Virus record (IMG/VR): IMGVR_UViG_3300027857_000048
Coordinates: 1 to 29,243 of that record
Length of the DNA: 29,243 bases
Direction: 5' to 3' (one strand)
Source of the DNA: a virus
Shown: one piece after another, positions 1 to 29,243 of the stretch
Position numbering within the stretch: position 1 is the stretch's first letter
Layout of the letters: every line of letters starts with the position of its first letter
Position numbers and translations under genes: made by a program
Notes under the pieces: model-generated
The model's input: only the letters and a program-made list of their open reading frames with translations
Told to the model about the DNA's origin: nothing
Databases searched by the model: none

Positions 1-59
1 CGCGCGAGTACCGCGCAGCTGAAAAATACCGGACGTTTCAGCTGCGCGGTACTCGCGCG
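1..59. repeat. Perfect 24-bp inverted repeat at the left end
   Basis: Bases 1-24 are the exact reverse complement of bases 36-59, with an 11-base loop (25-35). The repeat starts at the very first base of the window. The right arm lies in the coding frame of the first gene, and that frame stays open through the left arm too, so coding does not rule either arm out. A perfect fold-back placed exactly at a contig end is typical of an inverted chimeric read or an assembly fold-back. A natural hairpin, for example a regulatory stem-loop, cannot be excluded. Nothing comparable is present at the right end. Confidence 0.9.
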
Positions 60-356
60 CACACCACCGAAATGCGCCGGCAAGGTATCGCCGTACCTTC
101 CACGCTGAACCCTCAGCCGTTCATCAATAAGGACGTGCCCAAAGTCGTGTGGGATCAATGGAAGGCTGAAAACGCTGACTCCAACATTCTCAAGCGCGGC
201 GAGATTTTCGAGGTCAAAGGCGGGGGCGAAGATAACGCCAAGGCTGCGGCGTTGGACGCGCTTGCGAAATCCCCCACGCCACTCACCCCACTGGACCGAT
301 CTAAAGTCGTCACCGTGGGCTCAGACAAAGTCGAAACCGCCAAGTTCGATGACTGA
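3..356 (+). CDS. Partial phage structural-region protein (3' end of gene)
   Basis: The frame is open from base 3 and ends in TGA at 354-356, so the gene probably begins upstream of the window. The first in-frame ATG is at 72, but no Shine-Dalgarno sequence precedes it and the residues before it read like ordinary protein, so 72 is probably internal. The visible part is hydrophilic, with a motif PSTLNPQPFINKDVPKVV near the start and a Lys/Asp-rich C-terminus ending KVETAKFDD. I do not recognise the family. Its place directly before a DUF4054 connector suggests a small head or head-completion protein, since in related phages this slot follows the major capsid gene. Bases 3-24 may be artefactual because they belong to the terminal inverted repeat. 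Confidence 0.6.
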   Translation, partial: REYRAAEKYRTFQLRGTRAHTTEMRRQGIAVPSTLNPQPFINKDVPKVVWDQWKAENADSNILKRGEIFEVKGGGEDNAKAAALDALAKSPTPLTPLDRSKVVTVGSDKVETAKFDD

Positions 357-367
357 AGGCTAACATC

Positions 368-877
368 GTGCCTGTAACTCCGTGCCCCACGCCATGCCCT
401 CCGGTTGTAACGGGAATTGTGCAATTCTCGGCGCCGGAGTTTGTAGCATTGTGGCCGGAATTCACAGGGTTGGCGAATGGCGTAATGCAAAACGCATTCA
501 ATATCGCCACGTTGTTGCTAAACAATTCGTGCGGGTCGGTTGTGCGCGATGCGAATTTGCGCATGGCGCTTCTCTACATGCTGACCGCGCACGTTTGTTT
601 CCTCAACGCAGGAACAAACGACGGAGCGGGCAATATCACGCCCGCTCCGGGCATCGTAGGTCGAATTGATAGCGCCTCCGAGGGCTCGGTCAGTGTCACC
701 GCACAGTATGCCTCCACGGTGGGGCAGAGCATGGCGTTTTTCATACAGACCAAGTACGGTGCGCAATTCTGGCAAGCCACCGTGCAGTATCGGTCAATGA
801 GGTACTTCGGGCCGCCGCAGTTCGGCCCGAACGGCCCTGGTTATCCTTGGCCCGGTGCCGGGCTTGGGATCGACTGA
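368..877 (+). CDS. DUF4054-type head-tail connector protein
   Basis: This 169-aa protein starts at GTG 368, eleven bases after the previous stop. The body has the DUF4054 pattern: an N-terminal segment FVALWPEFTGLANGVMQNAF, a central helix LRMALLYMLTAHVCFL, then a Ser/Gly linker and a C-terminal FIQTKYGAQFWQATVQYRSMRYFG. DUF4054 proteins sit between the major capsid gene and the neck genes in many myoviruses and are thought to act as head-tail connector or adaptor subunits. The N-terminus is unusually Pro/Cys-rich (three Cys in the first 15 residues). Downstream gene order (HK97-gp10-like protein, terminator, sheath) supports a neck role. The family call is from sequence pattern; the exact connector ring position is inferred. 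Confidence 0.8.
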   Translation: MPVTPCPTPCPPVVTGIVQFSAPEFVALWPEFTGLANGVMQNAFNIATLLLNNSCGSVVRDANLRMALLYMLTAHVCFLNAGTNDGAGNITPAPGIVGRIDSASEGSVSVTAQYASTVGQSMAFFIQTKYGAQFWQATVQYRSMRYFGPPQFGPNGPGYPWPGAGLGID

Positions 878-878
878 C

Positions 879-1316
879 GTGGCCATCGGCAATCTTCACG
901 GGCTCGTGCGCGGCGCAATCAACGCGGTCAACCCCGATATCCCGGCTCAATGGTTGGTGTCGACCGGTAACACAATCGGGCCATCCGGTAAATCAACGCC
1001 GAGTTACGCGGCAGCGGTGCCAGTGCAGGCGCAGGTTCAGGCCGTAACGGGCGGTGATCTTCGCAAGCATTCGTTTCTGCAAGACCAAGGCGTGTACCGC
1101 GCAGTCTACATGTACGCCAACCCCGATGCGATCAACCGCGTGGAATCTAAAGGCGGAGACTTGTTGGTATTCCCGCAATATCCACGGGGCACTAATCGTA
1201 CGTGGTTGGTGAAAGTTGTTGATGAGCCGTGGAGCGCTGGTAACGGCAATCTCGCATGGTGTCGGGTTATCGTGGCGTTGCAGCTCGATCCGAACAATCC
1301 GGTGTCGCAGGTGTGA
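879..1316 (+). CDS. Hypothetical neck/head-completion protein
   Basis: I chose GTG 879, one base after the previous TGA, giving 145 aa; an upstream in-frame ATG at 855 would overlap the DUF4054 gene by 23 bases. The protein has a Gly/Ala-rich N-terminus (AIGNLHGLVRGAINAVNPDI), a low-complexity A/V/Q stretch, and then a compact likely beta-rich domain with KHSFLQDQGVYRAVYMYA, GGDLLVFPQYPRGTNRTWLV and WCRVIVALQ. It resembles the unnamed small protein found between DUF4054 and the HK97-gp10-like gene in other myoviruses, where it is probably part of the neck or head-tail joining complex. No catalytic motif is visible. The stop overlaps the start of the next gene (GTGA at 1313-1316), which implies translational coupling. 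Function is inferred from position only. Confidence 0.7.
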   Translation: MAIGNLHGLVRGAINAVNPDIPAQWLVSTGNTIGPSGKSTPSYAAAVPVQAQVQAVTGGDLRKHSFLQDQGVYRAVYMYANPDAINRVESKGGDLLVFPQYPRGTNRTWLVKVVDEPWSAGNGNLAWCRVIVALQLDPNNPVSQV

Positions 1317-1747
1317 ACACGAAGCTGTCGCGGAAGCTCGCGGAAATCGGCAAGCGCATCGGCGATGGCGGCACTGTGCGTGTTGGGTTTTTAGAAAACG
1401 CCACGTATCCGGCCGGTGCAAAAAAGGCGGGCCTCCACGTGGCTACAGTCGCATGGTGGAACAATTTCGGCAACGTACGCATCCCGGCGCGGCCATTTTT
1501 CACCAACATGATTTCGACCAAGTCACCCGCGTGGGGGTCGGATCTTCGTAAGATATTCGTCGCATCTCAATACAATACGAAGATTACGCTGAGTTTGTTG
1601 GGCACGCGTATCAAAGACCAGCTAGTGCAGTCGATTGTTGATTGGCCAGCCGATAACGCCCCAGCCACGATTGCCCGCAAAGGTTTCAATAAAGGCCTTA
1701 TCCATCAGGGCGTCATGCAACGTTCTGTTGATTTCGAAGTTGCATAG
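1313..1747 (+). CDS. HK97-gp10-like neck / tail completion protein
   Basis: The start is GTG 1313, which overlaps the upstream TGA; longer in-frame starts (ATG 1256) would run deep into the previous gene. The 144-aa protein begins NTKLSRKLAEIGKRI, followed by VRVGFLENATYP, then VATVAWWNNFGN and RIPARPFFTNMI. A short beta segment, a helix after 'A..NEFG'-like residues and the R-P-F-F motif are typical of HK97 gp10 / virion-morphogenesis type proteins, which complete the neck or tail-joining interface. The C-terminal half holds LLGTRIKDQLVQSIVDWP and a short K/G loop expected in this fold. It lies immediately before the tail terminator gene, in the usual order. The family is fairly clear; which ring it forms is inferred. 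Confidence 0.72.
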   Translation: MNTKLSRKLAEIGKRIGDGGTVRVGFLENATYPAGAKKAGLHVATVAWWNNFGNVRIPARPFFTNMISTKSPAWGSDLRKIFVASQYNTKITLSLLGTRIKDQLVQSIVDWPADNAPATIARKGFNKGLIHQGVMQRSVDFEVA

Positions 1748-1771
1748 CTCCCGCGGGAACTGTAGGAAACT

Positions 1772-2311
1772 ATGGCTGGCTATTCAATAAGTCTGACGTT
1801 CGAGGATGTGTACACGGCGGTGAAACCGCTCATTGCGGCGGTGACCGGGCTCGATCCATCGTTGGTCATTCAAGGCGACCCGAACCGCTCCGCCATGCCG
1901 CCGGCCGCCCCCGGTTTCGTGGAAATGCTTGCGACCGTCAGCGGGCGAATCCGGACCAATATCGACCGGTGGGACACCACGAACCCGGCGCCCACGAGTG
2001 AAACCATTGAGCAGGGTACGCGCATTCGGATCCAGCTGGACTGCTACGGCGCCAGCGCGGGAGATTGGGCGGCGATGCTATCCGCGATACTGCGGGATGA
2101 CGCGGGTTGTGTGGCTCTCAAGCCCACCTGCCAGCCGCTGTATACGGACGAGCCCATGCAAGCCCCCCTGGACGACGGCGAGGCCCAGTACGAACAGCGC
2201 TGGACGCTTTTAACATATTTACAGTACAATCCGGTAGTGACTGCCCCGATGCAGTTCGCGGATGAATTACACGCAACCCTTATCGACGTGGACGTGAGCT
2301 ATCCCCCATGA
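1772..2311 (+). CDS. Neck/tail terminator protein (gp12-like, LIC_12616-type)
   Basis: ATG 1772 is preceded by AGGAA and gives 179 aa. The sequence has the features of the myovirus neck terminator family: an N-terminal helix, VIQGDPNRSAMPPAAPGFVEM (a conserved Q-G-D-x-N-R segment), then beta strands with IRTNIDRWD, RIRIQLDCYG, an Asp-rich helix GDWAAMLSAILRDD and a C-terminal strand RWTLLTYLQYNP. Members of this family cap the tail tube and contact the neck. The gene ends in an ATGA overlap (2308-2311) with the sheath gene, so terminator and sheath are probably translated together. Assignment is from motif pattern plus its canonical place directly before the sheath. Confidence 0.75.
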   Translation: MAGYSISLTFEDVYTAVKPLIAAVTGLDPSLVIQGDPNRSAMPPAAPGFVEMLATVSGRIRTNIDRWDTTNPAPTSETIEQGTRIRIQLDCYGASAGDWAAMLSAILRDDAGCVALKPTCQPLYTDEPMQAPLDDGEAQYEQRWTLLTYLQYNPVVTAPMQFADELHATLIDVDVSYPP

Positions 2312-3846
2312 CCAATTCCATACCGGCATCCGCATTCGTCAACGTCATCCCTGGCGTCATAGGGGCCGGCGGTAATCCGCTGTCGCTCAACATGGTGGCC
2401 GTGGACAATAGCGGCGACACATCCATCCCCATCGGCACGGTACAGAAGTTCCCAAGTCTTCCAGCGGTGCAGGCGTGGTACGGCGCCAACAGCGTCCAGG
2501 CGGCACTTGCGGACAAGTATTTCGGTGGCTATATCGGCGCTACGTCGCTTCCGAGCGCGATCTATTTTACCCAGGCGAACGCTGCAGCGGTTGCCGGGTA
2601 TCTGCGCGGTGGCTCCGTCGCGGCACTTACCCTCACGCAGTTGCAGGCGCTCTCCGGCACCCTCACCGTGGCCATTGACGGCGTGAGCCACGTGTCGGCG
2701 GCCATCAACCTGTCGGGCGCCACGAGCTTTACAAACGCGGCTACGTTGATCCAAGCCGGGCTTGACGCAGGCACCCCGACGACGACAGCCACGGTGACGT
2801 ACGATTCGCTGCGCGCGGCGTTCGTCATCACTTCATCCACTACGGGCGCGTCCAGCACCCTGGCGTTCCCCACCACTAATTCGCTCGCCACCGGGTTGAA
2901 CCTGACGCAAGCCACGGGCGCGGTACTGTCGGCTGGCGCTGTTGCGGCGACCCCTGCCGGCACCATGGCCAACGTGGCGAATGTCACCCAGAACTGGGCC
3001 ACGTTCATTACCGTGAACGAGCCCATCCTCAGCGTCAAGCTTCAGTACGCCGCGTGGATGCAGACCACCAACCAGCGGTATCTCTATCTGCCGTACGACT
3101 CGGATGTCACGCCCACGCAAGGGCCGTCCGAACCGGCATCGTTTGGCGCCATTGTCAACGCGGCAGACGATAACGGTATTGCCGCCATCTGGGAGCCAAC
3201 CACAATCCCCGGCTCCACCCAGGTGCAAGGGTCTGTCGCGGCATTCGCGGCAGGTATCGCTGCATCGTTGGACTTCAACCGGAAAGGCGGCAACACCACC
3301 TGGGCGTTCCGCAGTCAGGCCGGGCTCGTGCCGGCGGTGACCGATCTTACGACCTACCAAAACTTGATTGCCAACGGGTACAGTTGCTACGCAGCTGTGG
3401 CCACCGCGAACCAAAACTTCCAGTGGTTCCAGAATGGGCAGGTGTCGGGCATATGGCGTTGGGTTCAGCCGTATGTGAACCAGATTTACTTCAACTCGCA
3501 GCTGCAACTTGCGCTGGCGGAGTTGGAGTCCAGCGTGGGGTCGATTCCGTACAATCGCGCCGGGTACACGCTGATTCGGCAAGCGTGCATGGACACCATC
3601 AACCAGATGCTGAATTACGGCGCGATTCAGCCCGGCGTGCAGCTCAGTGCGACTCAGGTCCAGGAAGTCAACCTTGCAGCAGGCGCCAACATCGCCAGCG
3701 TGTTGCAGAATACCGGATGGTACCTGCAGATATCGGACGCAACACCACAGGTTCGCGCGGCCCGCACCTCGCCGCCCATCACACTGTGGTACGTGGATGG
3801 CGGCTCGATCCAGCAGATCACTCTGAACAGCATTGACGTGGAGTAA
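2308..3846 (+). CDS. Contractile tail sheath protein (DUF3383-type)
   Basis: This 512-aa protein matches the DUF3383 family, which serves as the tail sheath in Bcep-like myoviruses. It begins with IPASAFVNVIPGVIGAGG and has an N-terminal domain with FPSLPAVQAWYGANS and ALADKYFGGYIGA. A Ser/Thr/Ala-rich insertion (about residues 120-220) with GTLTVAIDGVSH and ATVTYDSLRAAFVITSSTTG is typical of the surface-exposed domain in this family. The conserved C-terminal part contains WAFRSQAGLVPAVTDLT, FQWFQNGQVSGIWRWVQPYV, QIYFNSQLQLALAELE and a final beta segment (PITLWYVDGGSIQQITL), the arm that links neighbouring subunits. The next gene encodes the tube. The last codons of the gene (GGAG at 3840-3843) provide the ribosome binding site of that gene. 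Confidence 0.9.
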   Translation: MTNSIPASAFVNVIPGVIGAGGNPLSLNMVAVDNSGDTSIPIGTVQKFPSLPAVQAWYGANSVQAALADKYFGGYIGATSLPSAIYFTQANAAAVAGYLRGGSVAALTLTQLQALSGTLTVAIDGVSHVSAAINLSGATSFTNAATLIQAGLDAGTPTTTATVTYDSLRAAFVITSSTTGASSTLAFPTTNSLATGLNLTQATGAVLSAGAVAATPAGTMANVANVTQNWATFITVNEPILSVKLQYAAWMQTTNQRYLYLPYDSDVTPTQGPSEPASFGAIVNAADDNGIAAIWEPTTIPGSTQVQGSVAAFAAGIAASLDFNRKGGNTTWAFRSQAGLVPAVTDLTTYQNLIANGYSCYAAVATANQNFQWFQNGQVSGIWRWVQPYVNQIYFNSQLQLALAELESSVGSIPYNRAGYTLIRQACMDTINQMLNYGAIQPGVQLSATQVQEVNLAAGANIASVLQNTGWYLQISDATPQVRAARTSPPITLWYVDGGSIQQITLNSIDVE

Positions 3847-3852
3847 AACGAC

Positions 3853-4287
3853 GTGGCTGATATCACTGCCGCAAATGCGGTTTTCATGCTGGACATTCCC
3901 AACGTGTTGGGAACTGCCGTCCAGATTCAGGGGTTTGCCGTTGACGATATGTTTGCCGCGGAGGTTGCGGAATCGTCGGAAGCTCGCATGGGCGCGGACG
4001 GGCTCTTGTCGGCCGGCTTCACTCCATACCCGGTCAAGATGCCGGTGCACCTCCAACCCGACAGCGACAGTGTTGATGTGTTCGAGCAGTGGGACGGCGC
4101 GAACAAGGCACTGAAGACCTCGAACGTGGCTCAGGCGTCTATCGATTATTTTTCGGTGGGCAAAGTTTACACCCTGAGCAACGGCTACCTGACGCGCGTC
4201 ACTCCGTTTGCGAGTGCCAAGAAAGTGCTCGAACCCACCGAGTGGGAGATCACATGGGAGTTGGTCAGCGTTTCGCCGAGCGCCTAA
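3853..4287 (+). CDS. Tail tube protein
   Basis: GTG 3853 has GGAG at 3840-3843 and gives 144 aa. The protein starts ADITAANAVFMLDIPNVLG, then VQIQGFAVDDMFAAEVAESSEARMGADG, a pattern shared by DUF3277-like tube proteins of DUF3383-sheath phages. The middle segment GLLSAGFTPYPVKMPVHLQPDSDSV and the C-terminal WEITWELVSVSPSA complete a single beta-barrel-type tube domain of ordinary size. Tube monomers stack as hexamer rings inside the sheath and line the DNA channel. Position between sheath and assembly chaperone is the standard order. No inserted immunoglobulin-like domain is seen. The function call is well supported by family and context. Confidence 0.85.
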   Translation: MADITAANAVFMLDIPNVLGTAVQIQGFAVDDMFAAEVAESSEARMGADGLLSAGFTPYPVKMPVHLQPDSDSVDVFEQWDGANKALKTSNVAQASIDYFSVGKVYTLSNGYLTRVTPFASAKKVLEPTEWEITWELVSVSPSA

Positions 4288-4290
4288 GCC

Positions 4291-4731
4291 GTGGCGCGGC
4301 GCACGGAACGGGTGACCATCGAGGCAGAAGGTCGCGATCAGGGTAAAACGTTCGTCATTACGGAGATGGACGCGGCGGCGGCGGATGACTGGGCCATGCG
4401 CGCCCTATTCACGCTGGCGAATTCAGGCGTGCCCGTAATCGAAGCGGTGCGGCAGGCCGGCATGGCCGGGCTCGCGCAGCTCGGGCCGGAGATTTTCGCC
4501 TACGCGAAATACGATGACATGCGGCCCCTCATGGATACCCTGTGGGATTGTGTCGCGTTCGAGAAAGATCCCGCACAGCCTTTGATACGCGGTAAGCTGA
4601 AGAACACCCAGATTGAGGAATCGGGGACGTTCTTATGGCTCAAACTTGCAGCGTTCCAACTCCACACGGGTTTTTCCTGGGCCGGCGCGCCCCTGCCTAT
4701 GGGCGTCAATACCGTAGCGCCGCCGGCCTGA
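4291..4731 (+). CDS. Tail assembly chaperone, unshifted product
   Basis: This is the upstream frame of the chaperone pair, starting at GTG 4291 just after the tube stop and giving 146 aa. It begins ARRTERVTIEAEGRDQGKTFVITEMDAAAADDWAMRALF, a pattern typical of myovirus chaperones that coat the tape measure during tail assembly (functional analogue of lambda gpG). Its unshifted C-terminus is the short tail FSWAGAPLPMGVNTVAPPA. Within this gene, at 4668-4674, lies a perfect heptamer G GGT TTT in the zero frame, so some ribosomes should shift to -1 and make the longer product. The place between tube and tape measure genes is exactly where lambda G/GT-type pairs occur. Confidence 0.85.
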   Translation: MARRTERVTIEAEGRDQGKTFVITEMDAAAADDWAMRALFTLANSGVPVIEAVRQAGMAGLAQLGPEIFAYAKYDDMRPLMDTLWDCVAFEKDPAQPLIRGKLKNTQIEESGTFLWLKLAAFQLHTGFSWAGAPLPMGVNTVAPPA

Positions 4732-4895
4732 TTGAGTATGTCAACGTGTCACGCCTCATTGGAATGTTGGTTTCTAGCGGGAAAGCCACGCTCATAGAGC
4801 TGCAAACGGTATACGGCATCAAGGATGCCTACGACCTAGCGGAAATCGTCGCCGTGGACATGGCGAATCACAACAAAGTCATGAGCCGGAAGTAG
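4291..4895 (+). CDS. Tail assembly chaperone, -1 frameshift fusion product
   Basis: A -1 shift at 4668-4674 joins the first 128 codons of the upstream frame to 73 codons of the -1 frame, ending at 4895, for about 201 aa. The -1 frame continues FFLGRRAPAYGRQYRS and ends NHNKVMSRK; it is open across the whole overlap and has no convincing start of its own (the in-frame ATG at 4635 lies inside the first frame without a ribosome site). The added domain (IEYVNVSRLIGMLVSSG, then IELQTVYGIKDAYDLAEIVA) is helical and resembles the T-part that binds the tape measure in lambda-like systems. The tape measure gene starts five bases downstream. The shift is inferred, but heptamer, frame phase and gene order all agree. 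Confidence 0.8.
4668..4705 (+). promoter_or_regulatory. -1 ribosomal slippery site with downstream stem
   Basis: GGGTTTT at 4668-4674 is read as G|GGT|TTT in the upstream frame, which is the X XXY YYZ form required for simultaneous -1 slippage. Re-pairing after the slip gives GGG TTT followed by TTC CTG in the downstream frame. Thirteen bases after the heptamer, CGCCC (4688-4692) pairs with GGGCG (4701-4705) around an 8-base loop, and the GC palindrome GGCGCGCC overlaps it, so a stimulatory structure is possible though spaced further than usual. The heptamer is directly visible; the efficiency cannot be judged. Confidence 0.8.
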
Positions 4896-4899
4896 CGTC

Positions 4900-6465
4900 A
4901 TGACACAGACCGTACTCGATGCTTTCGTGGTAACCGTGGGGATTGATTCCACGGATTACAAGGATGGGCAACGCGAAGTTGATAAGCTGCAGCAGCAGAC
5001 TATCAAAGGCGTCAAAGAGACCTCCGCTCAGGCTACTCGTGAAGAACGCAAAAAGGCGTTGGATGCCGCTCGCGTGCAGAAGCGTGCGGAAGCGGACAAG
5101 TCGCGTCAAGAGCGACTGAATCGGGCCGCCGCGCAGAAAGCTCGCAAGCAGGAAGAAAAGGAAACAGTCGAGTCAGCGGAGAACATCCAAAAACGCGTGT
5201 TGGGTGTTGCGAAGTCCGCCGCCGGGCTAGCCTTGGGGTTCGAGGGTATTCAGGGACTCATAAATTTCGTCGGGCAGATAAATCTGACCACTGCGGAGTT
5301 GGGCCGAACTGCGGCGAATCTCGATCTTTCCTCCCACGAAGTGAACCGCGTAGGCAATGCCGTCGCGTTAGCCGGTGGGAAAGCAGAAGATGCGCAATCT
5401 GCGTTTGGTGCGCTATCGCAGTCCGTTACCAACTTGAATGTTGGTAAGGGTTTCTCCGAGCTGTTGCTGTTGTTACAGCGTCAAGGTGTTGCGTACAAAG
5501 ATCAGACGACTGGCAAATTGCGCGACCAAGCAGCAGTTTACGAAGACCTCGCAGACAAACTTAGTAAATATGATCGCGCTACCGCCCATAACTATCTTGT
5601 CAACGCAGGGTTGAGTGAAGGTTTCATAAACTATCTGCTGTTGGAGAAATCGGCCCGCCGAGCGTTGAATGATGAAGCTGAGCGTTCTAACGCCATCTCG
5701 GATGAAAGTGCTGCTCGCGCCCAAAAAGCTCAAAAGAATTTTCGTCGATTCAAACAAGCTGTTGCCGGTGCGACACAGTTTGGGCTGGACGAAATACTTT
5801 CAGGGGATATATTTAAGAAAGCGTTAGAAGGCGAGTTAAACCCCTCACGCGTGGGTAACAGGATCGGCGATGCCTTATTTCGCCCCACGGGCCGTGCCGC
5901 GAATAACCCCGGAAATCTCAAGACGGTAGGCGGGAAAAAATTTCGTACTTTTACAACGTTGAAAGAGGGCATACAAGCAGCCAATCATCAGTTGGATTTA
6001 TACCAACGCCGTGGCATCAACACCATACAGGATATAATTAAAACATACGAAGGAAACGACGCGCCGGGCAATCACAACGACGTGCCGGCGTACGTGCGAG
6101 ATGTTGCACGGCGCACAGGTATACCTGCAGGTCAGCAATTGACTAGCGAAGACCGCGCCAACGTGTTACGTGGGATGTTTCTGCATGAAGATCCCAACAA
6201 CAGCGACATAGATATCGCCCAAATAAACGACGCCATAAAACCATCCGTGTTTAGCGGGGTATCTCAGATCACACCGACTCCGAGTGTGATGAACACGTCA
6301 GGGGATACCACTACGTCTAGCCGCGTCACCTATGACACGCACATCGGATCTATCAATGTACAAACCGCAGCCACGGACGCCAACGGTATTGCGGCGGGTA
6401 TCGGCAACGCGATACAACAAAAGAACATTTTGACGGCATCGCAGGCCGATGTGGGGCAGCAGTAA
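4900..6465 (+). CDS. Tape measure protein with embedded NPGNL (peptidoglycan-hydrolase-like) domain
   Basis: The 521-aa protein starts at ATG 4900. Residues 20-100 form a very charged coiled coil (EVDKLQQQ, REERKKALDAARVQKRAEAD, ARKQEEKETVESAENIQ), followed by a hydrophobic segment around 101-130 (GVAKSAAGLALGFEGIQGLI). Residues about 335-431 form a separate domain beginning NNPGNLKTVGG and containing FRTFTTLKEGIQAANHQL, INTIQDIIKTYEG, NHNDVPAYVRDVARRTGI; this is the pattern of the phage structural domain found in many tail-associated muralytic proteins. The C-terminus (SRVTYDTHIGSINVQT) is typical of tape measure tails. As tape measure it would set tail length and may open the cell wall locally during injection. 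At 521 aa it is short for a tape measure, implying a short tail. Confidence 0.8.
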   Translation: MTQTVLDAFVVTVGIDSTDYKDGQREVDKLQQQTIKGVKETSAQATREERKKALDAARVQKRAEADKSRQERLNRAAAQKARKQEEKETVESAENIQKRVLGVAKSAAGLALGFEGIQGLINFVGQINLTTAELGRTAANLDLSSHEVNRVGNAVALAGGKAEDAQSAFGALSQSVTNLNVGKGFSELLLLLQRQGVAYKDQTTGKLRDQAAVYEDLADKLSKYDRATAHNYLVNAGLSEGFINYLLLEKSARRALNDEAERSNAISDESAARAQKAQKNFRRFKQAVAGATQFGLDEILSGDIFKKALEGELNPSRVGNRIGDALFRPTGRAANNPGNLKTVGGKKFRTFTTLKEGIQAANHQLDLYQRRGINTIQDIIKTYEGNDAPGNHNDVPAYVRDVARRTGIPAGQQLTSEDRANVLRGMFLHEDPNNSDIDIAQINDAIKPSVFSGVSQITPTPSVMNTSGDTTTSSRVTYDTHIGSINVQTAATDANGIAAGIGNAIQQKNILTASQADVGQQ

Positions 6466-7163
6466 TGCCGCTCCCAATCATTCCCATGGTGCCGTTCCCT
6501 AACGTCCCAAACGCTCCGGGAGTTCCGCAGCTTGCGCGCTCACTGACCGCGCCGGTCACCCCCACGCCGTCACTCGGCCGCAATGCCGCGTCTGCCACCC
6601 TATGGCAGTCCACACAGACCAAGCCCACATGGGGCATATATAACAGCGCTGGTGTTGCAGTAATTGTGCCCGATTCGTTCATGGATTTCCGCAACAGGAA
6701 CTCCTCCGACCTCACAAGCGCCTATGTGCAGAAGAGTGCTTTCGCCTCTTACAATAAAGTACGCAAGCCATTCGACACGGTGTTGCGTATGCGTAAAGGC
6801 GGAACCCTACAGAATCGAACCGATTTTTTGAATCAGATAGATGCGATTGCGAACGATACCAACCTGTACACCATTCTGACTCCTGAGAAGAGCTATCAGA
6901 ATTGCAACATCAGCGACTACGAAGTGACGCGCCGAGGTGTCAACGGGGCGTATTTGTTGGCTGACGTGGATATTTTCTTCAAGGAAATTGTTGAGGTATC
7001 GGCGCAGTACTCCTCTACGTCCACCAACACGCAAAATGCTAAAAGTGCATCGGCCATACCCCAGGTTAACCAAGGTCCTGTGCAGCCGCAACCGGTCAAT
7101 TTTCTGGCCGCGCAGCAAGCTTCAGCCGCGGTCACGCGTGCGCTTAACCCCACGGCATTCTGA
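6465..7163 (+). CDS. Baseplate Dit-like hub/distal tail protein
   Basis: The ATG at 6465 overlaps the stop of the tape measure gene (TAATG). The 232-aa protein has a Pro-rich leader (LPIIPMVPFPNVPNAPGVPQ) and then a compact domain with WGIYNSAGVAVIVPDSFMDF, a conserved segment seen in Dit-like N-terminal domains of contractile tails, followed by SAYVQKSAFASYNKVRKPFDTV and a beta-rich stretch with ISDYEVTRRGVNGAYLLADVDIFFKEI, the typical last strands where the sheet closes. A Gln/Ala/Ser-rich C-terminal tail (about 185-232) is probably flexible. The protein would connect the end of the tube to the baseplate hub. Gene order after the tape measure supports this. Confidence 0.75.
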   Translation: MPLPIIPMVPFPNVPNAPGVPQLARSLTAPVTPTPSLGRNAASATLWQSTQTKPTWGIYNSAGVAVIVPDSFMDFRNRNSSDLTSAYVQKSAFASYNKVRKPFDTVLRMRKGGTLQNRTDFLNQIDAIANDTNLYTILTPEKSYQNCNISDYEVTRRGVNGAYLLADVDIFFKEIVEVSAQYSSTSTNTQNAKSASAIPQVNQGPVQPQPVNFLAAQQASAAVTRALNPTAF

Positions 7164-7165
7164 TC

Positions 7166-7489
7166 ATGTTACAGATACCCCTGGGCGCCGTGCCGTCGCA
7201 ACAAGTCAGCCTAAACTTGGCCAACCAAAACGTTGTGCTTAACGTGTATCAATTGGCCAATGGCAAGCTGTACATGGATGTCATTTCAAACAATCAGCCC
7301 ATCATAACGTGCCGTCCGTGCCAGTACGGTACGTTGATGTTGGAGGATGCCAAGTACTGGGGCTTCGTGGGTGATTTTACGTGGGTTGATTTACTGTCGG
7401 GCGTTTCCACGCCGCCCACGGACCCCGTGTATACTGGCTTGGCGGATCAATACCAACTCATTTATTTGGAGGCATCAGACTTGCAATGA
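7166..7489 (+). CDS. Baseplate plug protein (Pam3 gp18-like)
   Basis: This 107-aa protein begins LQIPLGAVPSQQVSLNLANQNVVLNVYQLANGKLYMDV and continues with PIITCRPCQYGTLMLEDAKYWGFVGDFTWVD, ending in YQLIYLEASDLQ. The pattern matches the short beta-barrel family named after the cyanophage Pam3 baseplate plug, in which the protein closes the central channel between tube and hub. Two Cys (RPC and ITC) are three residues apart, a spacing that I cannot tie to a function. It starts two bases after the Dit-like gene stop and ends in an ATGA overlap with the hub gene. Size is normal for the family. Confidence 0.8.
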   Translation: MLQIPLGAVPSQQVSLNLANQNVVLNVYQLANGKLYMDVISNNQPIITCRPCQYGTLMLEDAKYWGFVGDFTWVDLLSGVSTPPTDPVYTGLADQYQLIYLEASDLQ

Positions 7490-8415
7490 GCCTCCCAAGC
7501 TTTACCAAGAAGAGTCTGCGCGCAACCTTCACGCTATCCAACAACGCGAAGTTTGCCGGATCAAATAACAACGTCCTGCAGATAACGGGCTTGCGCATGT
7601 GCGCACGCCTCACCGCGTCACAGTTCCCAGCATTCCCGCAAGCCGAGATTGAAATATACGGGATGTTGCAGTCCGACATGAACGCGTTGACGGCCATCGC
7701 CCAGTACTCACTGGAGTTCAACCCTAACTCCGTGGTGATAGAGGCGAATTCGGGCAACGGATGGGCAGCTGTGTTTGCCGGTCAGATTATGACCGCAAGT
7801 CCGGATTACGACCGCATACCTGATGTCCCCTTCGTGGTGACTGCACAGGCGTTAGGATTCGAGCTGTTGAATCCCGCCACCCCCACGAGCTACACCGGCC
7901 CCACGGATGTCGCAACTATCGTGTCCGCCATCTGCGCCAAGATGGGGTGCGCGTTCGAAAACGACGGCGTCACACAAACACTACAAAGCCCATACTTTGC
8001 GGGCACGTTGGCCGCCCAGCTGAAAACCGTCATCGAACACACCGGCATCAGCAGCTACATCGCGCCTGGGCCGTCTCAGGGCGTCCCGGCTCTCGTGGTG
8101 ATCATGCCGAAAGGTCAACCGCGTCCCGGCAGCGTGTGGTCGCTGTCTAAAGACACCGGGTTGCTTGGATACCCCAAGCGCGATGCACGTGGATTTCTGT
8201 CGGCCCGAACATTGTTTAACCCCGCATATCGGTTCGGTGGTCTCGTAGATCTATCCAATGCGGGCATACCGTTGAACGTGCCGGGGCAAGCGTATTTGAG
8301 CATCCCCGGCAATTGGGTGATATACAACTTGGTGCACACGCTGGAAGCCAACAAGCCGGATGGCGCATGGTTTAGCGACATCATGGCGTACCCACCAGGG
8401 AGTTTGCCACCATGA
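7486..8415 (+). CDS. Baseplate hub protein (gp44/gpD-like)
   Basis: The 309-aa protein overlaps the plug gene by ATGA. It opens with FTKKSLRATFTLSNNAKFAGSNNNVLQITGLRMCARL, followed by AEIEIYGMLQSDMNALTAI and VVIEANSGNGWAAVFAGQIMTASPDYDRIPDVPFVVTAQALG, all typical of the hub in Bcep/Pam3-type tails. A second half (VATIVSAICAKMGCAF, LAAQLKTVIEHTGIS, LVVIMPKGQPRPGSV) looks like the gp27/gpD-style domain that forms the trimeric ring carrying the spike. It ends in another ATGA overlap with the spike gene, so plug, hub and spike are tightly coupled. Family identity is by motif pattern and position, not by alignment. Confidence 0.8.
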   Translation: MSLPSFTKKSLRATFTLSNNAKFAGSNNNVLQITGLRMCARLTASQFPAFPQAEIEIYGMLQSDMNALTAIAQYSLEFNPNSVVIEANSGNGWAAVFAGQIMTASPDYDRIPDVPFVVTAQALGFELLNPATPTSYTGPTDVATIVSAICAKMGCAFENDGVTQTLQSPYFAGTLAAQLKTVIEHTGISSYIAPGPSQGVPALVVIMPKGQPRPGSVWSLSKDTGLLGYPKRDARGFLSARTLFNPAYRFGGLVDLSNAGIPLNVPGQAYLSIPGNWVIYNLVHTLEANKPDGAWFSDIMAYPPGSLPP

Positions 8416-9065
8416 CCGGAGTCTACGGGTTTCAAGATCCCGCTACAACAGCCAACGCGTACAACACGCTTGAGTTTGTTATAAAACAACTGCAGGGCCG
8501 AGTACAGACGATATCGCTGGTACGCGTAGAGGCGTGTTCCAACAGCGGCGGCCTATCCCCCGTGGGCACTGTGGATATGACGGTACTGGCAAACCTCATG
8601 ACCGGTAATCGTAAGTCTGTGCCTCACGGGGTTCTAACGGGCCGGCCGTACCTCCGCATTCAAGGCGGCCAGAATGCAGTCATCATCGACCCGCAGAAAG
8701 GCGACCTGGGGTTGGCGGTGTTCTGCTCGAGGGACAGTTCCGCAGTGATCGCGGCGAAAGGCCCGGCCAACCCCGGTAGCCTTCGACAATTCGATTGGGC
8801 CGATGGGTTGTACTTGGGTGGATTTCTAAACGATACGCCCACGCAATACGTGCGGTTCTCTTCGACCGGCATAGAGCTGGTATCACCTACGGAAATCACT
8901 TTGCAAGCACCCACGATAAGCATCCAAGGCAGTAGCTCCGTGGTGATCAATAGCCCCGCGAACACCATTGCAGGCGGCCACACAAGCATTGATGGGAAAA
9001 TGTTCCTGCCGCATTTCCACGGTGGCGTACAAACTGGGGGCGGTAACTCCGGACCTGTCGCATGA
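8412..9065 (+). CDS. Central spike / baseplate assembly protein (gpV, Gp138-like)
   Basis: The 217-aa protein has an N-terminal helix, an OB-fold-like domain (about 35-125) with ISLVRVEACS, VGTVDMTVL, and VIIDPQKGDLGLAVFCSRDSS, then a beta-helix-like stalk (GIELVSPTEITLQAPTISIQ and GSSSVVINSP). It ends with FLPHFHGGVQTGGGNSGPVA; the H-x-H at residues 201 and 203 is the usual metal-binding tip motif of contractile-tail spikes. The trimeric needle would pierce the outer membrane when the sheath contracts, with an iron atom likely held by the tip histidines. ATGA overlaps on both sides tie it to the hub and the gp25-like gene. No lysozyme domain is fused to it, which fits with the separate wall-degrading domain in the tape measure. 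Confidence 0.85.
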   Translation: MTGVYGFQDPATTANAYNTLEFVIKQLQGRVQTISLVRVEACSNSGGLSPVGTVDMTVLANLMTGNRKSVPHGVLTGRPYLRIQGGQNAVIIDPQKGDLGLAVFCSRDSSAVIAAKGPANPGSLRQFDWADGLYLGGFLNDTPTQYVRFSSTGIELVSPTEITLQAPTISIQGSSSVVINSPANTIAGGHTSIDGKMFLPHFHGGVQTGGGNSGPVA

Positions 9066-9418
9066 ACACGCTATTACTCGCCGTAGATACTTGGGATTTT
9101 GTGCTGGACGCCAACCAAAATTGGGCGGTGGCCGCCGCTCCATACGCGCTCGCCCAGGACGTGGCCAGCGCCATCCGGACGTTTCTGGCCGAAGTCTGGT
9201 ACGATGACACGCTAGGGATTGATTATCTCGGCGAGATCCTAGGCCACACGCCGCCCGTTACGGTATTCCAGGCGCGCATGGTCGATGCGGCGAAGACGGT
9301 ACCGGGGGTGGTCTCCGCGCAATGTGTTATTGAGAGTTTCAATCGCGACACACGCGAAGTGATCGGGCAGGTGCAATTCGTGGATTCGAACGGTAATACC
9401 GGAACGGTTTCGCTATGA
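9062..9418 (+). CDS. gp25/gpW-like baseplate wedge protein
   Basis: This 118-aa protein begins MNTLLLAVDTWDFVLDANQNWA and has AQDVASAIRTFLAEVWYDDTLGIDYLGEILGHTPPVTVFQA, the helical and strand pattern of the small gp25-like wedge family (also annotated as gpW or lysozyme-like although it is structural). The C-terminal IESFNRDTREVIGQVQFVDSNGN is the beta hairpin that contacts the sheath. Size is normal. It lies between spike and gpJ-like genes with ATGA overlaps at both ends, the standard order for wedge genes. There is no reason to assign it an enzymatic role. Confidence 0.78.
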   Translation: MNTLLLAVDTWDFVLDANQNWAVAAAPYALAQDVASAIRTFLAEVWYDDTLGIDYLGEILGHTPPVTVFQARMVDAAKTVPGVVSAQCVIESFNRDTREVIGQVQFVDSNGNTGTVSL

Positions 9419-10632
9419 CCAACACAACGAGTGTCCCACCGCTCCAGTTTACGCCCACGGGGGTGGTCGTCCCCACGGAGTCGACAATCCTCACGGGCGT
9501 TCAGGCGGACCAAAACGCGGCGTTCGGCGGCAACCTCAACCCCGCATTGAACACCCCGCAGGGGCAGATTGCCAGCTCCACCACCGCCATCATTGCGAAT
9601 GCCAACGGCACGTTTGCGGAAATCGTCAATCAGGTGGACCCGGATACCGCGGAAGGCTTCATGCAGGACGCGATTGGGCGCATATACTTCCTCGACCGAT
9701 CTCCCGGCGCCCCCACCGTGGTGCAGTGCGTATGCACGGGCGCAGGCGTCACCATCCCCGTGGGCGCCCAGGCACAAGACACCAGCGGCAACCTTTACGT
9801 GTGCACCCAACCGGGCACCATCGGGTCGGGGGGCGGTTCAATAACCCTGGCATTCGCCAACGTTGTAGACGGCCCCATAGGTTGCCCGGCGAACACGTTG
9901 ACAAAGATTTTCCAAGCAATACCAGGATGGGACACGATCAACAACCCTACTCCCGGTGTGCCTGGGCAGCTCGTGGAGAGTCGTACCGCGTTCGAGTTCC
10001 GCCGGTCCCAGTCGGTTGCACTGAATGCCCACGGGTCACTCGATTCGATCTACGCGGCAGTGTTCCAATTGGCCAACGTGATTGACGTATACGCTACGGA
10101 GAACGTTACCAACGGAGTGGTGAACACGGGCTCAACCAACTACCCGCTTGCTCCGCATTCTTTGTACGTGGCTGTAGTTGGCGGCAACGCGGCCGACATA
10201 GCCCAGGCAATATGGAACAAGAAAGATGTTGGATGCAACTATAACGGTAACACCACCGTCGTAGTGACTGACACCGTGGGCTATAGCCCACCATACCCAA
10301 CATATAACGTAACATTCGAGATACCTCCATCGCTGCCAATACTATTCGCGGTTCAGATTGCCAACAGCTCATCGTTGCCGCCCGATATAGTTGCGCAGAC
10401 CAAAGCGGCCATAATCGCCACGTTCAACGGGGCTGACGGTGGGGCGCGTATTCGCATCGGGTCGCTGATTCTGGCGGCCAAGTTCTACGGTGGTGTGATC
10501 GCCATTGGGCCTCAGGTTGAGGTGCTTTCTATTTTGCTCGGGCCAATCACGCCCACGCTGACAAACTATCAAGCCGGAATTGATCAGGCGCCGACGATCT
10601 CCGCAGCCAACATCACGGTAACACTTGTATGA
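9415..10632 (+). CDS. Baseplate J-like (gp47-type) wedge protein
   Basis: The 405-aa protein has the J/gp47 signature: FTPTGVVVPTESTILTGVQADQNAAFGG, then NTPQGQIASSTTAIIANANGTFAEIVNQVDPDTAEGFMQDAIGRIY, followed by VQCVCTGAGVTIPVGAQAQDTSGN and the central domain with RRSQSVALNAHGSLDSIYAAVFQLANVIDVYATEN. The C-terminal half (LYVAVVGGNAADIAQAIWNKK, VTFEIPPSLPILFAVQI, QTKAAIIATFNG) is the usual two-lobe region. It forms the inner wedge clamp around the hub and locks the sheath. ATGA overlaps link it to gp25-like and the first fibre gene, so the baseplate cluster from 7166 on is one translationally coupled unit. Confidence 0.85.
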   Translation: MTNTTSVPPLQFTPTGVVVPTESTILTGVQADQNAAFGGNLNPALNTPQGQIASSTTAIIANANGTFAEIVNQVDPDTAEGFMQDAIGRIYFLDRSPGAPTVVQCVCTGAGVTIPVGAQAQDTSGNLYVCTQPGTIGSGGGSITLAFANVVDGPIGCPANTLTKIFQAIPGWDTINNPTPGVPGQLVESRTAFEFRRSQSVALNAHGSLDSIYAAVFQLANVIDVYATENVTNGVVNTGSTNYPLAPHSLYVAVVGGNAADIAQAIWNKKDVGCNYNGNTTVVVTDTVGYSPPYPTYNVTFEIPPSLPILFAVQIANSSSLPPDIVAQTKAAIIATFNGADGGARIRIGSLILAAKFYGGVIAIGPQVEVLSILLGPITPTLTNYQAGIDQAPTISAANITVTLV

Positions 10633-12332
10633 CCGATCTTAAAATCAGCCAGCTTCCGGTTCCGGTTACGCACACCCCCACGGGGGCGGAGCTGATGGAA
10701 ACGGCTATTGCCAACACCAACAATTACCAGCTGCCGCTTAACACCGTGCGCGGCATTGGCGTGGGCAAGGCTTTGGCTTCGGCGTATACCCCAAGCATCG
10801 GCAACCCGGTGTCAGGGCTCGCGTGGAAAGTCCAACGCACCATGCGCCCCATTGGGCCACTGGCACCGCGGTTGGTGATCTTCGAGGATAATTTCACTCA
10901 AGACTGCGGGTTCTATTCGTATTCGGGCAACATTGGCACTCGATCCTTTGTCAACGGGCATTTGCAGCTTGCATCCACAAGCAACACGTTTGGCAATTCG
11001 CAGAATATCAACACAACGCAGAAGTTTGAATTTCCAGGTTTCGCAATCGCGTTAGAGGGTATTGTCCCCAGCCCGGATAGCGGGGCCAATGTACTCGCAC
11101 TGGGCATCACCAAAGCGGGCAACAACTTCCTGTACTCTTATTTCGAGACGGGCAGCGGTACGCAAAATCGTATTACTGTAGCCAAGGTAGTTGGTGGCTC
11201 GTTCACAATTTTGGCGCAAACCGGCATCGGGTCACTTCCATCCGGAATGACTGGTTTTTGCTTATCATTTGATGGCAACGGCTTCACTATTTGGATTCAA
11301 GTCAACACGGGCTCTTGGTACCCCGTGTTGACCGTGAGCATTACCGACTTCAACATGTTGTCTCCGGCCGAGTTGGCGGCATGGTCCCCGTTCTGGAACG
11401 TGACCGGAGGGACAACAACCCCGTGGGTGTTGGGTAAATTTAGCCTCGGTTATTCATACGCGACAATGTTCCGCGACTATCGCATAGTGAAGAACAAAGA
11501 CGGTACGCCGTACGTATCCAACGGATATTTGTACTTCACCGCGACCAACAACTATTGCGGCATTTGGAGGATGAACGTCAAGACCGGAACTTTCGAAAAG
11601 ACCGGTGGCGTTCAAATGAATCGCAGCGGCACAATCTACTTCGATCTCAATTTAGATCTTGTATGGGATCAAGACGCCAACACGTGGCGGCTAACATTCG
11701 CCACGTGGGGCAACAACAGTTTCACCAACGTCAAAGTATTTGCCGGCACATACAACGGCGACATTTTGAACGGCATGCATACCATCGCCGGAGCCACGCA
11801 GCTTTCGTTATCGCAGGGTGGTGGCTCCAACGCAGTATACGATCAGTGTTTGGTGTTCAATTACACCACCGGCCTTTGGACCCTCGCATATGCAGTGAGC
11901 CCCGGCGGAACGTTCGGCGGCAACATGCGCATTGCAGTGGATACTTCACCTGACCTTGTTACGTGGACTAACTCATGGGTAGACACCACGCGTTTAAACA
12001 GCGAAGGCGCGTGGATTGCCAAAATCGGCGGCAACTTCTACGTATTCGCCGGTGATGGAACTAACTTCAATTGTTGGGATTTAACGGGGACTTTCCTGGG
12101 CACAGTCGTAGTCGACGTACCACCCCCGTCGATGGGCAACCCACCACCACACTTCATTGTGTTTCCTTGGATGGATGGGGACACCACGCAATACTACGCG
12201 TTAACGTGGACAAACGTGCAGTTTAACGTTGGCGGTGGCGCCGTGGGTATTTTCAGCAATGGTTCGCCAATGCTGTACCGCGCCCTTCAGACGGAAACCG
12301 GGTTTGAGTTCAACGCTATCGGTAATGTCTAA
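10629..12332 (+). CDS. Tail fibre / receptor-binding protein with lectin-like and glycosidase-like parts
   Basis: The 567-aa protein opens with LKISQLPVPVTHTPTGAELME, the short virion-attachment motif seen at the start of many fibres. Residues about 80-240 (FEDNFTQDCGFYSYSGN, VNGHLQLASTSNTF, GFAIALEGIVPSPDSGANVL, FCLSFDGNGFTIWIQVNTG) read like a concanavalin/LamG sandwich. Residues about 270-520 contain repeated blades such as GYLYFTATNNYCGIWRMN, LDLVWDQDANTWRLTFATW, NAVYDQCLVFNYTTGLWTLA and TSPDLVTWTNSW, which resemble a five-bladed GH43-type propeller. A catalytic triad is not confirmed, so glycan binding is safer than hydrolysis. ATGA overlap with the gpJ-like gene supports a baseplate-attached protein. 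Alternative: a purely structural fibre. Confidence 0.7.
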   Translation: MTDLKISQLPVPVTHTPTGAELMETAIANTNNYQLPLNTVRGIGVGKALASAYTPSIGNPVSGLAWKVQRTMRPIGPLAPRLVIFEDNFTQDCGFYSYSGNIGTRSFVNGHLQLASTSNTFGNSQNINTTQKFEFPGFAIALEGIVPSPDSGANVLALGITKAGNNFLYSYFETGSGTQNRITVAKVVGGSFTILAQTGIGSLPSGMTGFCLSFDGNGFTIWIQVNTGSWYPVLTVSITDFNMLSPAELAAWSPFWNVTGGTTTPWVLGKFSLGYSYATMFRDYRIVKNKDGTPYVSNGYLYFTATNNYCGIWRMNVKTGTFEKTGGVQMNRSGTIYFDLNLDLVWDQDANTWRLTFATWGNNSFTNVKVFAGTYNGDILNGMHTIAGATQLSLSQGGGSNAVYDQCLVFNYTTGLWTLAYAVSPGGTFGGNMRIAVDTSPDLVTWTNSWVDTTRLNSEGAWIAKIGGNFYVFAGDGTNFNCWDLTGTFLGTVVVDVPPPSMGNPPPHFIVFPWMDGDTTQYYALTWTNVQFNVGGGAVGIFSNGSPMLYRALQTETGFEFNAIGNV

Positions 12333-13178
12333 ATGGCGTTCGAAAATCACCTACTGTTAGAAACTGGCGGGTTTCGACTTCTCGAAACCGGCGCTGGTAA
12401 TCGGCTGCTGGAGAACTCTCCGGCCGGCACGGTTGTGCCTAATGTCGTAGGCGATCCGATCCCCGCCGCGTCCGCCGCCCTAACCGCCGTAGGGCTATTC
12501 GTAGGCACCATAACTGGCGCCGTGGATACGTCCGTCCCCATCGGAACTGTGATTTCGCAAAATCCGGTGGGTGGCTCCGTGGTGGCGCCGGGATCGAGTG
12601 TCGATCTTGTCATCTCCGTGCCTGCTACCAATTTCGACGTGATGCTGACGGTAATCAGTCAGTATCAGAATAGCCCTGTGTTGCTGCAGCTCATAGAGAA
12701 CATGGGCGTATATCTCAACCAGCAAGTTAACTACGCGATGTTTTACGCGTATGTGTGGAACGTATCCACGGCTGTGGACTTCGGGTTGGACATATGGGGC
12801 AAGATTGTCAACATCGGCCGTGCGTTGAACGTCAACGGCAGTCCGGTCATTCTCGGAAATGATGATTTCCGAACACTGATATTAGTCAAAGCGTTGTCAA
12901 ACATCGTGGCTACAACGGCGCCTGCGATGAATCAACTGCTGACTAATCTGTTCGGCACACTTGGCCGGACATACGTCACCGACAGCGGTGGCATGGAAAT
13001 GCACCTTGTTTTCGAGTACGTTATCACGGACATACAGCGGGCCATCTTGACGCAATCCGGCGCACTGCCGCACCCGGCGGGCGTTCGCGTGAATATCGTC
13101 AGCTTCGATCCGGCACATACATTTGGATTTCATGGGTCCGGACTGCAGCCGTTCAATCAGGGCACGTTCTGGGCGTAA
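12333..13178 (+). CDS. Baseplate/tail protein: PASTA domain fused to DUF2612
   Basis: The start codon follows the fibre stop directly. Residues 7-27 carry a repeated Leu motif (LLLETGGFRLLETG, then NRLLEN). Residues 34-96 read as a single PASTA domain: VPNVVGDPIPAASAALTAVGL, then VPIGTVISQNPVGGSVVAPGSSVDLVIS. Residues about 100-260 match DUF2612 (FDVMLTVISQYQNSPVLLQLIENM, AYVWNVSTAVDFGLDIWGKIVNIGRAL, a C-terminal GFHGSGLQPFNQGTFWA). DUF2612 occurs in baseplate or wedge proteins, in a position like phage P2 gpI, and would anchor the fibre. PASTA domains bind muropeptides or peptidoglycan in bacterial Ser/Thr kinases and PBPs; here a cell-wall-binding or purely spacer role is inferred. The size (281 aa) is larger than DUF2612 alone because of the extra domain. 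Confidence 0.78.
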   Translation: MAFENHLLLETGGFRLLETGAGNRLLENSPAGTVVPNVVGDPIPAASAALTAVGLFVGTITGAVDTSVPIGTVISQNPVGGSVVAPGSSVDLVISVPATNFDVMLTVISQYQNSPVLLQLIENMGVYLNQQVNYAMFYAYVWNVSTAVDFGLDIWGKIVNIGRALNVNGSPVILGNDDFRTLILVKALSNIVATTAPAMNQLLTNLFGTLGRTYVTDSGGMEMHLVFEYVITDIQRAILTQSGALPHPAGVRVNIVSFDPAHTFGFHGSGLQPFNQGTFWA

Positions 13179-13191
13179 TTGTGGAGTTAGC

Positions 13192-14418
13192 ATGCCTGTC
13201 ACGACACCTACCAACTTAATTACCGAGCCGTTTGGCGCATCCGCCGTCGATATTACGCTACCGGTGCCCATCACCGACCCAGGTAGCGGACAGGCATCGT
13301 TTACGTTGGGATTCCCTCACGTCAACAAGCTGCCGGTGAATACGGGCGGTATTCCGCCTTATCTGGAGGATATGAACGGTATCCTCAACATGGTGACGGC
13401 GTACGCTGCCGCGCTCGGAGCGGGACAGATTTTCCCCTACTCATCCGCGCTCGCCACTGCCATCGGAGGTTTCAAGCAAGGCGCCATTTTGGCACAAGCC
13501 AGCGGCGCAGGGTTTTGGCTCAATTTGACCAATGGCAACACCTCCAACCCTGACACTGGCGGTGCCGGGTGGGTACCGTTATACACCTATGGCATTGCCA
13601 CCGTCCCGGTAACAGGCGGTGTCGTAACGCTGACGACGGCGCAAGCGGCGTGTGAAACTATTATTTTTACTGGCACACTCACTACCGACTGCGCGGTGGT
13701 GGTGCCGCCGGTAGTGCGGCGCTGGACGTTTGTGAATAACACCACGGCCGGTCTTTCATTCCAGATAACCATACAATCGGCACTAGGCCACGCCGCCGCC
13801 ACACTGCAGCAACCGGATAGCATAAACCCACTTTCGGTTTGCACAGGCGTACGTGGTGATGGCACTAATTGCTACAACGAATTCGCGCCGCTGTTTTCCC
13901 CGCAGTTTTATGGGTCACCTACTTGCGCTTTGGGGACTATAGGCGGCAACGCGTTCCAAGTCATAAATCAACAGTACTTGCGCGATGTTTTGTTATCGTC
14001 GCCTGCGTTGGGCGGAACTCCCACCGCCGCGACCGCGTCATTTGGCACCAACAACACGCAGATTGCGACTACCGCGTTTGTGCAAGCGGCCCTTGTGCCC
14101 AGCTCACACTTGGCGACAACAGGACATCGTATAAGCCCGGACGGTTACATAGAGCAATGGGGGCCGATAGCGGCCGGCGCAGGGATCAACCCCGTGGATA
14201 TTGCCATAACGTTTGACATCCCATTCCCCCACGAATGTTTCCACGTGAGCGTTACTACTAACCGCAGCGTTGCGACAGCGGGTCAAGCAGGCAGTGGCAG
14301 TAACTTTGCGCTAGGGTACAGGGGTGCTGGGCCGACTTCGGGATGTACCGTCACGATTGACGATTCGCTCGGATCGGCTTCCGCATATGCGGGTACGTAT
14401 TACGCCGTAGGATGGTAA
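13192..14418 (+). CDS. Tail fibre protein with gp53-like C-terminal tip
   Basis: I chose ATG 13192, preceded by GGAG, rather than ATG 13123, which lies inside the previous gene. The 408-aa protein has the common prophage/phage fibre N-terminus: FTLGFPHVNKLPVNTGGIPPYLEDMNGILNM, then GQIFPYSSALATAIGGFKQGAILA and GFWLNLTNGNTSNPDTGGAGWVP. The middle carries NTQIATTAFVQAAL, a repeated fibre-shaft motif. The tail end from about residue 320 (GYIEQWGPIAAG, FDIPFPHECFHVSVTTN, ASAYAGTYYAVGW) is like the gp53-type C-terminal domain that forms the receptor-binding tip. It would bind the cell surface alongside the fibre at 10629-12332. No separate tail-fibre chaperone gene is visible after it. Confidence 0.82.
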   Translation: MPVTTPTNLITEPFGASAVDITLPVPITDPGSGQASFTLGFPHVNKLPVNTGGIPPYLEDMNGILNMVTAYAAALGAGQIFPYSSALATAIGGFKQGAILAQASGAGFWLNLTNGNTSNPDTGGAGWVPLYTYGIATVPVTGGVVTLTTAQAACETIIFTGTLTTDCAVVVPPVVRRWTFVNNTTAGLSFQITIQSALGHAAATLQQPDSINPLSVCTGVRGDGTNCYNEFAPLFSPQFYGSPTCALGTIGGNAFQVINQQYLRDVLLSSPALGGTPTAATASFGTNNTQIATTAFVQAALVPSSHLATTGHRISPDGYIEQWGPIAAGAGINPVDIAITFDIPFPHECFHVSVTTNRSVATAGQAGSGSNFALGYRGAGPTSGCTVTIDDSLGSASAYAGTYYAVGW

Positions 14419-14425
14419 GGCTGAC

Positions 14426-14644
14426 ATGAGCGATATAGACGAGAAATCCGTTATGTTAGGCCAACATGAAGCGCGATTGGATAGCGTTGAGGCCACACTC
14501 AACGAAATCCGCGGTGATGTAAAGCGGCTCGTTGAGTACATGGACCGCGCCAAGGGTTCGTGGAAAACGTTGGTCGCTATCGGCGGTATCACCACGGCGG
14601 TAGTTGAAGGCGTTCACCAACTTGTCGGATGGTTGCACAAATGA
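14426..14644 (+). CDS. Small coiled-coil, one-TM protein (XhlA/holin-like)
   Basis: This 72-aa protein starts at ATG 14426 with AAGG at 14417-14420. Residues 1-40 are a soluble helix with heptad-like spacing (VMLGQHEARLDSVEATLNEI, RGDVKRLVEYMD), and residues about 47-68 form one hydrophobic span (TLVAIGGITTAVVEGVHQLV) followed by GWLHK. This layout matches the XhlA family, which is linked to the holin function in phage lysis. It overlaps the endolysin start by ATGA, which places it in the lysis cassette. A single-pass helper to a holin is the likeliest role; it could also be the holin itself. No second holin-like gene lies close upstream. Confidence 0.62.
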   Translation: MSDIDEKSVMLGQHEARLDSVEATLNEIRGDVKRLVEYMDRAKGSWKTLVAIGGITTAVVEGVHQLVGWLHK

Positions 14645-15168
14645 CGCGAGACGAAGCTGTAGCGTTGATGATCCGCCTGGAGGGCGGCGAGGCGAACGTT
14701 AAAGGCGATCCGGGCGGGCACACCAAGTACGGTATCACGCAAGCCACGTTGGATTCGTACCGCAAAAACGCACCACTACTTGGGCTGCCCACCAACGTGG
14801 CGAATTTGACCACTACACAAGCGGCGGTTATTTACATCGATGTTGATTGGGATGCTATGCAGTGCGACGAACTGCCCGCACCACTCGCCGCGTTGATGCT
14901 CAATTCTGCGGTGAATCAAGGCGAGCCCACCGCCGTAGGGCTACTGCAAGAATGTCTGGGATTGCGTGTTGACCGTTTGATGGGGCCCGCTACGTTGGCT
15001 GAGGTCGCCACGTGGAAGTCTAAGTACATGCCTGAACAGACTCTTGCGGAAGAGTTTGCCGCGCGCGTAGCAGTTCGTTACGCCTCGCTCAACCGCACCG
15101 AGTGGCAATTCGAGTTAGGTTGGATGCGGCGGTTGTTCCGCATCTATACCCTCGCCATCTCCGGATAG
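14641..15168 (+). CDS. GH108-type endolysin (N-acetylmuramidase)
   Basis: ATG 14641 overlaps the previous stop (ATGA) and gives 175 aa; an upstream ATG at 14629 would add four residues. The N-terminus AVALMIRLEGGEANVKGDPGG contains the E-G-G segment with the likely catalytic Glu14, followed by the D-P-G-G-x-T-x-x-G-I-T motif typical of GH108 muramidases. The middle (TQAAVIYIDVDWDAMQCDELP, ALMLNSAVNQGEPTAVGLLQ, LGLRVDRLMGPATLAEV) and C-terminal FELGWMRRLFRI are in family order. There is no signal peptide or SAR segment, so release would need a holin, provided by a neighbour. It cleaves the glycan backbone of peptidoglycan at the end of infection. The last bases overlap an opposing gene (15115-15357). 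Confidence 0.9.
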   Translation: MTRDEAVALMIRLEGGEANVKGDPGGHTKYGITQATLDSYRKNAPLLGLPTNVANLTTTQAAVIYIDVDWDAMQCDELPAPLAALMLNSAVNQGEPTAVGLLQECLGLRVDRLMGPATLAEVATWKSKYMPEQTLAEEFAARVAVRYASLNRTEWQFELGWMRRLFRIYTLAISG

Positions 15169-15357
15169 TTGGTCAGCGCGTCGCTTTATGTATCGGCGGC
15201 ACAATGCCAGTGCGTGAGGAACGGTCGGATTCTTGGTTCGGGTCGTGTCTATAACTGCTAACGTAACGGGATCGCGAACAAAGAAGTAGTGTTCAGTCCT
15301 GCCCAAATGTATTCGATGTTTTGTTGCGAATTGAGCGACAGTTTTTGGAATATTCAT
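15115..15357 (-). CDS. Small hypothetical protein
   Basis: This 80-aa protein is read leftward from ATG 15357 and runs past the end of the endolysin gene, overlapping it by 54 bases on the opposite strand. The N-terminal 60 residues look like normal protein (VAQFATKHRIHLGRTEHYFF, VRDPVTLAVIDTTR, ALALCRRYIKRRADQ), with a basic helix at the end; the C-terminal 20 residues lie in the overlap and are less convincing. The small gene at 15391-15564 lies 33 bases upstream and both are probably transcribed from the promoter at 15595-15623. I do not recognise a family. It may be an accessory host-takeover protein, but this is only from its place. Confidence 0.6.
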   Translation of the reverse strand: MNIPKTVAQFATKHRIHLGRTEHYFFVRDPVTLAVIDTTRTKNPTVPHALALCRRYIKRRADQLSGDGEGIDAEQPPHPT

Positions 15358-15390
15358 TTCCGTTGCACCGTAGATTGGTTGTACGGTTAA

Positions 15391-15564
15391 TTATCGATCC
15401 CTGGTATCTACCGGCGCATCTACCACCATTTCTTTGACGTATGCTCGAAACCGTTGGATCTGCGATACAGCTTCCTCAGCCTTCTCGGAAGTTGAGCAAA
15501 CTGCAGCGATCTTGTCAGTACCGGTTAGGCTGTTGACTTCTCGAAATACAAGATAGACCTTCAT
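15391..15564 (-). CDS. Small hypothetical protein (57 aa)
   Basis: Reading leftward from ATG 15564 gives 57 codons and TAA at 15391-15393. The product begins MKVYLVFREVNSLTG and contains a Ser/Thr-Glu-Lys helix (STSEKAEEAVSQIQRFRAYV) and a short acidic C-terminus ending DTRDR. AGGA precedes the start by about ten bases. A sigma70-like promoter with spacing fitted to it lies at 15595-15623, placing the likely transcript start about 24 bases before the ATG. The family is unknown. Good ribosome site, promoter and sensible composition make it a real gene more likely than not. Confidence 0.6.
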   Translation of the reverse strand: MKVYLVFREVNSLTGTDKIAAVCSTSEKAEEAVSQIQRFRAYVKEMVVDAPVDTRDR

Positions 15565-15594
15565 TCTGGGTTCCTGGTTGTCCGATGTGCAAGC

Positions 15595-15623
15595 ATCTTA
15601 CTGACCGAGCCGTCAGTTTGCAA
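15595..15623 (-). promoter_or_regulatory. Leftward sigma70-like promoter
   Basis: On the minus strand, TTGCAA (15623-15618) is followed after exactly 17 bases by TAAGAT (15600-15595). It would start transcription near 15588, just ahead of the small genes at 15391-15564 and 15115-15357. The spacer holds the dyad ACTGAC-N6-GTCAGT (15600-15617), which could bind a repressor. The -35 box is self-complementary and is shared with the rightward promoter. Confidence 0.5.
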
Positions 15624-15647
15624 GTGATGCGCGTCACAGTTTATACT
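15618..15647 (+). promoter_or_regulatory. Rightward sigma70-like promoter
   Basis: TTGCAA (15618-15623) is followed after 18 bases by TATACT (15642-15647), giving a likely transcript start about 25 bases before the gene at 15679. The spacer contains GTGATGCGCGTCAC (15624-15637), an imperfect palindrome with one mismatched pair, a plausible operator. This promoter would drive the membrane protein, FN3-like and hydrolase genes independently of the structural operon. Confidence 0.5.
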
Positions 15648-15678
15648 TCGGTCGATTTTCCATAATCTGGGCGAAACC

Positions 15679-16287
15679 ATGAAGCACCTTGGCACGTACC
15701 TTGCGCATTACATGGCGCTCCTGGCAGGACTCGCCGCCGGTGTCGCATCCTTCAAGCCAGCCCTATTCGAAACCTTCTTGCCGTTCCTCGGCCCCCACGC
15801 GGCCGGGATCATCGGTGGTGCCGCCGCCCTCGTGGCCGCGCTCCATGCGCTCGGGATCGACCCGCCAAAGGCCGCCGCCGCGCTCCTCGTGGGCGTACTG
15901 TCCGCCGGTACGTTACATGGTTGCGCCACGCCGCCCGCTGGCGCATCGCTCGCCCAGGCCGCGCCCTTCGTGGAAGCTGCCGTCGATGTCGCCGTCGCTA
16001 CGGCCGAATCTAAGGGCCTACAGCCGGCGCAAATCAATGCCATCGCCAAACTTGCCTTGGCCGCCGACGAGGGCTCCACGGCGAGCCTGAGCGCGATTGC
16101 AGTTGTCGTCAACGCGGAGCTGTCGAAGCTCGCGCTACCGCCGGGTGATGTAGCCGCCGCGCTCATCCTCGAGGATGCGTTGCGCGTGGCCATCACGGCG
16201 CGACTTGCCAACGATCCCAGTGCCGCGCAGGTGCAGGCCGCCGCCGCGCTCGTGATTCAGGATGTCATCAATGCTACCGGAGGTTAA
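15679..16287 (+). CDS. Ala-rich membrane protein with lipobox-like motif (possible holin or spanin-type)
   Basis: The 202-aa protein starts at ATG 15679. Residues 9-24 (AHYMALLAGLAAGVAS), about 41-59 (AAGIIGGAAALVAALHALG) and 66-80 (AAALLVGVLSAGTLH) are hydrophobic. LHGC follows at 79-82, a lipobox-like motif, and residues 83-202 are a soluble, Ala-rich helical tail (EAAVDVAVATAESKGL, INAIAKLALAADEGS, AAALVIQDVINATGG). The layout could be a membrane-anchored lipoprotein, a holin with a long soluble tail, or an outer spanin-like protein with an unusual N-terminus. Position after the endolysin and before secreted and hydrolase genes favours a lysis role. No overlapping spanin frame looked convincing. 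The family is not recognised. Confidence 0.5.
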   Translation: MKHLGTYLAHYMALLAGLAAGVASFKPALFETFLPFLGPHAAGIIGGAAALVAALHALGIDPPKAAAALLVGVLSAGTLHGCATPPAGASLAQAAPFVEAAVDVAVATAESKGLQPAQINAIAKLALAADEGSTASLSAIAVVVNAELSKLALPPGDVAAALILEDALRVAITARLANDPSAAQVQAAAALVIQDVINATGG

Positions 16288-16288
16288 T

Positions 16289-16735
16289 GTGCGTAAATTT
16301 TACACTGGCGTTGTACTCGCGCTGCTGAGCGCTCTGACGGTTACCGCCGTTCAGGCGCAGACTGTCAACGAATCGGCTGCGGTGGCATGGACTGCTCCGA
16401 CCAATGACGCCAACGGCATTCCGCTGGCGGGATCGCCCAATGCGGTCACGTCGTACAATGTCTATGCAAGCACCACGCCGCTGACGGCGGTACCGACCAC
16501 GGCGCCGTTGGCTGTCGTCACCGCGCCGGCCACCACCGTAACGGGCTCCGTGTCCGCCTCCGTGGGAGCTACGTTGTACGTGTACGTGACGGCCTGTAAC
16601 GCCACGGGGTGCTCGGCATTGTCAACACCAGCTACAAAGCTCGTGGCAATCCCAGGGGCGCCGCCGGGTATCCCCACCAGCGTCACGCTGACCGTCACCG
16701 TCGTCCCTGTTGCGTCCAGCGCCACGAAACCGTAA
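16289..16735 (+). CDS. Secreted protein with one fibronectin type III-like domain
   Basis: I chose GTG 16289, one base after the previous stop, because GGAGG at 16279-16283 sits five bases before it; a start at 16262 would lie within the previous gene. The 148-aa product has a signal peptide of about 23 residues (RKFYTGVVLALLSALTVTAV, cut after AQA) and then a domain with AVAWTAPTNDANGIPLAG, VTSYNVYASTTPL, and LYVYVTACNATGCSALSTPA, which is the strand pattern of an FN3 domain. A Pro/Val/Thr-rich tail ends SSATKP. The protein is likely exported to periplasm or surface and could bind sugars or host envelope components. Two Cys in the C-terminal strand may form a disulfide. Function is unknown. 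Confidence 0.65.
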   Translation: MRKFYTGVVLALLSALTVTAVQAQTVNESAAVAWTAPTNDANGIPLAGSPNAVTSYNVYASTTPLTAVPTTAPLAVVTAPATTVTGSVSASVGATLYVYVTACNATGCSALSTPATKLVAIPGAPPGIPTSVTLTVTVVPVASSATKP

Positions 16736-17334
16736 TGTCGGTCCACGTGCACCTTGTCCACGGGATTTTGGACCCCGTTGGACACGCCGGCTTGCTGAAA
16801 TTAGTGCCCTACCTTCAGCAAGCCGGCTTTGACGTGCGCGTGCCCGACTACGGGCTCATTACGGCGGTCGAGACACGGCTGGTTAACCCAATCATGACTC
16901 GATGTCTACGCCCCTACATGGAGCCGGGCGATGTATACATCGGACACAGCAACGGTTGCGCCATTGGTTACGATCTCGTGGCGTCCGGCGCGTGGGACCT
17001 TGCCGGGCTCGTGCTGATCAACGCCGCCCTGAAACGCGATATCAAGCTCCCAGGCCGGATGTGGGCTGACGTGTACTATAACGAAGGTGATGACGCGACC
17101 GTGGCCGCTGTAGCGGCTGCAGCGATCGGGCTAACCGATCCGGTGTGGGGCAGCATGGGCCACGGGGGCTACGAAGGTAGCAACCCCCTCATCACGAACA
17201 TCGATTGCGGCCACCCGGCTCCGACCGATCTGCCGGCCGTTTCCGGGCACGGCGATATCTTCACGGACGCCAAAATCACCGCTTGGGCGCCGTTCATCGT
17301 GCGCCGAATTCTCAAGCATCTGCGCACGCCGTAA
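16735..17334 (+). CDS. Alpha/beta-hydrolase fold protein (esterase/lipase-like)
   Basis: ATG 16735 overlaps the previous stop (TAATG) and gives 199 aa; earlier in-frame starts lie inside the FN3-like gene. The fold shows VHLVHGILDPVGHAGLL (oxyanion-region H-G at 9-10), the nucleophile elbow G-H-S-N-G with Ser72 (YIGHSNGCAIGYDL), a strand LAGLVLINAAL and a late SGHGDIF with His172 as the likely base. The acid residue cannot be fixed by eye. There is no signal peptide, so it acts in the cytoplasm or is released with lysis. Its place at the end of the lysis region suggests cleavage of a lipid or ester bond in the envelope, as LysB does in mycobacteriophages, but that parallel is only an inference. 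The 3' end overlaps an opposing gene. Confidence 0.7.
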   Translation: MSVHVHLVHGILDPVGHAGLLKLVPYLQQAGFDVRVPDYGLITAVETRLVNPIMTRCLRPYMEPGDVYIGHSNGCAIGYDLVASGAWDLAGLVLINAALKRDIKLPGRMWADVYYNEGDDATVAAVAAAAIGLTDPVWGSMGHGGYEGSNPLITNIDCGHPAPTDLPAVSGHGDIFTDAKITAWAPFIVRRILKHLRTP

Positions 17335-17463
17335 CGCTTTGAGCTCACGCTTCGTGTAGCCGCCGAGCTTAGCCCGATACAGCGCGCGGTCTGCGGCGCG
17401 TAATCGCTCAGCATTCTTCTGGTAATACTTGGCTCTAGCGCGGCGTTGTGCTTCAGTCGTCAT
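17131..17463 (-). CDS. Small basic protein, N-terminal part convincing
   Basis: Leftward from ATG 17463 the frame is open for 110 codons. The first 60 residues are a good basic helical protein (EAQRRARAKYYQKNAERLRA, DRALYRAKLGGYTKRELKALRR), a pattern common in small phage proteins and at the N-terminus of some HNH-type endonucleases. From residue 43 on, the frame overlaps the 3' end of the alpha/beta hydrolase on the other strand, so the last part is uncertain and no nuclease motif is visible. It overlaps the end of the small frame at 17453-17647 by 11 bases, which fits with an operon read after the polymerase. A nucleic-acid-binding role is a guess from the charge. Confidence 0.5.
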   Translation of the reverse strand: MTTEAQRRARAKYYQKNAERLRAADRALYRAKLGGYTKRELKALRRAQMLENSAHDERRPSGDFGVREDIAVPGNGRQIGRSRVAAIDVRDEGVATFVAPVAHAAPHRIG

Positions 17464-17647
17464 TTACAACTCGCATTTTGTCTGGTGGGATGTCATGCCA
17501 ATGGCGCCAAAAACACCCGCGCCAGTCGCTCACGCATCGCCAGGGGTTGACACACTTTGGCCATGTAGGCGCACATCTCAAGCCATCCCCGCATACGGTT
17601 GTGCAAAGCATCCGCGTGGGGATATCTTCCTCAGTCCCATTTGCCAT
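17453..17647 (-). CDS. Possible 64-aa Cys/Trp-rich protein following the polymerase
   Basis: From ATG 17647, which lies in the last codons of the polymerase gene in another frame, 64 codons run to TGA 17453-17455, overlapping the next gene by 11 bases. The composition (MANGTEEDIPTRM, then several Cys and Trp residues) is odd. The alternative is a different frame: directly after the polymerase stop, that same frame reads like ordinary helical protein up to 17493 (MRGWLEMCAYMAKVCQPLAM from 17594). Either a separate 33-aa gene, a read-through tail of the polymerase, or this 64-aa frame could be true. The stretch 17464-17630 otherwise holds nothing recognisable. Confidence 0.3.
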   Translation of the reverse strand: MANGTEEDIPTRMLCTTVCGDGLRCAPTWPKCVNPWRCVSDWRGCFWRHWHDIPPDKMRVVNDD

Positions 17648-19961
17648 GGCGCTCTGTTTCCTCGGCTCCCGGCGCTTTGATTGGCCAAGGTCGGCCCCAA
17701 TCGTCCACGGCCCATGACTTACCCACGTTAACAATCGACAAATACTCCGGAGTATTGCCGCGCCCGTTCTCGACCTCGCAAACGATCTCGTCATGAGTGT
17801 GCATTACGGGTAGGTACAAACCGCCCTCATCCAGCGTAGTTAACGCATCGGCTTGAAACTCGCGAGCCACCTTGGCCACCACGTTTTGTGTAAGCACACC
17901 GCCATACAAAAACATCTGATTCCAACCTATCGGGCCTTTCTGTATGTTGCTATTCCACCCATGATAACTTAACTCCAACTCCCACGGCGCTGCGTACTCG
18001 CGTCGCGAGGGTCGTAGCTCAGGCTGATGATATATGAGTGGGTCGCCATCTCCCGGTGGCATGCAATATAACGCATCCCCGTGGCACGCGAAGCGGACGC
18101 CACGATAGCCATAACATCCTCCTCGATCCAGTACTGCAGAAATGGCCGCTCCCTCCAGCCCGTATAATTCGGGGCGCTCGGCATCCGTGAACTTGCAGCG
18201 CGTTTGACCGCCCCAGAATTCGGTAATAGCGGGTTGTTTCGCACGAACGGCGAGGATGATTTTTTTGATCGCGTCGTCACTTCCAAGAATTTCGTCGGCT
18301 CCGAATCGCTTCCAGCCAGCGATCCAGGCGCCAAAGTCCGCTGACAATACAGCCAACTTTCCCAACTGTCTATCTTCATGATGTTTGCCGTGTTGTTTTT
18401 TATATTCGATGTATAACTCGACTGTGTTACCAGTAATCTGCGCGGCCATCGCCTCGTATATTTTGCCGTGCGTGTGGAAAACATCCAGGCGCCATTTTTC
18501 CCCGGCGAGCGCTGAGGTTACTACGGCCTGAATGGCATTGTAGTCGCTAGCAATAAGCCTACAACCACCCCGAGCAACCACGAGAGAACGCAGGCAATCC
18601 GCGATGCATTCGAGCGCATCCCCATATACAGATTCAACAAACTCAAGACTACGGCTAGAAATAACTGCCAGCGCATGCTCCACCTTTTCCGGTTTGTCTA
18701 ACTTACCCTTCCAAACATTGGCCATCTGGACACCTTGGCCATTCCATAGCATGGTGTGGGCTGCAGCGTAGGCGTACTGCTGCCGGAGCCGACCATCCGC
18801 GCACACTTCGGCGCGCATCTTGTAAAGCTTTTTGACGCTGGCGAATCCGAGTTTTTGACGGATTTCCAACACTCGGCGCACCGCGTCCGGTAATCCGCGG
18901 TCATTGACCGATCCCGCTACGACATCTTCATCCAGATTGGGCAACGACACCCCGTGGATGTCACGCATCCATTCGAGGATTTTAGACACTTCATTGGCCG
19001 TCTTGACGCGGTTGGCCGTGATGCCGCGCAACTCACCTTCGTACTTGGCAAACACCTGTTCCATGATGCATATGCAATCTTCCATGGCTTTGGTGTCTAT
19101 CTGCATGCCGCGCTCGTTGACGCGGTCGGAGGCTTGCGCGATACGCAGCTCTCGCGGCGATAGGTCCGGTATGCGGTTGTTCAGCGCCATCTCGGACACA
19201 ACGTCCTGAATGTTGTATCGGTAGAAATTCGCGAAATCATCGGCCGCAGTCTGTGGCGTCCAGCGTAGCGAGGGGTTAGCCTTCGTGGGGTTGCGCGGCA
19301 CGGTGAGCTTGCGTATCAATGCATCACCGGCCGGATCTTTCTGAAGGTGCGCTTCGGAGGGCAGGAAGATAACTTTGCCCGCATTCTTCAACGCGCGTGG
19401 ATACCCCGACACCGCAGCCTTAGCTTGCGTGTCGCGGCACTGCTCGAGCTTTAACTCAGGCCAACCCCACGTGGGAACACAGTACCCGTTCCATACTTCG
19501 TACTCGAAACCTACGACGTTCCAACCTCCGAGAAGGCCGCCATTAGCCACGTAATCCAATAACGCCCATGGATGAGCGTTGGGCATCGTATTGTAGCATC
19601 CCGTAATTACTTGCTCAGGCCATTTACCTGTCGTCCAATGAGGTACCCAATGCTGCGGCCCGCGCCCATCCAACATATCGTACGCCAGCGACAGCACCTC
19701 AAACGATGGGTGCCGCACATAATTGCGCACGCCTACAACGGGCAACCCACGGTTGGTGTCGGCAATGCCGGGCAGGCTGGTGAGCCGGCGCGTGGGCTCA
19801 ACCCATGCGGGTACTGGAAATTCCAGATTCTTACGCTTCACCCATTTGTGGTATCCAGGTACGTCTTCCCACGCGAAACCGGCTTCGCTGTAAGTTTCGA
19901 AATCGCACGAAGGTAACAGCGTGCTCCATCCGTGGAGCGCCGGCACGCGGGAATAGTTCAT
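17631..19961 (-). CDS. Family A DNA polymerase with N-terminal 3'-5' exonuclease domain
   Basis: The 776-aa protein is read leftward from ATG 19961. The N-terminal domain has D-x-E at 20-22 (SCDFETYS), and IQDVVSEMALNNRIP near 251-265 is like the last exonuclease motif. The polymerase domain shows motif A (ASDYNAIQAVV, Asp473 in place of DYSQIE), motif B (DRQLGKLAVLSADFG, with Arg531, Lys535 and Phe543-Gly544, where E. coli Pol I has Tyr766-Gly) and motif C (MHTHDEIVCEV, Asp724-Glu725). Catalytic residues are present, so it should be active in phage replication. It belongs to the phage pol A group with an extended insertion between exonuclease and palm. The ATGA overlap with the small gene at 19958-20116 implies coupled translation. 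Confidence 0.93.
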   Translation of the reverse strand: MNYSRVPALHGWSTLLPSCDFETYSEAGFAWEDVPGYHKWVKRKNLEFPVPAWVEPTRRLTSLPGIADTNRGLPVVGVRNYVRHPSFEVLSLAYDMLDGRGPQHWVPHWTTGKWPEQVITGCYNTMPNAHPWALLDYVANGGLLGGWNVVGFEYEVWNGYCVPTWGWPELKLEQCRDTQAKAAVSGYPRALKNAGKVIFLPSEAHLQKDPAGDALIRKLTVPRNPTKANPSLRWTPQTAADDFANFYRYNIQDVVSEMALNNRIPDLSPRELRIAQASDRVNERGMQIDTKAMEDCICIMEQVFAKYEGELRGITANRVKTANEVSKILEWMRDIHGVSLPNLDEDVVAGSVNDRGLPDAVRRVLEIRQKLGFASVKKLYKMRAEVCADGRLRQQYAYAAAHTMLWNGQGVQMANVWKGKLDKPEKVEHALAVISSRSLEFVESVYGDALECIADCLRSLVVARGGCRLIASDYNAIQAVVTSALAGEKWRLDVFHTHGKIYEAMAAQITGNTVELYIEYKKQHGKHHEDRQLGKLAVLSADFGAWIAGWKRFGADEILGSDDAIKKIILAVRAKQPAITEFWGGQTRCKFTDAERPELYGLEGAAISAVLDRGGCYGYRGVRFACHGDALYCMPPGDGDPLIYHQPELRPSRREYAAPWELELSYHGWNSNIQKGPIGWNQMFLYGGVLTQNVVAKVAREFQADALTTLDEGGLYLPVMHTHDEIVCEVENGRGNTPEYLSIVNVGKSWAVDDWGRPWPIKAPGAEETERHGKWD

Positions 19962-20116
19962 AGCTTATTAGGGCGTGTTATTACACCGAAGGGACTGGCT
20001 GCGCATACACCAGGAATGCTTTCTCGTCTTTCGACGTATGGCTGCACCCACTCATTAAAGCTGGCTACTTCTAGGCCCACTACCCTAATCTTGCTACTCG
20101 ATCGAGAGTAATTCAC
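19958..20116 (-). CDS. Small hypothetical protein (52 aa) coupled to the polymerase
   Basis: GTG 20116 overlaps the stop of the preceding 54-aa gene (GTGA), and the stop at 19958-19960 overlaps the polymerase ATG (ATGA). The 52-aa product begins MNYSRSSSKIRVVGLEVASF and contains NEWVQPYVERRESIPGVCAA. A longer version from TTG 20146 is possible and reads like protein, but it overlaps the previous gene by 34 bases. Tight overlap on both sides is good evidence that it is translated. No family recognised; a partner of the polymerase is possible by position. Confidence 0.6.
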   Translation of the reverse strand: MNYSRSSSKIRVVGLEVASFNEWVQPYVERRESIPGVCAASPFGVITRPNKL

Positions 20117-20277
20117 GGGTGGGAGGAAGAAACCTTTGCGTCCCAACCATACGCCATTCCGGCCGTCTCCAACACGCGAAGATCATTCGCCGCATCGGAT
20201 ACGCCGTGCCAATCGCCGCTTGCAACTTTCGTTTTTAAGTAGACGATCAAAGCGGCGTGTTGTTCTTTGTAGGTCAT
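20113..20277 (-). CDS. Small hypothetical protein (54 aa)
   Basis: From ATG 20277, preceded by a strong AAGGAGA in the right place, the frame runs 54 codons to TGA 20113-20115. The product begins MTYKEQHAALIVYLKTKVAS and contains a helix GDWHGVSDAANDLRVLETAG. The gene lies just after the tandem hairpin elements at 20300-20469 and before the 52-aa gene, with a 4-base overlap. Its ribosome site is the best in this part of the operon. The family is unknown. Confidence 0.72.
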   Translation of the reverse strand: MTYKEQHAALIVYLKTKVASGDWHGVSDAANDLRVLETAGMAYGWDAKVSSSHP

Positions 20278-20299
20278 TGCTCACATCTCCTTTAGTTCG

Positions 20300-20371
20300 T
20301 TGCCCATCTCCCGCGCACCACATACCCACTGATGATAAGGGTTGCATTTAGCGGTGCGCGGGCGGGACTCT
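20300..20371 (-). repeat. Tandem structured element, unit A
   Basis: Plus-strand TTGCCCATCTCC (20300-20311) leads into a perfect 10-bp stem: 20310-20319 pairs with 20353-20362 around a 33-base loop. CGGGACTCT follows at 20363-20371. On the transcribed minus strand it reads AGAGTCCCG, stem, then GGAGATGGGCAA. It lies in the 190-base gap between the SSB gene and the 54-aa gene. Unit B has the same flanks with a different stem sequence. Function unknown: RNA switch, processing site or DNA-level element. Confidence 0.7.
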
Positions 20372-20372
20372 A

Positions 20373-20469
20373 TTGCCCATCTCCCCGCGCGCTGTAGTCC
20401 CGTCGCAGCAACCTGCTTACGCTCTAGAGACGGCTAGCACCTGACCAACAACGCGCGGGGCGGGACTCT
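20373..20469 (-). repeat. Tandem structured element, unit B
   Basis: The same TTGCCCATCTCC flank (20373-20384) leads into a perfect 9-bp stem (20383-20391 with 20452-20460), then CGGGACTCT at 20461-20469, ending two bases before the SSB stop codon. The loop is 60 bases and contains inner pairing: GCAG/CTGC around CAAC (20405-20416) and CCGTC/GACGG (20400-20404 with 20429-20433). The stem bases differ from unit A but keep pairing, so the structure rather than the sequence seems kept. Not a usual terminator: no T-run follows on either strand. Confidence 0.7.
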
Positions 20470-20470
20470 G

Positions 20471-21526
20471 TTACGCCATGAACCCTTGCTGCCGGAGCAT
20501 ATCATCCGTCCACCCCTGCGCACGGAATTGCTCATAGGTGGCGCCGGCCGCCTTGGGCGTCATCTGACGCGCCGCCACGGGTGGTGCTGGCGGCGGGACC
20601 GGGCTCAGGAACGACGGCGCAGGCGTCACGTACGTGGGCTGCTGGGCCGCGGTGGGCGGTGGGCTAGAAGGGAATGCAGCAGTCGTCGGCCCCGGCGCCG
20701 AGGCACCCAGGAACGCAGGGGAGCCCATCGAAGGGGCACCGCTGACCGGGGGCGGCGGGGGGCCACCGTACCCACCGGCAGCCGGCGGCATCCCAGGCGT
20801 AGGGAACGCGGGACTTGGCGCACCTCCTCCGGCGACCGGGAACGCTGCAGCAACTGGGAACGGGGTGCCTCCCATCGGCGTGGCGCTGGCGCCGGCCGGC
20901 AGTGCAGACTTGCCGAAACCAATCTGTGTCGGATCGGGGCCGCTACGGATCTCATCCCCGTACCCACGTAACGCCACATGGTCGCCATTGATGTAGATGC
21001 CCGCGTTACCTTGTGACTCGTTCGAGGTGTAAGAACCGTACACCTCAATGTAGTACCCGCGCTTGACCGCGCCGGGCTCGGTGAGCGCCTGACCGGAGGC
21101 GTTGTAAATCTTGGGCGGCAGCGTGGAGGAAAACCCCACAATCCAACAACCTTTGAAACCTTCAGTGTTGGCATTAACACGCCCGTTTTTGTTCGGGCGA
21201 GTATCGTCGCCATCCTCAATCTTCCACGCGAACGACGGGTGCTGCGCTTCGCCCTTGGGCCAAGCAGCGTGGCCATATTGCCAGATTTTCTGGCCCCACG
21301 GCTCTCTCGTGGTCGGGTTCACCGCTTGCGACCAATGTTGTTCGCCGGGGTTTTTTGGGATCGCAACAGCGAAAAAGTACGAAATCTTGGGTTGCCCGGC
21401 CTTCGGGTGCCCAGCGGGGTAAACCTTCTTTTGTTTGGTGACGAAATCGGTATCGTTACCTTTGTAGAGATCGCCTTGGACCATCCTACCAACAGGAAAC
21501 AACATACTCACACGTTCAGAGGCCAT
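20471..21526 (-). CDS. ssDNA-binding protein, DUF2815/Enc34-type, with Pro-rich tail
   Basis: The 351-aa protein has an N-terminal OB-fold part (about 1-200) with MLFPVGRMVQGDLYKGND, YFFAVAIPKNPGEQHWSQAV, PSFAWKIEDGDDTRPNKNGR, FKGCWIVGFSSTLPPKI, RGYYIEVYGSYTSN and AGIYINGDHVALRGYG, the Enc34/DUF2815 pattern. Residues about 200-320 form a Pro/Gly/Ala-rich linker, and the end (TYEQFRAQGWTDDMLRQQGFMA) is a short conserved tip with acidic and hydrophobic residues, as in SSB tails that recruit partners. It coats single-stranded DNA during replication and recombination. The long linker makes the protein larger than usual. It sits between the DUF2800 nuclease and the tandem elements. Confidence 0.82.
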   Translation of the reverse strand: MASERVSMLFPVGRMVQGDLYKGNDTDFVTKQKKVYPAGHPKAGQPKISYFFAVAIPKNPGEQHWSQAVNPTTREPWGQKIWQYGHAAWPKGEAQHPSFAWKIEDGDDTRPNKNGRVNANTEGFKGCWIVGFSSTLPPKIYNASGQALTEPGAVKRGYYIEVYGSYTSNESQGNAGIYINGDHVALRGYGDEIRSGPDPTQIGFGKSALPAGASATPMGGTPFPVAAAFPVAGGGAPSPAFPTPGMPPAAGGYGGPPPPPVSGAPSMGSPAFLGASAPGPTTAAFPSSPPPTAAQQPTYVTPAPSFLSPVPPPAPPVAARQMTPKAAGATYEQFRAQGWTDDMLRQQGFMA

Positions 21527-21543
21527 AGGTATAGTAACTCCAG

Positions 21544-22731
21544 TTATTTCGAAATGTGTCCAAAAATCTTGCGAAACTGTATCTCGTCGTCCGGGACGAG
21601 CTTTTTACCACCCTTCGGGCGCGATGCATAGTGCGCCTCGATGGTTTCGCGGTCGATGCCTCCGCGTATCGCGTTCGTGGGGGTGATGAGCTGCAACGGC
21701 TTACGTAGTTGGAAACCGAGTAGGTCACCCATCGCGGCGATATCCTCCGCAGATAGCCCGTCATTCCATCGAAGCCGGCCTACAACAGGCTCCATCTTCC
21801 AGTACGGAATCTGCAACCCTGCGTTTACTGCCGCTTCCGCGTGGGCACGAAGACCGGCTTCACGGCCCTCCAACATCTTGATCGCCCATTTCACCAACCG
21901 TAGCTCTACTCCCACGGCTTGAGGGCTCATCTTCTCGGGCTGCGAGGTACCCACGAAACGCAACACGTTAGCGATATCCCGGCGGAACGTTGGACATTGC
22001 GTCTTGGCTTTACAATCCACGCAATGCGGGCCGGCGATGGTGCGCGGCGAGTCGGATAGCGCCTCGTTGACTGCGGGCACGATGTGCTGGTTGGCGTACG
22101 TCCATAGATCTATGAGTGCTAGAGGTCGGCCGTTCAACTGCCGCCACTCACGCACCGGCCCCTCGTGATGAAATGCGCGCGGTTGCACGATGGTGAGACA
22201 CACGCGTGTATTCCACGCAAGTTGTAGCCGTTGCTGCACCCCCAACGCGTACGCAATAAGTTGCGGGATCTCAAACACCTCCACGTAACGGTGGCCGTAT
22301 TTGTAATCTACGTTTTTGAGCATCAGCGCGGGTACGCCCGTTTCATGGTCGATGTATTCGATTACACGCCAGTAATCGGGCGTACCCCAACATTCGGGGA
22401 TCACTTCCCGCGCATCGACGGCATCCTCATATCGCGCCCCCGCGTGGAATTGCGCCTCTTCTGCGTACATCGAAGCGCCATCCAACATGTCGTCATCGAT
22501 CTCCCAAGATCGACCCGCGTGCATGAACTTGTCGCCGTACTTCGGTTCCCACTGCTTGGAAGCTACGCCCATGGCCACCAGATGCGCGGCCTGTCCCTCC
22601 AGCTCTTCATCGTCCGGCGGCAGTGGTGGTGCCTGCTCCTGCATCATCACGGAGCCAGGGCACGCTATTGTTAGATGCAAGGCGCTCGGCGCAATTCTGG
22701 CGTGAGCGCTACCGGTGACGGGGGTATTCAA
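21544..22731 (-). CDS. DUF2800-type PD-(D/E)XK nuclease with Fe-S cysteines
   Basis: The start is TTG 22731, selected because GGAGGAG lies five to six bases ahead and no ATG fits. The 395-aa protein shows the DUF2800 pattern: LHLTIACPGS (Cys24), EELEGQAAHLVAMG, GTPDYWRVIEYIDH (Asp119), LKNVDYKYGHRYVEVFEI (Asp142, Lys144), QLIAYALGVQQRLQL and CVDCKAKTQCPTF (Cys237, 240, 246). Together with Cys24 this suggests a four-Cys iron-sulfur cluster as in Cas4/AddB nucleases. The likely action is exonuclease or end processing of phage DNA in recombination with the adjacent SSB. The start codon and length agree with the family. The Shine-Dalgarno lies at the end of the 43-aa gene. Confidence 0.85.
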   Translation of the reverse strand: MNTPVTGSAHARIAPSALHLTIACPGSVMMQEQAPPLPPDDEELEGQAAHLVAMGVASKQWEPKYGDKFMHAGRSWEIDDDMLDGASMYAEEAQFHAGARYEDAVDAREVIPECWGTPDYWRVIEYIDHETGVPALMLKNVDYKYGHRYVEVFEIPQLIAYALGVQQRLQLAWNTRVCLTIVQPRAFHHEGPVREWRQLNGRPLALIDLWTYANQHIVPAVNEALSDSPRTIAGPHCVDCKAKTQCPTFRRDIANVLRFVGTSQPEKMSPQAVGVELRLVKWAIKMLEGREAGLRAHAEAAVNAGLQIPYWKMEPVVGRLRWNDGLSAEDIAAMGDLLGFQLRKPLQLITPTNAIRGGIDRETIEAHYASRPKGGKKLVPDDEIQFRKIFGHISK

Positions 22732-22741
22732 TGCACTCCTC

Positions 22742-22873
22742 CTAGATGTACATCACGTGGCGGCCATTCACATCGCGCAATGACCAACGCGTGCCGTGCA
22801 CTCGCATCACGGATCGACCATCCGCGAATACGTACCATTCCGGTACTGTCGGTGTGATGCTGAGCGCATCCAT
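22742..22873 (-). CDS. Small hypothetical protein (43 aa)
   Basis: The ATG at 22873 overlaps the previous stop (TGATG) and the 43-codon frame ends TAG 22742-22744, ten bases before the DUF2800 start. The product reads MDALSITPTVPEWYVFADGR, then a basic middle VMRVHGTRWSLRD and VNGRHVMYI. It looks like a small two-sheet domain with a Trp/Arg core. The overlap and the ribosome site for the following gene (AGGAGG) placed right after its stop suggest it is translated. No family recognised. Confidence 0.65.
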   Translation of the reverse strand: MDALSITPTVPEWYVFADGRSVMRVHGTRWSLRDVNGRHVMYI

Positions 22874-23964
22874 CACGCCACCCCTTCGACTGGCAGACCG
22901 GCAATCAGCGAATCGAAGTCGCGGTCGATTGTCGGAATGAGGTGCGTATACTCGGGGTTGCCCAACGCCATAAGATTCGGCGCGCCGTGCTTCTGCACCA
23001 CGGGCGATACCAACCGCGGATCGAGCTGTTTGTCCCGCGTGGCAGCAGTCAACTTGTTCATCAGTTGACGATACTCGTCAGCTGCTACGGACACCCCAGG
23101 AGCAGCCCCAGCGGCGGCATCGACGACGGCCGATCCAACCTGTGCGGGTCCGGGTACAACACCCGGCATTGCGTAGGCTGGTGGCGGTGGAGGCACCATT
23201 GTAGCGGCGGGGACTGGCGGGACAGGAGGCAGTGGCACGGAACCATTAAAGCCGAGGGGGCTTGGGGGAAGTTGCACCTGTGGCGGCGGTGGGTTCCACG
23301 TGACGATTGCCGGCTCGGCCGGCCGAGGCGTCACGCCCATAGCGGCAACTCCCGCAGATACCCCAGCGTGCGGGGCAACGCGGCGCGCGCTCAACTCTTG
23401 AATCACCTGTTGCGCGACGGTTGGATCGAGCCCCTTGATGAGCTTCCACGTGCCGTCTTGCTTTTTCGAGTGCTTCTTATTGTGGATACGGCCATCCCAC
23501 GGCAGACCAGAAGAATCGTACTCAACTGGTCCAGCCGCCGCGATTGTCGTCACAGGCGAGGCATTGTTCGGGGCTGCCGTAGGCACCGGGGGCACAAACA
23601 CCGGGGGAACGGATGATGTGGTAATGGCAGTGCTTGTTACGGTGCTTGATTGCGGGGCATTTGCAACAGAGTTGACAGGCCCAGCAGGCGGCGCAACAGG
23701 CAATGGAGGTATGGGTTGCGCAGTAGGGGCAGAAATGGGGCTCGTATTGTACGGGGCGCTCGGAGCGGGCGGCGCCGGAGGAAAAGGTACTACGTTGCTG
23801 CGCGCGGCGCTGGGCGCTGGCTGCGTCACAGTTCCCGCGGGAGCTGCCGGGGCATCCCCCGAAACCTCGAGTTGCGGGATATCACCGGCCAGCATCAAGA
23901 TTGCGGCGGCGGCGGCACGGTACTGCGCGGGGCCATCGTGGGCAGAGTCGATTTCAATTCGCAT
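22873..23964 (-). CDS. Pro-rich phage protein with conserved LPWD/RIH core
   Basis: This 363-aa protein is the first gene of the leftward replication operon. The N-terminal 30 residues (EIDSAHDGPAQYRAAAAAIL) are followed by a long Pro/Ala/Thr-rich linker (about 35-145). A conserved core GLPWDGRIHNKKHSKKQDGT then WKLIKGLDPTVAQQVI lies near 155-190; this motif is widespread in unnamed phage proteins. A second Pro-rich linker (about 210-285) leads to a C-terminal helical part (ADEYRQLMNKLTAATRDKQL, ALGNPEYTHLIPTIDRDFDS). The repeated linkers make it about twice the size of its core. Its place beside DUF2800 and SSB genes points to a DNA-recombination or replication accessory role. Function not known. 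Confidence 0.7.
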   Translation of the reverse strand: MRIEIDSAHDGPAQYRAAAAAILMLAGDIPQLEVSGDAPAAPAGTVTQPAPSAARSNVVPFPPAPPAPSAPYNTSPISAPTAQPIPPLPVAPPAGPVNSVANAPQSSTVTSTAITTSSVPPVFVPPVPTAAPNNASPVTTIAAAGPVEYDSSGLPWDGRIHNKKHSKKQDGTWKLIKGLDPTVAQQVIQELSARRVAPHAGVSAGVAAMGVTPRPAEPAIVTWNPPPPQVQLPPSPLGFNGSVPLPPVPPVPAATMVPPPPPAYAMPGVVPGPAQVGSAVVDAAAGAAPGVSVAADEYRQLMNKLTAATRDKQLDPRLVSPVVQKHGAPNLMALGNPEYTHLIPTIDRDFDSLIAGLPVEGVA

Positions 23965-24005
23965 GGGTTTCCTCGAATAAAATTTTTGGGTTGCAGGCGG
24001 AGCGC

Positions 24006-24034
24006 ATCGTATGCTTAACTGACGCCCTCGTCAA
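24006..24034 (-). promoter_or_regulatory. Leftward sigma70-like promoter of the replication operon
   Basis: On the minus strand, TTGACG (24034-24029) is followed after exactly 17 bases by TACGAT (24011-24006). The transcript would begin near 23999 and reach the first gene start at 23964, which has AGGAAA before it. This is the best promoter in the window and probably drives the genes from 23964 down to about 17131. The rightward gene at 24046 starts close by, but no equally good rightward promoter is visible. Confidence 0.6.
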
Positions 24035-24045
24035 CTGGAGTGCAC

Positions 24046-24231
24046 ATGGCCGCAAAAATACACATCAGTTCGTTTATCCTCTGCACCGGCCGTAAATGGC
24101 AGCGGGGCTCAATGCGGTTCAGTACGTATGCGGATAACATCACATGCCGAAATTGCCAGCGCTACATTATGCGTAGTTATATGTTAACTACTCGCGAGAA
24201 AAATCGCTTGCGTAAAAAATGGGGGATGTAG
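24046..24231 (+). CDS. Small Cys-containing protein, possible zinc finger
   Basis: ATG 24046 has GGAG five bases before it (24037-24040) and gives 61 aa; GTG 24040 would add two residues. The product begins MAAKIHISSFILCTGRKW, then RGSMRFSTYADNITCRNCQRYI and ends with a basic tail (TTREKNRLRKKWGM). Cys13 and the C-x-x-C pair (Cys34 and Cys37), perhaps with His6, could hold zinc. The basic C-terminus suggests nucleic-acid binding. It stops one base before the TTG start of the helicase gene, whose ribosome site (GGGGGA) it contains. Confidence 0.65.
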   Translation: MAAKIHISSFILCTGRKWQRGSMRFSTYADNITCRNCQRYIMRSYMLTTREKNRLRKKWGM

Positions 24232-25932
24232 TTGACTCTCCGCGACTTCCAAATCGAGATGCGCGACGCAATCTATCAGCGTTGGCAGGAACCGAACGTA
24301 TTTAACGTAATGGGTGTGCTGCCCACGGGGGGTGGGAAGACTGTCCTTTTCTCAAGCATCGTGCGAGACTTCGGGACGCCCGCATGCATCATCGCGCACC
24401 GCCTGGAACTGGTCGCGCAAGCCTCGCTCGCGTTGAACCGCGAAGGAATCCCGCATGACCTTATCGCCCCCAAAGATGTCAAACACGCCATCACGAAAGT
24501 ACATCACGACAATCACGGTAGCAGTTTTTATCGTAGCGGTAGCCCTATTCGCGTTGCTGGTGTTGATACCCTGGCGAATCTTGATGGCCATGATCGTTGG
24601 ATGTCACAAGTTGGTATCGTGGTGCCGGATGAAGGTCATCACATTTTACGTGCAAATAAATGGGGCAAACAAGTACTACGGTTCCCCAACGCGCGTGGAT
24701 TTTTTCCTACGGCTCACGCTTTACGCGCTGACGGGCGTGGCTTGGGGCGCGGCGCTGACGGGCTGGCGGATAGCTTGGTTATGGGGCCAAGCCCTAGGCA
24801 TCTCATTGAACGTGGTTATCTTACTGACTATCGTTTGTTTTGCCCATCTTCTGATGTTGATTTCAGTAACGTACCTATTGGTTCTTCAGGTGAGTACAGT
24901 GCCCCGCAGCTACGAGCCGCCACGCATGCGTCCAATAGCATCGTCGGCGACATTGTCAAACAGTACCTCAAACACGCGGCGGGAAAGTTAGGTGTCACGT
25001 TTGCAGTTGACGTTGAGGCGGCCAAACAACTTGCGCAAGCGTACCGGGCGGCGGGAGTGCCGGCGGAAGTCATTACGGCGGATACGCCAATCGCCGTGCG
25101 CTCCCAACTCATGCAACAATTCCGGTCCCGTGTTTTGCTTCAGCTCGTATCCGTGGACTGCCTTGGTGAGGGTACAGACGTGCCTGCAATCGAGGTTGTC
25201 AGTATGGGGCGTAAAACAGCATCTTTCCAGCTGTTCGCGCAACAATTTGGCCGAGCGCTCAGAGTTATGGTCTCGGATGAGCACGCATCTGCGTGGAATA
25301 CTTACACGGATGCCCAACGCCGCGCAGCTATTGCTGCGTCAACGAAACCTAAAGCCATAGTGATAGATCATGTTGGAAACACAATTTTTCACGGATTGCC
25401 AGACGTCCCTAGATCGTATTCGCTTGAACGTGCGGAGACACGAACGCGCGCAAAGACGGGTGTTGAGGCTCTTAAAGCATGCCCCGAATGCACTCGGCCC
25501 TATGAACGTTTCCACGCTCATTGCCCTTACTGCGGCTACGAATGTCCACCGCGAAACCGAAGCTCTCCAGAACAAGTTGAAGGAGACATTATCGAACTGG
25601 ACGCAGCAATCCTTGCAAGTCTCCGAGGAGATATCGCGGCAGTTGATGGCCCTTCAGATGCGCGCGGGACGGATCTCGTAGGTAACAGCATCCGCAAACA
25701 GCATAAGGACCGGCAACAGGCGCAGTTCACACTTCGCAAGGCAATGGAACTTTGGGGTGGTTGGCGCATCCACGTGGGAGAGACTATCCGTGATGCGAAT
25801 CGTAGATTTTGGTACGCGTTTGGTGTAGATGTACTGACCGCCCAGACACTTGGGGTGCGTGATGCTGCGGAGCTTGAGGCGCGTATTCGCACTGAGTTAC
25901 AGCAACATAACGTGGAGGCACAACTTGTATGA
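24232..25932 (+). CDS. SF2 helicase (DEAD/DEAH-type) with C-terminal zinc ribbon
   Basis: The 566-aa protein starts at TTG 24232, preceded by GGGGGA. Motif I is PTGGGKT (31-37), motif II is VVPDEGHH (Asp133-His137, with Gly instead of Ala in DEAH), then the conserved block ILRANKWGKQVLRFPNARGF. Motif III reads PTAHALRADGRGLG (160-163 TAHA where relatives have TATP). Motif V/VI are LVSVDCLGEGTDVPA and FAQQFGRALRV. A C-x-x-C/C-x-x-C zinc ribbon lies at Cys417, 420, 431 and 434. It would unwind or remodel phage DNA near replication or recombination. The region from about 24500 to 24890 has wobble bases unlike the rest of the gene and a second open frame overlaps it. Confidence 0.88.
   Translation: MTLRDFQIEMRDAIYQRWQEPNVFNVMGVLPTGGGKTVLFSSIVRDFGTPACIIAHRLELVAQASLALNREGIPHDLIAPKDVKHAITKVHHDNHGSSFYRSGSPIRVAGVDTLANLDGHDRWMSQVGIVVPDEGHHILRANKWGKQVLRFPNARGFFPTAHALRADGRGLGRGADGLADSLVMGPSPRHLIERGYLTDYRLFCPSSDVDFSNVPIGSSGEYSAPQLRAATHASNSIVGDIVKQYLKHAAGKLGVTFAVDVEAAKQLAQAYRAAGVPAEVITADTPIAVRSQLMQQFRSRVLLQLVSVDCLGEGTDVPAIEVVSMGRKTASFQLFAQQFGRALRVMVSDEHASAWNTYTDAQRRAAIAASTKPKAIVIDHVGNTIFHGLPDVPRSYSLERAETRTRAKTGVEALKACPECTRPYERFHAHCPYCGYECPPRNRSSPEQVEGDIIELDAAILASLRGDIAAVDGPSDARGTDLVGNSIRKQHKDRQQAQFTLRKAMELWGGWRIHVGETIRDANRRFWYAFGVDVLTAQTLGVRDAAELEARIRTELQQHNVEAQLV
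24455..24991 (+). CDS. Possible overprinted multi-span membrane protein inside the helicase gene
   Basis: In the +1 frame of the helicase, ATG 24455 has AAGGA at 24443-24447 (seven bases before it) and opens 178 codons. The product has an N-terminal basic stretch, then hydrophobic spans at about 18-40 (VAVFIVAVALFALLVLIPW), 84-104 (FLRLTLYALTGVAWGAALTG) and 112-147 (ISLNVVILLTIVCFAHLLML then ISVTYLLVLQV), followed by a soluble Ser/Pro/Arg tail. Hydrophobic codons need T in the second position, which is the helicase wobble base; by hand count 63 of 140 helicase codons end in T across 24481-24900, against 3 of 40 just before and 3 of 20 just after. This could reflect a real second gene, or local composition only; the two facts are not independent. 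Confidence 0.35.
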   Translation: MTLSPPKMSNTPSRKYITTITVAVFIVAVALFALLVLIPWRILMAMIVGCHKLVSWCRMKVITFYVQINGANKYYGSPTRVDFFLRLTLYALTGVAWGAALTGWRIAWLWGQALGISLNVVILLTIVCFAHLLMLISVTYLLVLQVSTVPRSYEPPRMRPIASSATLSNSTSNTRRES

Positions 25933-26120
25933 AGACCTACACTGTTACGAAGCGATTCTCCGTGGACGTGGAGCGGACTATCAATGCCGAATCTATAGCT
26001 GAAGCGGAGGAAAAATCGAAAGAGCTTCCGCTTTCGCGGTTTTTAAAACCAGCTCCGGGGGCTCATATAGTAGATTGGGGCGGATTGAGCGGCACCAATA
26101 TCGCTGAGGAACGGGAATGA
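25929..26120 (+). CDS. Small hypothetical protein
   Basis: This 63-aa protein overlaps the helicase stop by ATGA and the next gene by ATGA. It starts MKTYTVTKRFSVDVERTINA and has ESIAEAEEKSKELPLSRFL, a strand-strand-helix pattern often seen in small phage proteins; the end is acidic (SGTNIAEERE). No catalytic motif or family is recognised. Coupled translation with helicase and nuclease genes supports it as a real gene of the replication/repair unit. Confidence 0.7.
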   Translation: MKTYTVTKRFSVDVERTINAESIAEAEEKSKELPLSRFLKPAPGAHIVDWGGLSGTNIAEERE

Positions 26121-26608
26121 ATCTCGTTGAATGGGCCGAGCGTTGGCGTATCTCGCCCGAGGCGATCAAAGAGTTATGTTTGACGTGTATCCACACGGGG
26201 CCGTGCGAGTCAGCCGATAGCGAAGGTGATGTGCAGGCGCGAATACGCCTCGCAGCAGCACGCACGGCCCGTTTAGCGTGGGGCGAGCAAACATACCTCT
26301 TCCGCAATAACCGTGGCGCCGGGCAATTGAGGAACGGCTCCTTCGTACGGTGGGGGCTCGCGAACGATTCCAAGGCAGTTGGCGACCGCGTCAAGTCGGG
26401 CGATCTCGTCGGTTGGGAGCAGGTGCGCATCGGCCCTGAGCACGTGGGTTCAGTCATTGCGCGGTTTCTCTCCATCGAAGTAAAGCGGCGCAACTGGAAG
26501 TTTGCGGCCACGGCGGAAGAATGCGCGCAGATTCAGTGGGCCGCCATCGTGAACGCGCAAGGCGGCCGGGCCGTGATAACCAACACTGACGGGAGTATAG
26601 CGACATGA
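26117..26608 (+). CDS. VRR-NUC-like PD-(D/E)XK nuclease
   Basis: The 163-aa protein has an N-terminal Trp/Arg segment (WAERWRISPEAIKEL), a Cys pair (CLTCIHTGPC), then a nuclease core: helix with Glu37 (EGDVQARIRLAAART), LFRNNRGAGQLRNGSFVRWG, LANDSKAVGDRVKSGDLVGW with Asp96, FLSIEVKRRNWKF with Glu121 and Lys123, and QIQWAAIVNAQGGRAVITN. This is the VRR-NUC pattern. Related enzymes cut branched DNA or nick; Holliday-junction or structure-specific cleavage during phage recombination is likely. The core is intact. It lies between small genes and ends in an ATGA overlap with the Cys-rich gene. Confidence 0.8.
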   Translation: MNLVEWAERWRISPEAIKELCLTCIHTGPCESADSEGDVQARIRLAAARTARLAWGEQTYLFRNNRGAGQLRNGSFVRWGLANDSKAVGDRVKSGDLVGWEQVRIGPEHVGSVIARFLSIEVKRRNWKFAATAEECAQIQWAAIVNAQGGRAVITNTDGSIAT

Positions 26609-26793
26609 CCAAGGGCCAGAACTGCAACCCTCGGCCAGAGTTTCATGTCTGCGGGCATTGCGGCGACTTTGCACGCCTCCCGAAGCGGGTCCAATGTAAG
26701 TGTCGTCCTGAATACAAATACTTTTCGTATCCTCCGCAGCAGCGTCCCGAGACAGGCCACCCAATGCTGTGCGGGTGCAAGGAGTGTATGTGA
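26605..26793 (+). CDS. Small Cys-rich zinc-binding-like protein
   Basis: This 62-aa protein overlaps the nuclease stop by ATGA. Cys residues are grouped: CGHCG early (Cys16 and Cys19), CKC in the middle (Cys31 and Cys33) and CGCKECM at the end (Cys56, 58 and 61). This could bind one or two zinc ions. The rest is Pro/Arg-rich (PRPEFHVCG, RPEYKYFSYPPQQRPETGHP). The end overlaps the methyltransferase start by GTGA. It resembles the small zinc-ribbon proteins common near phage recombination genes, but no family can be named. Confidence 0.65.
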   Translation: MTKGQNCNPRPEFHVCGHCGDFARLPKRVQCKCRPEYKYFSYPPQQRPETGHPMLCGCKECM

Positions 26794-27584
26794 AAGACCA
26801 TCCGTCCAAGGAGACGGTGACGATAGGGGATTCGACGCTGTATCTCGGTGACTGTCGCGAGATTATCCCGACGCTGTCAACCGTCGATCTCGTTGTGACG
26901 AGCCCACCCTATAACCTTGGTGCGGCCCCTTGGGCCAGACTCGGGCATTGGAAGCCGGGCGGCAAGTCAGGCGGTCGAGATAAGTGGAAGGTTGGCGCGA
27001 GCGGCCAAGCCGGTGTCAAATACGGCGTCCACATCGATGCATTGCCGTGGCCCGAGTACGTGGAGTGGCAGCGCGCCATTGTCTCGTTGCTCTGGAGCCG
27101 ACTGTCCGATACCGGAGCGATTTTTTACAACCACAAACCGCGCGTGATCGGTAGCCGGGTATGGACGCCCTTTGAGCTAATCCCACCCGAAGTCTCGCTG
27201 AGGCAAATCGTTACCTGGGCGCGACCGGGGGGCGTGAATTTCAACAAAACGGCATTTGTCTCAACGTCGGAATGGGTCATGTTGCTAGCGAGGGAGGCAT
27301 TTCGCCTCAAGTCGCGTGGCGCATCCGGCCTTGGGGATGTCTGGCAGATGACGCCCGAGCGAAATGAGCATCCGGCGCCGTTTCCCGTAGAGTTGCCCAG
27401 GCGCGCGCTGGAGGCTACGGATGCGCCGGCCTGTCTTGATCCATTCATGGGAAGCGGGACAACCGGCGTCGCGTGTGCGCGTCTTAGGCGCCGATTTATC
27501 GGTATTGAGATTGATCCTCGCTATTTCGAAATGGCTTGCCGGCGAATCGAGGCTGAGCACGTGCAAGGGAGACTTTTGGCATGA
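26790..27584 (+). CDS. DNA amino-methyltransferase (beta class)
   Basis: I chose GTG 26790, which has GGAG five bases before it (26781-26784) and overlaps the previous stop; GTG 26769 would add seven residues. The 264-aa enzyme has motif IV TSPPYN at 37-42 and motif I DPFMGSGTTG at 217-226, the IV-before-I order of beta-class N4/N6 methyltransferases. A middle region with WPEYVEWQRAIVSLLWSRL and FYNHKPRV is the usual fold region; target specificity cannot be read. AdoMet binds at motif I. No restriction enzyme gene is next to it, so it is likely an orphan methylase that protects phage DNA from host restriction. It ends in an ATGA overlap with the DUF551 gene. Confidence 0.88.
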   Translation: MKDHPSKETVTIGDSTLYLGDCREIIPTLSTVDLVVTSPPYNLGAAPWARLGHWKPGGKSGGRDKWKVGASGQAGVKYGVHIDALPWPEYVEWQRAIVSLLWSRLSDTGAIFYNHKPRVIGSRVWTPFELIPPEVSLRQIVTWARPGGVNFNKTAFVSTSEWVMLLAREAFRLKSRGASGLGDVWQMTPERNEHPAPFPVELPRRALEATDAPACLDPFMGSGTTGVACARLRRRFIGIEIDPRYFEMACRRIEAEHVQGRLLA

Positions 27585-28228
27585 GCAACGTAGACCGGAC
27601 CTCAAATCCCGTAAGCCTCCCGACTTGGGAGGAATGTAAAGCGAAGGTGGACGCCGAAATGGCTACGCCTCTAGAAGCATTCATCTATGAGAACGAGCCC
27701 GCTCTCACGGAAAAGGCGCAGGACTTCGTTCACAAGTGCATTCCGAACTACAGCCGGCGCGCTGATGAGCAATTTCGCGGAATGTTGGCTGCTCTGATTG
27801 CGTTCGTTCGAGCACCGGACGAGACGTCTGCGACTTGCTGGGTATCTGTGAGCGACCAACTCCCGGAACTTGGCAAGCTGGTGATGATTTGCATCGGCGG
27901 GTTCATATCCATCGGTCAGCGCTTCGAACGCAATCGATGGGCCGATCTTGCGGGAGAGTTTTACGCTCGGTCTATCACGCACTGGATGCCAATCCCTGCA
28001 GGGCCTGGGTCATCTGTGGAACCGACACCGCCTCACCCCGGCCCGTCGATCGCGAAAGCGTTTGCTAACTCGCCGCGACGGGTCGATGTGAAAGCCAGCG
28101 GTGAGCCTGTGTCATTACCGGAAGAATCGGGATGTCGATGCGGCTGCTATTCGGGTGGCTGTGGCCGACCGGATGGGTGTCGATGCGGGCGTGAGTGCCC
28201 GTGCTACATCTCCGGTCGCGGAGCTTGA
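27581..28228 (+). CDS. DUF551-type protein with Cys-rich C-terminal tail
   Basis: The 215-aa protein overlaps the methylase gene by ATGA. The middle, WVSVSDQLPELGKLVMICIG and GQRFERNRWADLAGEF then ARSITHWMPIP (87-139), is the DUF551 pattern, a small phage domain of unknown function. N-terminal helices (VDAEMATPLEAFIYENE, QDFVHKCIPNYSRRADEQFR) precede it. Residues 185-208 hold eight Cys in 24 residues (CRCGCYSGGCG, then CRCGRECPC), probably a metal-binding tail unusual for this domain. A strong -35 box for the next gene overlaps its stop. The function is unknown; the tail could bind zinc or another metal. Confidence 0.72.
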   Translation: MSNVDRTSNPVSLPTWEECKAKVDAEMATPLEAFIYENEPALTEKAQDFVHKCIPNYSRRADEQFRGMLAALIAFVRAPDETSATCWVSVSDQLPELGKLVMICIGGFISIGQRFERNRWADLAGEFYARSITHWMPIPAGPGSSVEPTPPHPGPSIAKAFANSPRRVDVKASGEPVSLPEESGCRCGCYSGGCGRPDGCRCGRECPCYISGRGA

Positions 28229-28257
28229 CACTCCCGTCACTTAACCTATACCGTATA
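28225..28257 (+). promoter_or_regulatory. Promoter with palindromic -10 region before the TetR-like gene
   Basis: TTGACA (28225-28230) overlaps the stop of the DUF551 gene and is followed after 16 bases by TATACC (28247-28252). The -10 lies in a perfect 11-base palindrome TATAC-C-GTATA (28247-28257). A transcript starting about seven bases after the -10 would reach the ATG at 28264 with only a few leader bases. A repressor binding the palindrome could block the promoter, and the next gene is a candidate for that repressor. Confidence 0.55.
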
Positions 28258-28263
28258 CAAACC

Positions 28264-28557
28264 ATGCTGAAAGACACTATTCTCGGGGCGGCTGTGCAGC
28301 TCGCGCGCAAATGCGGCTACCAGAATCTAACACGGCTCAACGTGGCGCACGCCGCCGAATGCGGCACAGGGACTGTCAACTATCATTATGCGTCCATGGA
28401 CTTACTACGCACCGCCGTTGTTGAGTACGCCATCCAACATGAAATATTACCCATCATCGCGGAAGCACTCACGGCTCACCACGGGGCAACACAGAATATA
28501 TCCGATGCGCTGAGGCGAAAGACAGCCCGCGAATTGTCCGGCATCGACCGATTGTAG
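28264..28557 (+). CDS. TetR-like one-domain HTH regulator
   Basis: ATG 28264 gives 97 aa; an earlier in-frame start at 28195 would lie in the DUF551 gene and in the promoter. Residues 1-50 show the TetR DNA-binding domain: KDTILGAAVQLARKCGYQNL, a helix-turn-helix (TRLNVAHAAECGTGTVNYHY) and MDLLRTAVVEYAI. The rest (ILPIIAEALTAHHGA) is too short for the usual ligand-binding domain, so it may act as a small dimer or control through partners. The promoter with a palindromic -10 region just upstream suggests self-regulation. The primase-polymerase gene follows 14 bases later and may be controlled too. Confidence 0.7.
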   Translation: MLKDTILGAAVQLARKCGYQNLTRLNVAHAAECGTGTVNYHYASMDLLRTAVVEYAIQHEILPIIAEALTAHHGATQNISDALRRKTARELSGIDRL

Positions 28558-28570
28558 CCGACTTCCTCCA

Positions 28571-29243
28571 ATGCGCGACACGCGCTTACTCGATGCCCTG
28601 GCATCATACCGCGGCTTCGTAGTCTATCGCTTGCGCCCTGGCTCGAGCGGCAAGCTCGACAAGGTGCCGGTCGATCCGCGCACCGGTCGTAACTGCGACT
28701 GGATGAGCCCCAACTCGTGGATGTACCCCCACGAAGCACTCCTGGCCGCCCAGGCACTCGGGCCGGACTACGGCGTGGGGCTTGTGCTCATCCCCGATTG
28801 CAACCTGTTCGTGGTCGATCTGGACGCGGCACGCGATCCGGCCGGCGGCTGGCTCCCCCACGTGAGGGCATTCGAGGAAATGTTCCGTGGCGGCTACCTC
28901 GAGACGAGCGTATCCGGTACCGGGCGGCACATCGTGGTGCGTGTTCAGACCGCGCTTCTACCGGCGCACAGGACGCGCAACGCGGACTTCCGCATGGAGG
29001 CCTACTCGCAGGCCCGATTCCTGGCAATCACCGGCCTGGACGCGGCGGGCTCGCTCGAGCACGATTTTACCGCCGTCGCGCAACGGTGGCTGGCGCAATA
29101 CTTCCCACCCACCGAAGCCCCCGCGGCGGGGGAGTGGCACGAAGGCCCGGTAATCCCGTGGGAGCACCCCCTGACCGATGCCGAGCTGATCGAGCGCGCG
29201 TGCCGCTCAAGCAGCCCTCGGGCCATCTGGGGCGGCCGGGCGG
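28571..29243 (+). CDS. Primase-polymerase (AEP-type), 3' end beyond the window
   Basis: ATG 28571 opens a frame that stays open to the end of the window, so the gene is partial at its 3' end. The 224 visible residues show the AEP prim-pol fold: FVVYRLRPGSSGKLDKVPVD, VGLVLIPDCNLFVVDLDAAR with the metal-binding D-x-D (Asp83, Asp85), ETSVSGTGRHIVVRV (113-120) with His120, and EAYSQARFLAITG. The part after residue 180 (PLTDAELIERACRSS) begins the C-terminal domain, as in NrS-1-type enzymes. It should make primers for replication, and may lead into a helicase domain beyond the window. No purine-rich ribosome site is visible before the ATG. A family A polymerase is encoded elsewhere in the window. 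Confidence 0.87.
   Translation, partial: MRDTRLLDALASYRGFVVYRLRPGSSGKLDKVPVDPRTGRNCDWMSPNSWMYPHEALLAAQALGPDYGVGLVLIPDCNLFVVDLDAARDPAGGWLPHVRAFEEMFRGGYLETSVSGTGRHIVVRVQTALLPAHRTRNADFRMEAYSQARFLAITGLDAAGSLEHDFTAVAQRWLAQYFPPTEAPAAGEWHEGPVIPWEHPLTDAELIERACRSSSPRAIWGGRA

Follow-up and report, generated by a model that had tools for sequence, protein, structure and literature searches.

A probable membrane-protein gene overprinted in the +1 frame of a tailed-phage helicase gene

Gene E of phiX174, gene L of MS2 and Rz1 inside Rz of lambda are overlapping genes that occupy the same strand as their host gene in a shifted frame and encode proteins acting on the cell envelope. Their functions have been tested, and their host genes encode coat, scaffold or lysis proteins; to our knowledge, none of them lies in a helicase gene. 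Canonical holins, which are small, span the membrane one to three times and generally have a positive N-terminus, are usually encoded beside the endolysin. In yeast, de novo membrane proteins are reported to have arisen from thymine-rich non-genic sequence. Standard gene finding skips fully embedded frames, so that small membrane proteins of phages may be going unrecognized as a class.

In RNA phages, the sgl genes encode small membrane proteins, mostly unlike each other, that are embedded in the replicase gene (PMC7693330). Of the 33 sgl candidates active in E. coli, 21 are contained wholly inside rep in the +1 frame, and the sgl lysis proteins of related RNA phages are either found in the same place at 38-47% identity or have moved elsewhere (PMC7693330).

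Here we analyse an open reading frame (ORF) embedded in the helicase gene of IMGVR_UViG_3300027857_000048, a virus record of 29,243 bases that is referred to in its entirety as the window; L-numbers denote the records, or the helicases, of its relatives. Based on the sequence comparisons below, we consider it likely that positions 24455-24991 are a protein-coding gene for a membrane protein, overprinted on the helicase gene in the +1 frame and on the same strand. Among the matches listed in a search of the literature on overlapping or embedded phage genes, titles and abstracts contained no +1 gene inside a tailed-phage helicase.

The helicase gene and the frame embedded in it

The window belongs to a tailed phage whose tail is contractile, and a stretch of a 52,660-base IMG/VR contig is identical to it over 7,698 of the 7,698 bases compared. 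Tail sheath, baseplate proteins and a GH108 endolysin are found in the left part of the window, and the right part has matches to DNA polymerase, a single-strand annealing protein, exonuclease, helicase, endonuclease and methyltransferase. The host gene of the embedded ORF, a superfamily 2 DNA helicase with a TTG start, is located at 24232..25932 on the + strand (phrog_16, E=1.7e-68; ResIII and Helicase_C). Its motif II, DEGHH, is encoded by codons 133-137 (24628..24642, + strand), with no ATG at codon 137 in the window. A search with the helicase matched 874 phage records and 139 plasmid records, all at <60% identity. Among the matches listed, the best phage record reached 47.4% and the nearest named phage was Shewanella phage SppYZU01 (47%), whose helicase has eight stops in the +1 frame. 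No match was obtained in a distant blastn search of the helicase against phages, and no relative was found by scanning bacterial genome contigs with two peptide patterns. Nearer helicases came from IMG/VR, namely L014 (72%), L015 (67%), L016 (63%), L116 (62%) and L095 (61%), with others at 50-58%.

Motif III of the helicase, at codons 159-163 (24706-24720), reads TAHAL in the window and is mostly TATP in the wider family. The odd TAHA form is the mark of a helicase subgroup and is present in relatives with and without the embedded ORF; its occurrence in the ORF-less L017, L020, L021 and L022 rules out that TAHAL was forced by the overprint. Upstream, a 63-residue ORF at 24040-24231 ends at the helicase start and has CxxC-like cysteines and sub-threshold zinc-binding matches.

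The embedded ORF (24455..24991, + strand) lies +1 to the helicase, starts with ATG and comprises 178 codons predicted to specify a polytopic membrane protein. A Shine-Dalgarno sequence, AAGGA, is located seven bases ahead of this ATG (24443..24447, + strand). The initial annotation of this DNA had described a 178-codon +1 frame inside the helicase with an ATG seven bases after AAGGA, which is exact. We rejected the length of the ORF as evidence, given P=0.035 in whole-gene codon shuffles and a rank of 7th among 130 alternative-frame tests.

AlphaFold2 models the window product with low confidence as three helices (mean pLDDT 61), predicted at residues 12-71 (24488..24667), 79-114 (24689..24796) and 118-148 (24806..24898), all encoded on the + strand. 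The first of these includes the strongest hydrophobic span (residues 20-38) and the third a hydropathy peak (residues 120-138). The 60-residue form of L018 is modelled as one long helix (pLDDT 87, pTM 0.43), and a viral fold search with this model returned no match. Each of 16 forms has one to three strong spans by hydropathy, and the charge before the first span is positive in 14 of them, the exceptions being L095 and L019. Homologues of the product were sought in Pfam, PHROGs and phage records and none was found, nor did any holin family give a match worth the name.

Distribution of the frame among related helicases

L014 and L015 share with the window the same ATG (helicase codon 75), the same stop (codon 253) and the same 178 codons, and neither has a +1 stop over the stretch, where their +2 frames contain 18 and 17 stops. 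The ATG is preceded by AAGGA at a spacer of 7 in L014 and by AGG at a spacer of 8 in L015. The shared stop is formed by codons of the well-conserved GKLG stretch and thus says little by itself. As to whether the +1 frame stays open in homologues, it does so over all 178 codons in these two nearest relatives; in the T-rich relatives the core of the region (codons 137-196) is free of +1 stops except in L099, which has three, and shorter forms are interrupted upstream or downstream.

Counting near-identical helicases once, we found an excess of wobble T in codons 150-215 (P<1e-3) in 14 of 186 non-identical helicases including that of the window; 13 of these are among the 45 helicases with at least 50% identity, and one is among the 141 below that value. 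In a tree of 68 helicases, one clade (support 100/91) comprises the window, L014, L015, L116, L126, L018, L108, L016 and L095, and the excess reaches P<1e-3 in eight of these nine, with L015 at 7e-3. When a T label was given to 16 rows of the tree, including L015, L099 and L130 (1.4e-3), six changes were required, which suggests several gains or losses. The labelled rows outside the clade are L019, L106, L129, L114, L043, L130 and L099, and L100, the sister of the T-rich L114, is without T excess. L043 and L130 branch off separately in the helicase tree; their wobble positions are T-rich and their +1 frame is open over codons 95-214.

The frame does not begin at one place in all of these helicases, and its predicted product ranges from 60 to 178 residues among the relatives. 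In eight T-rich members (L126, L018, L108, L016, L019, L106, L129 and L114) an ATG at codon 137 follows GAGG after a spacer of six bases, both being part of the codons for motif II (DEGHH). In L095 and L116, codon 92 provides the start (ATG and TTG, respectively) a short way past a stop; the ribosome site is GAGG in the former and AAGG in the latter, at spacer 7 in both. The second His of motif II is encoded by CAT before G in 11 of 15 T-rich helicases vs 5 of 56 others, whereas the first is CAT in 5 of 15 vs 10 of 56, indicating that the bias towards CAT is stronger where an ATG results.

The position of these starts bears on a programmed frameshift, by which the helicase would be extended into a helicase-membrane fusion and no separate protein would be made. 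Such a frameshift would be accommodated by the opening of the +1 frame a few codons before the ATG (at codon 69 in the window, and at codons 61 and 67 in L014 and L015, respectively), but a Shine-Dalgarno sequence and ATG follow just past that point in all three, and in the eight relatives the +1 frame is closed until just ahead of the codon-137 ATG (at codon 129-132) and then open as far as a stop that lies between codons 197 and 267. We therefore regard a frameshift as very improbable.

Two further explanations for the distribution of the ORF were considered and rejected. A segment swapped by recombination is not indicated by the comparison of L100 (without ORF) and L114 (with ORF), which are 85% alike in codons 137-197 and 73-97% alike in five other blocks. 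Simple replacement of the ORF by a stand-alone membrane gene is not indicated either: such a gene was flagged near the helicase in 2 of 23 ORF-less records (L017 and L182, at ~2 kb upstream in both), as compared to 2 of 17 records that have a +1 frame (L106 and L059).

Frames of a similar kind are present elsewhere in the helicase family. The more distant L059 contains a 106-residue +1 frame at helicase codons 349-455, where wobble T is 0.51 inside and 0.14 outside; in L256, which is 77% identical to L059, T is 0.07 at that place and the frame has a stop. Among 19 relatives compared, the L059-type frame was detected only in the identical L255, and the other 18 have at least one stop. In L078, whose record includes a GH108 endolysin, a +1 frame of 70 residues at about helicase codons 345-420 contains two hydrophobic spans. 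Stop tests are weak for the L059 (P=0.12) and L078 (P=0.09) frames, which are suggestive of births at other places in the gene. As a whole, the sequence comparison suggests that such hidden genes may have arisen more than once in this helicase.

Wobble composition and stop avoidance

The wobble positions of the helicase are rich in T at 24481..24900 (+ strand), where 63 of 140 codons end in T, vs 3 of 40 upstream (24361-24480) and 3 of 20 downstream (24901-24960). These numbers reproduce exactly the hand counts from which the overprint was first proposed. The T-rich wobble was also said to be peculiar to this stretch, and indeed the 12 highest of 1,280 sixty-codon windows in 26 genes are all located here. 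Among 218 distinct helicases, strong windows for a single wobble base (P<2e-5) numbered 11 for T, one for A, none for C and one for G; ten of the 11 T windows are without a +1 stop, and the eleventh (L018) has only its own terminator. At P<5e-5, 185 helicases (that of the window left out) gave 13 windows for T, one for A, none for C and one for G, as compared to 8, 10, 6 and 5, respectively, in 592 flanking genes. One of these 13 T-window helicases, L005, has +1 stops. The only strong A window among the 218 helicases lies at about codon 456 of L296, with wobble A at 0.42 inside vs 0.08 outside (P=2.6e-10).

An AT-rich patch of other origin had been named as a possible source of this pattern, which the base composition contradicts. 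In 15 T-rich members (a set that leaves out L099), wobble T doubles from 0.215 outside to 0.442 inside the region and A halves from 0.178 to 0.089, and at four-fold codons T rises from 0.20 to 0.49. The silent first position of Leu codons has no T excess in the same members (0.28 outside, 0.21 inside, P=0.13), and in 30 T-poor relatives the wobble composition is little changed between inside and outside. Since T increases and A decreases at the wobble position only, the stretch is not an AT-rich patch. A second caution of the initial annotation, that T-richness and hydrophobicity are one signal seen twice, proved justified: the hydropathy of the +1 frame in 15 T-rich helicases (here with L099 and without L015, stops dropped) is 1.22, vs 1.21 in within-region shuffles. 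Therefore, we rejected hydrophobicity beyond T content as evidence.

A wobble T is the second base of a +1 codon, where it specifies a hydrophobic residue and never a stop, so that the openness of the frame and its T content are linked. For this reason synonymous codons were shuffled inside the region only, which retains the T content. The ORF of the window has 0 stops vs 7.3 expected, and 0 of 2,000 such shuffles were as low. Because the region was picked from the window, L014 and L015 provide the fair tests; these have 0 stops vs 2.4 expected (P=0.018) and 0 vs 4.6 expected (none of 2,000 shuffles as low), respectively. In the core (codons 137-196) of 15 T-rich members, with L015 in and L099 out and with related sequences counted as independent, there are 0 +1 stops vs 20.2 expected (sd 2.9). 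Including L099 in place of L015 gives 3 vs 21.3 (sd 2.9), with all three stops in L099. The other frames of the core (+2 and three antisense) contain 72, 23, 85 and 11 stops vs 69.4, 21.9, 74.8 and 11.0 expected, and none of them is depleted.

The +1 frame was also assessed in control regions of the same genes and in T-poor relatives, where, as in all stop counts over relatives, related sequences were treated as independent. Four of five control regions are within ~2 sd of expectation, and codons 20-79 have 47 stops vs 54.2 (sd 3.3). Codons 260-319, where wobble T is not high, are clearly short of stops (11 vs 20.9, sd 2.8), which suggests some +1 depletion elsewhere in the gene. In 31 T-poor relatives the core is slightly short of +1 stops (60 vs 68.9, sd 4.1).

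These results bear on whether the wobble T could have a non-coding cause, such as a preference for certain codons, a signal in the RNA or a local bias in mutation, of which the open hydrophobic frame would be a by-product. This would fit the automatic hydrophobicity of a T-rich +1 frame and its inability to make stops from wobble T, a hydropathy no higher than in shuffles of equal T content, the T-rich L099 with its three core stops, and the unconserved synonymous sites described below; yet stops are avoided beyond T content and in +1 only, A drops as T climbs without Leu first positions following, and start codons and ribosome sites are present and common to relatives. At the RNA level, an Rfam search of the window at gathering scores matched no RNA element, and positions 23900-26200 contain four promoter-like matches vs 2.2 (sd 1.6) and two terminator-like matches vs 2.3 (sd 1.5) in shuffles; an RNA element behind the T-rich stretch was rejected on these grounds. 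Overall, we consider a non-coding cause quite unlikely. The overprinting of a membrane protein, as originally suggested for this locus, is supported by the frame shared with relatives, the avoidance of stops beyond T content and the wobble-specific rise in T.

Sequence turnover and candidate roles of the product

Lowered synonymous variation in the host gene is typical of constrained overlaps, and is not required of fast-evolving ones. It had been expected across this stretch, but wobble identity is not raised in most of 19 pairs of helicases, and 10 pairs assessed with another measure gave the same result. Between the window and L014, wobble identity is 0.56 in codons 137-197 vs 0.54, 0.67 and 0.44 in three outside blocks. 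It is raised in the ORF-bearing pair L018/L126 (0.74, P=2e-5), lowered in L016/L095, both with the ORF (0.27, P=0.005), and likewise lowered in L100/L114, one of which is without it. For the closest ORF pair, L018/L108 (86%), the wobble measure is 0.53 (z 1.0) in the core vs 0.65 (z 9.1) outside. Synonymous variation that is not lowered argues against a slowly evolving overlap and leaves a fast-evolving one.

Compared with the +1 protein of the window, those of the two nearest relatives show 43% and 37% identity. With conservation not raised in most pairs, the frame is either kept open and hydrophobic under fast turnover of its sequence, or has several origins. We conclude that the putative overprinted gene is selected for hydrophobicity more than for sequence.

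We propose that ribosomes on the helicase message may restart at the internal Shine-Dalgarno sequence and ATG, which would yield a polytopic membrane protein of 178 residues. Selection on the +1 frame would push the helicase wobble positions to T and away from A and G with the helicase protein kept, and the outcome would be hydrophobic residues and an absence of stops in +1. The exact sequence of the membrane protein would be loosely constrained and could turn over fast. We infer that the ORF product is translated, inserted into the membrane and functional.

As to what this function may be, our leading guess, which we offer tentatively, is an envelope-perturbing lysis protein, either of the holin kind or resembling the products of the sgl (single-gene lysis) genes of RNA phages, or a regulator of such a protein. 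A possible functional partner is the GH108 endolysin encoded at 14629..15168 on the + strand (PF05838, E=2.2e-18; phrog_315 endolysin). PF05838 was detected in 10 of 43, 7 of 50 and 3 of 38 records of three searched sets. Across the 83 rows scored for both traits, GH108 is present in 9 of 13 ORF-bearing rows vs 8 of 70 others (Fisher P=3.5e-5). From the 43-record set, this table omits the short L014, L114, L108, L043, L021, L053 and L256, as well as L104, in which no tail sheath was found; L112 and L119 are omitted from the 50-record set, and the 38-record set is omitted altogether, including the GH108-positive L275, L277 and L303, except that L255 stands for the helicase-identical L059. A tail sheath could be identified in 33 of 42 records, and most GH108 absences are therefore not due to missing structural genes. 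The lysozyme PF00959, sought in 21 records, gave four matches, all of them in ORF-less records. Phylogenetically independent pairs for ORF and GH108 amount to 2.2 for and 0.1 against an association, too few for significance, and the co-occurrence of ORF and GH108 is not significant once phylogeny is counted.

The surroundings of the endolysin were also inspected for small lysis proteins. Just before it, at 14426-14644, the window encodes a small lysis-protein candidate, a 72-residue coiled-coil protein that is hydrophobic near its C-terminus and matches DUF7201 only below the threshold; a further small candidate, of the membrane-protein kind, lies nearby at 15679-16287. Both kinds recur near the endolysin of L016, L019 and L129, where a coiled-coil protein with a C-terminal hydrophobic stretch is accompanied by a further membrane protein. 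For L015, L018, L126 and L116, a simple rule that also misses the window's own small protein gives no convincing candidate within <=900 bases of the endolysin.

Alternatively, and next in likelihood after lysis, the gene may be real but its product may act early, in superinfection exclusion or in modifying the host envelope, instead of in lysis. The ORF is located in the replication module, with its start (24455) ~9.3 kb from the end of the endolysin gene (15168), beside which the two small candidates are already present; moreover, 4 of the 13 ORF-bearing rows are without a GH108 match, and fast turnover would suit an arms race. Given the higher frequency of GH108 in ORF-bearing rows, which counts against exclusion or envelope modification without being significant under the phylogeny, we judge this alternative to be somewhat unlikely. 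Roles other than lysis, exclusion or envelope change would account for the remaining share of the probability. For the overprinted gene itself, pairs with and without the frame (L059/L256 and L114/L100) make gene birth by overprinting, and the use of such proteins, directly testable, and other phage genes can be screened for the comparative signature, in which wobble T is raised, A is lowered and +1 stops are missing to an extent that composition does not explain.

Similar to gene E of phiX174, gene L of MS2 and Rz1, the ORF overlaps its host gene on the same strand in a shifted frame, and differs from these in having a helicase as the host gene. It resembles canonical holins in its one to three predicted spans and mostly positive N-terminus; however, unlike holin genes, it is ~9.3 kb distant from the endolysin, lies inside a helicase gene and has no family match. 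T-rich raw material is common to this locus and the yeast case, but is here provided by the wobble positions of an existing gene and not by non-genic sequence. As regards the sgl genes, the present case differs in that it concerns double-stranded DNA tailed phages with an endolysin, that the host gene is a helicase, and that the product is predicted from sequence, whereas lysis activity has been shown for sgl (PMC7693330). It resembles them in specifying a small protein with a predicted membrane span in +1 of a replication gene, and in the 43% and 37% identity of the +1 proteins found in the same place. The frames of L059 and L078, for which the stop tests are weak, might correspond to the moves of sgl genes between related phages. 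It is conceivable, although we would not yet favour it over all other readings, that the helicase gene of this group of phages is a recurrent cradle of membrane-acting, probably lysis, genes, which would be born, diversify fast and be lost repeatedly in more than one place, with motif II supplying the ribosome site and start, and which would be to tailed DNA phages what the lysis genes embedded in the replicase are to RNA phages.
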